DNA of 64,000 nucleotides from Gemmatimonadales bacterium. Its GTDB lineage: Bacteria > Gemmatimonadota > Gemmatimonadetes > Gemmatimonadales > GWC2-71-9. The DNA lies in assembly GCA_025934955.1 (NCBI GenBank), contig JAICWE010000003.1, positions 1 through 64,000 on the forward strand, read 5' to 3'. Each line of letters opens with the position of its first letter. The first letter of the stretch is position 1. This document shows, piece by piece, positions 1-64,000 of this stretch. Both the position numbers and the translations under genes were made by a program. The notes under the pieces were generated by a model. The model saw nothing but the letters and a program-made list of their open reading frames with translations. It did no database searches and was not told the origin of the DNA.

Positions 1-61
1 CGGCCATAAACAGCTTCGCGACGAAACCAACCGCCGCCTGCAGCCAGCTGATCTGCAACAT
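1..61 (-). CDS. 5' end of a small or partial CDS running off the left edge (MLQISWLQAAVGFVAKLFMA...)
   Basis: ATG on minus strand at 61 preceded by a strong Shine-Dalgarno-like GGGAGGTGA; open to the window edge. Confidence 0.4.
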   Translation of the reverse strand, partial: MLQISWLQAAVGFVAKLFMA

Positions 62-275
62 GAGCGTCACCTCCCTTCGGGTCTGACAGCTACCACGGGA
101 AGTGGCGAGCCTCGCTACGGCCCACCCCGACGCTCCGCTAATCAGTTGTCCGCTCGTTCTCCGCTCGGTACGACTGCCGAGTCCGGAGCCCCCTCCCGTT
201 AGTTCCTTTCCGGGTCCGACGGGTTAGTTCCGCCAGAATGCCTTCGACACCCAGTCCACCACGTCGCAGCCACCT

Positions 276-1025
276 CTACGCCGGCCGCCGCGCCTCGGTC
301 CACCGATTGGTCGCGTCCAGCACCGCGAACACCGCCGCCCGCTCCGCGCTCTCGCGGATCTCGGCCGTGCCGGTCATGAGCAGCGCCTCGCGCCCGCCCA
401 GCCCCTGCACCGCCACGAAGGCGAACTCGCGATCGAATGCCTCGACGATCTTGGCGCCCTCGAGCGCCAGCGAGTTGTCCGGCAGCAGCTTGTCCAGCAC
501 CGCCACCGCCGCCTTCGCCGCCGCCTCCACCCGGCTCCGCGGGGTGTCGCTGCTCTCCTCCTCCGCCATCTCCTGCTGGCCCATGAACGACAGCGTCACC
601 GCCAGCGCGATCCGGTGCGGCCGCCGCCCGGGCGCCACCGCCAGGTTCTCGAAGAGGCAGCTGCGCTGCATGGCGCGGTCGCGCACGACCTGGCGGTCGA
701 GCGCCTCGATCGGCTTGACGTCCGCCGTCTGCGCGATGCTGATCTTCCGATGATCGATCTTGAGGCCGAGCTGCGCCAGCAGCGCCGATTCGATGTTGCG
801 CACCAGCTGCTTCGGCTGGAGACCCGCCTGCGCCAGCACGTGGACCTCGCTCACCTCGCCTAACGGCGTCGTCACCACCCGCGCCGAGAGGATCCCCTCC
901 AGGCTGGTGAGCAGGTTCTCCGCGCGCCGCACGCCCCACGGATCGGGGATCGCGTCGGGGGGAGGCGCCGGCGCCGGCGGCATGCGCGGCCCCGGGCCGG
1001 GCTGGCGAGAGTAGGATCCAGTCAC
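276..1025 (-). CDS. Conserved-looking hypothetical protein, 249 aa, Ala/Pro-rich N-terminus
   Basis: ORF with plausible non-biased protein composition (ENLLTSLEGILSARVVTTPLGEVSEVHVLA), same orientation as and close to the downstream-coordinate GGDEF gene; no family recognised. Confidence 0.7.
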   Translation of the reverse strand: MTGSYSRQPGPGPRMPPAPAPPPDAIPDPWGVRRAENLLTSLEGILSARVVTTPLGEVSEVHVLAQAGLQPKQLVRNIESALLAQLGLKIDHRKISIAQTADVKPIEALDRQVVRDRAMQRSCLFENLAVAPGRRPHRIALAVTLSFMGQQEMAEEESSDTPRSRVEAAAKAAVAVLDKLLPDNSLALEGAKIVEAFDREFAFVAVQGLGGREALLMTGTAEIRESAERAAVFAVLDATNRWTEARRPA

Positions 1026-1062
1026 GCAGTCAGTCCCTTACCCAGCGGGTGATTCAGGTCGT

Positions 1063-2748
1063 TCATGCGAGCGCGTTCCGGCCGGCGGCCTTGGCGCGGT
1101 ACAACGCGCGATCCGCCGCGACCAGCACGTCGCTCTCGCTCGGATGCCGCGGGTCGAACTCCGCGAGGCCGACGCTCACCGTCACCAGCCCCTCGGGATA
1201 CCCCAGCCGGCGGCCGACCCGCTCGATTCCCTCGCGCATCGCCTCCGCCACCCGCGCGGCGCCGTGCCGGTCGGTGCGGGTGAGGATCAGCACGAACTCG
1301 TCGCCGCCGTACCGCGCCGCCACGTCCGATGCGCGCACCACCGCCCGCACCTCGGCCGCCACCGCGCGGAGGATGTCGTTGCCCGCCTCGTGGCCGTACT
1401 GGTCGTTCACCTGCTTGAAGCTGTCGAGGTCCAGGAAGAGGACCGCGAACGTCTCGTTGCTGCGCCGGCTGCGCTCCACTTCGAACGCGAGCCGCTCCCG
1501 CAACACGCGATAGGTCGAAAGCCCGGTGAGCAGATCCACCGCCGCGGCCTTCTGCGCCTGGTCGGCGCGGCGCTCCTGGTACGGCGTGCACTGCCGCAGC
1601 GTCGCCCTTCCCATCGCCGCCGCCTCCGCGAAGCGCTGGCAGGTCGGGAAACCGCACGCGCTGCAGTCCCACGGCCGCCCGTTCGGTCCCGGGCCGATCG
1701 CCTCGAGCACCTGCGCCACCGCCGCCGGATCCGGCTCGACCGCCCGCGGCTTGATGTCGAACGTCGCGCCGACCGATGCCACCACCGTCGCGTCCACCAC
1801 CGGCTGCCGGCTGCGGGGCGGCTCGGTGCTCGCCACGATGGCACGACGCCAGTACAACTCCTCCTTCGGACCCGAGAGCGGATGGTCGAGCGAGCCCTCG
1901 CACGACAGGATGTCGACGAAGCCCAGCTCCAGCCGGTCCACCGCGACCGCGCGCGCGAGCGCCGGCAGCGCCGAGAGTCCGCGCACGGTCCGGAAGCGGT
2001 TGCTCGAGTGCCGCGCCTCCTCCAGCATCGCGAGCGGCATCCCGCCCGCCGCGCTCAGATGGCGCCGCCGCTCCTCCGGCACTCGCTGGAAGAACACCGG
2101 CTGAGACAACACGCTCACGCCGCGCAGCCGGAAGATCTCGTCCAGATCCGCGAACGTGATCGATGCGTCCAGCTCACTGCTGTCGGTCGGAAGACTGACT
2201 CCCGCGTACACTACCGGGAGCGCATCGCCATACTGCGCACGCAGATATCGGGCCTCGGCGATGGGCGGAGTGGTGACGGGGGCAAGGTAGGGGATGAGCT
2301 CGGGATGCTGCGCCCGGATGGTCTCGACCACGACCGCGTCGGTGGAGCGGAGCATGGTGCCCCAGCTCTCCTCCTCCCACAGCCGCAGGTACTCCCGCGC
2401 CACCAGCTCGTCGCCCAGGACACCCCGGGTCACCCGCCGATAACCGGCAGCATAGCAGGCATTTACCACCTGCTCCGGCGACGCGGGATAGAAGTGGGTG
2501 ACCGCCTCCGGACTCAGGATCAACAGCCCGGTCTCCTGCCCGGCGATCGCCAATGCCCGGCCGAGCTCTCCCGACACCTTCACGGCACCGTGCGGGCACG
2601 CCGGCAGACAGCGGCCGCACCGGATGCAGGCCTCGTCGAGGATCTGCAGCGGCTCGGACTCGCCCATGACCGCGATCGCGTCGGTCGGACAGACCCGGAC
2701 GCACGCGAGGCATGCGACACAGTTTTCAGCGTCGATCAGAAAATTCAC
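1063..2748 (-). CDS. 2x[4Fe-4S] ferredoxin + hydrogenase-like domain + Fe-S domain + GGDEF diguanylate cyclase
   Basis: N-term CVACLACVRVCP and CIRCGRCLPACP; hydrogenase large-subunit-like region (HPELIPYLAPVTTPPIAEARYL); CSACGFPTC Fe-S motif; YGGDEF with RASD I-site upstream. Confidence 0.88.
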   Translation of the reverse strand: MNFLIDAENCVACLACVRVCPTDAIAVMGESEPLQILDEACIRCGRCLPACPHGAVKVSGELGRALAIAGQETGLLILSPEAVTHFYPASPEQVVNACYAAGYRRVTRGVLGDELVAREYLRLWEEESWGTMLRSTDAVVVETIRAQHPELIPYLAPVTTPPIAEARYLRAQYGDALPVVYAGVSLPTDSSELDASITFADLDEIFRLRGVSVLSQPVFFQRVPEERRRHLSAAGGMPLAMLEEARHSSNRFRTVRGLSALPALARAVAVDRLELGFVDILSCEGSLDHPLSGPKEELYWRRAIVASTEPPRSRQPVVDATVVASVGATFDIKPRAVEPDPAAVAQVLEAIGPGPNGRPWDCSACGFPTCQRFAEAAAMGRATLRQCTPYQERRADQAQKAAAVDLLTGLSTYRVLRERLAFEVERSRRSNETFAVLFLDLDSFKQVNDQYGHEAGNDILRAVAAEVRAVVRASDVAARYGGDEFVLILTRTDRHGAARVAEAMREGIERVGRRLGYPEGLVTVSVGLAEFDPRHPSESDVLVAADRALYRAKAAGRNALA

Positions 2749-2879
2749 GGGATCGGTCCGGGTGCTGATGCGAGGGGAACCCGTCGAATATGGCGAGGCG
2801 ACTTGAGAAGTGTCAAGAGGTTCACTAGTGCAAACTCTTTACAGATGCCGACTTAGATTCCGCGCACGGAGCCGCTAAA

Positions 2880-4376
<1,497 letters not shown>

Positions 4377-4382
4377 CGTCCC

Positions 4383-4868
4383 TCAGTGACCGGTCCGCGC
4401 CCCACGCACCAGCTCGACCGCGTGCTCGACGATGTCGTCGAGCACGCCCAGGCCGTCGCGTACGCCGCCCGGGCTTCCCGGCAAGTTGACGACGAGGGTC
4501 CGATTCCGCACCCCGGCCGTGCCGCGCGACAGTGCCGCTCGATGAAAGTGCGGATACACCGCATTGCGCAACGCCTCGGCGATGCCGGGCGCTTCCTTGT
4601 CCAACACCGCGCGAGTGGCCTCGGGCGTGACGTCGCGTGGAGTGAGTCCGGTGCCCCCGGTGGTGAGCACGAGATCGGCGATCCCGGCGTCGGCCCACGC
4701 GCGAAGGCGTGCGCCGATCAGCTCCGGCTCGTCGGGCACAAGATCGCGGGCGCACAGCTCGTAGCCGCGGCGGCGGCCCCACTCCGCGATGGCGTCGCCG
4801 GAGCCGTCGGCCCGCTCGCCGCGCGCGCCGGCGTCGGAGATGGTGAGAATGGCGAGCCGGAGCGACAT
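4383..4868 (-). CDS. MogA/MoaB family molybdenum cofactor biosynthesis protein
   Basis: MSLRLAILTISDAGARGERADGSGDAI, TTGGTGLTPRDVTPEAT, VVNLPGSPGGVRDGL; within longer spurious ORF 4383..5999. Confidence 0.9.
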   Translation of the reverse strand: MSLRLAILTISDAGARGERADGSGDAIAEWGRRRGYELCARDLVPDEPELIGARLRAWADAGIADLVLTTGGTGLTPRDVTPEATRAVLDKEAPGIAEALRNAVYPHFHRAALSRGTAGVRNRTLVVNLPGSPGGVRDGLGVLDDIVEHAVELVRGARTGH

Positions 4869-4873
4869 GCGGG

Positions 4874-5980
4874 CTACTTCCGCACGCTCCCGCGGGTCCA
4901 GAACGGGCGGGCCACGGCTTCGGCGGGCACTCGCTCGCCGCGGATCTCGACCTCGAAGCGGCTGCCGGGCCTGCTGGCGCCGCTGGGGAGATACGTGGTG
5001 CCGATCGCCTCGCCGAGCGACGGGCTCATCGTCCCGCTCCGTACCACGTCCACCGGACGCCCGTCGTGCCACACCTGGTAGCCGTGCCGCGGGAAGCCGC
5101 GCTCGAGCAGCTTGAACCCGACCATGCGGCGCATGACGCCGTGCGCCTTCTGTGAGCGCAGCGCCTCGGCGCCGACGAACGGGGCGCCCTTGTCGAGCTT
5201 CACGATCCAACCGAGGCCGGCCTCGAGCGGGGTGATGGTGTCGTCGATCTCGTTTCCGTAGAGCGCGTAGCCCATCTCGAGCCGGAGCGAGTCGCGGGCA
5301 CCGAGGCCGACCGGCATCGCGCCGGCGCGCTGCAGCGCCTCCCAGATGATCGGCGCGTCGCGGTCGCGGCAGTAGAGCTCGAAGCCATCCTCGCCGGTGT
5401 AGCCGGTGCGGGAGATGAAGCAGCCGGCCCCCGCCACGCGCCCGACGGCGAAGTGATAGTAGCCGACGTCGTCGAGGTTGGTCTCGGTGAGCGGCTGCAG
5501 CAGCGCCTGGGCGCGCGGACCCTGTAGCGCGATGAGCCCGACCTCGCCCGAGATGTCCTTGAGCCGGACGTTGACACCGCCCTTGTGCGCGACGATGTGC
5601 TTCCAGGCGCGCTCGATGTTCGACGCGTTGACGACGATCATCAGCTTGTCGTCGAAGCGATAGACGGTGCAATCGTCTATGAACGTCCCCTCCTCGGTGA
5701 GGAGGGCGGAGTACTGTACGCCGCCCGGCTCGAGCGCCGCGACGTCGTTGCTGGTGACGCGGTTGACGAAGGCGTTGCGGTCGGGGCCGGTGACCTCGAA
5801 CTCGCCCATGTGCGAGATGTCGAAGATGCCGGCCCCGCTGCGCACCGCCTGGTGCTCGGCGATGATGCCGGTGGGATACTGCACCGGCATCTCGAAGCCG
5901 GCGAACGGCACCATCCTGGCGCCGAGCGCCTTGTGCACGTCGTAGAGCGGCGTGCGCTTGAGCGCCGCCGTGCCGGTCAT
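4874..5980 (-). CDS. gcvT: Glycine cleavage system aminomethyltransferase T protein
   Basis: 368 aa; LKRTPLYDVHKALGARMVPFAGFEMPVQY, ISHMGEFEVTGPD. Confidence 0.95.
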   Translation of the reverse strand: MTGTAALKRTPLYDVHKALGARMVPFAGFEMPVQYPTGIIAEHQAVRSGAGIFDISHMGEFEVTGPDRNAFVNRVTSNDVAALEPGGVQYSALLTEEGTFIDDCTVYRFDDKLMIVVNASNIERAWKHIVAHKGGVNVRLKDISGEVGLIALQGPRAQALLQPLTETNLDDVGYYHFAVGRVAGAGCFISRTGYTGEDGFELYCRDRDAPIIWEALQRAGAMPVGLGARDSLRLEMGYALYGNEIDDTITPLEAGLGWIVKLDKGAPFVGAEALRSQKAHGVMRRMVGFKLLERGFPRHGYQVWHDGRPVDVVRSGTMSPSLGEAIGTTYLPSGASRPGSRFEVEIRGERVPAEAVARPFWTRGSVRK

Positions 5981-6903
5981 GCGGCTTCCTCCTTCTCACC
6001 CGCCATGCCGGCGAGCATCGCCATGAGCGCCTTCTGCACGTGCAGGCGATTCTCCGCCTCGTCCCACACCCGCGACCGCGGGCCTTCGATCACGCTCTCC
6101 GCGACCTCCTCACCGCGGTGCGCGGGGAGACAGTGGAGGAAGATGGCGTCCCTGGCCGCGAGGGCCATGAGGCGGTCGTCCACGATGTAGCCGCGGAACG
6201 CCTGCTCCCGCTCGGCCTGCTCCGCCTCCTGGCCCATCGAGGCCCAGACGTCGGTGTTGATCACGTCGGCGCCGCGGGCGGCTTCGGCCGGATCGTGGCT
6301 GAGGGTGATGTCACCGGCGGTGCGATACTGCTCGAGCAGCGCGCGATCGGGCTCGTAGCCGGCGGGACACGCGAGGCGCAGCGCGAAGCCGAGCACCGCG
6401 GCCGCTTCGATCCAGCTATGCGCCATGTTGTTGCCGTCGCCGATCCAGGCGACGGTGCGTCCCTTCCAGCCGCCGAGCGATTCCTTCACCGTGAGCAGGT
6501 CGGCGAGGATCTGGCAGGGGTGCGAGAGATCGGTGAGGCCGTTGATGACGGGCACCGACGCGTAGCGCGCCAGCTCCTCGACGTCGGCATGATCGAAGGT
6601 GCGGATCATGATCATGTCGAGGTAGCGCGAGAGCACGCGAGCGGTGTCCTTGATCGGCTCGCCGCGGCCGAGCTGGATGTCGCGCGAGGAGAGAAAGAGC
6701 GCGTGCCCCCCGAGCTGCGTGGCGCCGACTTCGAAGGAGACCCGTGTGCGGGTCGAACTCTTCGTGAAGATCATGCCGAGGGTGCGGCCCTTGAGCGGCT
6801 TCCTGTCGTACTTGCCCCGCTTCATCCGGGCGGCGAGGCGAAGGAGTTCGGTCAGCTCGTCGGCGTCGAAGTCGGAGATCGAGAGGAAGTCGCGCTTGGG
6901 CAT
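5977..6903 (-). CDS. argF: Ornithine carbamoyltransferase
   Basis: FTKSSTRTRVSFEVGATQLGGHALFL, NGLTDLSHPCQILADLLT, HCLPAHRGEEV; 4-bp overlap with gcvT. Confidence 0.95.
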   Translation of the reverse strand: MPKRDFLSISDFDADELTELLRLAARMKRGKYDRKPLKGRTLGMIFTKSSTRTRVSFEVGATQLGGHALFLSSRDIQLGRGEPIKDTARVLSRYLDMIMIRTFDHADVEELARYASVPVINGLTDLSHPCQILADLLTVKESLGGWKGRTVAWIGDGNNMAHSWIEAAAVLGFALRLACPAGYEPDRALLEQYRTAGDITLSHDPAEAARGADVINTDVWASMGQEAEQAEREQAFRGYIVDDRLMALAARDAIFLHCLPAHRGEEVAESVIEGPRSRVWDEAENRLHVQKALMAMLAGMAGEKEEAA

Positions 6904-7012
6904 GAGGCCGTCGAGAGGAAGGAGCGGATCGGCGTCGTCGGGTGGGGAACGTAGTCATGCGTGGTAGGGCGAGCAACCCGGCCGGCGGGCGCCGGCCGGG
7001 GTGGTGCGGCGG

Positions 7013-7591
7013 CTATTGCGGCTTGCAGCAGCCGTTGGAGGCGCAGGTGCTCCACGGCCCGACGTTGGCGGCCACCCGCGCCGCCGAATCGGTGACGATC
7101 GCGACACCGTCGACGTCGCGCCACTCGGCCTTGGGCTCCCGGTGCTCGGTCTTGTGCTTGTCCCACGTCATCGTGGCGATCGTATCGCTCTTCTCCCGGC
7201 TCACGTAGATCCCGAAGTAGCCGGTGTCCGGCTTTGCCTTGGCCTCGACCCAGATGCAGGTGACGGACGGCCCGCGGTCGACGTTGAACCCGGCGTAGCC
7301 GTGGTCCGGATCGGTATTGAGGATGAGGCTGATGAAGCGGCCATTCGGAGAGTCACCCTGAAAGTGGGTGGCGGGGATGAGCGTCAGCGGAGCCTGATCG
7401 AAGTGGAGGGTGGCGCTCCAGGTGGAATCGTCCATGTCGAACTGCTGGCTCACGCAATCGGCGTAGGAGTTCCCGGCCCCGGTCCCGCCGGGGTGCGCGC
7501 GCTCCCGCCCTCGATGACACGCGGCCAAGGCCGCGCAACCCAGCACCGCCCATCCGACCGCTCTCCATCCGACCAGCCGACGCGCGCCCAT
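7013..7591 (-). CDS. Putative lipoprotein of unknown function, 192 aa
   Basis: Signal peptide with lipobox-like LAAC; no recognised domain. Confidence 0.65.
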   Translation of the reverse strand: MGARRLVGWRAVGWAVLGCAALAACHRGRERAHPGGTGAGNSYADCVSQQFDMDDSTWSATLHFDQAPLTLIPATHFQGDSPNGRFISLILNTDPDHGYAGFNVDRGPSVTCIWVEAKAKPDTGYFGIYVSREKSDTIATMTWDKHKTEHREPKAEWRDVDGVAIVTDSAARVAANVGPWSTCASNGCCKPQ

Positions 7592-7618
7592 ACGCCCTCC
7601 GCCGCAGGTGAGAGTGAC

Positions 7619-10600
7619 TCAGCTTTCCAGATCCGGATCGGCATTCCGCCGGAGCACGCGGACAGCGCCGCCCCAGCGCCGCGCGAGGTCGCCCTCGCCG
7701 CGCCGCGCCGCGAGGGCGCCGCGCAGCGCCATGGCGCGGACCAGCGCGCCGGCCTGGGCGGGCTGATCGAGCAGGTCGACGCCTAACGCCGCGGGCGCGC
7801 CCAGTACCGCATCCAGCTCGGCGGCGGCGGCGACCGAGTCGCCGGCCATGGCGCGGAGCCGCGCCTCGGCGAACGCGGCATCGATCGTCACGGCACCGGT
7901 GGGGCGCTCGCGCCGCAGCGCATCGAGCGCGCGCAGCGAATCGCGCAGCGTGGCACCACCGCGCGCGACGGTGCGCTCGAGGGCGAGCAGGTAGCCCTTC
8001 CCTTCGGGCGCGAGCGCGGGAAAGGCGAGGGCGCGCGGCTGGTCGGCCAGCTGGTGCACGGCGGCGGCGCGCGCCCCCGGCGACAGCATGACCTCGGCGA
8101 GACGGCGGAGCTGGCGCTCGGCGGCGCGGATGCTGTCGCCCGGTCCACCCGCGGCCGCGAAGCCGGCGAGGCGCGCGCCGGCGACGGCGAGCGGCAGCGG
8201 AATGCGGGAGCGTTCGGCGGCCGGCACCGCGGGATCGGCGGCGGCGGCGGCGAGGAGCATCGCGGCGAGGCGGGCGCGTCCGGAGAGCGCGGCGAGCGGC
8301 GCGAGCATCCCCGCCACCGCCGGCGCGCCGCGGGCGCGGGCCGCGGCGCCATCGAGCAGCGAGTCGGCGAGCTGCGCGGCGCGAGTCCAGTCTCCCAGCT
8401 TGAGAGCGAGCCGCGCCTCGGCCACGGCGAGCCGCAGCCGCTGCGCCGGATCGACGGCAAGCCGCCGAGCCCGCCAGACGCCGACGCGCGCGTCGCTGAG
8501 CGCGGGCGGCTCGAACTCGGCATCCTGCTCCAGCGCCAGCGCCTGCACTTCGAGCGCGTCGGGGCTGTCGGGGAAGCTCGCCACCCATCCGCTGGTGATG
8601 TCGCGGAGCAGCTCGCGCCCGCGGGACACCGCGGCGCGCACGGTCAGCGGCAGAGCCACGCGGCGGCCCTCGAGCACCCATGCCTCGGGATAGGGCGTGA
8701 AGGCGAGCGAATCGTTCTCCAACGCGGGAAAGGCGGCGAAGCGGGCGCCGTCGCTGCCGAAGCCGAGCCGGTAGGCGTTAGGCTGGGTGATGAACATACC
8801 GGTGAGCCGGGAGTACTCCGGCGCCGCGAACGCGGCATGCACCGAAGGCAGCAATGCGAAGGCGCGGTGGTACGCGGTGACCGCCGCCTGCGCGCTCCCG
8901 CGGAACCTCCAGCCGGACGGGCTTCGCGGATCCGCCAGGACCACCGTGTCGCGCCCCTGGCACTCGCCGAGCCCGAACCACGCGACGAAGCTGCTGCTGT
9001 CGCGCGCGAGCATGTCGCGGTAGCGGTCGCACGCGCCGGGATAGTCGCCGCGGGCAAAGGCGAGCAGCGCCCCGGCGGCGAGTCGCTCGTCGGCCCGGAG
9101 GCGCGCGCTGTCGGCGAGTGCGCGCGCGGCGTACGGCTCCCAGCGACCGGACGGCTCGCCGCGCCAGGCGAGCAGCTGCGCCAGTCGCAGATTGGCCTGG
9201 GGATAAGCCGGATCGGCGGCGAGCGCGCGGGTGAGCCGGTCGCGGGCAAGCGCCGTGTTCCACCGCGCGAGCGCCGAGTCGCCCGATTCGTAGGCGCGCC
9301 ACGCCGCCAGCGAAGAGGTCCCGAGTGCCGCGGCCGCCCCGCCCCGCGGCGCGGCGCCGAGGAGGAGCGAGTCAGCCAGTGCGCCGAAGCGCGCGGCGAG
9401 GCGCGACTCCGAGACCGGCATCCGCAGGCTCGCTTCCCGAAGCATGCGCCCGTCGCCCTGGACCATGTAGACGGCCGCGCCGACGCGCATCGTGTCCTGC
9501 AGCTCGCTCACCTGTCCCCACACCAGGAACTCGGCGCCGAGCTGCCGGGCGAGCGCGAGGCTGGCCTCGAGGGTGGCGGGAGCGCCGTGCTGCGCGACCG
9601 CGTCACCCACCCGGAGCGTGTTGACCAGCCGCACGTCGCTCCAGCGGGCGAAGGCGTCGTAGATCAGCGACTCGCACTGGTCACCGTTCAGCAGCGCCGG
9701 CGCGGCGCGGCCGACGTGGCGGAATGGAAGCACGACGTAGCGGCTGGCATCGGCGGCCGACACGGCGGCGGGGCGCCGGCCGCGCAGCGCCAGCGCGACG
9801 AGCGCGGCGATCGCCAGGATCGCGGCGAGGAGCACGAGCCACCAGAGCCGGCGCCAGCGCGACCGCGCGAGCGCGGCCGGCAGCTCGGTCGTGACGGTGG
9901 GGGAGGAGAGCGCCGTCGCGAAGGCGGACGCGCTCTGGAAGCGGTCGGCCGGCATCTTGGCCAGCGCACGCTCGACGATCGTGGTCACCCACGGCGGCAG
10001 CGCCGGCCGGACGGTCTGGAGCGCGGGCGGCGCGTCGTGCAGATGGCGCGCGGCGACCACCTGCGGGGTGGCCCCGCCGAACGGCGGCTCGCCGGCGAGC
10101 ATCTCGTACAGCACGCAGCCGAGCGCGTACACGTCGCTGCGCCCGTCGATGTTGCCGCCGGCGGACTGCTCCGGGCTCATGTAGGTCGGCGTGCCGACGG
10201 CGAGGCCGGGCGAGGAGAGCGTGTCGCCGCCGGCGCGGTCCACCGCGCGGGCGACGCCGAAGTCGGCAACGACGGCGTGCCCGCGGTCGAGCAGGATGTT
10301 CTCCGGCTTCACGTCGCGGTGGACGACCCCCTGCGCATGGGCGTAGCCCAGCGCGTCCGCGATGTCGCGCGCGATCGCGAGCGCGTCGTCCAGCGGAAGG
10401 GCGCCCTCGCGTCGAAGCCGGTGCCGCAGCGTCTCGCCGGCAACGAACGGCATGACGAAGTACGGCGCGGCGACGCCGGGGCCGTAGAGATCGGGGATCT
10501 CGCCGGAGTCGAACAGCGCGAGGATGTGGGGATGGTGCAGCCGGGCGACGATCTCGACTTCGCGCAGGAAGCGGTCGGTGCCGAGCGCCGCGGCGAGCTC

Positions 10601-10747
10601 GGGCTTGAGGATCTTCACGGCGACGTCGCGGCCGTAGCGCAGATCGTGCGCGAGCCAGACGCTCGCCATCCCGCCGCGGCCGAGCTCGCGCTCGATCGCG
10701 TACCGGTCACCCAGACTGGTGGACAGAATGCTGCCGACGTCGGCCAC
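7619..10747 (-). CDS. Ser/Thr protein kinase with TM segment and C-terminal TPR-like region
   Basis: GRGGMASVWLA glycine loop, [46 protein letters not shown]; long repeat-like extracytoplasmic region. Confidence 0.93.
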   Translation of the reverse strand: MADVGSILSTSLGDRYAIERELGRGGMASVWLAHDLRYGRDVAVKILKPELAAALGTDRFLREVEIVARLHHPHILALFDSGEIPDLYGPGVAAPYFVMPFVAGETLRHRLRREGALPLDDALAIARDIADALGYAHAQGVVHRDVKPENILLDRGHAVVADFGVARAVDRAGGDTLSSPGLAVGTPTYMSPEQSAGGNIDGRSDVYALGCVLYEMLAGEPPFGGATPQVVAARHLHDAPPALQTVRPALPPWVTTIVERALAKMPADRFQSASAFATALSSPTVTTELPAALARSRWRRLWWLVLLAAILAIAALVALALRGRRPAAVSAADASRYVVLPFRHVGRAAPALLNGDQCESLIYDAFARWSDVRLVNTLRVGDAVAQHGAPATLEASLALARQLGAEFLVWGQVSELQDTMRVGAAVYMVQGDGRMLREASLRMPVSESRLAARFGALADSLLLGAAPRGGAAAALGTSSLAAWRAYESGDSALARWNTALARDRLTRALAADPAYPQANLRLAQLLAWRGEPSGRWEPYAARALADSARLRADERLAAGALLAFARGDYPGACDRYRDMLARDSSSFVAWFGLGECQGRDTVVLADPRSPSGWRFRGSAQAAVTAYHRAFALLPSVHAAFAAPEYSRLTGMFITQPNAYRLGFGSDGARFAAFPALENDSLAFTPYPEAWVLEGRRVALPLTVRAAVSRGRELLRDITSGWVASFPDSPDALEVQALALEQDAEFEPPALSDARVGVWRARRLAVDPAQRLRLAVAEARLALKLGDWTRAAQLADSLLDGAAARARGAPAVAGMLAPLAALSGRARLAAMLLAAAAADPAVPAAERSRIPLPLAVAGARLAGFAAAGGPGDSIRAAERQLRRLAEVMLSPGARAAAVHQLADQPRALAFPALAPEGKGYLLALERTVARGGATLRDSLRALDALRRERPTGAVTIDAAFAEARLRAMAGDSVAAAAELDAVLGAPAALGVDLLDQPAQAGALVRAMALRGALAARRGEGDLARRWGGAVRVLRRNADPDLES

Positions 10748-10845
10748 ACGACCTCCCCGGGTCGGCGGACTTCGCCAACATACGGCCGGGACGCGAATTG
10801 TCCACCGCTCCGCGGGCGCCGCGCGGCCGCCGCGACGGAGCGCTG

Positions 10846-12296
<1,451 letters not shown>

Positions 12297-12300
<4 letters not shown>

Positions 12301-14564
12301 GCCCGAAAGGTAGCCGGAACCTCCAGATCGAGGTCCTCCCGCTCCAGCTCGCGCACGGCCGGGTCGCTCCGACTCACCGACGCAGGAACCTCGCGCCAGC
12401 CGGCCAGCTCGAGCACGTCGGCGGTGAGGCGGTTCACCGCGTCGGTCTCGGCCCCGCCGCCGGCGGTGCCGGCGGCGAGGTCGAGCCAGGTCAGCGCCTC
12501 CTCGAAGGCGTAGCGCTGAAGCGCCGCGGTGCTGGCCCGCACGGCCCAGCGATGGGCCAGCGCGCGCTCGCCGCCGAGTCGCGCGTGCCGGGCGATGTCG
12601 CCGGCGATCTCGTCGCCCTCGCCGCTCTGCTCGGCGCCGAGCGCCAGCGCCAGGCCGATCACCCGATGCACCTCGCGCCGGCGCGAGTAGGTCAGCGCGT
12701 CGCGCACCACGCGCGCGATCATCGGGTGGGCGCAGCGGTACACGCCATCCTCATCCAGCACCAGGCGCCGCTCCAGCAGCGCGTCGCACAGCGCCGCGGC
12801 GTGCAGGCGCGAGATGCCGTGGGCATGGGAGAGCGTCTCGGTGGTGCAGCCGCTGCCGGCGAGGGCGACGGTGATGAGCAGCTCCCGGAGTTGCGGCGGC
12901 AGCCGCTCGACCCGCTCGGCGATGGCGTCGTGCACCGTCGGCGGGAGCGGAAGCTGCTGCGCGCCCTCGGAGGACGCGGGCGTGGTCCACTCGCGGGTCT
13001 CTTCCTTCACTTCCAGCAGCCCCTGGGCGAAGAGCGTCTTCAACAGCTCCACGATGTAGAACGGATTCCCGCGGGTGACCTGGTGAATCCGGGCCGCGAA
13101 GCGGCGGCACGAGGCGGGGTTCGACAGGCGGCCCATCTCGCGGAGCATCTGCCCCACGTCCTCCTCGCTGAGCGCGCCGAGCGGGACGACGGCGGCCTGC
13201 GACTTGGCGCGGAGCACGCGCGCGAGCCGGGCCGCGGGGGCGTCGTGCTCCAGCTCGCCGAGGGTGACGGTGGCGACCCAGAGCACCGGCTCCCGCGCGA
13301 GGCGGCGGACCAGGAAATGGAGCAGGTTGCAGCTGTCGCCGTCGGACCAGTGGAGGTCGTCGAGCACCACGAGCACAGGCCGCTCGGCCACGAGCGCGAG
13401 GATGGCCTGCGCCGCCGCCTCGAAGAGGCGCCAGCCGTCGGCGGGGTCAGCGGGCGGACGCGGTTCGGCCAGGTGCGGGAAGCGCTCGCGCAGCTCGGGC
13501 ACGAGGCGCGAGAGCTCGCTGAGCCACTGCGGATCGGTGCCGGCGAGCCCGGGGGCGGCGAGGCCGCCGCGCAGCACCTCGATGAGCGGCCCGTAGGGTA
13601 CGCCGGCGCGGGCGTCGTACGCGTGACCACGGAGCGCGATGCCGCCGTTGGCCACCGTCCAGCGGAGGAACTCGTCGGCGAGGCGGGTCTTGCCCACGCC
13701 GGGCTCCCCCTCCAGCAGTACTATGCGGCTGTCGCCGCGGCGCACGTCCTTCCAGGCGCCGCGCAGCGCCTGCCACTCGGCGTCGCGACCGATGAGGCTC
13801 GCCTCGAAGGTGGGGGCGCGGGCGTACCACTCGTCGCTGATCGGCCGCGCCACCTGCGCGCTGTTGTCGCTCTCGATCCGCTGCACCAGCTGCGCGAGCG
13901 CGCGGCTCGGCTCGGCGTCGGCTTCGGCGGCGAGCTGGCGGCGCACGTCGGCGGCGCGGGCCAGCGCGCGGTTGCGGTCGCCCGCCAGGTAGAGCGCTTC
14001 GACCGCGAGGCGCGCCGCTTCGTCGGAGTAGGGCTCGGCGGCAAGCCACCGTTCGGCCCACGCCGCCGCCTCGCGCCAGCGCCACTGCCCCATCGCCTCG
14101 CGGGCGAGCGCGGCCAGCACCTGCTCGTAGCGGCGCAGGAGATCGCGCCGCATGGCGGCGGCCCACTCGTCGAAGGCGGGTGCGTGGCGGATGCCGAAGC
14201 CGGCGAGGAACCGCGGCACGTCGTACTGGGCGGCGGTGCGGGGCTCGTGGTCGGTGGCCTGGATGAAGTCGAGGGCGTCGCACCGGACCTCGCGGAGCGC
14301 GACGCTGCCCCGGCTGATCTCGAGCGCCTCGCCGAGATTTTCACGCAGATGGGCGAGGGCCTGGCGGAGCGACGTGCGGGCAGCGGTGTCGGGGTGATCG
14401 CCCCAGAGGAGATCGGCCAGCTCCTCGCGGGAATGCGGTCCCGGCACCAGCGCCAGCACGGCGAGCAACGCCAAGCTCTTGGCCGGCAGCGCGAGGCTGC
14501 GGCCAGGCCCGGCGGCGAGCTGCGCCGACGGTGGGCCGAAGAGCGTCAGGATGACGTCGGCCAT
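12297..14564 (-). CDS. BTAD-type (SARP-like) transcriptional regulator with AAA ATPase domain
   Basis: N-term winged helix + bacterial transcriptional activation domain (SREELADLLWGDHPDTAARTSLRQALAHLRENLG), GEPGVGKTRLADEFL Walker A; 4-bp overlap with hslU start. Confidence 0.88.
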
Positions 14565-14633
14565 GCGGTCCGATCGGCTGGGGGTCCCGCTAAGGTATCC
14601 CGTGGACGGGCGACGGCAAGAGGCAGCCGCGAA

Positions 14634-14653
14634 TCTTTCACGCTTCTTTCACG
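14634..14653. promoter_or_regulatory. Candidate SARP/BTAD operator: direct repeat TCTTTCACG-CT-TCTTTCACG (11-bp period)
   Basis: Perfect 9-bp direct repeat (14634-14642, 14645-14653) in the divergent intergenic region between the BTAD regulator and the first peptide gene. Confidence 0.5.
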
Positions 14654-14723
14654 GGCCCGGTGCAGCTTGCCTCTCGCGATGCGGCGATGGCCGCACGGCC
14701 CATCCACCCAGCAGGAGGTACCT

Positions 14724-14879
14724 ATGAACTCCCCGAAGAGCCAGTTCCGGATCCAGCTGACCGACGAGCAGAAGAGCCAGGTGCGCAACGCGACGGGCAA
14801 GAACGCGGAAGCGATCGAGCTGAGCGTCGAGGAGCTCGAAGAGCGTATCGCCCCGGGCAAGGTGACCCCGGGCAACTGA
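14724..14879 (+). CDS. Small peptide 1 (51 aa) MNSPKSQFRIQLTDEQKSQVRNATGKNAEAIELSVEELEERIAPGKVTPGN
   Basis: AGGAGGT Shine-Dalgarno at 14713-14719; paralogous to the next small ORF with conserved VEELEERIAP. Confidence 0.85.
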   Translation: MNSPKSQFRIQLTDEQKSQVRNATGKNAEAIELSVEELEERIAPGKVTPGN

Positions 14880-14893
14880 TCCAGCGGACCCGC

Positions 14894-14923
14894 GCGCCGG
14901 CCGATTATCTTTTCGGCCGGCGC
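14894..14923 (+). other. Intergenic hairpin between the two peptide genes (10-bp perfect stem, 10-nt loop)
   Basis: GCGCCGGCCG (14894-14903) / CGGCCGGCGC (14914-14923). Confidence 0.6.
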
Positions 14924-14957
14924 ACGCAGGATCTCCCATCAGAGCACGGAGCCACAG

Positions 14958-15095
14958 ATGAGCGAGTTCAAGAGCAGCACCCCGAGCAAGACCGACGATC
15001 AGAAGAAGCCGGTGCGCGGCACGACGAAGGACGGCCAGCCGGTGGAGCTCGGCGTCGAGGAGCTGGAAGAGCGTATCGCGCCGATGAAGATCTAA
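14958..15095 (+). CDS. Small peptide 2 (45 aa) MSEFKSSTPSKTDDQKKPVRGTTKDGQPVELGVEELEERIAPMKI
   Basis: GGAG Shine-Dalgarno at 14948-14951; paralogue of peptide 1 sharing TD(E/D)QK..VR..T.K and VEELEERIAP. Confidence 0.85.
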   Translation: MSEFKSSTPSKTDDQKKPVRGTTKDGQPVELGVEELEERIAPMKI

Positions 15096-15108
15096 CTGAG
15101 TCTTGCAG

Positions 15109-15145
15109 CCGAGGAGCCGGCCGGGATGTCCCGGCCGGCGCTCGG
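15109..15145 (+). other. Hairpin between peptide 2 and the GAF-HlyD start codon
   Basis: Inner 10-bp stem GCCGGCCGGG (15116-15125)/CCCGGCCGGC (15130-15139), outer CCGAG (15109-15113)/CTCGG (15141-15145); ends 3 nt before the ATG at 15149. Confidence 0.6.
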
Positions 15146-15148
15146 GCA

Positions 15149-17098
15149 ATGGCCACACCGGTTTCCGCAACTCCTCAGAGCGACGTTCCCGACGAGCTCC
15201 GCGCCGAAGTGGCGCGGCTGCGGCTTTTGCACGCCATGTCGCTCGAGCTCGGCGGCACGCTCGACTTCGACGAACTGCTGCCCCGCGTGTTCGACCGTGT
15301 GCTCCAGGCCCTCGGTGCCGAAGGCGGCTCGCTCTGGATCGCCGACGGCGACGTGCTCCGCTGCCGCCTCGCCGCGGGTGGCTCGGCCAAGCGGCTGGTC
15401 GGCGCCGAGGTCCCGGTCGGCACCGGCTTCGTGGGCGACGTCGCCCGGCGGCAGCGCACCACGATCGTCACCCGGGTCATCGAAGACCCGCGCTACGAGC
15501 CGGCGCTGGAGGAAGCCGAGGAGCTGACTTCCACCGTCATGGCGACGGCGATGGTCACGCAGGGGAAGACGGTCGGCGCCATCCAGGTCACCAACAAGGT
15601 GACCGGCAGTGGCGCCTTCGACGCATCCGACCGCGAGCTGCTGGAGGGGCTCGCCGCCACCGCCGCCGTCGCGCTGCGCAACGCGCAGCTCCACACCACC
15701 GAGCGCCGGGCCCGCGACCTCGAGCTGCTGCTCGAGATCAGCCGCGAGATCACCAGCACGCTGGACCTGAACCGCGTGCTTCGCTCGGTCGTCAACCTCG
15801 CGGCCCGCGCGCTCACGTTCGATCGCGGCGCCGTCGCACTGGTGGACCAGGGCCGCTGGACCGTGCGCGCCGTGGCGGGCCAGGAGACGATCAACCCCAA
15901 GGACCCCGCGCTCGCCGATCTCGCGGTGCGCGCGGCGTGGGCGGCCGGGCACGGGCAGGCGTTCTACCTCGGTGACCGCGACGATCCGGCGAGCGACGCC
16001 GAGCGGCAGTTCGTGAGCATCTTCGGCGAGGACCTCCAGCGCACCGGTGTCGGCAGCGGGCTCTACCTGCCGCTGCGAGACGACGAGGGCGTGCTGGGTC
16101 TCCTGCTGTTCGAGGCGGAGCGGCCCGAGTTCGCGCCCGACTCGGCACGCGAGCTGGCGATGATCCTGGCCAACCAGACGTCGGTGGCCGTGCGGAACGC
16201 GCAGCTCTACGATCGGGTGCCGTTCGTGGATGCCTTCGGCGCGATCGCCGGGCAGAAGCGCGCCTGGCTGGCACTCCCCAAGCAGCGGCGGGTGGCGTAC
16301 GTGGCGGCGGCGGTGGTGGTGATCGCGCTTGCGACGCTGATCCGCTGGCCGCTCCGGGTGAGTGGCGACGACCCGCATTTCCGCGCGCTCGGCCGCGCCG
16401 ACGTGCACACCATCGTACCGGGCGTCATCGCGCAGGTGCTGGTGGACGAAGGCACTCCGGTGGCGCAGGGTGCGCCGCTGGTCCTGCTGCGCGACGCCGA
16501 GCTGCGGGCCGAGCGCGCGGCGGCGGCGGCGGACGTCGAGGCCGCCGTGCGGTCCGCTTCGCTCGCGGCGAGCCGCGGCGCCGCCGGCGACGAGCGGCTG
16601 CAGCAGATCCGCGCCGAGGCACTCCGCGACGAGCTCGCGTTGCTCGACGAGCAGCTGGCCGCCACCGTGATCCGCGCGCCGTCGGCCGGAATCATCCTCA
16701 CGCCGCGCCCGCGCGAACGCTTGGGCGCGCACCTCGACGCCGGCGACCCGGTCCTGGTCGTCGGCCGCGCCGACACACTGCTGCTCGAGTTCGGCATCGC
16801 GCAGAAGGACGTCGCCCGCATCCGGCCGGGCGACGAGGTCCGCCTGCGGGTGGACGCACTGCCGCAGCGCACGTTCGCCGGCGCGGTGAACTCGATCGGC
16901 GTGCTGCCGGTCGCCGGCGACACCGGCATCGCGGTCCGCTTCCCGGTCCGCGCGCTGGTCCCGAACCCCGACGGCCTGCTCCGCCCCGGCATGGCGGCGC
17001 ACGCACGCGTACTCACCGCGCCCGCATCGCTCGCCGGCCGCGTGCTTCGCGACCCGGCGCGGGCGGTCCGCTTGCTCTGGTGGAGACTCTGGTCATGA
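15149..17098 (+). CDS. GAF-GAF-TM-HlyD (membrane fusion/biotinyl-lipoyl-like) protein, 649 aa
   Basis: Two GAF-like regions (FDELLPRVFDRVLQALGAEGGSLWIAD; TLDLNRVLRSVVNLAARALTFDRGAVALVD), TM VAYVAAAVVVIALATLI, then barrel-sandwich region (VHTIVPGVIAQVLVDEGTPVAQGAPLVLLRDAEL). Confidence 0.85.
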   Translation: MATPVSATPQSDVPDELRAEVARLRLLHAMSLELGGTLDFDELLPRVFDRVLQALGAEGGSLWIADGDVLRCRLAAGGSAKRLVGAEVPVGTGFVGDVARRQRTTIVTRVIEDPRYEPALEEAEELTSTVMATAMVTQGKTVGAIQVTNKVTGSGAFDASDRELLEGLAATAAVALRNAQLHTTERRARDLELLLEISREITSTLDLNRVLRSVVNLAARALTFDRGAVALVDQGRWTVRAVAGQETINPKDPALADLAVRAAWAAGHGQAFYLGDRDDPASDAERQFVSIFGEDLQRTGVGSGLYLPLRDDEGVLGLLLFEAERPEFAPDSARELAMILANQTSVAVRNAQLYDRVPFVDAFGAIAGQKRAWLALPKQRRVAYVAAAVVVIALATLIRWPLRVSGDDPHFRALGRADVHTIVPGVIAQVLVDEGTPVAQGAPLVLLRDAELRAERAAAAADVEAAVRSASLAASRGAAGDERLQQIRAEALRDELALLDEQLAATVIRAPSAGIILTPRPRERLGAHLDAGDPVLVVGRADTLLLEFGIAQKDVARIRPGDEVRLRVDALPQRTFAGAVNSIGVLPVAGDTGIAVRFPVRALVPNPDGLLRPGMAAHARVLTAPASLAGRVLRDPARAVRLLWWRLWS

Positions 17099-18111
17099 TC
17101 GCGTCACCGCGCCTTCCGCTCGTCGCCGTGCTCGTCCTGGTCCTGCCCGCGTGCGGCCGGCCCGACGCGGCCGCCCGCACCGACACCGCGCTATCGGAGC
17201 AGACCCGGCACGCCGCGACGCCGAAGCCCGCATCGGATGCAGCCGCCGCTCAGCTGCGGGTGGACACCGCGACCGTCTCGGTGCCGCTCTCGCTGCCGTC
17301 ACAGCTCTATGTGGAGCACGATGCCGTCGTCGCCGCACGATCGTCGGGCACGGTGGACTCGGTGCTGGTGGACGTCGGCATGCCGGTGCGCGCGGGCCAG
17401 CTGCTCGCGTCGCTCGAATCGGTGGATCAGAGCATCGCGCTGGCACAGGCGCGGGAGTCGGCCGACGCCGACCGGCGGCTGGTCGAGCGGATGCGCGCGC
17501 TGGCCGCGACCGGCGGCGCCACGCGGGCCGACTCGGAGCAGGCGGAGCTCCAGTACGCACAGGCCGACCTCGCCCTGCGTAAGGCGCAGCGCGATCTCGA
17601 GCTGACCCGGATCACCGCGCCGTTCGCCGGCGTGGTGAGCGTGCGGCTGGCGCGTCCGCGTCGCCTCGTCGCGCCGGGGGACACGCTCTTCCGGGTGACC
17701 GCGACCGCTCCGCTGCTCGCCGCGGTGCGGGTACCCGAAGCGTCGGCCGAGACGCTGGGACCGGGCTCGCCGGCGCAGGTCGTCGGCATCCAGGGCACCG
17801 CCGTTCGCGGCCGGGTGGTGCGCGCGGCGCCGGCCATCGACGCCGCGAGCGGCACCCGTGAGATGATCGTCGAGGTCGCGTCCGACGCGCGGCTCCGGCC
17901 CGGCGCCAGCGTGACGGTGCGGCTCGGCGGGCAGCAACGGCGGGTGATCAGCATTCCGCGCGACGTCGTATCCGACGGCTACGCGCTCGTCTCGGAGCAC
18001 AACAGCACCGCGCTCCGTCCGGTTGTGCTCGGCGCCGATCTCGGGAATGGCCGGGTCGAGGTGCTGAGCGGCCTTTCCGCCGGCGACCAGCTGGTTCGCC
18101 CGGTCCGATGA
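17095..18111 (+). CDS. HlyD/RND-type efflux adaptor lipoprotein
   Basis: Lipobox LPAC; GTVDSVLVDVGMPVRAGQLLASLESVDQSIALAQA, RITAPFAGVVSVR; ATGA overlap with the preceding gene. Confidence 0.88.
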   Translation: MIASPRLPLVAVLVLVLPACGRPDAAARTDTALSEQTRHAATPKPASDAAAAQLRVDTATVSVPLSLPSQLYVEHDAVVAARSSGTVDSVLVDVGMPVRAGQLLASLESVDQSIALAQARESADADRRLVERMRALAATGGATRADSEQAELQYAQADLALRKAQRDLELTRITAPFAGVVSVRLARPRRLVAPGDTLFRVTATAPLLAAVRVPEASAETLGPGSPAQVVGIQGTAVRGRVVRAAPAIDAASGTREMIVEVASDARLRPGASVTVRLGGQQRRVISIPRDVVSDGYALVSEHNSTALRPVVLGADLGNGRVEVLSGLSAGDQLVRPVR

Positions 18112-20141
18112 CACCGCGGTTCCGCGCCGACCTCGTCGTCGTGGAGCAGGTCTACCGCGGCCAGCCGAGCTACATCGTCAAGGACCCGCTCACCCACAAG
18201 TATTTCCGCTTCCGTCCGGTGGAAGTGATGGTGATGCAGGCGTTCGACGGCACCCGCACGCCGGCGGACGTCGTCACCGCGCTCGCCGCCGAAGGCGTGA
18301 CGCTCACCGTGAAGACCGTCGTCGCCTTTGCCGAGCGGCTGGGGCGGATGGAGCTGCTGGAGCGGACGCTGGCCGAGCGCGCATCGCAGCTGGTCGAGCG
18401 CAACCGTGCCGCGCGCCAGCGCCGGCTCCGACCCGGCGGCGGGGACATCCTGCGCATCCGCTGGTCGGTGGGTGATCCCGACAAGATGCTCACCGCGCTC
18501 ATGCCCCGGTTCCGCTGGTGCTTCACGCCCGGTTTCGTGGTGGCGAGCGCGGTGTGCTTCGCCGTCTACTTCCTGGTGGTCGGGACCCACTGGTCGGCGT
18601 TCGGCGCGGACGTCGCGGCGCTCTACTCGCCAGCGCACATCACACTCGCGAACTTCGCGGTGCTGTGGTTGACGTCGTGCACCATCATCGCCATCCACGA
18701 GCTGGGACACGGCTTCGCCTGCAAGTACTTCGGCGGACAGGTGCACGAGATCGGCGCCATGTTGATCTACTTCCAGCCGGCCTTCTTCTGCAACGTCAAC
18801 GACGCATGGACCTTCCCCGAGCGGCGGGCGCGCCTCTGGGTCACCGCGGCGGGCGGGTGGATCCAGTTCGTCATCGCGGGCATCGCGGCGGTGGTCTGGT
18901 GGGCGGCGACGCCGGGCACGCTCGTCGCCGAGGTCGCACTCGCAGCGGTGCTGATCGGCGGCATCACGACGGTGGTCGCCAACCTCAACCCGCTGCTCCC
19001 GCTCGACGGCTACTACGCGCTGAGCGACGTGCTCGAGATCCCGAATCTGCGGCAGCGCGCGCTGGCGCAGGTCGGTTGGCTGGTGCGCTCACGGCTGCTC
19101 GGCCGCGAGGTGCCCCGCCCGCCCGCGGAGCCGCGCGAGGTGCGGGTGCTGGTGGTGTACGGCGCGCTGGTCGCGCTCTATCTGTTCGCGGTGATCGTGG
19201 TGGTGAGCAGCGTGCTGTTCGGCTGGGCGTCGCGCGCGCTCGGCGCGGTCGGCGTGCTGCTGGCCGCCGCGATCATCTTCCTGGTGCTGCGCGAGCGGGT
19301 GCGGACCTGGACCTCGGAGATCGTCCTCGCGGTTCGCGCACGCATCGCCGCCGTGGGCACTCCGGGCCGGCGGAAGCTCGCGGGCGCGGGCCTGGCGCTG
19401 ATCATTCTCGGCGCGGTGATCCCGTGGTCCATCACGGTGGACGGGACGTTCCGCGTGCTGCCGCGCGACGAGTACGGGTTGACCGCGCCGGACAGCGCCG
19501 TGGTCTCGGCGGTGCTGGCGCGCGAAGGCAGTGTGGTGCCCGCCGGCGCGCCGGTGCTTCGGCTGGCCGACTTCGATCTGGCCGGCCGCCGGCTCACGGC
19601 GCTGCGCGCGGCCGACTCGCTGGCGCGCGAGGAAGCGGCCGCGCGCGCCCGCGGCGCATCGGGTGAGGCGGAGCGGCTCGCGAGCGAGCGCGATGCGGCG
19701 GACGCGGCGCGTACCGCGCTGGACGTGGCGGCGGCGTCACTGGTGCTGCGCGCGCCGGCGGGGGGCATCGTGCTCACGCCGCTGGTCGACACATTGCTCG
19801 GACGGAGCGTCGTCCCCGGTCAGACGCTGGTTCGGGTGGGCGATCCCGACGCGCTCGAGCTGCGGCTCAGTCTCGCCGGAGCCGGCACCACGCTGGTGCG
19901 GAGCGGCCAACCGGTGCGCCTCGTCTCGCTGGCTGACGCGCGCGGAGCGGCGAGCCGCGTCATCGCCGTGGCCTCGGCGGCCGGCGGCGGCGCGGTCGCC
20001 GCGCGCGCCGACGTCCCGGCGAACCGCCACTGGCGCCTCGGCACGACCGGCGTCGCGCGCGTCGTGGTGCGGCGGACCAACCTCTGGGGCGGAGCCTTCT
20101 GGGGCATTCGCCGACTCGTGCGGAGCGACATCCTGCTGTAG
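18108..20141 (+). CDS. PqqD-like N-term domain + M50 site-2 protease + HlyD-like C-term, 677 aa
   Basis: HELGH zinc motif and NLNPLLPLDGYYALSD; N-term YRFRPVEVMVMQAFDGTRTPADVVTAL-like PqqD pattern (FRFRPVEVMVMQAFDGTRT); multiple TMs; C-term barrel sandwich; ATGA overlap with preceding gene. Confidence 0.88.
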   Translation: MTPRFRADLVVVEQVYRGQPSYIVKDPLTHKYFRFRPVEVMVMQAFDGTRTPADVVTALAAEGVTLTVKTVVAFAERLGRMELLERTLAERASQLVERNRAARQRRLRPGGGDILRIRWSVGDPDKMLTALMPRFRWCFTPGFVVASAVCFAVYFLVVGTHWSAFGADVAALYSPAHITLANFAVLWLTSCTIIAIHELGHGFACKYFGGQVHEIGAMLIYFQPAFFCNVNDAWTFPERRARLWVTAAGGWIQFVIAGIAAVVWWAATPGTLVAEVALAAVLIGGITTVVANLNPLLPLDGYYALSDVLEIPNLRQRALAQVGWLVRSRLLGREVPRPPAEPREVRVLVVYGALVALYLFAVIVVVSSVLFGWASRALGAVGVLLAAAIIFLVLRERVRTWTSEIVLAVRARIAAVGTPGRRKLAGAGLALIILGAVIPWSITVDGTFRVLPRDEYGLTAPDSAVVSAVLAREGSVVPAGAPVLRLADFDLAGRRLTALRAADSLAREEAAARARGASGEAERLASERDAADAARTALDVAAASLVLRAPAGGIVLTPLVDTLLGRSVVPGQTLVRVGDPDALELRLSLAGAGTTLVRSGQPVRLVSLADARGAASRVIAVASAAGGGAVAARADVPANRHWRLGTTGVARVVVRRTNLWGGAFWGIRRLVRSDILL

Positions 20142-20172
20142 CTTTTCCTCGGCTCTCCTCTTCCGGCGGTCG

Positions 20173-21024
20173 ATGGCCCGCGATTTCCTCGCTCTCGTCC
20201 AGCAACAGCTTGGCGCACGCTACCGTCTCGAGCGCGAGATCGGCCGCGGCGGCGGCGCACGCGTCTTCCTCGCTACGGCGCCGGACGGCGCGCGCGTCGC
20301 GCTCAAGGTGCTGCTGCCGGAGCTGCTCGCCGGCACCGCGGCCGAGCGGTTCCTGCGGGAGATCCGGCTGGCTCGCGAACTCGATCACCCACGGATCGCG
20401 CGCATCCTCGACGCCGGCGAAGACGGCTGGGTCGTCTTCTACGCGATGACCTTTGCCGATGGACCGACCCTCCGGAGCTATCTCGACACCCGCGGCGCGC
20501 TGCCATCGGCGGAGCTGGCCCGCGTGGCCGACGACCTGCTCGACGCGCTCGGTTACGCGCACGGCCGCGGCATCATCCATCGCGACGTGAAGCCGGAGAA
20601 CATCGTGCTGGCATCGGGAGGAGCGGTACTGCTTGACTTCGGCATCGCGCGGGCGATCGAGCAATCGGCGGGCGACCGCCTGACCGCGACGGGGATGACG
20701 GTGGGCACGGCGGCATACATGAGCCCGGAGCAGATTCGCGGCGGCGCGGTGGACCACCGCAGCGATGTCTACGCGATGGGTTGCCTGCTCCATGAGTGCG
20801 CCAGCGGCACGCCGCCGTTTCACCACTCCAACGAGGCGGTCGTGCTGCGGCAGCATCTGCTCGATGCCCCGCCACAGCTGCGGAGCGTCTGCCCCGATGT
20901 CTCGCAGGAGATGGCGGCGGTCGTGGAGCGCGCGCTGGCCAAGAAGCCGGAGGAGCGCTGGCCGTCGGCGGACGCGATGCGCGCCGCGCTCGGCGCTACG
21001 CCGCCGGCAGCTCGAGGACCGTGA
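20173..21024 (+). CDS. Ser/Thr protein kinase (catalytic domain only), 283 aa
   Basis: [38 protein letters not shown]; ends without TM; convergent 29-bp overlap with hslV. Confidence 0.88.
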
Positions 21025-21541
21025 TGTTGCGGTTGGTGAAGACGCAGATGTCGGCGGCGATCTCGAGCGAGCGTTGTACGATGTCGCGCGCGCTCTTGCC
21101 CGGCTCCGCGAGCAGCGCGCGCGCCGCCGCCAGCGCGTAGTTGCCGCCGGAACCGACGGCCACGATGCCGTCGTCCGGCTCGATCAGCTCGCCCGACCCG
21201 CTGAGCAGGAAGCTGTGCTGCTGGTCGGTGACCACGAGCAGCGCCTCCAGCCGACGGAGCACCCGGTCGCTGCGCCAGTCCTTCGCCAGCTCGACGGCGG
21301 CACGCGGCAGATTGCCCGGGTATCGGTCCAGCTTCTCCTCGAACTTCTCGTAGAGCGTCAGCGCGTCCGCGACGGAACCGGCGAAACCGGCGAGCACCTT
21401 GCCGTTCTTGAGGGCGCGTACCTTGACCGAGTGCGCCTTCATCACGGTCTCGCCGATGCTCACCTGCCCGTCTCCGCCGAGCGCCACCCGCCCGTCCTTC
21501 CGCACGCAGAGAATCGTGGTGCCGTGGAACGTCATGCTCAC
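20996..21541 (-). CDS. hslV: HslV peptidase subunit of HslVU protease
   Basis: [52 protein letters not shown]. Confidence 0.96.
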
Positions 21542-21599
21542 CCTCGGGGTGTTGAGCGGACAGGGAGACGTCGCGGCTGCGCGGCGTGCGCGCGGGCCA

Positions 21600-22523
21600 C
21601 TACGCCCGCGGGTGCGCCTGCTGGTACACCTTCTTCAGGCGCTCGACGCTGGTATGAGTATACACCTGGGTCGTGCTCAGGCTCGCGTGCCCCAGGAGTT
21701 CCTGCACCGCGCGGAGATCGGCGCCGGCGTCGAGCATGTGGGTCGCGAATGTGTGACGGAGCGAGTGCACCCGGAGCCCGTCGCCCGCCACCGCGTCGAA
21801 CATCCGGTGAATCCGCTGCTGCACCGCGCGCGGCGTGATCCGCCGTCCCTGCCGACTCACGAACATCGCCCGCCGGTCGCCGCCACGCTGCGCCACCAGC
21901 GGCCCACGCACCGCCAGATAGTTCCGCAGCGCGAGCACCGCGCGCGATCCGACCGGCACGATCCGCTCCTTCCGGCCTTTGCCGCGCACCTTGGCCTGGT
22001 CGGAGAGGAGATCCACGTCGGCGAGGTTGAGGCCCGCGAGTTCGGAGAGCCGCATGCCGGTGGAGTAGAACAGCTCCAGCATTGCGAGGTCGCGCCGGTC
22101 GCCGAAGTCGCCGCTCGTCGCCCGCGCCTCCGCCCAGGCAAAGAGCTGCTCGGTCTGCTGCCGGTCCATGTACGTGGGCAAGCGTTTGCCGAGCTTCGGC
22201 AGCCGGGTGGCGCGCGCCACCGTATTGGCGACGCCGTGATGCTCCTGGAGAAACCGATAGAGACTCCGCACCGCGGACAGCGCGCGCGCCGCCGACCGCT
22301 TCGCCAGCCCGCGGCGCTGCAGCTCGCCGAGAAAGCCGCGGAGCCCGAGCCGGTCCACGCTCGCCCACTCCCACGCGGCGCGCCCGCCATAGTGCCGGTC
22401 GCAAAAATCGAGGAACGCCTGGAGGTCGCGCCGGTAGGCGTTGACCGTATGCGGCGACTGCTGCTTCTCCTTCTCGAGATGCAGCAGGAACTCCTCTACC
22501 AGCGGATGCGGCACGGTGTCCAA
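21600..22523 (-). CDS. xerC: Tyrosine recombinase XerC/XerD family
   Basis: [55 protein letters not shown]; context trmFO-xerC-hslV. Confidence 0.92.
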
Positions 22524-22537
22524 TCAGGGCCCCAGTC

Positions 22538-23842
22538 TCAGTGGACCGACGCCAGCCAGGTTCGGAAGTCCGCCTGCGCGCGCTCGACGAGCAGGCGCTT
22601 CCGTTCGTCTTTCCGCATCTTCCCCTCCACCGGCTCCAGCAGACCGAAGTTGGCGTTCATCGGCTGGAACCGCGACGGATCGGCCTCGCGGAGGTAGCGG
22701 TAGAGGCCGCCCAGCATCGTGGTCGGCGGAGGAATCACCGGCACCTCGCCGCAGAGCGCTCGCGCAAGATTGATCCCGGCGAGCAGTCCGGTGCCGAGCG
22801 ACTCGGTGTAGCCCTCAACACCGGTGAGCTGGCCGGCGATCAGGACGCAGGGATCGTCGCGCAGCGCGAGCGCGGACGTGAGACTCGCCGGACTGTTGAC
22901 GTACGAATTCCGGTGGATGCTGCCGTAACGCAGGAACTCGGCGCCGACGAGCCCGGGAATCGCGCGGAACACCCGCTGCTGCTCGGGAATCCGGAGTCGC
23001 GTCTGGAAGCCGACCAGATTCCACATCTGCCCCGCGCGGTCCTCGCGCCGCAGCTGCACCACCGCGTACGGCTCGCGTCCGGTGCGCGGGTCGGGCAGGC
23101 CGACCGGCTTCATCGGCCCGAAGCGCAGCGTCTCCCGGCCCCGTCGCGCCATCTCCTCCACCGGCAGACAGCCCTCGAAGTAGGACACCTGGTCGAAGTC
23201 GTGCCCGTGGTGCTGGTCCGCTTCGGCGAGCAGATCCACGAATGTTTCGTAGCCGCCGCGGTCCATCGGCGCGTTGAGATAGTCGTCGCCGTCGCCCTTG
23301 CCCCAGCGGGAGAGCGCGTAGAGCCGATCGGCCTCGAGCGATTCGCGGGAGACGATCGGCGCGATGGCGTCGTAGAAGGCGAGCGAGTCGCGCCCGAGCC
23401 GCGCGGCCAGCGCCGTCGCCAGCCGCTCCGAAGTGAGCGGGCCGGTCGCGATCACGGCCGGCGACCGCACCTCGGCGACCTCGCCGCGCACCACGGTGAT
23501 GCCGGGGTGCGACGCGATGCGCGCCTCGACCTCGCGCGAGAAGACGTCGCGGTCCACCGCGAGCGCCGTTCCGCCGGGGACGCGGGCCAGATCGGCGCAG
23601 GGCAGCAGCACGCTGCCCAACGCCCGGAGCTCGGCCTTGAGCAGGCCGTGCGCGTTCTCGACGTCGGTGGACTTGAAGGAGTTGCTGCAGACCAGCTCGC
23701 CCAGGCGGTCGGTCTGGTGGGCCGGCGTCCGCACCGCCGGTCGCATCTCGTGCAGCGTCACCCGCACGCCGCGCTCGGCCAGCGCCCAGGCGGCCTCCGA
23801 GCCGGCCAGGCCGCCGCCGATGACGGCGGCGCTCGTGCTCAT
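22538..23842 (-). CDS. trmFO: Methylenetetrahydrofolate-tRNA-(uracil-5-)-methyltransferase
   Basis: AAVIGGGLAGSEAAWALAERGVRVTLHEMRP, LVCSNSFKS, MNANFGLLEP. Confidence 0.95.
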   Translation of the reverse strand: MSTSAAVIGGGLAGSEAAWALAERGVRVTLHEMRPAVRTPAHQTDRLGELVCSNSFKSTDVENAHGLLKAELRALGSVLLPCADLARVPGGTALAVDRDVFSREVEARIASHPGITVVRGEVAEVRSPAVIATGPLTSERLATALAARLGRDSLAFYDAIAPIVSRESLEADRLYALSRWGKGDGDDYLNAPMDRGGYETFVDLLAEADQHHGHDFDQVSYFEGCLPVEEMARRGRETLRFGPMKPVGLPDPRTGREPYAVVQLRREDRAGQMWNLVGFQTRLRIPEQQRVFRAIPGLVGAEFLRYGSIHRNSYVNSPASLTSALALRDDPCVLIAGQLTGVEGYTESLGTGLLAGINLARALCGEVPVIPPPTTMLGGLYRYLREADPSRFQPMNANFGLLEPVEGKMRKDERKRLLVERAQADFRTWLASVH

Positions 23843-26283
23843 GCCAGCGCCGCCTCCTCGGGCTCGGCGGTGACGAGCTTGTGGCCGCACTTGAGGCAGG
23901 TGAGGCTCTCCCCCTCCGCGCGACTGGTCTTCTTCTCCATGCCGACCCAGCCACACTCGGGACAGGTCTCCGGCACCGGACGGTTCCAGGTCGAGAAGTC
24001 GCACTTGGGATAGCGCATGCAGCCCCAGAAGGACTTTCCCCGCTTGGTGCGCCGCTCGGCCAGATCTCCCTCGATGCACTTGGGACACTTGATGCCGAGC
24101 GGAATCGACCGCGTCCCCTTGCACGTGGGGTAGGTGGTGCAGGCGAGGAACTCACCGAAGCGGCCGGTCTTGATGACCATCGGCGAGCCGCAGAGGTGGC
24201 ACTTCTCGTCGGTCGGACGGTCGGGCACCTTGTCCTTCCTGAGCGACTTCACGTAATCGCAGGTCTTCTTGTAGTTCACACAGGCGAAGTACGGCCCGAA
24301 TCGCCCGGTCTTGAGCTCCACCGCGCTGCCGCACTTGGGACAGCGCTCACTCGCCAGCCGCTCGGCGGTGAGGCCATGCGCCTCGGCGACGAGCGCGTTG
24401 ATGTCCACCGCGTCGAGCGCGCGGGTGAAGGGACCATAGAAGTCGCTGAGGACCTCCTGCCAGTCCTTGTTCTCCTCCTCGATCTGGTCGAGCTCCTCCT
24501 CCATCTGCGACGTGAAGGCGACGTTGAAGATCTCGGGGAACTTGCTCACCATCACCTTCTCGACCGTCTCGCCCAGCTCGGTCGGGAAGAAGCGGCGCTG
24601 GTCCACCTTCACGTACTCGCGCTGCGAGAGCGTGCTGATGATGGCGCTGTATGTCGACGGCCGGCCGATGCCCAGCCGCTCCAGCTCCTTCACCAGACTC
24701 GCCTCGGAGAAGCGGGGCGGCGGCTCGGTGAAGTGCTGCGACGGCGTGATCTCGCGCACCTCGACCCGGTCGCCCTGCCGCAGCGGCGGAATCGGCGAGA
24801 GATCCTCGACGCTCTTCCCCTCCTCCACCTCTCGGCCTTCGTGGTAGACGACGTGGTAGCCGTCGAACAACAGCACCGAACCGGTGGCACGGAAGAGGTA
24901 CTCGCCGAGATCGAAGTCCACGATGGTCATGTCGTAGACCGCCGGCGTCATCTGCGACGCGACGAAGCGCTGCCAGATGAGCTGGTAGAGCCGGAACTGG
25001 TCCGGCTCGAGGAAGCGCTGCACCTGCTCGGGGCGGCGGCGCACGTCAGTGGGGCGGATCGCCTCATGGGCGTCCTGCACCCGTGCCGCCTTGCGCGAGC
25101 TGTACGCGTTAGGCGCGTCGGGGAGATACGGCTTCGGGTAGCTCGCGCCGATGAATTCGCGCACCGAGGCGATTGCGCCGTCGCTCACGCGCACCGAGTC
25201 GGTCCGCATGTACGTGATCAGGCCGACGGCGCTCTCCTCGCCGACGTCGATGCCCTCGTAGAGATCCTGCGCCGCCCGCATGGTGCGCCGGCTGGAGAAG
25301 CCGAGCTTCTTGGCGGCCTCCTGCTGCAGCGTGCTGGTGGTGAACGGCGCGCCCGGGCGCTTGCGCCGCTGCTTCCGCTCGACGCCGGTGACGACGAACG
25401 GCCGCGTGCGCACCGCGTCCACTACCGCCTGCGCGTCCGCCTGGGTGTGCAGCTCGGGCTTGTGGCCCTTCACCTTGTGCAGCGACGCCTCGAAGGTCAC
25501 GCCGTCCTTGGCGCAGAGCGCTTCGATGGTCCAGTACTCCTGCGGCTTGAACGCGCGGATGTCGCGCTCCCGCTCGACGATGAGCCGGAGCGCCACGGTC
25601 TGGACCCGCCCGGCGCTCAAGCCGGTCTTGATGCTGCGCCAGAGGATCGGACTCGCCTTGTAGCCGACGAGCCGGTCGAGGATGCGGCGGGCCTGCTGCG
25701 CGTTCACCTTGCGGTCGTCGATCTCGAGCGGATGCTGCATCGCCTCCTTGATGGCGTCCTTGGTGATCTCGTGAAAGAGCACCCGCCGCATCGGCGCGCC
25801 ACCGCCCAGCTGCTCGGCGACGTGCCAGGCGATCGCCTCGCCTTCGCGGTCCGGGTCGGTGGCGAGGTATACCGTCCTGGCGCCCTTCGCCGCCTTCTTG
25901 AGATCGGCCAGGGTCTTCGCCTTGCCCTTGATGGTGACGTACTTCGGCTGGAAGCCGCGCTCGACGTCCACCCCCAACTCGCGGGTCGGCAGGTCGCGCA
26001 CGTGGCCGATGGTGGCCTTTACGTCGTAGCCGGCGCCGAGATACCGGCCGATGGTCCGGGCCTTGGTGGGTGACTCGACGATGACGAGCGACCCGCTGCG
26101 GCCGCGGCCAGCCGCGCCGGCGCCATCACCGCCGGATGCCGACCGCGGAGTACGTCGCGCCGCCGGCTTGCCGGCCTTCGTGGTACGGGTCGGCTTCGCG
26201 GCCTTTGCCTTGGCCGGAGCCGCAGCCGACTCGGTGGCCGGGGTCTTCGTCGATTTCGAACGCTTGCTCGGAGTTGTTGCCAT
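23839..26283 (-). CDS. topA: DNA topoisomerase I
   Basis: LVIVESPTKARTIGRYLG, ATDPDREGEAIAWHVAEQL, SAGRVQTVALRLIVERE, C-terminal zinc fingers; Lys/Ala-rich N-terminal tail. Confidence 0.96.
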   Translation of the reverse strand: MATTPSKRSKSTKTPATESAAAPAKAKAAKPTRTTKAGKPAARRTPRSASGGDGAGAAGRGRSGSLVIVESPTKARTIGRYLGAGYDVKATIGHVRDLPTRELGVDVERGFQPKYVTIKGKAKTLADLKKAAKGARTVYLATDPDREGEAIAWHVAEQLGGGAPMRRVLFHEITKDAIKEAMQHPLEIDDRKVNAQQARRILDRLVGYKASPILWRSIKTGLSAGRVQTVALRLIVERERDIRAFKPQEYWTIEALCAKDGVTFEASLHKVKGHKPELHTQADAQAVVDAVRTRPFVVTGVERKQRRKRPGAPFTTSTLQQEAAKKLGFSSRRTMRAAQDLYEGIDVGEESAVGLITYMRTDSVRVSDGAIASVREFIGASYPKPYLPDAPNAYSSRKAARVQDAHEAIRPTDVRRRPEQVQRFLEPDQFRLYQLIWQRFVASQMTPAVYDMTIVDFDLGEYLFRATGSVLLFDGYHVVYHEGREVEEGKSVEDLSPIPPLRQGDRVEVREITPSQHFTEPPPRFSEASLVKELERLGIGRPSTYSAIISTLSQREYVKVDQRRFFPTELGETVEKVMVSKFPEIFNVAFTSQMEEELDQIEEENKDWQEVLSDFYGPFTRALDAVDINALVAEAHGLTAERLASERCPKCGSAVELKTGRFGPYFACVNYKKTCDYVKSLRKDKVPDRPTDEKCHLCGSPMVIKTGRFGEFLACTTYPTCKGTRSIPLGIKCPKCIEGDLAERRTKRGKSFWGCMRYPKCDFSTWNRPVPETCPECGWVGMEKKTSRAEGESLTCLKCGHKLVTAEPEEAALA

Positions 26284-26398
26284 GTCTCTCGCTACCTGAT
26301 GTCCCTGAACCGGAAGGCGCCGCAGCGCCGTACCGAAAAAACGCGTGCGGCTCGGACTTGGCAAGCCGAGACCGCACAAGATCTTACCTGACAAGAAT

Positions 26399-26914
26399 TT
26401 ACCAGCCTGCCTCGCGCCGCGCCACCTCCACAACCGCCCGGGCGACCTCGCCTGGCGGCCGGTTCGCGTCCACCCGGTGCGGGGTCCGCTCGTAGAACGG
26501 CGCCCGCTCGGCGAGCAATTGCCGCATCCGCTTCTCGGGATCGCCGCTGGCAAGGAGCGGCCGGCCGCCGTCGGCAGTTGCCCGCCGGGTGGCGACGGCC
26601 GCAGGACACACAAGATAGATGATAGCGCAAGCCGGCGCCGCCCAATCGAGCGCACCGGGTTGCGCCGCCCACCCGCCGCCCGGCGCGATGACCCCCGGCT
26701 CCGTTTCCAGCACGGCCGCCATCGCCTCCTGCTCGATCTGGCGGAAGCGCGCCTCGCCATACTCGCCGAAGATGCGCGTGACCGGTGCGCCGACGCGGCG
26801 CTCGATCACGCGGTCGAGGTCCACGAACGCCGCGCCCAGCAGCTCCGCCGCGAGCGGTCCGGCCGTGGACTTGCCCGAGCCGGGCAACCCGATCAGCACG
26901 ACGTGGCGGCGCAC
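26399..26914 (-). CDS. aroK: Shikimate kinase
   Basis: VVLIGLPGSGKSTAGPLAAELLGAAFVDLDRVIE, APGGGW; likely GTG start at 26914. Confidence 0.9.
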   Translation of the reverse strand: MRRHVVLIGLPGSGKSTAGPLAAELLGAAFVDLDRVIERRVGAPVTRIFGEYGEARFRQIEQEAMAAVLETEPGVIAPGGGWAAQPGALDWAAPACAIIYLVCPAAVATRRATADGGRPLLASGDPEKRMRQLLAERAPFYERTPHRVDANRPPGEVARAVVEVARREAGW

Positions 26915-26918
26915 CGGC

Positions 26919-28166
26919 TCACCCCGATTCGGCGTCGCGCGCGTCGGCCGCTTCGCTCGCGCGCCGCGCGACCCAGCGGGCGCCGAGCGCGTCGAGATAG
27001 CCGGCGACGTTGCGGCGCATCTCACCGAGCGAGTCGCCACCGAACTTCTCCAGCATCGCGTCGGCCAGCACGATGGCGACGGCCGCCTCCGCGATCACGC
27101 CGAGCGCGGGCACGGCGGTGACGTCGGACCGCTCGCTCTGCGCGTTGGCGGGGGTGCCGGTGCGGAGATCCACGGTGGGGAGCGGACTCATGAGCGTCGC
27201 GATCGGCTTCATGGCGACCCGCAGCACCAGCGGCTCGCCGGTGGTGATGCCCCCCTCGAGCCCGCCCGCGCGGTTGCTGCGGCGCCGGACACCGCCGCGC
27301 GGCTCGCCGGCTGGCGGCGTCATGCCGGGCGCCGCGTCGACCGCGTCGTGCACCTCGGAACCCGGGCGCCGCGCCGCCTCCACACCGAGGCCGACCTCCA
27401 CCGCTTTCACCGCCGGCAGCGACATGAGCGCGCCGGCGAGCCGGCCATCGAGCTTGCGATCCCAGCTCACATGGCTGCCGAGGCCGACGGGAAGTCCGCG
27501 CGCGACGATCTCGACTTCGCCGCCGAGGGTATCGCCGGCCTGCTTGGCGGCGTCGATGCGCGCGATGATGCGGGCGTGGGCCGCGGCGTCCAGGGTGCGG
27601 ACCTCGGAGCGGTCGGCCGCCGCGTTGAGTGGCGAAGGCAGCTCGGCGGGCGCGTCGGCGCGGATGCCTCCGAGCGAGACGACGTGGCTCCCGATCTCGA
27701 TGCCGAACTCGTCCAGCAGCCGCCGTGCGAGCGCGCCGCCGGCGACGCGGGCGGCGGTCTCCCGGGCGCTGGCGCGCTCCAGGATATCGCGGGCGTCGAG
27801 CCGATCATACTTGAGCACGCCGGCCAGGTCGGCGTGGCCGGGACGCGGGCGACTCACGCGGCGACGGCGCAGCTCGCCCGGCGTGCCCTCGGCCGCCATG
27901 ACGTCTTCCCAGTTGCTCCAGTCGCGATTGGCGACGAGCATCGCGACCGGCGAGCCGAGGGTTTCGCCGCCGCGCACGCCGCTCAGCCACTCGACGCGGT
28001 CGCGCTCGATCTTCATCCGCGCGCCGCGGCCGTAGCCCTGCATCCGGCGAGCGAGCTCGCGGTCCACGTCGTCGGCGCGCACCGGAAGCCCCGCAGGCAG
28101 CCCCTCGACCAGCGCGATCAGTCCCTTGCCGTGGGACTCGCCGGCGGTGGTCACGCGCAGGTGCAT
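26919..28166 (-). CDS. aroC: Chorismate synthase
   Basis: TTAGESHGKGLIALVEGLPAGLPV, RPRPGHADLAGVLKY, GGLEGGITTGEPLVLRVAMKPI. Confidence 0.96.
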   Translation of the reverse strand: MHLRVTTAGESHGKGLIALVEGLPAGLPVRADDVDRELARRMQGYGRGARMKIERDRVEWLSGVRGGETLGSPVAMLVANRDWSNWEDVMAAEGTPGELRRRRVSRPRPGHADLAGVLKYDRLDARDILERASARETAARVAGGALARRLLDEFGIEIGSHVVSLGGIRADAPAELPSPLNAAADRSEVRTLDAAAHARIIARIDAAKQAGDTLGGEVEIVARGLPVGLGSHVSWDRKLDGRLAGALMSLPAVKAVEVGLGVEAARRPGSEVHDAVDAAPGMTPPAGEPRGGVRRRSNRAGGLEGGITTGEPLVLRVAMKPIATLMSPLPTVDLRTGTPANAQSERSDVTAVPALGVIAEAAVAIVLADAMLEKFGGDSLGEMRRNVAGYLDALGARWVARRASEAADARDAESG

Positions 28167-28193
28167 CGCAGCTCCTCACCCCTGAAAGACGGA

Positions 28194-28217
28194 CGAGCCC
28201 GGCTCAAGCCGGGCTCG
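28194..28217 (-). terminator. Hairpin terminator candidate after pilQ
   Basis: Perfect 10-bp stem CGAGCCCGGC-TCAA-GCCGGGCTCG between pilQ stop and aroC start; T-rich TCTTTC follows on minus strand. Confidence 0.6.
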
Positions 28218-28245
28218 CCCCTGAAATCTGCCGTCCGACCGGTGA

Positions 28246-30054
28246 CTACCGGGCGGCGTCGCCGTCGTCGATGATGCGGGGCGTCACCAAGATAACCAGG
28301 TCGCGACGGTTCTCGGTGTCGCTGGAGAAGCTGAACAGCTTGCCGACGATCGGCAGCGCCGAGAGCAGCGGGATGCCGGTCTTGGTCTTGGTGACCTGGG
28401 TGACCGTCAGGCCGCCGATGACCGCCGTCTCACCGTCATCGACGAGGAGCTGGTTGTCGGCGCTCTGCTTCTGGAAGTTGTAGCCGAGGTCCGCCTGCTG
28501 GAGGATCTGGACCGCGGAGCGCTCGGTGTGGAGCTGCATCAGAATCTGGCGGTTGTTGGTCACGTGCGGCGTGACGGTCAGCCGGATGCCGGTCTCCTTG
28601 AACTGCACCGTGGCGCGCGGAGCGCCGTTGGTGCCGCCCTGTGAGCTGGCGTCGATGATACGGACCGGCGTCTCCTCACCCACGAGGATGTCGGCCTGGC
28701 GGTTGTCGAGCGTGCTGATGACCGGCTCCGCCTGCACGTCGGAGAGATCCACCCGCTCCAGCGCGCTGAGGAAGCTGGTGACGGAGAACCCGCCGATCGC
28801 GGTGGAGAAGATCAGGTCGAGCGCGGAGCCGGTGATGGTGGAGCTTGCGTTGCCCACGGCGGAGAGGCTGTTGCCGCCGAGGTTGACGACGTCCACCGTC
28901 TTGTCAAACGGCTTGCCGGTGCTCGGATCGGTGCGTTGCACGAGCTGGTTGAAGAACTGGTTCTGGCTGCCGAGGTCGTAGCGCACGCCGAGCTGCTCGA
29001 TGTCGGTGCGGTCCACCAGGATGATCTTCGCCTGGATGGAGATCTGCGGCGTGCGCACGTCGAGGCCGCGGATGAAATCGGCGATGCTGCCGATGCGGCT
29101 CTTGGTGTCGGTGACGATGAGCGCGTTGGAGCCGGTGTCGGCGACGACGCGACCGCGATTCTTGGTGAGGATGCTCTCCACCGTCTTCGCCAGCGAGCCG
29201 GCGTTGGCGTAGTTGACGCGGACGACGTTGGTCTCGAGCGGCTCGAGCGAGTCGAGCGCGGCGAGCACCGAGGGCGCGTCCACGCGGATGATGCCGCCCG
29301 GCATTTCCTGCGCGGTCAGGCCCTGGGTCGCGAGGATTGCCTGGAACGCCTGCGGCCACGGCTGGTTCTTGATCTCGGCCGTCACCTCGCCCTTGATGTC
29401 CTTGCCGAGGATGATGGTGCGGCCGCTGAACGAGGCGAAGCCGGCGACCACGTCGGCGACGCTGGCCTTGTCCCAGGTCACGGTGATGCGCGGCTCGTCC
29501 AGGGCGCTCCGCACCGGCTGCGGCCGGCTGGTGGCGACCAGCACCTCGGGCCGTGACGCGGCGGCAGCCGGTGCGGGGCGCGCGAGCGGCGCGGGCTGCG
29601 CATCGGCCAGGTCGTCGTCGGCGGGCGCGGCGGCCAGCGACGTCCACGCCGCGAACGCCTTCTCGGCGCCGAACGACACCCGGATCGACCCGTCGGTGCG
29701 GTCGATCTTGTAGGGCTTGGCGCTCTCGAGGTCGAGCACGATGCGCACGACGTCGGGGCGGAACTGACTGTAGCGCACGTTTCGAATGCCGCCGCGGCTC
29801 ACGCCGTCGTAGAGCGTCGCGGTGGCGCCGAGGTGCGCGCCCTTGACGTCGAGGACGAGGCGGGCCGGGCTGTCGAGCAGGAAGTCCTGCACGTCCACGG
29901 CGCCGCGGATGTTGACCACGAAGTCGGCCCGGCCGGGCGCCGATCGGAGGCTGACGGCGGTCACCTCGCCGCCGTGCGGGTCGTCGGCGCGGGCCGGCGA
30001 GGCGGTCGCGATCAGCGCGACAGCGGCAAGGGTCACACCCAACAGGCGCTTCAT
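28246..30054 (-). CDS. pilQ: Type IV pilus secretin PilQ (AMIN + secretin)
   Basis: AMIN-like N-term; secretin C-term (VGEETPVRIID, DNQLLVDDGETAVIGGL, KTGIPLLSALPIVGKLFS). Confidence 0.94.
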   Translation of the reverse strand: MKRLLGVTLAAVALIATASPARADDPHGGEVTAVSLRSAPGRADFVVNIRGAVDVQDFLLDSPARLVLDVKGAHLGATATLYDGVSRGGIRNVRYSQFRPDVVRIVLDLESAKPYKIDRTDGSIRVSFGAEKAFAAWTSLAAAPADDDLADAQPAPLARPAPAAAASRPEVLVATSRPQPVRSALDEPRITVTWDKASVADVVAGFASFSGRTIILGKDIKGEVTAEIKNQPWPQAFQAILATQGLTAQEMPGGIIRVDAPSVLAALDSLEPLETNVVRVNYANAGSLAKTVESILTKNRGRVVADTGSNALIVTDTKSRIGSIADFIRGLDVRTPQISIQAKIILVDRTDIEQLGVRYDLGSQNQFFNQLVQRTDPSTGKPFDKTVDVVNLGGNSLSAVGNASSTITGSALDLIFSTAIGGFSVTSFLSALERVDLSDVQAEPVISTLDNRQADILVGEETPVRIIDASSQGGTNGAPRATVQFKETGIRLTVTPHVTNNRQILMQLHTERSAVQILQQADLGYNFQKQSADNQLLVDDGETAVIGGLTVTQVTKTKTGIPLLSALPIVGKLFSFSSDTENRRDLVILVTPRIIDDGDAAR

Positions 30055-30878
30055 GGCGTCACGTCCTCCTGCTTGCGGAGCGAGAGAGTTTCCTGGCGCT
30101 CGAATCCGAAGTCCTCGACGGTGAAGACGATGTCCTTCGGCCGAATCTGGGCGACCTTGAGCCGGCCGATCTGTTCGCCGGCGCGGAGCTTGTGGCGCTT
30201 ACCGGTGGTCCTGTCGCGCAGCACCGCCACGCTGTTGGCGGCATCCTGCATGTCCTCGTAGATCCCCACGAGCTGGAGATCGGCGAGCTCGGGCCCGGCG
30301 CTCTTGAGATCCATGAGCGACGCGAACGGATCGCGGGAGCCGCCGCCGTAGGCGAAGCTCTCCCGCTCGACGTCGGTCTCGTGCGCCTTCCGCATCGAGT
30401 CGGCGTGCATCGAGTCGGCCGCCGCGTTGGTGATCACCGGCGTGGCGGACGCGGGCGGATCGGCCGGACGGCGGGCGCTGTCGGGCGCCGCCGCCGATGC
30501 CGCCGCGCCCGGGCCGGCCGGCGCCGTGCTGGCCGCGAGCACCGCGGTGGTGCCGGCGGGTCCGCACGCCGTGGCGATCTCGGGCAGCGTCGCGCCTTCC
30601 GGCAGCTTGGCGGCGAGCTTCTTCCGGCCCGCCTTCGTCCGGCCGAGCGCCGCCTTGACGGAGTCGCCGCAGACCGTGAAGCGGGCGAACTGCAGCGAGT
30701 CGGCGACCTCACGCGCGTGGCGCACGCTGTCGTTTCGGGCGCGCAGCGCGGCGACCTTCGCCCGCGAGGCGGCGTCCTCGTCGGGCTTCTTCTGGTTGGC
30801 GCAGGCGGTCACGGCGGCGGCCAGCATCAGCCCCGCGCCGAGCCCGCGGACCACGGCGTTAGGTGCCACTGTTGTCAC
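30051..30878 (-). CDS. pilP: PilP-like pilus assembly lipoprotein
   Basis: Lipobox VTAC; SRDPFASLM ... LADLQLVGIYED; between pilO and pilQ. Confidence 0.8.
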   Translation of the reverse strand: MTTVAPNAVVRGLGAGLMLAAAVTACANQKKPDEDAASRAKVAALRARNDSVRHAREVADSLQFARFTVCGDSVKAALGRTKAGRKKLAAKLPEGATLPEIATACGPAGTTAVLAASTAPAGPGAAASAAAPDSARRPADPPASATPVITNAAADSMHADSMRKAHETDVERESFAYGGGSRDPFASLMDLKSAGPELADLQLVGIYEDMQDAANSVAVLRDRTTGKRHKLRAGEQIGRLKVAQIRPKDIVFTVEDFGFERQETLSLRKQEDVTP

Positions 30879-31488
30879 CCTCCCCGGTCGCGCTCTTCAC
30901 GAAGGTGCGGATCTGGAACTTGGCCTCGAGCAGCGCACCGGTGCTGTCGCCCAGGGCCTTGGCCGCGGGCGCCGGTGCCGCGGCGACGCTGACGTCGAAG
31001 GGCACGATGATGCGCTGGAGACTGGCGATGTCCGCCATGAACTCGCCGATCTGGTCGTAGTGGCCGAGCACCGACACCTTGTACTTGTGGGTGTCGAACG
31101 GCGCCGGACCCGGTTCGACCGGCATGGGGACGATGTTGGACAGGTTCACGCCCCGCACCTTGGCGCGGGTGCTGATGTCGTCGAGCAGGTTGGGCACTTC
31201 GTTGCGGTCCGGCACCAGCCGGCGCAGCACGCCGAGGCTCGCGCGGTAGACGTCGAGCCGGCGGCGGAGGTCCTCGACCGTGCCGTTGGCCAGCTCGCGC
31301 TTGGCGCTGTCGGTCTGCGCCTCGAGCGTGCTGATGGTGTCCTGCACCGCCGTGATCCGCTCCCGTCCCGCCTTCAGCCCGGAGATTCCGGCGAGACTCA
31401 GCCCTTCGCCGGTGTACCCCATGTAGCCGATCACGAGGGGCAGCCCGACCAGGGCGATCGACACCAGCTTCGAGTTCGTGGCCATCAT
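30859..31488 (-). CDS. pilO: PilO-like pilus assembly protein
   Basis: Single N-terminal TM, coiled coil, position in pilMNOPQ. Confidence 0.85.
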   Translation of the reverse strand: MMATNSKLVSIALVGLPLVIGYMGYTGEGLSLAGISGLKAGRERITAVQDTISTLEAQTDSAKRELANGTVEDLRRRLDVYRASLGVLRRLVPDRNEVPNLLDDISTRAKVRGVNLSNIVPMPVEPGPAPFDTHKYKVSVLGHYDQIGEFMADIASLQRIIVPFDVSVAAAPAPAAKALGDSTGALLEAKFQIRTFVKSATGEGDNSGT

Positions 31489-31489
31489 C

Positions 31490-32236
31490 TCACCTCACCG
31501 ACTGGCTGAGAGGGGCGGTGTGGATGTACGCGGAGTCGGCCCGCTTGAACGTGGCGCGCAGCGTGAACGCCGTGACCGGCCGCTCCTTGTCCACCACCGT
31601 CTGGGCCGCGATCGGCGTCACGTCGGTCACCCACGGTGAGGCCTCGAGCTGCCGCAGGAACTTGGTGTACGCCTGGATGTCCACCGTCCGGCCGTCGATC
31701 TGGAAGGCGACGGTGCGAGGGTCGGCCGTGGTGTCGGGGGCGGGCTTGGCGCTCTTGTCCTTGTCGTCCTTGGCGCTCTTGTCCGCCGCTGCGGGCGCCT
31801 TCGACGAGCCGCTGTCCGGATCGGCGATCGTGGCCATCGCGGTGAGCCAGGTGTACGCCGGCAGCGCCCGCGCCACTTCGTCGAGGACGTGCGGCCAGAT
31901 GTAGCGCTCGCCGTCGACGCCGCGGATGACCCCGATCTGGGAGAGCAGCGAGTCGCGGATCAGCTCCTGATGCTTCTTCTGCAGCAGGAATCCCTTGAAC
32001 CGCTTGTGCTCGGCCCGCACCTGCTCCAGCTGCGGCTCCAGCCGCGCGAGCGTGGTGGCGTTGTGCACCCAGCCGTAGCCCAGCACGCCGACGACGGCGA
32101 CCCAGCTCGCCGCGGCGGCGAGGAGGAGCGGATCCTTGACCCGCGCGCCGGCGGCCCTGAGCTGCTCGCCCACGCCGGCGAGCGGTGAGCCCGCGCGCTT
32201 GCGCTTGAGACCGGGGCGGAGATTGATGGTGATCAT
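31490..32236 (-). CDS. pilN: PilN-like pilus assembly protein
   Basis: MITINLRP N-term, TM segment, position in pilMNOPQ. Confidence 0.87.
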   Translation of the reverse strand: MITINLRPGLKRKRAGSPLAGVGEQLRAAGARVKDPLLLAAAASWVAVVGVLGYGWVHNATTLARLEPQLEQVRAEHKRFKGFLLQKKHQELIRDSLLSQIGVIRGVDGERYIWPHVLDEVARALPAYTWLTAMATIADPDSGSSKAPAAADKSAKDDKDKSAKPAPDTTADPRTVAFQIDGRTVDIQAYTKFLRQLEASPWVTDVTPIAAQTVVDKERPVTAFTLRATFKRADSAYIHTAPLSQSVR

Positions 32237-32260
32237 GGCGATTCGGTTCTCGCGTCGGGG

Positions 32261-33304
32261 TCAGGCCGCGCTGCGCAGCGCGAGGCCGATCGGGAGCATC
32301 AGGAGTGGCGCGACCTGGTCCACTTCCATCATGTCGAAGACGCCGTCGGCGTACTGGAGCTTCTGGATTGGGTTGGCCTGCTCGACGGGGAAGCGGAGCC
32401 GGTCGGCGAGCACCTTGTTGAGGCCCGGGATGCGGGAGCCGCCGCCGGTGGTGTAGAGCCGGCTTACGCCGCTCGCCGAGCGGCTGGCCGACTGGAGGAA
32501 CGCCGCCGCGCGCTCGATGCCGACCGCGATCTCCTCGCCCCGGCTCTCGAGGAACGGCTGCAGCACGTCGCTCGCGGCGCCGCCCTGGAGGATGCGGTCC
32601 GCCTCCTCGGCGGAGAGGCCGCGCTCGCGCTGCATGTCCTCGCGGAACCGCCGGGTGCCCACCGGGATGTCGCGGGTCAGCACCGGCACGCCGTCGTCGA
32701 GGATGTTCACGTTGGTCATCTCGTGGCCGATGTTGACCAGGCCGACCACGCCGCGCATCGCCTCGGGGTAATTCACCTCGAAGGCGTTGTGCAGCGCGAA
32801 GGCGTCCACGTCCACGATGCTCGCCTCGAGACCGACCTCGCCGAGCAGGGAGAGCTTGGTCTCGACCAGCTCGCGCTTGGCGGCGACGAGCAGGACGGTC
32901 ATCTGCAGGCCCTCGCCTTCGGGGTCGAGGATCTGGAAGTCGAGCTCGACGTTGTCCATGTCGAACGGGACGTGCTGCTCCGCCTCCCAGCGGATCACCT
33001 CGCGCGCCTCGTTCTCCTTCATGCGGTCCATCGAGATCTTCTTGATGATCACGTCGCGGCCGCCGACCGCCGTCACGACCTGCTTGGTCTTGATCCCGGC
33101 GGAGCTCATCAACCCCTTGATGGCCTCGGCGACGATGCCGGGGTCCATGACCTCGCCCTCGACGATGGCGTCGTCGCCGACCGCGGCGAAGGCGACCTTG
33201 GTGAGCACGGGTTCACCGGTGCCGTGAGACACCTGCACGAGCTTGATCAGCCCGCTGCCGATGTCCAGGCCGACCGTGGTCCGCTTGCGGCCGAACAGTG
33301 CCAT
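32261..33304 (-). CDS. pilM: PilM-like actin-fold pilus assembly ATPase
   Basis: TVGLDIGSGLIKLVQVS, YTTGGGSRIPGLNKVLADRL. Confidence 0.93.
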   Translation of the reverse strand: MALFGRKRTTVGLDIGSGLIKLVQVSHGTGEPVLTKVAFAAVGDDAIVEGEVMDPGIVAEAIKGLMSSAGIKTKQVVTAVGGRDVIIKKISMDRMKENEAREVIRWEAEQHVPFDMDNVELDFQILDPEGEGLQMTVLLVAAKRELVETKLSLLGEVGLEASIVDVDAFALHNAFEVNYPEAMRGVVGLVNIGHEMTNVNILDDGVPVLTRDIPVGTRRFREDMQRERGLSAEEADRILQGGAASDVLQPFLESRGEEIAVGIERAAAFLQSASRSASGVSRLYTTGGGSRIPGLNKVLADRLRFPVEQANPIQKLQYADGVFDMMEVDQVAPLLMLPIGLALRSAA

Positions 33305-33525
33305 GAGGTGCCCGGTTGTTTGGGGGTTGGTGGAGGCGCCGGAGCGCGGCTCCAAACTGGTCCATCGCCCACATACCCGCATCGACCGCACAGACGCCCA
33401 CACCGACGGCGCTTCGACCGTGCCGAGCTATCGGCACCGAGTGCCGGAAATTGCAGGTCGCCGCGATCCGGCGCTGACCACTTCGCTGTAACGGGTGAAC
33501 GGGGTGTTCGAGCGCGGGCCGGTGG

Positions 33526-33541
33526 GGCAACCCATGTGCCA
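33526..33541 (-). promoter_or_regulatory. Sigma-54 promoter upstream of pilM
   Basis: Minus strand TGGCACATGGGTTGCC matches TGGCAYRNNNNTTGCW at all but the last position. Confidence 0.7.
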
Positions 33542-33589
33542 TTGCTTGCAGCGCAAAGGCAAATGGTTGAAGCCTTTGTGATTAGATGG

Positions 33590-33615
33590 GCGGCTCGGGA
33601 CGGCGCACGAGCCGC
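33590..33615 (-). terminator. Hairpin (terminator candidate) after the minor pilin genes
   Basis: 8-bp stem GCGGCTCG/CGAGCCGC with 10-nt loop, downstream of the PilX-like stop at 33672. Confidence 0.4.
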
Positions 33616-33671
33616 ATTCGGGGAAGCGACGCCTCCCTTTGCACAGACTCTCTCACCTTGCCCTCCCGGCG

Positions 33672-34733
33672 TCAGTCGAGCTCCGCCCAGCCGCCCGGCA
33701 GGCGCCGCGGCGGCGCCGCGGCGGCACCGGTTCGGGCAGCCGCGCAGGCGGAGCGGACGATCGCTCCGGCGGCGATGTCGGCGCCTCCGAACGCAAGCGC
33801 CCCGCCCATGATTCGCCCGCCGGATGCCGCCATCCGGAGCGTACCCAGCACGACGACGGATCCGACGAATTCGGCGCCGCCGGCGAGCTCGAGGTCGCCG
33901 CGCACCAGGAGCACCCCCTGGCCGCGGCCGCCGGTTATCCGGAGATCACCCGGCGCAAGGACGACGGGCAGCCACCCAGCGCATGCGGAGCCCGATGAAT
34001 CCGGCTCGCCCCAGTTGGTCGCGACGCCGATGGCGCAGCGGCCGGCGCTGTCGGTGAGCGAGGCGGGCGCGACGTCGCCGCTCACGACCCGGTTGGCGCG
34101 AGCCGCCGCCGAGTCGAACGCCGCCAGGAATTCCGCGCGCCGGGCCGCGAGCGTGGTGTCGGTGGCGAGTGGCGGCGCGCCGGTGACGCATCCGAGCCCG
34201 GCGCATCCCGGGGCCGTGGTGAGGGACATGGCGTCGGGCAGCCGGAGGCCGGCGACCGCCGGACCGGGCGCCTCACACCAGACGCCCCACCCCGCCGGCG
34301 TGCTGTCGCCGCCGGCGAGCCGCGCGGAATCCAGTCGCACCGGCCCCAACGCGCCGAGCGCCGAGCGCGGCAACAGCGCCGGCGAGTGCAGCCGAACCAC
34401 CTGCGCGAGCTCGCGGCGCGCGGCTCCCGCGCGGCCTTCGGAGCGGACCAGGTACAGCTCACCGGCGAGGCGTGCGATCGACAGCGTGAACGAGTCGGTC
34501 GCCGTGACGGCCACCGGGTCCAGCCGGACGAAGGAGCCCGGCGCAAGCGTCGCCGCGACCGATGCGGGCCAGCCGGCGAGCGCGCTCGAGAGCCCGGCCT
34601 CCGCGGCGCCGAGCGCACGCACCGACCGCAAGCCGATCGTCGCCTCGTGGCGATCGCGCCGCGCCGCCGAAACCGCGAGACCGGCGAGCGCGCCCACCAG
34701 CATGAGCGCGACGAGCACGATGGCGAGCGCCAT
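33672..34733 (-). CDS. PilX-like pilus-associated protein
   Basis: RGMALAIVLVALMLVGALAGLAVSAARR N-term; adjacent to prepilin-like genes; start codon uncertain. Confidence 0.7.
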   Translation of the reverse strand: MALAIVLVALMLVGALAGLAVSAARRDRHEATIGLRSVRALGAAEAGLSSALAGWPASVAATLAPGSFVRLDPVAVTATDSFTLSIARLAGELYLVRSEGRAGAARRELAQVVRLHSPALLPRSALGALGPVRLDSARLAGGDSTPAGWGVWCEAPGPAVAGLRLPDAMSLTTAPGCAGLGCVTGAPPLATDTTLAARRAEFLAAFDSAAARANRVVSGDVAPASLTDSAGRCAIGVATNWGEPDSSGSACAGWLPVVLAPGDLRITGGRGQGVLLVRGDLELAGGAEFVGSVVVLGTLRMAASGGRIMGGALAFGGADIAAGAIVRSACAAARTGAAAAPPRRLPGGWAELD

Positions 34734-34771
34734 TCCTCGCCGATCCGGAGCGCGCGCTGCCGCGCCGCCGC

Positions 34772-35605
34772 TCAGGGCCACGGTGCGTTCCTGAGGCGCA
34801 GCACGGTGGCGACGCTGTCGGTCAGGGTGGTGACGACGGCGCCGTGGTGCAGCGGTTCGCTCAGGGCGCGGAGGCTCACGCTTACGCTGCGCGCACTCGC
34901 CGCGACCGTGGTCGGCGCGCCGGCGGAGTCGAGCGCCACGAATGCGAGACCGCGCGCCGCGAGCGGGCCGACGACCGGCTGCACCGTCTCTCCGGCGCTG
35001 ACCGAGCGCGCGCCGAGCCACCAGCTTCCGCCGGTCTGGTAGAGCTTGACCTGCATCACCTCCGCGATGCGCGCGGGACCGCCCGTGACGAGCGCACTCG
35101 CGGCGGCGGAGTCGAGCCGCGTGGCGATGGCGGTGGCGGACGCAGCACCGCACGTGGCGGGGCCGACGCCGAGCACGGGGACGGCGAGCCAGCGATCGTC
35201 GGCTTCGCTGGATGGGTCGGCATCGGCAAAGAGCAGCAGCGTGTCCCTCCCGGGCGACGGTGCCCGCCAGCCGAATGACCAATCGGCGCCGGCGCGGAGC
35301 CGGACCTCGGTGGCGCTCGCGGCGCAGACGACGCCGAGGGTCCTGGTCGCGCGATAGCTGATGCTGTCCGGCGCGATGGCGACCAGATCGGCGGGGGCGA
35401 GGCCGCGCAGCTCCGAGGGCAGAATGGCGCCGGCGGCGCGCACGGTGGCAGCGACGCCACCGGCACCCCGCTGCAGCTGAACGGCGCGCATCATGGCGCC
35501 AAGGAGCCCGACCGCCGCCGTCCCGAGAACGCCGAGGGCGGTGAGTGCCGCGAGCAGCTCGATGAGCGTGGTGCCGCGGCGGGCTATCCGCGCCGCGCTA
35601 GTCAC
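34772..35605 (-). CDS. PilW-like prepilin with N-terminal methylation motif
   Basis: ARRGTTLIELLAALTALGVLGTAAVGLL class III signal. Confidence 0.8.
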   Translation of the reverse strand: MTSAARIARRGTTLIELLAALTALGVLGTAAVGLLGAMMRAVQLQRGAGGVAATVRAAGAILPSELRGLAPADLVAIAPDSISYRATRTLGVVCAASATEVRLRAGADWSFGWRAPSPGRDTLLLFADADPSSEADDRWLAVPVLGVGPATCGAASATAIATRLDSAAASALVTGGPARIAEVMQVKLYQTGGSWWLGARSVSAGETVQPVVGPLAARGLAFVALDSAGAPTTVAASARSVSVSLRALSEPLHHGAVVTTLTDSVATVLRLRNAPWP

Positions 35606-35972
35606 ACGTCACCCAGCTTACGACGGTGTCCGCGCGCGGCCCGGTTGGAGTGGGCCGAGTGACGACGAGCACCACCCGCCGGAGCATGGGCCCGAGATCG
35701 CCGAGCTGCCAGGTGAGCGCGATACCATCCGCGGCGGAGTCCCGCCCGCCGGCGAGCGCGCACCCGCTCCCGGCACGAGCCGCGTCGCCCCGGAGGAGCT
35801 CGAGGTGCCGCTCCGCCAGCGTGCCCGCGCGGGATGCGCGCCGGCCGTCCGCGAGGAGCCGTCCCGCCGCGCCGGCGGCGCCCGCTACCAGCAGCACGCC
35901 GCTCGCGAGGAGGACGAGTGCCACGAGCAGCTCAACGAGCGTGAGGCCGGCGGCGGAGCGGAGGCATCGCAT
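35598..35972 (-). CDS. PilV-like minor prepilin
   Basis: AAGLTLVELLVALVLLASGVLLVAGAAG prepilin motif. Confidence 0.8.
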   Translation of the reverse strand: MRCLRSAAGLTLVELLVALVLLASGVLLVAGAAGAAGRLLADGRRASRAGTLAERHLELLRGDAARAGSGCALAGGRDSAADGIALTWQLGDLGPMLRRVVLVVTRPTPTGPRADTVVSWVTCD

Positions 35973-36075
35973 GGCTCACGGTGCACCCGAGGCGACCGGG
36001 GGCTGGCATCAATTCACTCGTGGACCGGCGCCGTTTCACGCCTCCCTGCGGCGTCGGCGGCGGCCGCGATGCCGA

Positions 36076-37505
<1,430 letters not shown>

Positions 37506-37518
<13 letters not shown>

Positions 37519-38678
37519 GCGCCAGCTCCGACCGACGGGAGGAACACCCGGAACACCGCGCCGCCTTCGCGCGCGTCGTCCACCCACACCAGACCACCGG
37601 CTTCGTGCACCGTACTCGCGACCAGCGCCAGGCCCAGGCCGGAGCCCTTCCCCGGCTCCTTCGTCGTGTAGAACGGATCGAAGATCCGCTCGCGCTCGGC
37701 GGCCGGGACGCCGGGTCCGCTGTCGGCGACGAACAGCAGGACCCCGGACCGGCCGGCCGGCAGATCGGGCCGCCGCGGCCGGGGCGACCAGCGCCGCCGG
37801 GCGGCGACCGCGTCCATGTCGTCCCGCCGCTGCTCTGCCGCGCCCGGCTCGTAGCACCGCCGCTCCATGCCGACGACGATCCGTCCGTCCGGCGCCGCAT
37901 CACACGCGTTCAGGACCAGATTCACGACGACCTGTTCCAGCCCGTGCCTGCTGCCGGCGACGTGCGGCAGCGCGTCCGCGATCCGCGCGATCACGTCGTG
38001 CTCCCGGAGCGCGCCCTGGGCGCAGAGGAACTCGAGCGCGGTCCGCGCGGCGGCGCCGGGATCGGTCTCCTCCCCGATGTCCCGTCCGCCCGGTCGCGCG
38101 TAATCCAGCAGGCTCTGCACCGTGCGATCGATCCGCTCGACCGCATGTCGCATCCGGGCCATCACCTCGGGATCGGTGCCGCGGCGCCGGAGCACCTCCA
38201 CGTCGGTGCTGAGCGCGCCTAACGGGTTCCTCACCTCATGCGCGACGCCGGCGGCGAGCTGTCCGATGCCGGCGAGCTTCTCGACCCGGAGCGCGTGGGC
38301 ATGGAGATCGAGGAGACTCTCCGCCATGGCGCGGTAGCGGCCGGACAGCTCGCTCAACTCGTCCGTTTCGTACGCCGCTGCCGGGGCGGTGAGATCGCCG
38401 GCGGCGAGCGTGTCGGCCTCCGCGGCCAGACGCTGCAGCGGGCGGAGAATGTGGCGCCGGACCAAATGGGCGCCGAACAGCGCGAACACCGCGGTACTGC
38501 CTAACCACAGGGCGGCGAGCGCCCAGGCGCTGCTGCCGGCGTCGGCTCCGGCGAGGACGATCTCGAGGGTGGTGACGCCCGCGAGCAACACCGCCGCCGA
38601 CGTCAGAAAGCTCAGATCGAACAGCAGCCGGAGCCGGAGCGAGCGGCCGGCGCGTCCGGCTCCAGACCTACGCTCCAT
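37506..38678 (-). CDS. Sensor histidine kinase
   Basis: HAMP-like region, GVAHEVRNPLGAL H-box, ADSGPGVPAAERERIFDPFYTTKEPGKGSGLGLALV. Confidence 0.93.
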
Positions 38679-38729
38679 ACGCAGGCGCGAGCCGGTGACT
38701 TCCGCCCCGCGGCAGGTGCGCTCCGCGAA

Positions 38730-39131
38730 TCACGGGCTGCACGTGATCTGTCCTTCGGTGGCCGCCGGTGCTACCGCGGCGCCGTTGCCGCGGAACAGCG
38801 CGCAGGTCCGGGTCGTGAGCCCCGGCGCGCTCGCCAGGGCGCCCCATCCGGTCGGCGTGGCGTACGCGATCGCGACGACGATACCCGGTGACGGCGAGTA
38901 CACCAGCGCCGCCGAGGGTAGTGCCCCACCGTAGTACCCGCCGCCGTTTGCCTCGTAGGCCTCCTGCGCGGTGGCCAGATTCCGCAGATCACCCTTCATC
39001 TCTGCGACGTACGCCTGACTCTTCGTAGCCGCGAACTTCGGAATCGCGATCGCCGAGAGCAGTCCGATGATCACGACCACGATCAACAGCTCGATGAGCG
39101 TGAACCCGGCTCGGCCCTTGTGAGTCGTCAT
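38730..39131 (-). CDS. Type IV pilin-like protein 1
   Basis: GRAGFTLIELLIVVVIIGLLSAIAIPKFAATKSQAYVAEMKGDLRNL; start at 39131 assumed (ORF open to 39227). Confidence 0.85.
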   Translation of the reverse strand: MTTHKGRAGFTLIELLIVVVIIGLLSAIAIPKFAATKSQAYVAEMKGDLRNLATAQEAYEANGGGYYGGALPSAALVYSPSPGIVVAIAYATPTGWGALASAPGLTTRTCALFRGNGAAVAPAATEGQITCSP

Positions 39132-39244
39132 CGGGTGGAACCGCTCGGGCGTGGTGGTCATCGGTCCTTCCGGAATTCGGGTACGAAACAGGGCGGCGAC
39201 CCGAAGACCGCCGCCCCTTTCGCTCATTCACAGCAAGGTGCTAC

Positions 39245-39622
39245 TTACGGGCAGGTGATCACGCCATCGCTGGCGCCGCCGCCGCCGACGGTCACCGAGC
39301 ACGAGGTCGCGCCGCTCGAGATGGTGGCGTTGCTCACGCTGACGGTGTAGCCGGTAGCGTTGACCGTGATGGTCGGAACGTTTGGAATCGTCGCGGTGAA
39401 CAGGTTGGCGCCCTGGAGCGCGCCGTAGTTGCCGTACGCCTGGTTGTCCGAGAAGTACGCCTCTTCGGCCGTCTCGATGTTACGAATGTCGCTCTTGACC
39501 GAGGCCAGCTTGGCCTTGTCCTTGGTCGCCGCGAACTTCGGAATCGCGATGGCGGCCAGAATGCCGATGATCACGACCACGATCAGCAGCTCGATGAGCG
39601 TGAAGCCCTTACGGTTCGTCAT
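39245..39622 (-). CDS. pilA: Type IV pilin-like protein 2 (probable major pilin)
   Basis: MTNRKGFTLIELLIVVVIIGILAAIAIPKFAATKDKAKLASVKSDIRNIETAEEAYF. Confidence 0.9.
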   Translation of the reverse strand: MTNRKGFTLIELLIVVVIIGILAAIAIPKFAATKDKAKLASVKSDIRNIETAEEAYFSDNQAYGNYGALQGANLFTATIPNVPTITVNATGYTVSVSNATISSGATSCSVTVGGGGASDGVITCP

Positions 39623-39698
39623 GCCTTCCTCCGGATGAGTGACTGCCTGGTGGTTGTGAGCGCCGACGTGGTGGTGGTGTGCTCGGCGCCGGGAGGGG

Positions 39699-39714
39699 GC
39701 AACACATATGCCAC
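39699..39714 (-). promoter_or_regulatory. Sigma-54 promoter upstream of pilin genes
   Basis: Minus strand TGGCATATGTGTTGCC matches TGGCAYRNNNNTTGCW at all but the last position, 77 bp upstream of the pilin start. Confidence 0.75.
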
Positions 39715-39837
39715 CTCCCCGTGCACACCTTCAAATCATTCTTACGGCGGGAGTTACCGTCGAGTGCAAGAAGCGGCTGTCGCAATCCGCTGCGGGAGAG
39801 CCGTGGGATATTGCAAGGGCGGGGACCGTCGAGGCCG

Positions 39838-41220
39838 CTACGCTTTGACTTCGACCTGCTCCTCATACCGGGAAAGCTTGCGGTAAAGCGTGGACGGATC
39901 GATGCCGAGTACCTCGGCGGCGCGGGTCTTGTTGCCCCCCTCGGCCTGGAGCACCCACATGATGTACGCCCGCTCGATCACCTCGAGCGTCGGGTTGCGG
40001 TAGGAGCGCTCGGCGACGAGCGGCTCCTTGCGCCGCTTGGTGATCCGCTCGGGGAGGTGATGCGCCTCGATCAGCGTCCCGCGGGAGAGCACCACCGCGT
40101 GCTCCAGCGCGTTCTCCAGCTCGCGCACGTTGCCGGGCCACTCGTACACCATCACGGCGTCCAGTGCCTCGGAGGCGAGCGCCTTCGGGTCGCTTCCCTG
40201 CTCCGCCGCGAGGTTCTGAAGGAACTGCTCCATCAGCAGGAGCAGGTCGTCTCGCCGGTCGCGCAGCGGCGGGAGGTTCAGCGCGATGACGTTCAGGCGA
40301 TAGAACAGGTCGCTGCGGAAGTTGCCGCGGCGCACCTCCTCCTCGAGGTCGCGGTTGGTCGCGGCGATGATGCGCACATCCACCGGGATGGACTCGGTGG
40401 CGCCGACCGGAATGACCTCCCGCTCCTGCAGCACACGGAGCAGCTTCACCTGGAGCGACGGCGGCATCTCGCCGACTTCGTCGAGGAAGAACGTCCCGCC
40501 CCGCGCCGCGGCGAAGAGGCCCTGCTTGTCGCGCACCGCGCCGGTGAAGCTCCCCTTCACGTGCCCGAACAGCTCGCTCTCCAGCAGGTTCTCCGGGAGC
40601 GCGCCGCAGTTGATGGAGAGGAACGGCCCCTCGGTGCGGGTGGAGAGGTTGTGGACGTAGCGGGCGATGACCTCCTTGCCGGTGCCGCTCTCGCCCTGGA
40701 TCAGGACGGTCGAGTCGGTCGGCGCGATCTGCTCGGCGAAGCGGAGCACCTCGACGAAGCGCTTCGACTTGCCGATGGGCCGGCTGACGGCGCCGCGGTC
40801 GGTACGCCGCCGGATCTCCTGCTTGAGCTGCTTGTTCTCCACCCGCACCTGGCGGAACTCGCAGGCCCGGCGCAGGATGGCGACCAGCTCGTCATTGGCG
40901 AACGGCTTCTGGATGTAGTAGAAGGCGCCGGAGTTCACCGCCTGGATCGCGCTCTGGAGCGACGCCTGCGCCGTCATCAGGATCACCGGCGTCATCCCGT
41001 CCTGCTCGCGCGCCGCCTGGAGGATGTCGAGTCCCGATACCTGCGGCATCCGCACGTCAGAGAGGATGACGTCGTGGGTGCCCGCGCGGATCTGCTCCAG
41101 GCCGGCCTTGCCGCCCTGCGCGGTGGTGACCTCGAAGCCCTCGTTCTTGAGCAGGATGCGAAGGGTGTCGAGAATGCCGGACTCGTCGTCCACGACGAGC
41201 AGCGAAGGCTTCTGATTCAT
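39838..41220 (-). CDS. pilR: Sigma-54 response regulator (PilR-like)
   Basis: LLVVDDESGILDTLRILL, GESGTGKEVIARYVH, GSFTGA, Fis HTH; 4-bp overlap with sensor kinase gene. Confidence 0.9.
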   Translation of the reverse strand: MNQKPSLLVVDDESGILDTLRILLKNEGFEVTTAQGGKAGLEQIRAGTHDVILSDVRMPQVSGLDILQAAREQDGMTPVILMTAQASLQSAIQAVNSGAFYYIQKPFANDELVAILRRACEFRQVRVENKQLKQEIRRRTDRGAVSRPIGKSKRFVEVLRFAEQIAPTDSTVLIQGESGTGKEVIARYVHNLSTRTEGPFLSINCGALPENLLESELFGHVKGSFTGAVRDKQGLFAAARGGTFFLDEVGEMPPSLQVKLLRVLQEREVIPVGATESIPVDVRIIAATNRDLEEEVRRGNFRSDLFYRLNVIALNLPPLRDRRDDLLLLMEQFLQNLAAEQGSDPKALASEALDAVMVYEWPGNVRELENALEHAVVLSRGTLIEAHHLPERITKRRKEPLVAERSYRNPTLEVIERAYIMWVLQAEGGNKTRAAEVLGIDPSTLYRKLSRYEEQVEVKA

Positions 41221-42908
41221 GCCGCGTCCTCCGCCATCCAGGTGGCAGGCAGATAGATGGTGAACGTGGTGCCGGCGCCGGGCGCCGACTCCACCAGAAC
41301 GAACCCGCGATGCGCCTCCACGGCGCGCTGCACGATGGCGAGGCCGAGCCCGCTCCCGCCCGGCCGTCCCGAGACGAACGGCTCGAACAGCCGCTCGCGG
41401 ATTTCCTCCGGGATGCCGGGACCATCGTCCCGCACCTCGAGCCGGACGGCGCGCTCGAAGCCGGCACCTTCCGGCACCTCGCTGCTGCTGCCGAGCTTGA
41501 CCGTCACCCGCACCGGCTCACCGTGGGCCGCCTGCACCGCGTTCAGCACCAGGTTGGCGACGACGCGGTGCAGCAGATCCTCGTCTCCCTCGAGCAGTGT
41601 GGGTCCGCCTTCGACCACCAGCTGCGCCGCCGGCCCGCATTCGGGATGCTGGGCTACCAGGCGCACCGCCGCCGTAGCCACCAGGTGAAGATCGACCGGC
41701 TCGGCTCGCGTGGCGCGCACCCGGGAGAAGTCGAGGAACTCGCTCAGCAACCGGCTCAGCCGATCGCTCTCCCGCACGATCAGCCGGGCGAGCACCTGCT
41801 CGTCGTCGCCATCGGCGGCGGAGCCGGCGAGCTGCTCCACCGAGCTTCGGATCGAGGCGAGCGGGTTCCGGATCTCATGCGCCAGGGATGCGCTGAGCGC
41901 CGCGACCGCCTCGAGCCGCTCGGCGCGGAGCCGCAGCTCCTGGAGCTGCTTCGAGTCGGAGATGTCGGTGAAGATCGCCGTCACCGAGGGCGCCTCCTGC
42001 GCCGCCTGCTGGAAGGTGGTGGTGCTGAGGCCGATCGGGAACGGCGCGTCGCCGTCGCGGCGCACCAGTCCTTCGCCCCGGCTCACCTTGCGGCCGCCCC
42101 TGATCCCGGCCACGATCGCCGCCCACAGCTCGGGCGAGCGCTCCTTCATCAGGTCCAGCACCGGCCGGCCGAGGACCGACTCGCCATCCAGTCCGAGAAT
42201 CCGCGCCGCCGTCGGGTTGAGGAACGCCAGCCGGCCGAGCCCGTCCACCGTCAGCACACCGGATCGGATGTTGTGCAGGATGTCGTCGGCCTCGAGCCGC
42301 ACCCGCCGGAGCTCGACCTCCAGCGTCGCCTGCTCGGCTCCCGCTTCCCGCAGCCGCCGCGCGAGCACGGCGACGATGATGAAGACGACGTTGAAGATGA
42401 CGATCTGCGCCCAGAACGGCTTGTCGAGCGGCCCGTTGTAGCCGTAGAGCGCGATGACGAAATAGAGGCCCGTCGCCAGCAGCGCCACCGCGACGCCGGC
42501 ACCCGACGGGAGCAGCACGCCGTACGCGGCGATGACCAGCACGTAGAGCGCCGGAAAGACACTCCGGGTCCCGCCGAAGTGGACCAGCAGCGACACCATG
42601 CCGAGGTCTACCAGCGCCTGCACGAAGACGAAGAGCGCGCTGGGGTAATGCTCCCGGATGTGCACCCGCCACCCGCCGTACGCCGTCAGGATCAGGGCGA
42701 GCACGACCGCGATCGCGACGAGGTACGCATCGCCCGGGCGCTCGGCCCAGAGCAGCGCGGTCCAGACCAGCGTGACTACCGCGATCGCCAACCGGGCGGA
42801 GAAGAGCCACGACAGGAGAATGCGCTGATCGGGCAACGACGACTTGCGGGTCCGCCGGCCTCCGGCGCTGGACGCGTCGGGCCGCGGAGACGGCGCGTCG
42901 GCCGGCAT
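41217..42908 (-). CDS. pilS: PilS-like sensor histidine kinase
   Basis: N-terminal multi-TM region, PAS, SLAHEIRNPLASIRSSVEQL, DDGPGIPEEIRERLFEPFVSGRPGGSGLGLAIV. Confidence 0.9.
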   Translation of the reverse strand: MPADAPSPRPDASSAGGRRTRKSSLPDQRILLSWLFSARLAIAVVTLVWTALLWAERPGDAYLVAIAVVLALILTAYGGWRVHIREHYPSALFVFVQALVDLGMVSLLVHFGGTRSVFPALYVLVIAAYGVLLPSGAGVAVALLATGLYFVIALYGYNGPLDKPFWAQIVIFNVVFIIVAVLARRLREAGAEQATLEVELRRVRLEADDILHNIRSGVLTVDGLGRLAFLNPTAARILGLDGESVLGRPVLDLMKERSPELWAAIVAGIRGGRKVSRGEGLVRRDGDAPFPIGLSTTTFQQAAQEAPSVTAIFTDISDSKQLQELRLRAERLEAVAALSASLAHEIRNPLASIRSSVEQLAGSAADGDDEQVLARLIVRESDRLSRLLSEFLDFSRVRATRAEPVDLHLVATAAVRLVAQHPECGPAAQLVVEGGPTLLEGDEDLLHRVVANLVLNAVQAAHGEPVRVTVKLGSSSEVPEGAGFERAVRLEVRDDGPGIPEEIRERLFEPFVSGRPGGSGLGLAIVQRAVEAHRGFVLVESAPGAGTTFTIYLPATWMAEDAA

Positions 42909-42979
42909 GGAACCTCGGGAATGGCGAGAGCTGGAAAAGTGGCGGGACGAACCGGAAAGGTGAAGGGCGCGGCGTCGGC

Positions 42980-43669
42980 TCAGCGGTGCTCGGTGACGCC
43001 CACCTGGCGGCACATGTCGAGCACCGGACAGGTCGAGCAGCGCGGGAGCGTGCCGGTACAGACGTGCTTCCCGAACGGCACCAGCAGCGCGTTGATCTCG
43101 ATCCACCACCGCTCCGGCAGCACCCGCTGCAGCTCGGCCATGGTGCGCTCCGGCGTCGGCGCGCGCACATAGCCCCAGCGGTTCGTCACCCGGTGCACAT
43201 GAACATCCACGCTGATCCGCCGCTCGCCGCACGCGATGCCGAGCGCGAGGTTGGCGCACTTGGGACCGACGCCGCGAAAGCCCTGCAGCACCGCGGCATC
43301 GCACGGAAGCTCGCCGCCGTATGCCGCGTCGGCCTGCCGGGCGAGCTCCCGGATCTGCGCGGCCTTGGCTTCGTGGAAGGTGGCGGGGCGGATCAGCGAA
43401 TCGATGCGAGCTGCGGCGAGCCGCGCGAGGGCCGCGGGCGTGCGCGCCACCTGGAACAGGCGCCGCGCCGCTTCGAGGCTGACCTCGTCCCGGGTGCGGA
43501 TGGAGATGATGCAGGCGACGAGCCGCTCGAAGAGCGACCCGTGGCCGTCCTCCGCGAGCGCGAACATCGCGGCCTTGGGCCACGGCCGCACCGCGTCGCG
43601 GATGCGGTCGAGCGCAAGGCCGATATCGAAAGGTCGTTTACGAGCGCGCGGCCCGGCGCTCGGCGCCAC
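42980..43669 (-). CDS. Endonuclease III family DNA glycosylase/AP lyase
   Basis: HhH LQGFRGVGPKCANLAL, VDVHVHRVTNRWG, C-term C-x6-C-x2-C-x5-C cluster; 5' end overlaps the DUF2231 gene. Confidence 0.9.
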   Translation of the reverse strand: MAPSAGPRARKRPFDIGLALDRIRDAVRPWPKAAMFALAEDGHGSLFERLVACIISIRTRDEVSLEAARRLFQVARTPAALARLAAARIDSLIRPATFHEAKAAQIRELARQADAAYGGELPCDAAVLQGFRGVGPKCANLALGIACGERRISVDVHVHRVTNRWGYVRAPTPERTMAELQRVLPERWWIEINALLVPFGKHVCTGTLPRCSTCPVLDMCRQVGVTEHR

Positions 43670-44219
43670 CGTATGCCGGCACCGTGCCGACCCGCCGCTC
43701 GGCGCCGCGATAGCCGGGGCGCCGCATGCTCCGCGTTCCGGCCGGCTGTCCGCCGAGGGAGCTCGGCGAGTCGAGGTGTGCGCCTTCGTCCACGCCGACG
43801 CCGAGCCGGTCCACCAGCTCGCCGCCGAGCCACCCGGTCACGAGCGCGATCCCGCCGCCCACGAACGACAGCGTCAGCGCCGTGCCGCTCGGAGCCTCCA
43901 CGTTGCCGCCGCGGCGGAGCGCCCAGCTCACGATGAAGAGCAACAGCACGATCACGTTCCCCACGCCGTGCAGCAGCCCGATCCGCTTGGCGCGGGTGCC
44001 TGCCGGAATCGCGAACCAGTCCACCCAGCCGAACATCGCGGCCGCGAGCCCGCCGAGCACCCCGGCCGCGATGAGATAGAACGCCACCTCGGTCCAGAGC
44101 CCGTCCCCCGCGATCAGGTAGAGGATGTCGAAGACGATCGCGGTGACGAGCAGCCCGAGCGGAAACACCACCAGCATCGGGTGGATCGGATGGCCCAGGA
44201 ACTTCGCCTTGCTTTCCAT
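43638..44219 (-). CDS. DUF2231-type membrane protein
   Basis: LGHPIHPMLVVFPLGLLVTAIVFDILYL; four predicted TM segments. Confidence 0.85.
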   Translation of the reverse strand: MESKAKFLGHPIHPMLVVFPLGLLVTAIVFDILYLIAGDGLWTEVAFYLIAAGVLGGLAAAMFGWVDWFAIPAGTRAKRIGLLHGVGNVIVLLLFIVSWALRRGGNVEAPSGTALTLSFVGGGIALVTGWLGGELVDRLGVGVDEGAHLDSPSSLGGQPAGTRSMRRPGYRGAERRVGTVPAYGGAERRAARS

Positions 44220-44237
44220 CGGATTCGGATGCCTCGC

Positions 44238-44837
44238 TCAGCCGAGTTGCTGTTCGATCTGCTTGGCCTTGTCGAGATGCTGCTGCATGACGGGCAGCGT
44301 CTTCTGGATCAGCGCCTTCACCTCGGGGCTCTGCGCCTTCGGCAGCAGATCGTTCTTCAGCTCGTCGATGTCTTTCTGATGGTCGTCGATCTCGTGGCTG
44401 ATGAACGCCTTGTCGTAGTCCTTGCCGGTCTTGTTCTGGAGCGCCGTCATCTCGTCACCCTTGTCCTTGGCCACGTCGGACATCTCGGCGCCGCTCGGCT
44501 CTGCGCCGATCTTCTTCGCGACCGCCTCGCCCTGCTGCTTGCCCTTGGTGTGATCGCGCACCAGCATCTGGGCGTAGGACTTCACCGCCGGACTCGTGGC
44601 CTTCTTCTCCGCCGCGGATGCCTGCTGGATCTCCGTGCTGTTGGCCATCGAGAGCTTCGCGAGGATGGCGGAGTCGTCGACCTTTTCGTTGTTCATGCCG
44701 GTCGAGTCGGCGGGGGTCGTCGCGGCCGTCGCGGTGGTGTCTCCCGAGACGGCGGCGGTGTCGCGGTTCCCGTTGCGCGGCGAGCACATCGTCAGGAACG
44801 CGACGGCCGCCACGGGAAGGAGCATCTGCTTCATCAT
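44238..44837 (-). CDS. DUF4142 (ferritin-like) secreted protein
   Basis: ILAKLSMANSTEIQQASAAEKKATSPAVKSYAQMLVRDHTKGKQQ; signal peptide. Confidence 0.87.
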   Translation of the reverse strand: MMKQMLLPVAAVAFLTMCSPRNGNRDTAAVSGDTTATAATTPADSTGMNNEKVDDSAILAKLSMANSTEIQQASAAEKKATSPAVKSYAQMLVRDHTKGKQQGEAVAKKIGAEPSGAEMSDVAKDKGDEMTALQNKTGKDYDKAFISHEIDDHQKDIDELKNDLLPKAQSPEVKALIQKTLPVMQQHLDKAKQIEQQLG

Positions 44838-44987
44838 GATGGTACCTCGGTCCTGGACTCGTCCTGCCCGGATCTGCCGCTGCACCGCCTGGCAGGCACC
44901 CGCACGATGCGGCTTCCCTAAAATGCACCGAGCCGTTGGCCTCTCTGTGACGGGTGACCGACTGGGCGCAGGGGCCGCCACTACATT

Positions 44988-45413
44988 GTGACGATGCGCA
45001 CAACTGCGGATTCCGAAACCGATCGGCGGCCCGGCACCATCCGGAGAGCGGCCGTGCTGACGGCGCGAGCGCTCCGCCTGCGCTGCCCCAACTGCGGGGG
45101 CGGACGCGCGTTCCAGTCGTGGCTCCGGATGCGCGAGCGGTGCCCGGCGTGCGGGCTGCGGTTTCACCGTGGCGAGGAGGGGTACGCCGTGGGGGCCTAC
45201 ATGTTCAACATGATCGCGAGCGAGCTGGTGTTCGCCGCGGGATTCATCGTCGTCATCGCGGCAACGTGGCCGTCGCCGCCGTGGGAAGGCCTCACCTGGG
45301 CGGCGGCGATCTCCATGGTGCTGGCACCGATCGTCTTCTACCCGATCACCAAGTGCCTCTTCCTCGCGTTCGACCTCGTCTTCCGGCCGGCTACGGCCGA
45401 GGAGCTGCGCTAG
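44988..45413 (+). CDS. DUF983 family membrane protein
   Basis: LRCPNCGGGRAFQSWLRMRERCPACGLRF + TM segments. Confidence 0.88.
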   Translation: MTMRTTADSETDRRPGTIRRAAVLTARALRLRCPNCGGGRAFQSWLRMRERCPACGLRFHRGEEGYAVGAYMFNMIASELVFAAGFIVVIAATWPSPPWEGLTWAAAISMVLAPIVFYPITKCLFLAFDLVFRPATAEELR

Positions 45414-48400
45414 TCCGCGTGTCGAGCAGCTCGCGCACCCGGCGCACCAGGCTCTCGGGCGAGAACGGCTTCTGCAGCAGCGAGAAACCGGTGTCACGCA
45501 GATCGCGGCCGGGGCCTTCCGTGTTGGTGTAGCCGGAGATGAAGAGCACCTCGAGGTCGGGGCGGAGCCGCAGCGCACGCTCGACCAGCTCGCGTCCGCC
45601 CATCTCCGGCATCACGACGTCGGTGACGAGCAGGTCCACCGGCTGTGCCGGCCGGCTCTCCAGCAGGTGCAGCGCGGCACGACCGTTTCCGGCGCTCAGC
45701 ACCCGATAGCCCTGCTCCTCCAGCGCGCGCACCGCGAGACTCCGCACCGAGGCCTCGTCTTCCACCACCAGCACGGTCTCATCGCCCCCGCGCGCCGGCG
45801 CCACCTGGGCGGCGGCATCCCCGTCGCCCGCGCCCGCGGTCGCGGCCGGGAAGCAGATCCGGAAGACGGTGCCCTGCCCCGGCGCGCTGTCGAACCAGAT
45901 GTACCCGCCGCTCTGCGTCACGATGCCGTACACCGTCGCGAGGCCGAGGCCGCTGTTGCGCGACGAGCCCTTGGTGGTGAAGAACGGCTCGAAGACGCGA
46001 CTCCGCACCGGCTCGTCCATGCCGAAGCCGGTATCGCGCACCACCAGCATGACGTACGCGCCGGCTGGAATGTCGATGCCGACCTGGCGGTACGCCTCGC
46101 CTTCGCCCAGCTCGGCGTCGTGGGTCTCGATGGCCAGCTCGCCGCCCGCGGGCATCGCGTCGCGCGCGTTGAGTGCCAGGTTCATGATGACCTGCTCGAT
46201 CTGCCCGCGATCCGCCTCGACGCCGGCGAGCGGCCGGCCGGCTACCGTCGCGAGCGTGATGGCCTCGCCCAGCAGCGGCCGGAGCATGCGGCCCATGTCG
46301 TCCACCACGGCGTTGAGGTCCACTACGCCGGGGCGCTGCTGCTGCGGCCCGCCGAAGGCGAGAAGCTGCCGGGTGAGCGACGACGCGCGCTCGGCGGCGC
46401 GGCGGATCTCCAGCGCGTCGGCGTGGCGGCGGTCGTCGTCGTTCAGCGCGGCGAGCAGGAAGTCGCTGAAGCCGATGATGATCATCAGCATGTTGTTGAA
46501 GTCGTGGGCGACACCGCCCGCGAGCCGGCCGAGCGCTTCCATCTTCTGGGCCTGGCGGAGTTGCTCCTCGGCGCGGTGCCGCTCGGTCAGGTCCTGCACG
46601 TTCGCGGCGTAGTAGAGCACCTCGCCGCGCTCATCCTTCACCGCTGCGAGGTCCACCAGCACCGGAAAGCTGCGGCCCTCGCGGTCGCGGTGCCGGCCCT
46701 CGTAGATCTGCCGGCCCTGCGCGCGCGCCGCGCGTACGTGGCGGCCGTAGCGGCCGACGCCCGCCGCGTCGGGCGCGAGCACGTCGGCCACGGGACGCCC
46801 GGCGAGGTCGGTCGCCTCGCAGCCGTGCAGCCGGGCGAACGCCGGATTCATCGAGACCAGCGTCATCCCGTCGCGGTCGGTCATCATCACGCCCCAGCCG
46901 GCGTGCTCGAAGATGTCGGCCCACTTGCGCAACGCCAGCTCGGCGTGCGCGCGCTGCGCGATCTCGGCCTGGGCGGCGCGATAGAGCCGCGCGTTCTGCA
47001 CCGCGAGCGCGGCGCGGTCGGCCAGCTCCCGCGCGACGGCGACGTCCTCCGGCGTGTAGCGCCGTCCGGAGTCCGCGCGGCAGAAGGTGAGCGCGCCGAG
47101 CACTGCGCCCTGGAGCGCGAGCGGCGCGGAGATGAGCGAGATCGGCGCGAGCCGGCGGAGGTAGAGCGCGAAGTCGGGATCCGGCATGCTCGCGGCGAAC
47201 GCGTCGAGATCCACCTCGCGGCGGTACACCACTTCACCGGTGGAGAGCGCGGCGGCGATGGGATTGCCCGACGACGACGGGGCGGGACCGAAGCGCAGCG
47301 CGGTCTCCCGCAGGGCCGCTTCCCTGGCCGGGTCGGCGTGCGCCATCTCGACCCGCTGCACGCTGCCGTCCGGCTGCATCAGGTCCACCAGGCAGTAGTC
47401 CGCGAAGCTCGGCAGTGCGACCCGTGCGACCCGGGCGAGCGTCACCTCGAAATCCAGCGACGTGGTCAGCAGCCGGCTCGCCTCGGCGACGAGACGCTGC
47501 CGCTCCTCCTGCTGCTTCCGCTGGGTGATGTTGCGACCGATGCCGATGATGCCGGCGGGCTGGCCCTCGGCGTCGCGATACAGCCCCTTGCTGACCAGCT
47601 CGACCCGATCGCCGTCGGGCGAGGGGAGCGACTCCTCGTAGCTGCGCGTGGTGCCGGCCCGAAGGACGGCGCGGTCGTTGGCCTGGAGGCGCGCGGCAAC
47701 CGCGCGGGGGAAGAGATCGCGATCGGTGAGGCCGATCGCCTCCGCCGCACTCCGGCCGAACCGCTCGGCCGCCGCGGCGTTGAGCATGACGTACCGGCCG
47801 ACCAGGTCCTTCACGAAGATCGAATCGGTCGTCCCCTCGACTACGGCGCGGAGCAGCTCGGCGCCCTGGCTCAGCGCCGCCTCCGCCGCGCGGCTCCGGT
47901 CGGTCACGTCAAGGGCGGTGCCGCGCATCCGGACGGCGGAGCCACCGGCGTCGCGAACGACGTCGCCGTGCGCGAGCAGCACGCGTTCGCTGCCGTCCGG
48001 CGTGACGACGCGGTGCTGGAAGTCGAACGGCGCACCCGATTCGAACGCGCGGCCGATGAGATCGTCGACCCGCGCGCGATCGTCGGGATGCACCAGCGCC
48101 AGGAAGCCGTCGTACCGGATCTCGGCCGAGTGCGGCTCCCGGCCATAGAGGCGATACATCTCGTCTGACCACACGACCCGATCCGCCTGGACATCCCACT
48201 CCCAGCTTCCCAGATGGGCCAGGGCCTGCGCTTCCGCGAGCGCTGCCTGGCTCCGGCGGAGATCCGCCTCGGCGCGGCGCCGATCGGTGATGTCGCGGCA
48301 GATGATGCCGACTCCCTCACCCACCGGGTCGAGGCGCACATCGAGCCATCGGTCCGCCGCCGCATGCCGGACCTCGAGGACCTCGGACGCGCCGCGCCGC

Positions 48401-48639
48401 ATCGCCGTGCGCGCGGCGCGCTCGACTTCCTCGGGCAGCGGGCAGAGATCCCACACCGAGCGGCCGACCGGCTGCTCCGGCAGCGGTGCGCCGAGCAGCT
48501 CGGCGAGCCGGCGCGCGGCGGCGTTCGCGAGCACGATGCGCCACTCGCGATCCACGACCACGAGCGCATCGCCCAGTCCCTCGACCAGCTGACTGAGATC
48601 CATCCGGGCCGGGCGGCGGAGCCGTGGACGCGCGCTCAC
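45391..48639 (-). CDS. Multi-PAS/GAF hybrid histidine kinase with C-terminal receiver
   Basis: PAS repeats, [20 protein letters not shown]-box, HATPase, C-term VLVVEDEASVRSLAV receiver. Confidence 0.94.
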   Translation of the reverse strand: MSARPRLRRPARMDLSQLVEGLGDALVVVDREWRIVLANAAARRLAELLGAPLPEQPVGRSVWDLCPLPEEVERAARTAMRRGASEVLEVRHAAADRWLDVRLDPVGEGVGIICRDITDRRRAEADLRRSQAALAEAQALAHLGSWEWDVQADRVVWSDEMYRLYGREPHSAEIRYDGFLALVHPDDRARVDDLIGRAFESGAPFDFQHRVVTPDGSERVLLAHGDVVRDAGGSAVRMRGTALDVTDRSRAAEAALSQGAELLRAVVEGTTDSIFVKDLVGRYVMLNAAAAERFGRSAAEAIGLTDRDLFPRAVAARLQANDRAVLRAGTTRSYEESLPSPDGDRVELVSKGLYRDAEGQPAGIIGIGRNITQRKQQEERQRLVAEASRLLTTSLDFEVTLARVARVALPSFADYCLVDLMQPDGSVQRVEMAHADPAREAALRETALRFGPAPSSSGNPIAAALSTGEVVYRREVDLDAFAASMPDPDFALYLRRLAPISLISAPLALQGAVLGALTFCRADSGRRYTPEDVAVARELADRAALAVQNARLYRAAQAEIAQRAHAELALRKWADIFEHAGWGVMMTDRDGMTLVSMNPAFARLHGCEATDLAGRPVADVLAPDAAGVGRYGRHVRAARAQGRQIYEGRHRDREGRSFPVLVDLAAVKDERGEVLYYAANVQDLTERHRAEEQLRQAQKMEALGRLAGGVAHDFNNMLMIIIGFSDFLLAALNDDDRRHADALEIRRAAERASSLTRQLLAFGGPQQQRPGVVDLNAVVDDMGRMLRPLLGEAITLATVAGRPLAGVEADRGQIEQVIMNLALNARDAMPAGGELAIETHDAELGEGEAYRQVGIDIPAGAYVMLVVRDTGFGMDEPVRSRVFEPFFTTKGSSRNSGLGLATVYGIVTQSGGYIWFDSAPGQGTVFRICFPAATAGAGDGDAAAQVAPARGGDETVLVVEDEASVRSLAVRALEEQGYRVLSAGNGRAALHLLESRPAQPVDLLVTDVVMPEMGGRELVERALRLRPDLEVLFISGYTNTEGPGRDLRDTGFSLLQKPFSPESLVRRVRELLDTRTSAAPRP

Positions 48640-50969
48640 GGTCCGCCTCCCGGCGACACGCCGGCGGCGGCCACCGGCCAGTCGTAGAGCACGCGGTAGA
48701 GCGCCTGGTTGCGGCTGATGATGCGCACGTAGTCGCGGGTCTCGGCGAACGGGATTCGCTCGGCGAAGAGCTCAGGGTCGCCGGCGCCGGTACGGGTCTT
48801 CCACTTCTCGACCCGACTCGCACCCGCATTGTACGCGGCGAGGATCTCGACCGGCTCGCTGTAGCGTCCGACCAGCTCGCGCAGGTGCGCCGCGCCGAGC
48901 TGGAGGTTCACGTCGGCCTGGTAGAGCAGCACCGGGTCCCACACCGGGAAGCCGAGGGTCTGCGCCACCGCCCGCCCGACGTCGGGCATCACCTGCATCA
49001 GACCACGCGCGCCGGCGCCGGAGGTCGCGCGCGGATCGAACATCGACTCCTGGCGGATCAGCGCGGCGACCAACGTCGGATCCAGCCCGCGTTCCTCGGT
49101 CTCGGCGAGCAGCGCGTCGCGGCGCGCCAGCGGATAGAGCAGCCGATAGACGCGCGCGTCGGGAATCGCGCCTTGCGCCAGTGCGCGGCGGGCGAGCTGG
49201 ATCGACGCGACCGAGCGGCCGCGCGCCCGGAGCGCCGCCGCGGTGGCGAGCATGCGCTCGACCGACACATCGGCCGCGCGGGCCATGGCGTCGTACTCCC
49301 AGCCGGCTTCGACGTCCATGCCGACCTGCTCCAGCTCCGCGGCGCGGGCCAGCGCGCTGTCGAGGCCCGGAAACGCGGCGAAGCTGTCGGGCGCGGCGGC
49401 GGGAGTCCAGGTCGGCAGGCCGAGGCGCTGCTCGCTCGCGCCGACGTAGTAGGACTGCGGATCACCGGCGGCGAGCAGGCGCCACGCGGCGCGCGCGCGA
49501 GCGGTGTCGCCCGACCCGGCCCATGCGCGGCCGGCCCAGTAGCGCGCGCCCGCGGCTTCGTCGCTGCGCGGATACCGCCGCGCCAGCGTGTCGAACTCGG
49601 CGGCCGCGGCGCGGCGCTGCCCGGCGGTGTAGGCGATCAACGCCGCGCGGAAGCGCGCGGTCGGCGCGTAGCGGTTCGTGGGATAACGGCGCGCCAGCTC
49701 GCGAAGCTGCTTCCGCGCCCTGGCGTCGTGCCGATCGTCGGCCGAGAGGTCGGCGAGCAGATAGAGCGCGGCGGCGGCGGCGGTCGTGTCATGTGAGAAC
49801 CGCTTGCCGATCCGGCCGAGCGCGGCGCGGCCGGCGTCGAGCTTGCCGTCGCGCACGAGCGCGCGCGCGCGACCGTACGCAGCCAGCGCGGCGAGCGGGC
49901 GCGGCCGGGCGACGAGGGCGTACTGCCTGGCCGCGTCACCATAGCGTCCCAGCCGGGTGAGCACATCGCCCGCGTCGAGGTGATCCTGCGCGTCGCCGAG
50001 TCCGGCGGCGAAGGCGCGGGTGTAACCGTCGCCGGCGCGGGACAGCGGCCCGATGGACGTCAGCGCGCGCGCGACCGCGAGCTCCGCCTCGGGCGGAAGC
50101 TGCGGGTACTTGCCGTCGAGCGTCTGGATCACCTGCCGGGTCGCGGAAGTGCCGGGATGCGCGGCCACGTACGCGACCAGGGTGTCGCGGATGAGGACCG
50201 ATGCGGCGCTGTCGTGCGCCAGCCCGGCGCGCAGCGCGAGCGAAGCGGGCACGGCGCCGAGCTGCTCGTAGTGCGTGGCAGCCGCGGCGGAGTCACCGGC
50301 GCGCTCGAGGGCGGCGGCCTCGGTCCATCCGATGCGCGCCCGCGGCGCCGACTGCGTGAGGTCGGCATAGAGTCGTGCGCGCGCGCCGCTGTCGTGCCGC
50401 ACCGTCGCGCCCCGCAAGACCAGCCACTCCGCGATCGCCGGCAGGCCCACGGCCGCACGGGCGTACGCATCGGCGGCGGCGCTGTCGGCCCGGAGCCGAT
50501 CGAGTGCGCGGGCCAGCAGCACGAGGGAGCGGGCGCGGTGCTCGCCTTCGCGTGCCGCGGCGACGGCGGCTTGCGCATCGGCGAGCGCCACGGTGTCACG
50601 GCCCAACTCGAGATCGGCGCGCGCGAGCAGCGTCCGGCCGGCGCCGTCCTCCAACGCGTCGAGCCAGCTCTCGCGCTCGAGCAGGTCGCGCACCTCGCGC
50701 CAGCCGTTCCATGCGGCCGCGGCGCGTGCGCCCAGCAACACCGCGTCCGGCGTGCGTCGGCTCGAATCGCTCAGGACCTGCGCGAGTATGCGGCTGGCCC
50801 GCCACGGCTGGCCGTGGGCGAGTGCATCGGCGGCGGCCGCGACCGTGCTGTCGCCGCGCACGATCGGTCTCGGGCGCAGGCTGACGGATGCCGCGGGACG
50901 AGCACCGAAGAGGACGACGGGCAGCAGGAGCAGTGCGCGCATGACGATCCGGGTAGCGTGGGGCGGCAC
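48636..50969 (-). CDS. Soluble lytic transglycosylase (Slt70-like)
   Basis: TPR-like N-term; VAALIRQESMFDPRATSGAGARGLMQVMP, AYNAGASRVEKW. Confidence 0.93.
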   Translation of the reverse strand: MPPHATRIVMRALLLLPVVLFGARPAASVSLRPRPIVRGDSTVAAAADALAHGQPWRASRILAQVLSDSSRRTPDAVLLGARAAAAWNGWREVRDLLERESWLDALEDGAGRTLLARADLELGRDTVALADAQAAVAAAREGEHRARSLVLLARALDRLRADSAAADAYARAAVGLPAIAEWLVLRGATVRHDSGARARLYADLTQSAPRARIGWTEAAALERAGDSAAAATHYEQLGAVPASLALRAGLAHDSAASVLIRDTLVAYVAAHPGTSATRQVIQTLDGKYPQLPPEAELAVARALTSIGPLSRAGDGYTRAFAAGLGDAQDHLDAGDVLTRLGRYGDAARQYALVARPRPLAALAAYGRARALVRDGKLDAGRAALGRIGKRFSHDTTAAAAALYLLADLSADDRHDARARKQLRELARRYPTNRYAPTARFRAALIAYTAGQRRAAAAEFDTLARRYPRSDEAAGARYWAGRAWAGSGDTARARAAWRLLAAGDPQSYYVGASEQRLGLPTWTPAAAPDSFAAFPGLDSALARAAELEQVGMDVEAGWEYDAMARAADVSVERMLATAAALRARGRSVASIQLARRALAQGAIPDARVYRLLYPLARRDALLAETEERGLDPTLVAALIRQESMFDPRATSGAGARGLMQVMPDVGRAVAQTLGFPVWDPVLLYQADVNLQLGAAHLRELVGRYSEPVEILAAYNAGASRVEKWKTRTGAGDPELFAERIPFAETRDYVRIISRNQALYRVLYDWPVAAAGVSPGGGP

Positions 50970-50981
50970 CGCCGGCCGCGG

Positions 50982-52586
50982 CTACCCCGGATCGTCGCCG
51001 GCGCTCGAGTCGAGCACGTCGCGGATGCTGCGCGCGAGCGTCTCGGGGGTGAACGGCTTGGCGAGGAAGCGAGAGCCGCGCGGCAGCGGCTCGTGGCGCG
51101 GGGCCGCCGCATCGGCGTACCCCGACATGAAGAGAATCTGCACGCCCGGACGCCGGGATGCGAGCCGGGCCGCCAACTCGATGCCGCTGCTGCGGGGGAG
51201 CACCACGTCGGTGAGCACCAGGTCAATGTCCCCGGCGTGATCCTGGGAGAGTCGGACGGCCTCGTCCGGCCCGCGCGCGCTCAGCACCGCGTAGCCCAGC
51301 CGCCGGAGCACCCGCTCGGCGATCGGGCGCACCTGCTCGTCGTCCTCCACCAGCAGGATCGTCTCGCTGCCGCCGTGCAGCGCGCCCGGGCCGCCCGTCG
51401 AGTTGCGGGGGCGCCGGGCATCCACCGCGCGCGGCAGGTAGATTGTGAAGCAGCTCCCTTCGTCCACCTCACTCTTCACGTCGATCGCCCCCCCGGCCTG
51501 GCGCACCACGCCATAGACGGTGGCGAGCCCGAGGCCGGTGCCGTGTCCGCGCGCCTTGGTCGTGTAGAATGGCTCGAACAGACGGCTCCGGGTCGCGGCG
51601 TCCATGCCGGTGCCGGTGTCGCGTACGGCCAGGGTGACGTATGAGCCGGCGGCGGCGCGCAGCCCGAAGCGCTCGAGCGGCCGGTCGAGCACCGCGTTCG
51701 CCGTGGCGATTGCCACCGCGCCGCCGCGAGGGAGCGCGTCGCGGGCGTTCACCACGAGGTTGAGGAGCACCTGCTCGACGTGTGCGCGGTCGCCCCGGAT
51801 GGCCCAGAGATCGGCGCCGCGGTCCACGGTCAGCTCGACGTCTTCGCCGATCACCCGCTCGAGCAGACGAAGCAGATCGCCGACCACGAGATTGAGGTCG
51901 AGCAGCGCGGGATCCGGCGCCTGTCGCCGGGAGAAGGCAAGGAGCTGCCCGGTCAGCACCGCGGCGCGCTGCACGGCGACCGCGATCTGCCTCACATCGT
52001 CGCGAGCTGCATGGTCGGCGTCCAGCTCGCGCAGCGCCAGGTCGGAGTAGCCCCGGATTGCGGTGAGCAGGTTGTTGAAGTCGTGGGCGACACCGCTCGC
52101 GATCAGGCCGAGGGCTTCCATCTTCTGCGCGTGCCGGAACTGCTCCTCCAGCTCGCGCCTGGCGGTGAGGTCCGCAGCCGCGACGACCAGCGCGGAGACG
52201 TAGCCCTCGCGGTCCCTCACTGGCGTGATGGCGACCTCGGTCGGAAAGACGGTGCCGTCACGCCGCCACGCGCGGCCCTCGCCCCACCAGCCGTCGCCCC
52301 GGCACACCCGGTCCAGGATGCCGTCGGACTCGTCCCGGGCGACGTCGGCGAGCGCCACCTGAAAGATGTTCCGCCCCTGCAGCTCCACCGCGGGCCGGCC
52401 ATACAACTCGGTGGCAGCGCGATTGCAGGCGGTGACGGTTCCATCCAGCTCACCGGTGAGCACCGCCTCGCTCAAGGTCGCGAGCACGCCCTCGTGCAGC
52501 AGCTGCAACTCGGCCAGCTGCCGCTCGAGGGACGTTGTCTGGACCTGCGGCATGCGGGACTCCCGGGACCGTGTTGGGCCGGCCAC
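50982..52586 (-). CDS. PAS-domain hybrid histidine kinase with receiver
   Basis: [22 protein letters not shown], HATPase, [18 protein letters not shown]. Confidence 0.94.
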
Positions 52587-52616
52587 GTGCCGGTCCGTGC
52601 ACGCTATCCCGGAGAC

Positions 52617-53141
52617 ATGGGTGCGACAGTGACGCGGCCGGGGGGCCGCGGTGTGACGAGGGGAACCTATTTTCCGGGAGCCGCTTCGGTGCGCCTGCGC
52701 CGCTGCTCTTCACTCATGTTCGCCGCCCTGCTCGCCGGCTGCGCGCCCGCGCTCCACGGCGCGGCACCGGTCCCGCTCAATGCCGCCTGGGCCATCGAGC
52801 CGCCGGCGGTGTACGCGGAATGGTGGAACCGCACCGAGCAGTGCAGCGGCCGCACCGGCGACTTCACCCGGGTCGAGTTCTACGCCGTGGCGGACTGGCA
52901 CGGCCAGATCTACCTCGGCTCGCAGCGCGCCGAGGCGTGGTGGGTGCGGCGCGGCAACCGGATCTATCTCCCGGAGAGCGCGCTCCTGCGCGAGCAGCTG
53001 GTGCGGCACGAGATGCTGCACGCCCTGACGCACGATGCGCATCACCCGGCGGATCTCTTCGTCCGCCGCTGCCGGGTGCTGTCGGAGGCGACGTGGGCCG
53101 ACTCCTCCGCGGAGCAGCCCGGACGCCTCGCCACCGAGTAG
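52617..53141 (+). CDS. Putative lipoprotein with HEMLH motif
   Basis: Lipobox LLAGC; QLVRHEMLHALTHDAHHPADLF; start may be GTG at 52689. Confidence 0.7.
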   Translation: MGATVTRPGGRGVTRGTYFPGAASVRLRRCSSLMFAALLAGCAPALHGAAPVPLNAAWAIEPPAVYAEWWNRTEQCSGRTGDFTRVEFYAVADWHGQIYLGSQRAEAWWVRRGNRIYLPESALLREQLVRHEMLHALTHDAHHPADLFVRRCRVLSEATWADSSAEQPGRLATE

Positions 53142-53183
53142 CGCGCGGTCCTCCGCTATCTTGCCGGAAGCGGGAGGACGACG

Positions 53184-54548
53184 ATGAGCATCGCGACGAT
53201 CAACCCGGCGACGGGCGAGCGGCTGAAGAGCTTCGCCGCGCTCGACGCCGCGGGTGTGGACCAGCGCATCGGGCGCGCGGCGGCGGCGTTCGAACAGTGG
53301 CGCAGCACCGACGTGAGAGAACGCTGCCGGCTGATGCTCCGCGCCGCCGAGGTGCTGGAGGGCGAGCGCGACGCGCTGGGCCGATTGATGACGCTGGAGA
53401 TGGGCAAGCCGATCGGCCCCGCACGCGACGAAGCGGCCAAGTCGGCAACGGCGTGCCGCTACTATGCCGAGCGGGGCGCCGCGTTCCTCGCCGACGAGCA
53501 GGTCGAGACCGAGGCGTCGCGAAGCTGGATCCGCTACCAGCCGCTCGGGCCGGTGCTCGCCATCATGCCCTGGAACTTTCCCTTCTGGCAGGTCTTCCGC
53601 TTCGCCGCGCCGGCGCTCGTGGCCGGCAACGTCGGGCTCCTCAAGCATGCGTCCAACGTCCCGCAATGCGCCCTCGCCATCGAGGACGTCTTCCGTCGCG
53701 CGGGATTTCCGGTGGATGTCTTCCAGTCGTTGCTCGCCGGCACCGATCTGGTGCCCCGCATCATCCAGGACCCGCGAGTGGCGGCGGTGACGCTCACCGG
53801 GAGCACCGGCGCCGGAAGCGCGGTGGCGGCGGAGGCGGGCCGCGCCATCAAGAAGACGGTGCTCGAGCTCGGCGGGAGCGATCCCTTCGTCGTGCTGCCG
53901 ACCGCCGATCTGGAGAAGGCGGTGCGCACCGCGGTTTCGGCGCGCACGGTCAACAACGGCCAGAGCTGCATCGCGGCGAAGCGGTTCATCGTGCACGAGA
54001 GCATCGCGGACGAGTTCGAGCGGCGTTTCACCGCCGCGATGGCCGCGCTCGTCGTCGGCGACCCGATGGACGAGGCGACGCAGATCGGACCCCTGGCGAC
54101 CGAGGATCAGGCCCGTGCCGTCGAGCGGCAGGTGCGCGAATCGGTCGCGGCGGGCGCGCGGCTCCTCACCGGTGGGCGGCGGCTGCCCGGCCCCGGCTGG
54201 TACTACGCGCCGACAGTACTCGCCGACATTCCCACCGGCTCGCCGGCGGATATGGAAGAGGTCTTCGGCCCCGTTGCCCTGCTGCACCGGGCGCGCGACG
54301 CGGAGGACGCGATCCGGATCGCCAACGGCACACCGTTCGGCCTCGGCGCCAGCGCGTGGACTCGCGACCCGGTGGAAGAGCGGCGGCTGATCGACGGGCT
54401 CGCCAGTGGCATGGTGTTCATCAACGCGATGGTCGCGTCCCACCCGGCGCTGCCGTTCGGCGGCATCAAGCAGTCCGGCTACGGCCGCGAGCTTGGCGCG
54501 CTCGGCATCAAGGAGTTCGTCAACGCGAAGACGGTGTGGGTGGCCTGA
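53184..54548 (+). CDS. NAD(P)-dependent aldehyde dehydrogenase (succinate-semialdehyde dehydrogenase-like)
   Basis: MPWNFPFWQVFRFAAPALVAGN, VLELGGSDPFVVL, NNGQSCIAAKRF. Confidence 0.94.
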   Translation: MSIATINPATGERLKSFAALDAAGVDQRIGRAAAAFEQWRSTDVRERCRLMLRAAEVLEGERDALGRLMTLEMGKPIGPARDEAAKSATACRYYAERGAAFLADEQVETEASRSWIRYQPLGPVLAIMPWNFPFWQVFRFAAPALVAGNVGLLKHASNVPQCALAIEDVFRRAGFPVDVFQSLLAGTDLVPRIIQDPRVAAVTLTGSTGAGSAVAAEAGRAIKKTVLELGGSDPFVVLPTADLEKAVRTAVSARTVNNGQSCIAAKRFIVHESIADEFERRFTAAMAALVVGDPMDEATQIGPLATEDQARAVERQVRESVAAGARLLTGGRRLPGPGWYYAPTVLADIPTGSPADMEEVFGPVALLHRARDAEDAIRIANGTPFGLGASAWTRDPVEERRLIDGLASGMVFINAMVASHPALPFGGIKQSGYGRELGALGIKEFVNAKTVWVA

Positions 54549-54551
54549 CGC

Positions 54552-54890
54552 TCAGGGGGAGATCTCGAAGATCCGCACCTCGCCCGGCTCCGCGCCCGTC
54601 GAACGCCGGCATCGTCTCTCCTGCGCCGTCGAGCGCGTAGCTCGTCGCATGCCGGCCCGGTCGCCGCAACGCGAGCTCCAGCGTCGGCGCGGCCGTCCGG
54701 TCCCAGACGACGAGAATCTGCGCCGGCCGGCCGCCGCCCATTCCGGCGTGTAGCCGATGTACGGCCGCAGCGCGACGCCGTCGCGCGCCGCCAGCGCCAC
54801 GAATTGCGTGAGCCAGCCGAAGTCATAGCGCCCGCGCTCCGGCTCGTAGTCGTCCCAGCCGAAGCTGCCGCGCCAGGTGCGGCACGGCTC
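54552..54890 (-). pseudogene. Glycoside hydrolase remnant (N-terminal barrel fragment joined to C-terminal fragment, frameshifted)
   Basis: Frame 0: CRTWRGSFGWDDYEPERGRYDFGWLTQFVALAARDGVALRPYIGYTPEWAA; shifted frame: ILVVWDRTAAPTLELALRRPGRHATSYALDGAGETMPAFDG; back to frame 0: AEPGEVRIFEISP*. Confidence 0.65.
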
Positions 54891-54906
54891 AGGGGAGGGG
54901 CGACGG

Positions 54907-55638
54907 CTAGCGGCGCATCTTGCTCAGCAGCCGGAGGATCTCGAGGTAGAGCCACACCAGCGTCACCGTGAGTCCGAACGCGGCGAACCACTCGAACTCC
55001 GCCGGCGCGCGGCCGACGCCCTGCTCGATCAGGTCGAAGTCGAGGATCAGGTTGAACGCGGCGAGCGCGGTGACGAACAGCGAGAAGCCGATGCCGATGA
55101 TGCCGCCCTCGTACAGGAACGGGATCCGGAGCCCGAACAGCCCCATCACGAACGCGATCACGTAGAACGCCATGACTGACACGGTGCAGGAGACCACGAT
55201 CGTCTTGAACCGCTCGGTGGCGCGCAGCACGCCGGTGCGGTAGAGCACCAGCATGACCGCGAACGTCGCCATCGTAAGCATCACGGCCTGCACCGGGAGC
55301 CCGCGGTAGCGGGCATTGAACATCGCGGAGATCGCGCCGAGGAAGAGGCCCTCGAGCACGGCGTAGATCGGCGCGGTGTAGCGCGCGTGCTCCGGCCGGA
55401 AGCTGGTGTAGATCGCCACGCCGAACCCGCCGAGCACGCCGACCAGCAGCAGCGTGCCGAGGTCGGCGCCGGCGGTGAGCGACGACGCACGCGACCAGGC
55501 GTACGATGCCGCGGCAACGAGCAGGCAGAAGAGCGCGCCCGTCTTGGCGATGGTGCCGCCGATCGTCATCGTCGCGCCCGACGTGCGGGCCTCGGCGAAT
55601 CCGGCGCGGGTGAGAACCGGGTTGCTGGACGTGGCCAT
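54907..55638 (-). CDS. Bax inhibitor-1/YccA family membrane protein
   Basis: MATSSNPVLTRAGF N-term, seven TM-like segments, C-term DFDLIEQGVGRAPAEFEWFAAFGLTVTLVWLYLEILRLL. Confidence 0.93.
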   Translation of the reverse strand: MATSSNPVLTRAGFAEARTSGATMTIGGTIAKTGALFCLLVAAASYAWSRASSLTAGADLGTLLLVGVLGGFGVAIYTSFRPEHARYTAPIYAVLEGLFLGAISAMFNARYRGLPVQAVMLTMATFAVMLVLYRTGVLRATERFKTIVVSCTVSVMAFYVIAFVMGLFGLRIPFLYEGGIIGIGFSLFVTALAAFNLILDFDLIEQGVGRAPAEFEWFAAFGLTVTLVWLYLEILRLLSKMRR

Positions 55639-55750
55639 ACGCACTCTCCTCAGGCGCAAAGGCGACGTGAATGGGAACGCGGGAAATCTGCGCGGCGCAC
55701 CGTCCGCCGCGCAACCGTGCTACTACCGAGCTCCTGCCGAGGCGCGCGCC

Positions 55751-57610
55751 TCACGGCGTCAGTACGGGCAATTCAAGGTGCGACGGGTAGCGCGGCGTCC
55801 GGAACACCCGGTGGGTCTCGGCGCGGAAATCTCCCGGATGCGCGTGGAAGATGTTCGGCACCCAGGTCTGCGGGTTGCGGTCGTAGAGCGGGAACCAGGT
55901 GCTCTGCACCTGCACCATCATCCGGTGCCCACGGCGAAAGGTGTACGCCTGCTGATGCAGATCCACCGCGTAGGCCTCGACCGCGCCGGCCTTCGCCGGC
56001 ACGGGGTGCTCGAAGCTCCTGCGATAGCGGCCCCGCATGATGTCGCCGGCGACCATCAGCTCGTAGCCGCCCATCGACGGGCGGTCGGGCACCGTGTCGG
56101 GATAGACGTCGATCAGCTTGACCACCCAGTCGGCGTCGCTGCCCGTCGTGGAGGCGAAGAGCCGCGCGACCACGTCGCCGGCGATGGTGATGTCCTGATC
56201 CAGCGGGCCGGTCTGCCAGGTGAGTACGTCGGGGCGCCCATCCACGAAGCGCTGGTCCTCGGTCATCCAGCGCCGCCAGCGCGAGCCGGAGACATAGGTG
56301 CGCTCCACCGGGCGCGGCCGGTACGGCACCGGATGCGCCGGATCGGAGACGTACGCGTCGGCCGCCGCGCCGCCGGCCGCGGCCGGCGGCGGATCGAAGC
56401 CGAGCCTGCCGCCGGCCAGGAAGTAGAGATTGCGCGAGGCCTTCGCCGCGGGCCAGCGATCGAAGTCGCGCCACTGCTCGGCGCCCGCATCGTACACCGT
56501 CGCCTCGGCGAACTTGCCGTCGCCGGTGCCGTGCAGCCAGTGGGCGAACCACCGTGCCTGGAGCTGGCGGAACTCGATGCCGGTCGGCGAGTCGAACTCG
56601 GCGTTGCCCAACGCCACCCCGCTGTCGGCGAACCACTGCCCGTGATACCACGGCCCTTCGACCAGATAATTGAGCCCCGCCGAGTCGTGCCGCTCCCAGT
56701 TGACGTACGCGGCCTGCGGCCCGTACGCATCCTCCTGATCCCACCAGCCGCCGACCGTGAGCGTCGGCACCACCGTACGCGGCATGGAAAACCGGAGCGC
56801 GCGCTGCTGCCACACGCTGTCGTAGATCGGATGCGCGACGAAGCGCTGCCACGTCGGCCACGCGCCCGCGCCGACCGCGCGCGCCAGCGAGTCCAGAGTG
56901 GGGAACGAGCGGTACCAGTCGTAGGTGTCGTAGCGCCCCGGCGAAGGCGTCACCGACTCGTCCTTGCTCGCTTCCAGCATCCAGGCGTACTCCAGCCCGT
57001 AGGTCTGGCGGAACGCGCCCTGATGGAAGAAGTCGTCGCCCATCCAGGTGTCGCCCATCGGCGCCTGCGGACTGATCGCCTTGAGCGCCGGATGCGGGTC
57101 GATGCCCGCGACCGCGGCGAGCCAGCCGGGGTACGAGATGCCGAAGATGCCGACGCGCCCGTTGTTGCCCGGGACGTGCTTCACCAGCCAGTCGATCGTG
57201 TCGTAGGTGTCGCTGCTCTCGTCGTGCGCCGCCGGGTCGCTCTTGTCACGCGGCGGATGGTTCATCACGAAGTCGCCTTCGGAGCGGAAGCGGCCGCGGA
57301 TGTCCTGCTCCACCAGGATGTAGCCGTCGGCCATCAGCTCCTTCATCCCGGTCGCGAACGTGGCGCCCTTGCCCCAGTTGTAGGCGCTGTAGGGCGTGCG
57401 GATCATCAGGATCGGCAGCGGCGCCGTCGCGTGCTTCGGCGTGAGGATGACGGTGAAGAGGTGCGCGCCGTCGCGCACCGGAATCATCTCCTCGCGGCGA
57501 TCGAACGCCGTGTCCACCGAGGCCGGTGCCGCGCTCTGCGCCGCTGCGCGCGAAGGAACGGCGAAGGCGGTCATGGCGACGGTCGCGACGACGAACGAGT
57601 ACAATCGCAT
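55751..57610 (-). CDS. CocE/NonD family (X-Pro dipeptidyl-peptidase-like) hydrolase
   Basis: DIRGRFRSEGDF, GRVGIFGISYPGW nucleophile elbow, HRMMVQVQSTWFPLYDRNPQT. Confidence 0.93.
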   Translation of the reverse strand: MRLYSFVVATVAMTAFAVPSRAAAQSAAPASVDTAFDRREEMIPVRDGAHLFTVILTPKHATAPLPILMIRTPYSAYNWGKGATFATGMKELMADGYILVEQDIRGRFRSEGDFVMNHPPRDKSDPAAHDESSDTYDTIDWLVKHVPGNNGRVGIFGISYPGWLAAVAGIDPHPALKAISPQAPMGDTWMGDDFFHQGAFRQTYGLEYAWMLEASKDESVTPSPGRYDTYDWYRSFPTLDSLARAVGAGAWPTWQRFVAHPIYDSVWQQRALRFSMPRTVVPTLTVGGWWDQEDAYGPQAAYVNWERHDSAGLNYLVEGPWYHGQWFADSGVALGNAEFDSPTGIEFRQLQARWFAHWLHGTGDGKFAEATVYDAGAEQWRDFDRWPAAKASRNLYFLAGGRLGFDPPPAAAGGAAADAYVSDPAHPVPYRPRPVERTYVSGSRWRRWMTEDQRFVDGRPDVLTWQTGPLDQDITIAGDVVARLFASTTGSDADWVVKLIDVYPDTVPDRPSMGGYELMVAGDIMRGRYRRSFEHPVPAKAGAVEAYAVDLHQQAYTFRRGHRMMVQVQSTWFPLYDRNPQTWVPNIFHAHPGDFRAETHRVFRTPRYPSHLELPVLTP

Positions 57611-57649
57611 CCTGGCTCCGGAAACGGGGTGATGACGTCGGACGATTCG

Positions 57650-58441
57650 CTAGGGAAGCCGCCACGCCTGGCGCAGGCGCGCGTAGGCCGAGTCGGGGAG
57701 CTGCACCAGTACCGGGTCCCGCCGCGGATCGAGCCAGCGCGCGATCTCCATCATGCGCTCGAGCGGCATCGCCGTGCAGCCGACCGTCGGATGATCCGGC
57801 CCTTGCCATACATGGAGAAAGATGCAGGAGCCGCCGCCCGGCGCGCGCGCCGCGCCGGCGTTGTGATCCACGAAGACGCCGACGCGGTAGTCGTCGTCCC
57901 GGCGCCGCATCTCCTCCGCGCTGGCCCACGGCGCCGGCCCGCCCGACGGCGCGCGCGTCAACGTGTTGTACGCCGGTGACGCCGAGTCGTCCACGCAGCG
58001 GAGGTCGGACGTCGCCTGCACGTAGGGCATGGCCAGCCGCGGCATCGAGTCGGGCGGCGCGTAGCCGAACACGCGGCTCAGCGTGAACACGCCGGCGGGC
58101 GACTTCCCGTCGCCCTCGTGCTTCACCGGGCCGGCCCCGACCGCGCCGTCACCGTGGAGGCCCCGGCCCCACCCCAGTCCGGTGCGCCCGACGACGATCA
58201 CTTCGGGCGCGCCAAGCGCCGTCCACCGCGCGGCATCGCCCGCGCGCTCGAAGCGCTGGAGCGTGCCGTGAATCTCGGCCCAGTTCGGCGTGCGGACGAC
58301 GAGAAGCTGGCGGGAGGCCGGCGGCACCGGCGGGTGGGCGGATGGGGTCACCGGCGCGGGCGCGCCCGTGGCGCAGCCGAGGCAGAGCGGCAGCGCGCCG
58401 GCCAGGGTCCGCGCGCATGCCGCCTCGATTGTCCGGAGCAT
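57650..58441 (-). CDS. L,D-transpeptidase-like (YkuD-type) protein
   Basis: GDGKSPAGVFTLSRVFGY, IFLHVWQGPDHPTVGCTAMPLERM active-site Cys region. Confidence 0.83.
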   Translation of the reverse strand: MLRTIEAACARTLAGALPLCLGCATGAPAPVTPSAHPPVPPASRQLLVVRTPNWAEIHGTLQRFERAGDAARWTALGAPEVIVVGRTGLGWGRGLHGDGAVGAGPVKHEGDGKSPAGVFTLSRVFGYAPPDSMPRLAMPYVQATSDLRCVDDSASPAYNTLTRAPSGGPAPWASAEEMRRRDDDYRVGVFVDHNAGAARAPGGGSCIFLHVWQGPDHPTVGCTAMPLERMMEIARWLDPRRDPVLVQLPDSAYARLRQAWRLP

Positions 58442-58490
58442 CCCCGAATGAAGCGCCGCCGGCGGCGGCGCGCAATCCGGGCCGGCTCCG

Positions 58491-59153
58491 CTACTGTCCG
58501 CCGAACTTCACGCCGATCGTAACCGGGATGAAGCTCGCGTTCGACGGATGTCCGATGTCGTTGATCCGGCCGCTGAAGATGTTGTGGAACCGGCCTTCGG
58601 CGAAGAACACCACCGGGCCGTTCCCGATGTCGAACCCGACGCCTCCGTTCAGGCCGAACTTGGTGCGCGTGTCGCCGGGCTTGTTCTTGATGTTGTACAC
58701 GCCGGCGCCGCCCAGGATGTACGGCTTGAACGTGGTTGCCGCGGACGTGGGAATGGTGAAGACGATGTTGGCGGTTCCGTCGATCACCTGGAAGGTCGTG
58801 TCCGCCGGCGGCTTGCTCTTCATCTGCATGAAGTTGCCGTCGATCTGGAAGCCCACCGGGAAGCGCTGCGGGCGGATGATCACCGCCGCCTGACCCTGCC
58901 AGCCCACCTTGAAGAAGTCGCCCAGCCGGCTGACCGGCACCACGATCCCGCCGCCGAGGCCGAACCGCACCGCGGAGCCGTGTGGCGTCGTGTCGGCGAC
59001 GACGACCGGCTGTGCCGCGGGCACCGTGGTCGTCGTGGGCGGATTCGCCGCCGGAGGCGGCTGGGTCGTCGTGGTGGTCGTCGTCTGCGCCGCTGCCGGC
59101 GCGCCGAGTCCGAGCGTCAGGATCACCGCACATACCGCATCGCGACTGTGCAT
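58491..59153 (-). CDS. Outer-membrane beta-barrel-like protein
   Basis: Signal peptide, Pro/Thr-rich linker, alternating beta-strand pattern, Gly-rich C-term. Confidence 0.7.
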   Translation of the reverse strand: MHSRDAVCAVILTLGLGAPAAAQTTTTTTTQPPPAANPPTTTTVPAAQPVVVADTTPHGSAVRFGLGGGIVVPVSRLGDFFKVGWQGQAAVIIRPQRFPVGFQIDGNFMQMKSKPPADTTFQVIDGTANIVFTIPTSAATTFKPYILGGAGVYNIKNKPGDTRTKFGLNGGVGFDIGNGPVVFFAEGRFHNIFSGRINDIGHPSNASFIPVTIGVKFGGQ

Positions 59154-59301
59154 CGTCCCCTCCCCATCCCCGAGTCGCGGCGGCGCCGCACGGCGCGCCG
59201 CCCGGGGCGCCGCTCGGCCGGTCCCTCCGGCGCGCGGCGACCCTCCGCGATCCTAGGATGCCGGCCACGCTGTCGCGGTGAGGCGCCGCACGCCGGCGGC
59301 C

Positions 59302-60930
59302 TTACTTCAAGCGGGGCTTGGTGCTGCGCGGAGCCTGCGTACACTCGGGCCAGGTGGTCGGCGGTGCCCGGCGGTTTCCGCCGGAGCCCGCCGGCCGGGC
59401 CTCGGCCTCCGCGGCAGCGGCGACGAGGTCCACCCGCTCCCGGGTGATCAGGGTGGAATCCTCCGACGCGAGGTACGCCAGCATCGCGGTCAGCGTCGCG
59501 TTCGACTTGAGGTCGTCGAAGACGATCTTGTCGTACGTGTCCCGGTTGGTGTGCCAGGTGTAATTGGAATAATCCCACGACAGCGCGCCCAGGCCGAACG
59601 CCGGAAGGCCGTGGCAGGCGAACGACGCGTCATCGCTCCCGCCGCCGGACGGGAAGCCGGTCCCGCCGAAGTCGATCTGCTGCTTGAGCTCCAGCGGAAG
59701 CTGGTCGAGCCAGCGGGAGATGTGCCGCGCGGCGTCGGGCAGGCCCGCGGCGCTCATCCGGACGATGCGCCCGGTGCCGTTGTCCTGGTTGAACAGCGCC
59801 TGCAGCCCGTTCAGCACCTCGGGATGGTCCTCGGTGAAGGCGCGGGAGCCCACCAGCCCGTTCTCCTCCGAGGACCAGTGGCCCACCAGAATGGTCCGCT
59901 TCGGATGCGGGTACACCCGCTTGAGGATCCGCATCGCCTCCAGCATCGTGAGCGTGCCGGTGCCATTGTCGGTGGCGCCGGACGAGCCATCCCATGAGTC
60001 GAAATGGGCCGAGAGCATGACGTACTCGTCCGGCTTCCCGGTCCCGGGGATCCGCGCGATGGTGTTGAACACCGGCTGCTCGCCCATCAGCTCGGCGTCG
60101 AGGTTGAGCCGGAGCTTCGGATGCTGGTTCCGCTCGGTGAGCCGGTAGACCAGCCCGTAGTCCTCGCAGCTCAGCGCGATCGCCGGCGCCGTTCTGTCAT
60201 AGCTGTCGAACACCTCGATCGTCCCCCACCCGTCCTTCGGGCGCGAGGTGACGATGCCCGCGACGCCGCCCTGCTCCAGCCGTAGCCCGAGCTCACCGGT
60301 GCCTAACGCCAGGCTGTAGCCAGTGCCGCGCACGTCCTTCCCGCCCCACTCCTGCCGGAGCGCTGCGCGCACGCTATCCATGCGCGCCTTCGATTCCGGT
60401 GTCGCGTTCTTCTCCCAGTCCTCCACCGGCCGGCAGGTCGGCTGGGGCGCGGCGACCAGGACCAGCTTGCCCCTGGCGCTCGGCAGCCAGCGCACGAACT
60501 CGCTGCTGTCGGCGAAGTGCGGGAGGATCACGGTTGCCGCCGTGAGGTCCTTCCGGCGGGTGCCCGGGCTGAAGCCGAGCATCGTGCCCTCGAGCGTGCG
60601 CACCCGCGGCTCGATGAGGTCGATGTGGGAGTAGCCGCGCCGCCACCCGCGCCAGGTGCCGTACTGCTCGTTCTTCGCATCGATGCCCCATGAGCGGTAG
60701 GTCCGCAGCAGCCAGTCATTGCCGTGCTTCTGCTCGGCGGTGCCGGTGAGCCGCGGGCCGATGGAGTCGAACAGTGCCTGTGCCAGCTCCGGCGTGTGGG
60801 AGCTGTCCATGCCGAGCGCCCAGATGCGGCGGATGATCGAATCGGGCGATTGGAACGTCTGCGCGGCGAGCCGGCACGGCGCGGTGGCGACCACCGCGCC
60901 GGCGGCCAGCAGGACGAGCGAGCGTCGCAT
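59302..60930 (-). CDS. M28 family metallopeptidase
   Basis: YVMLSAHFDSWDGSSGATDNGTGTLTMLEAMRIL, GHWSSEENGLVGSRAF. Confidence 0.94.
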   Translation of the reverse strand: MRRSLVLLAAGAVVATAPCRLAAQTFQSPDSIIRRIWALGMDSSHTPELAQALFDSIGPRLTGTAEQKHGNDWLLRTYRSWGIDAKNEQYGTWRGWRRGYSHIDLIEPRVRTLEGTMLGFSPGTRRKDLTAATVILPHFADSSEFVRWLPSARGKLVLVAAPQPTCRPVEDWEKNATPESKARMDSVRAALRQEWGGKDVRGTGYSLALGTGELGLRLEQGGVAGIVTSRPKDGWGTIEVFDSYDRTAPAIALSCEDYGLVYRLTERNQHPKLRLNLDAELMGEQPVFNTIARIPGTGKPDEYVMLSAHFDSWDGSSGATDNGTGTLTMLEAMRILKRVYPHPKRTILVGHWSSEENGLVGSRAFTEDHPEVLNGLQALFNQDNGTGRIVRMSAAGLPDAARHISRWLDQLPLELKQQIDFGGTGFPSGGGSDDASFACHGLPAFGLGALSWDYSNYTWHTNRDTYDKIVFDDLKSNATLTAMLAYLASEDSTLITRERVDLVAAAAEAEARPAGSGGNRRAPPTTWPECTQAPRSTKPRLK

Positions 60931-60961
60931 GCCGAGTCCGGGTTGAAGGGAGAGAGCTGGC

Positions 60962-61075
60962 CTACTTCATATGCTTCTTGTAGAACGCGATCGTCCGCGT
61001 CCACGCGTCTTCCGCATCCTTCGCGTTGTATGACTGGCCCGACGGATCGGCAACGGCGTGGCGCGCGGCCGCGCC
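60962..61075 (-). pseudogene. C-terminal remnant of a dienelactone hydrolase-like alpha/beta hydrolase
   Basis: Minus-strand translation HAVADPSGQSYNAKDAEDAWTRTIAFYKKHMK* with no intact upstream gene before the Fpg/Nei gene at 61132. Confidence 0.6.
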
Positions 61076-61131
61076 ATCGGCCGCGAAGGGAAAGTAAACC
61101 GGACCGGGCGGGTCGGCTCATGGGTCGGCCG

Positions 61132-62034
61132 CTAGCGCTGGAGCCGCGCCTCCCACTCGTCGAGCGAGCGCGGCCAGTCCTCCTTCAGGAGCCGCGACAT
61201 GGCGCGGTCGGCGAGCACTCGGCCGCCCGTCTGACAGGTAGCACAGTAATTCACCTCATTATCGGCATAGCGGATCCGCTGCACCGGCGAGCCGCAGGCG
61301 GGACACGGCTCCCGGAAACGGCCGTGCACCGCCATGCCGTCGCGGAACGCCGTCACCTTCTCCGGAAATGCGTCGCCCGCCTCGGCGCGAAGCCGCTCGG
61401 TCCAGCCGATGAGAGTCGCACGCGTCGCGTCGTAGAGCCGCGCGACCGCAGCGTCGTCCAGGTTCGTCGTCAACTGGAGCGGCGACAGCCGCGCCGCATG
61501 GAGGATCTCGTCGGAGTAGGCATTGCCGATGCCGGACAGGATCGTCGGGTCGGTGAGCGCGCGCTTGAGGGTATGCCGCTCGCGAGTGAGCGCAGCGCGG
61601 AACGCATCGGGCGACGCATCGAGCGGCTCGAGGCCGCCCCGCTCGTGCCCGGCCACCAGTGCGCCGGTGCCGCGCACCAGCCAGAGTCCGGCGCGGTGCT
61701 GCTTCCCTTCCTCGGTGAAGAGGAGCGTGCCGGCAGGGAAATCGAACGCGGCGAGCCCGCGCCCTTTGGGCACTGCCGCGCCGGCGGCGCGCCAGCGGAG
61801 GCGGCCGGCGATCATCAGGTGGATCACGACGAAGCGCTTTCCCTCGAGCGCGAACACGATCCGCTTGCCCAGGCGGCGGATGGCGGTGACGCTACGGCCC
61901 TCGACATCGGCTACCGCCGGGTCCACGGACCGGAGCACGAACGGGCTGGCGATCCGGATGCGCTCCAGGCGGGCGCCGAGGACGCGGCGCTCGAGAGATT
62001 CGACATAGAGCGTGATGTCGGGCAGCTCGGGCAT
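61132..62034 (-). CDS. Formamidopyrimidine-DNA glycosylase/endonuclease VIII family
   Basis: MPELPDITLYVESLERRVLG, SGIGNAYSDEILHAARLSP, CPACGSPVQRIRYADNEVNYCATCQT zinc finger. Confidence 0.93.
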   Translation of the reverse strand: MPELPDITLYVESLERRVLGARLERIRIASPFVLRSVDPAVADVEGRSVTAIRRLGKRIVFALEGKRFVVIHLMIAGRLRWRAAGAAVPKGRGLAAFDFPAGTLLFTEEGKQHRAGLWLVRGTGALVAGHERGGLEPLDASPDAFRAALTRERHTLKRALTDPTILSGIGNAYSDEILHAARLSPLQLTTNLDDAAVARLYDATRATLIGWTERLRAEAGDAFPEKVTAFRDGMAVHGRFREPCPACGSPVQRIRYADNEVNYCATCQTGGRVLADRAMSRLLKEDWPRSLDEWEARLQR

Positions 62035-62162
62035 CGTCGCGGCCAAGCATAGCACCGCTTGCGCCCGCCGACAATTCGCTCCGCGCGGCCCTTCGAGTAG
62101 GTGCGGTTGGATCGCCGCCGGTGCCGCGCGCGGCGGCCGGATCACGCGGCGCCGGGAACGGA

Positions 62163-62188
62163 CGAGGGCCCGGTAACCCGGGCCCTCG
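62163..62188 (-). terminator. Hairpin terminator candidate after pilC
   Basis: 11-bp perfect stem CGAGGGCCCGG / CCGGGCCCTCG with 4-nt loop (TAAC). Confidence 0.55.
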
Positions 62189-62216
62189 CCTGACAGTCGC
62201 CACGCAGCGTCCTGCG

Positions 62217-63425
62217 CTACTGCACCGCGTTCATCATGTCGAAGATCGGCAGGTACATCGCCACCACCATGCCGCCGACGATCACGCCGAGCACCACGAT
62301 CATCAGCGGCTCCATGAGCGAGAGCAGCGCGCTTACGGCGACGTCGACCTCTTCGTCGTAGAAATCCGCGATCTTGGTCAGCATCTCGTCGAGGCCGCCG
62401 GTCTGCTCGCCCACCGCGATCATCGAGATGACCATCGGCGGGAAGACCTTGGACTTCTCCAGCGGCGCCGCGATCGTCTCGCCGCCGGCGATGCTCTGCC
62501 GCGACTCCATGATTGCGTCATGGATGACCCGGTTGCCGCTGGTCTTGGCGGTGATCTCGAGTCCATCGAGGATCGACACGCCGGAGCTGATCAGCGTGCC
62601 GAGCGTGCGGGTGAACCGGCTGACCGACGACTTGCGCAGCAGGTCGCCCAGGACCGGCGCGGCCAGCAGCAGCGTGTCGCCCTGCCGACGCCCCTGAGGT
62701 GACGCGTACCAGCGCCGGACCGCGAACACCCCCGCCGCGATGACGCCGGCCAGCGCCCACCAGAAGTGGATCAGGATGTCCGACATGCCGATCACGATGC
62801 GCGTCGGCAGCGGCAGCTGGAGGTTGACCGACGCGAACATGGTCTGGAACGTCGGGATGACGAACACGAGCAGCACGGAGATGGCGACGACGGCCACGGA
62901 GATGATGACGCCCGGATACACCATGGCGCCTTTCACCTTGCGCACCAGCGCGTCGTTCTTCTCCAGGAATGTCGCCAGCCGGAGCAGGATGGTGTCGAGA
63001 ATACCGCCGGCCTCGCCGGCCGCGACCATGTTCACGTACAGGTCGCTGAACGCCCTGGGATGCTTGCTGAAGGCATCGGCCAGCGTGTTGCCGGCCTCGA
63101 CGTCGTACACCACCTGGCGGGTGACCTCGGCCAGCGTCTTGTTCTCGGTCTGCTGCGCCAGGATCGACAGCGACTGCACCAGCGGCAGGCCCGCGTTGAT
63201 CATCGTCGCGAACTGCCGGGTGAAGATGACGGTGTCGCGCGTCTTGATGCGCGCGCCGCCCGGCATCTTGAACTTGATCTGCTTCGGTGCCTCCCGGACG
63301 TTCACCATGATCATCCGGTTCTTGCGGAGGTAGGTGGTCACCTCCTCCTTCGATGCGACCTCCACCTGCCCCTTGGTGATCTGGCCGGTGGTGGCGTTGC
63401 GCGCGGTGTACTCGAACATCGGCAT
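62217..63425 (-). CDS. pilC: Type IV pilus inner membrane protein PilC (type II secretion F family)
   Basis: FTRQFATMINAGLPLVQSLSILAQQTENKTL; MIAVGEQTGGLDEMLTKIADFYDEEVD. Confidence 0.95.
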   Translation of the reverse strand: MPMFEYTARNATTGQITKGQVEVASKEEVTTYLRKNRMIMVNVREAPKQIKFKMPGGARIKTRDTVIFTRQFATMINAGLPLVQSLSILAQQTENKTLAEVTRQVVYDVEAGNTLADAFSKHPRAFSDLYVNMVAAGEAGGILDTILLRLATFLEKNDALVRKVKGAMVYPGVIISVAVVAISVLLVFVIPTFQTMFASVNLQLPLPTRIVIGMSDILIHFWWALAGVIAAGVFAVRRWYASPQGRRQGDTLLLAAPVLGDLLRKSSVSRFTRTLGTLISSGVSILDGLEITAKTSGNRVIHDAIMESRQSIAGGETIAAPLEKSKVFPPMVISMIAVGEQTGGLDEMLTKIADFYDEEVDVAVSALLSLMEPLMIVVLGVIVGGMVVAMYLPIFDMMNAVQ

Positions 63426-63444
63426 GGCGGGTCTCCTGGCGGGC

Positions 63445-64000
63445 CTAACGGCGGGCCGCGGCGACGCGGCTCAGCTTCGAATCGTCGGACCCGATCGCCT
63501 GCTCCTCCATCGGCTTCTCGCCGATCATGCGGAGGAACTCGTTCGGATCGGGCGACACCCGGAGGCACTCCTCCTGATTCACCTCGCGCGCCGTGTAGAG
63601 CTGGTAGAGCGCGTCGTTCATCGTCTGCATGCCGAACTTCTTGCCGGCCTGCATCGCGGAGTAGATCTGGTGCACCTTGTCGTCGCGGATCAGCGCGCGG
63701 ATCGCCGGCGTCACCACCATCAGCTCCGCCGCGAGACAGCGGCCGCGGCCGCGCGACTTGGGCAGCAGCGTCTGCGTCATGACGCCCTCCAGCACGAAGG
63801 CGAGCTGCGCCCGCACCTGCGACTGCTGGTTGCTGGGGAAGACGTCGATGATGCGGTTGATCGATTCCGCCGCCGAGTTGGTGTGCAGCGTGGCGAGGGC
63901 AAGGTGTCCGGTTTCAGCGATGGTGAGCGCCGCGGAGATGGTGTCGAGGTCGCGCATCTCACCGACGAGGATCACGTCCGGATCCTCGCGCAGCGCGTAC
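63445..64000 (-). CDS. pilT: PilT-type twitching motility ATPase, 5' end beyond right edge
   Basis: DPDVILVGEMRDLDTISAALTIAETGHLALATLHTNSAAESINRIIDVFP; open to window edge. Confidence 0.94.
   Translation of the reverse strand, partial: YALREDPDVILVGEMRDLDTISAALTIAETGHLALATLHTNSAAESINRIIDVFPSNQQSQVRAQLAFVLEGVMTQTLLPKSRGRGRCLAAELMVVTPAIRALIRDDKVHQIYSAMQAGKKFGMQTMNDALYQLYTAREVNQEECLRVSPDPNEFLRMIGEKPMEEQAIGSDDSKLSRVAAARR

Follow-up and report, generated by a model that had tools for sequence, protein, structure and literature searches.

What do two genes make when almost all of each encoded peptide is a conserved block and only a handful of residues follows it? The question is raised by a pair of very small open reading frames in the window, the 64,000-nucleotide stretch of Gemmatimonadales DNA analysed here. 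A sequence-only reading had described them as paralogous micropeptides and suggested signals, tags or scaffolds as their possible roles. We addressed it through the peptides and their relatives, the genes that travel with them and their control region.

A peptide family with a conserved body and a variable tail

Both open reading frames proved real, with the limits first given for them and good ribosome-binding sites. Peptide 1 (14724..14879, forward strand, 51 aa), with AGGAGG at 14713..14718 (forward strand), consists of a putative leader, MNSP...IELSVEELEERIAP (14724-14855), the tail GKVTPGN (14856-14876) and a stop. Peptide 2 (14958..15095, forward strand, 45 aa), whose start at 14958 has a GGAG ribosome-binding site ahead of it, has a leader ending VELGVEELEERIAP (14958-15083), the tail MKI (15084-15092) and a stop. 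As had been remarked, Cys is absent from both. Searched against the whole genome, the paralogues retrieve each other at E=1.9e-6, and no third credible copy turned up there. Between them lies a very stable hairpin (14894..14923, forward strand; 11-bp stem, z = -3.4), with no terminator-like U-tract and no terminator called there by the scan. It is a possible attenuator or processing site, and could set the amount of peptide 1 relative to peptide 2 or to the protease operon.

A family profile built from seven members and scanned over 395 Gemmatimonadota genomes found the family in 39 of them, two or more tandem copies being common, so that the homologues in related genomes on which the sequence-only reading depended do exist. 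Against this HMM, peptide 1 scores 4.9e-28 and peptide 2 3.3e-22. Across 67 distinct members the body follows the consensus (V/I)RIxLTxEQKxxVRxATGKDAEAIELxVEELEERIAP, and the leader, the first ~42-44 residues, ends ELEERIAP. In this last block the E, L and E of ELE are kept in 65-66 of the 67 members, and R/K and the final P in all 67. Peptide 2 belongs to a subclass in which the N-terminal half has drifted and the LELGVEELEERIAP end is kept, and its MKI tail recurs in another genome (G008, locus L046).

Selection on the peptide had been proposed from the 30 nucleotides that the two genes share (14826-14855 versus 15054-15083), where the only two differences, CTC/CTG and GCC/GCG, are indeed synonymous. 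As an argument from a single pair of paralogues this is weak, pS being 0.34 and pN 0.27 over the whole body, but the conclusion itself holds: body dN/dS is mostly 0.04-0.3 in close pairs, from different genomes or paralogous, and the cross-genome pairs show strong purifying selection on the body. The tails behave otherwise, with 12% identity (ungapped) against 66% for the bodies of the same pairs. They are 3-27 residues long and basic (mean charge +1.1) after an acidic body. A conserved body followed by a variable, basic tail beyond the proline amounts to a partition into leader and core. The sequence-only reading, which placed the block at the extreme C-terminus, was right about its leader-like character, but every member carries a tail after it. 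What was called "essentially no core" is better described as a very short, hypervariable core, since relatives with the same leader end have cores of 12-50 residues.

In six members (L065, L070, L075-L078), mostly orphan genes, the leaders have otherwise diverged and the tails read R(L/V)xxNHNE(T/P), with the motif (S/A/G)NHNE(T/P), which we could not assign to any known family. In most pairs the similarity between these tails exceeds that between the leaders, and the tail can therefore be the selected product. Two further members, in two genomes (L079 8911 and L080 8601), share a longer conserved tail, EHLHGLWVxLGLDD; they are orphan relatives near a conserved gene block. Several other family peptides likewise lie away from any protease gene. 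No peptide matches occurred in plasmids, searches of literature text for VEELEERIAP, LEERIAP and NHNET returned nothing relevant, and an Rfam scan gave nothing of note.

A conserved cassette with a putative leader-reading protease

Downstream of the peptides, all on the forward strand, the window encodes a GAF-GAF-HlyD membrane-fusion-type protein (15149..17098, 649 aa), an HlyD/RND periplasmic adaptor (17080..18111, 343 aa), a metalloprotease (18108..20141, 677 aa) and a Ser/Thr protein kinase (20173..21024, 283 aa), which closes the cassette and adjoins it in several relatives too. The order of a divergent SARP regulator, peptide(s), GAF-HlyD, HlyD and M50 recurs in most loci. The window cassette lies between an hslU-like gene (10849-12300) and apparent hslV and xerC genes (20996-22523; these two named by eye from sequence), a position that looks like an insertion into an xerC-hslV-hslU block; in genome G330 (L050) the cassette likewise has genes of this hslU cluster next to it.

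The protease carries the M50 motifs HELGH (residues 197-201) and NPLLPLDG (294-301), both kept in 12 homologues, and a C-terminal barrel-sandwich adaptor that Foldseek, run on the whole model, matched to adaptors of the MexA/MacA type. As that search matched the HlyD part only, residues 1-89 (18108-18374) were modelled separately. They gave three strands and three helices at pLDDT 91.6. Every one of the nine top-ranked PDB structures matching this model is an RRE protein, first among them TbiB1 with a lasso leader peptide (E=3e-4). An RRE fold is thus predicted for this N-terminal segment. Searches by sequence agree with this: PqqD gives a weak match in 5 of the 12 homologues, and PaaA and PqqD chains are among the top, though insignificant, matches. 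Against the daptide metalloprotease model NF041824 the window protease scores E=1.9e-61, under the curated equivalog cut-off (210 vs 300 bits), and is by this match a homologue of the daptide protease MpaP.

Peptide and protease are strongly associated. An independent search with an M50 profile found the RRE-M50 protein in 34 of the 395 genomes, the peptide being present in 28 of these as well (Fisher p 3e-28). This association rests on two independent genome searches; the synteny count comes from loci mostly fetched around peptides. Among the six exceptions, one is a truncated contig (G091) and another, G125, has the full GAF-HlyD/HlyD/M50 set without a recognisable peptide. The other four (G111, G232, G282 and G348) encode beside the protease a short-leader peptide of the type LExLEERIAx/LExLEQRIAP.

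These short-leader peptides, one of which also occurs in G364, define a second set of M50 clusters, in which a 17-aa leader, MKHLNPxLEKLEERIAP or a close variant, stands ahead of longer cores, 27-44 residues in length, in which Gly, Ser, His, Asp or Cys abound. The peptides (L121 6935, L129 10161, L130 7077 and 8640, L131 7885, L132 10295) are RiPP-like and lie beside a divergent RRE-M50-HlyD gene. In L121, L129 and L131 a ~320-aa protein follows, for which Pfam gave no match and NCBIfam none that is credible.

A SARP-type switch

Divergent from the peptides, on the reverse strand, lies the gene for a large, AfsR-like SARP regulator (12297..14564, 755 aa) with Trans_reg_C, BTAD and AAA_16 ATPase domains. 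Upstream of peptide 1 we found the direct repeat TTCACG-N5-TTCACG with an 11-bp period (14637..14653, forward strand), a putative SARP-type activator site, and a -10 box, CAGCTT (14663..14668, forward strand), 9 nt past the second repeat. In 889 kb of fetched loci every one of the 35 TTCAC[GA]-N5-TTCAC[GA] repeats is followed 65-180 nt downstream, on the same strand, by a family peptide, and among these are peptides remote from any protease gene. With sites anchored on the repeats alone, the -10 box (NANNNT) emerges as A at +27 and T at +31, each position being kept in 30 of 32 sites. Background matches to the repeat pattern amount to ~0.6 per genome, so that it marks peptides only together with context; the window's own genome holds a second match (C105) that no recognisable peptide follows. 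Scans for sigma-70 promoters and terminators gave nothing of note.

SARP-dependent promoters have direct repeats at 11 or 22 bp, the last of them 8 bp from the -10 box (PMC10936776). Repeats of 11 bp, a comparable -10 spacing and a SARP gene are all present here, and the peptide promoters have SARP architecture. A close parallel is with the large SARPs of the AfsR type, which share the Trans_reg_C, BTAD and ATPase domains, the 11-bp repeats ~8 bp from the -10 box and a nearby kinase, AfsR itself being phosphorylated by Ser/Thr kinases (PMC10936776). The window SARP differs from AfsR in its company of mini-peptide and protease genes and in its occurrence in Gemmatimonadota.

A proposed route from precursor to tail

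The window protease led by homology to two annotated Streptomyces daptide clusters, whose leaders (LELGLQELEVMEAP) end LELGLQELEV(M/L)EAP and match the family motif with the proline in register; the leader end of one family member, ALELGVQELEERIAP (G049), invites comparison. With a 15-column family matrix all eight daptides score above every one of 2000 shuffles (0/2000), the Pro again in register. An hhalign comparison of the family with daptides gives the same register at E=0.007, but a probability of only 5%. Between ELEERIAP and the daptide ELExMEAP the residues E, L, E, A and P are shared, and the daptide M at -4 is replaced by R/K in 67 of 67 members. As the daptide motif aligns with Pro in register, the peptides are likely cut directly after IAP.

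We propose, with a probability of roughly 0.7, that the two peptides are precursors consisting almost wholly of leader, which the RRE-M50 protease cuts after IAP, so that the tail is released or exported. The AfsR-like SARP would switch the peptides on from the direct-repeat operator; the RRE of the M50 intramembrane metalloprotease would bind the LELxVEELEERIAP end of the leader; the protease would cut after IAP, the position corresponding to the MEAP end of daptide leaders; and the short tail (GKVTPGN or MKI) would be released and taken through the envelope by the HlyD-type adaptors that the cassette encodes, including the one fused to the protease. The suggestion that the conserved block might be a sorting signal was in this respect not far off. 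Our search covered the conserved cassette and found no modifying enzyme there; the tail may leave unmodified, or an enzyme encoded elsewhere may act on it in trans. Only the finding of a modification would make the system a RiPP, in the wide sense of the term. The tail most likely serves as a signal or as a small bioactive peptide. Signalling is suggested by the short hypervariable products, the multiple paralogues and the neighbouring STAND-type regulator; we put it forward tentatively, as the weakest step of the proposal, the main alternative being a role as an antimicrobial or another small bioactive peptide. Several observations speak against the proposal: many tails, at a mere 3-6 residues and without apparent conservation, could equally be useless remnants, the cassette contains no ABC ATPase or TolC, the hhalign probability against daptides is low and their M at -4 is R/K here, several peptides are orphans, and G125 has no recognisable peptide.

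Alternatively, the conserved body might itself be the product and dock, as a small adaptor, inhibitor or activator, on the RRE-M50-HlyD complex or on the regulator, with a dispensable tail. The purifying selection on the body would suit such a role, as would the near-random sequence of most tails, 3-8 residues long. Yet the last residues of the body resemble the daptide leader motif, proline included, the same end precedes both the long, partly conserved cores of the sister clusters and the conserved NHNET tails, and the presence of many divergent paralogues in a genome is more readily explained for substrates than for a subunit. We consider this reading unlikely.

The M50 proteases TglG and TmoG free products from the C-terminus of scaffold peptides (PMC10885120), and one could imagine a pearlin-like scaffold here, with a modified residue built on the C-terminus and then clipped off by the M50 protease. 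The very short tails agree with this precedent, but the cassette lacks a LanB-like aminoacyl-tRNA ligase or tailoring enzyme and the tails vary widely in length and end residue, which makes such a scaffold improbable.

The comparison with daptides (PMC10036551) also bears on whether the peptides are true daptides whose tailoring genes were lost or never adjacent. Common to both are a homologous RRE-M50 protease and several tandem precursors per cluster, the leaders also appearing to share the end LELGxQELExxxAP with its terminal Pro, and it is the MpaP homology and the leader motif that would favour this identity. The family differs in its tiny polar or basic tails in place of hydrophobic cores, HlyD adaptors in place of an ABC transporter, SARP control and occurrence in Gemmatimonadota. 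We looked for MpaB/C/D/M (oxidative decarboxylase, aminotransferase, methyltransferase) in the cassette and its flanks (10.8-22.5 kb) and found none, and the C-terminal Thr that is invariant in daptides occurs in 1 of 67 tails; the protease, moreover, scores below the daptide cut-off. Because tailoring genes and C-terminal Thr were tested for and are absent, the cassette would seem to work like a daptide leader/protease pair without being a daptide, and true daptides are very improbable.

Least probable of all are leaders of the Nif11 or class II lanthipeptide type, a likeness that the sequence-only reading drew from the generic EELE of such leader ends, with no tool result in its support, even as it rightly held that these are not classical lanthipeptide precursors: no family model matches, there is no Gly-Gly site and no Cys, and no lanthionine synthetase (LanM) lies in the cassette or nearby. 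The better comparison is with the daptide leader (ELExMEAP) and its RRE-M50 protease.

Related systems and significance

Epipeptide clusters contain a radical SAM epimerase, and there is none in the window cassette. We know of no RRE-HlyD fusion among their M50 proteases (EpeP/YydH-LiaK), to which the window protease gives a weaker match (E=4e-10). What the two would have in common is an M50 metalloprotease that matures a small peptide, for which export has been proposed in epipeptides (PMC10885120).

Distant homologues of the window protease occur on alphaproteobacterial plasmids, in operons with further HlyD adaptors and often a TolC or SecA-like gene, adjoining giant proteins annotated as LEPR-XLL or bearing a LEPR-like motif near the N-terminus. 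The LEPR-XLL systems (NF012209) resemble the window in placing a homologous PqqD/RRE-M50-HlyD protease and HlyD adaptors beside a protein with an N-terminal LExR motif; they differ in that the substrates would be giant (12-39 kb genes) and in the frequent TolC or SecA-like genes. The LEPR-XLL model gives no match up to E=1. We also considered the LEPR-XLL motif as a homologue of the family motif and rejected it: LExR is shared, but the similarity is insignificant in a reverse-direction PSSM comparison. LEPR-XLL is therefore offered as a parallel of genomic context, not of homology.

The same peptides, protease and control switch are found repeatedly in Gemmatimonadota, and the system has the look of a new relative of known RiPP systems. 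More speculatively, and with more doubt than confidence, RRE-M50-HlyD may be a secretion machine of general use that reads leaders. Its substrates would then extend from the three-residue peptides seen here, by way of small RiPP cores, to giant LEPR-XLL proteins, and its Gemmatimonadota branch would, under SARP control, emit families of hypervariable ultra-short peptide signals. A peptide family, its cognate protease and its operator are hereby defined in a phylum for which few natural-product systems have been characterised, with three independent search handles, the leader motif, the RRE-M50-HlyD architecture and the TTCACG repeat. The daptide leader/protease pair is also tied to RRE-M50-HlyD operons beside giant LEPR-XLL proteins, and the plasmid context suggests a testable role for the LEPR-XLL motif in export or processing. 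That the member genome G039 consists of one complete contig (4.7 Mb) hints at a cultured strain, in which the product could be sought directly.

On the plasmids, RRE-M50-HlyD operons adjoin giant genes of 12-39 kb in L113, L116, L135-L137 and L140, LEPR-XLL where annotated. In L114 (9096-11102) a short SecA-like protein, matched by SecA models, directly follows the RRE-M50-HlyD gene, and a similar arrangement occurs in L136.
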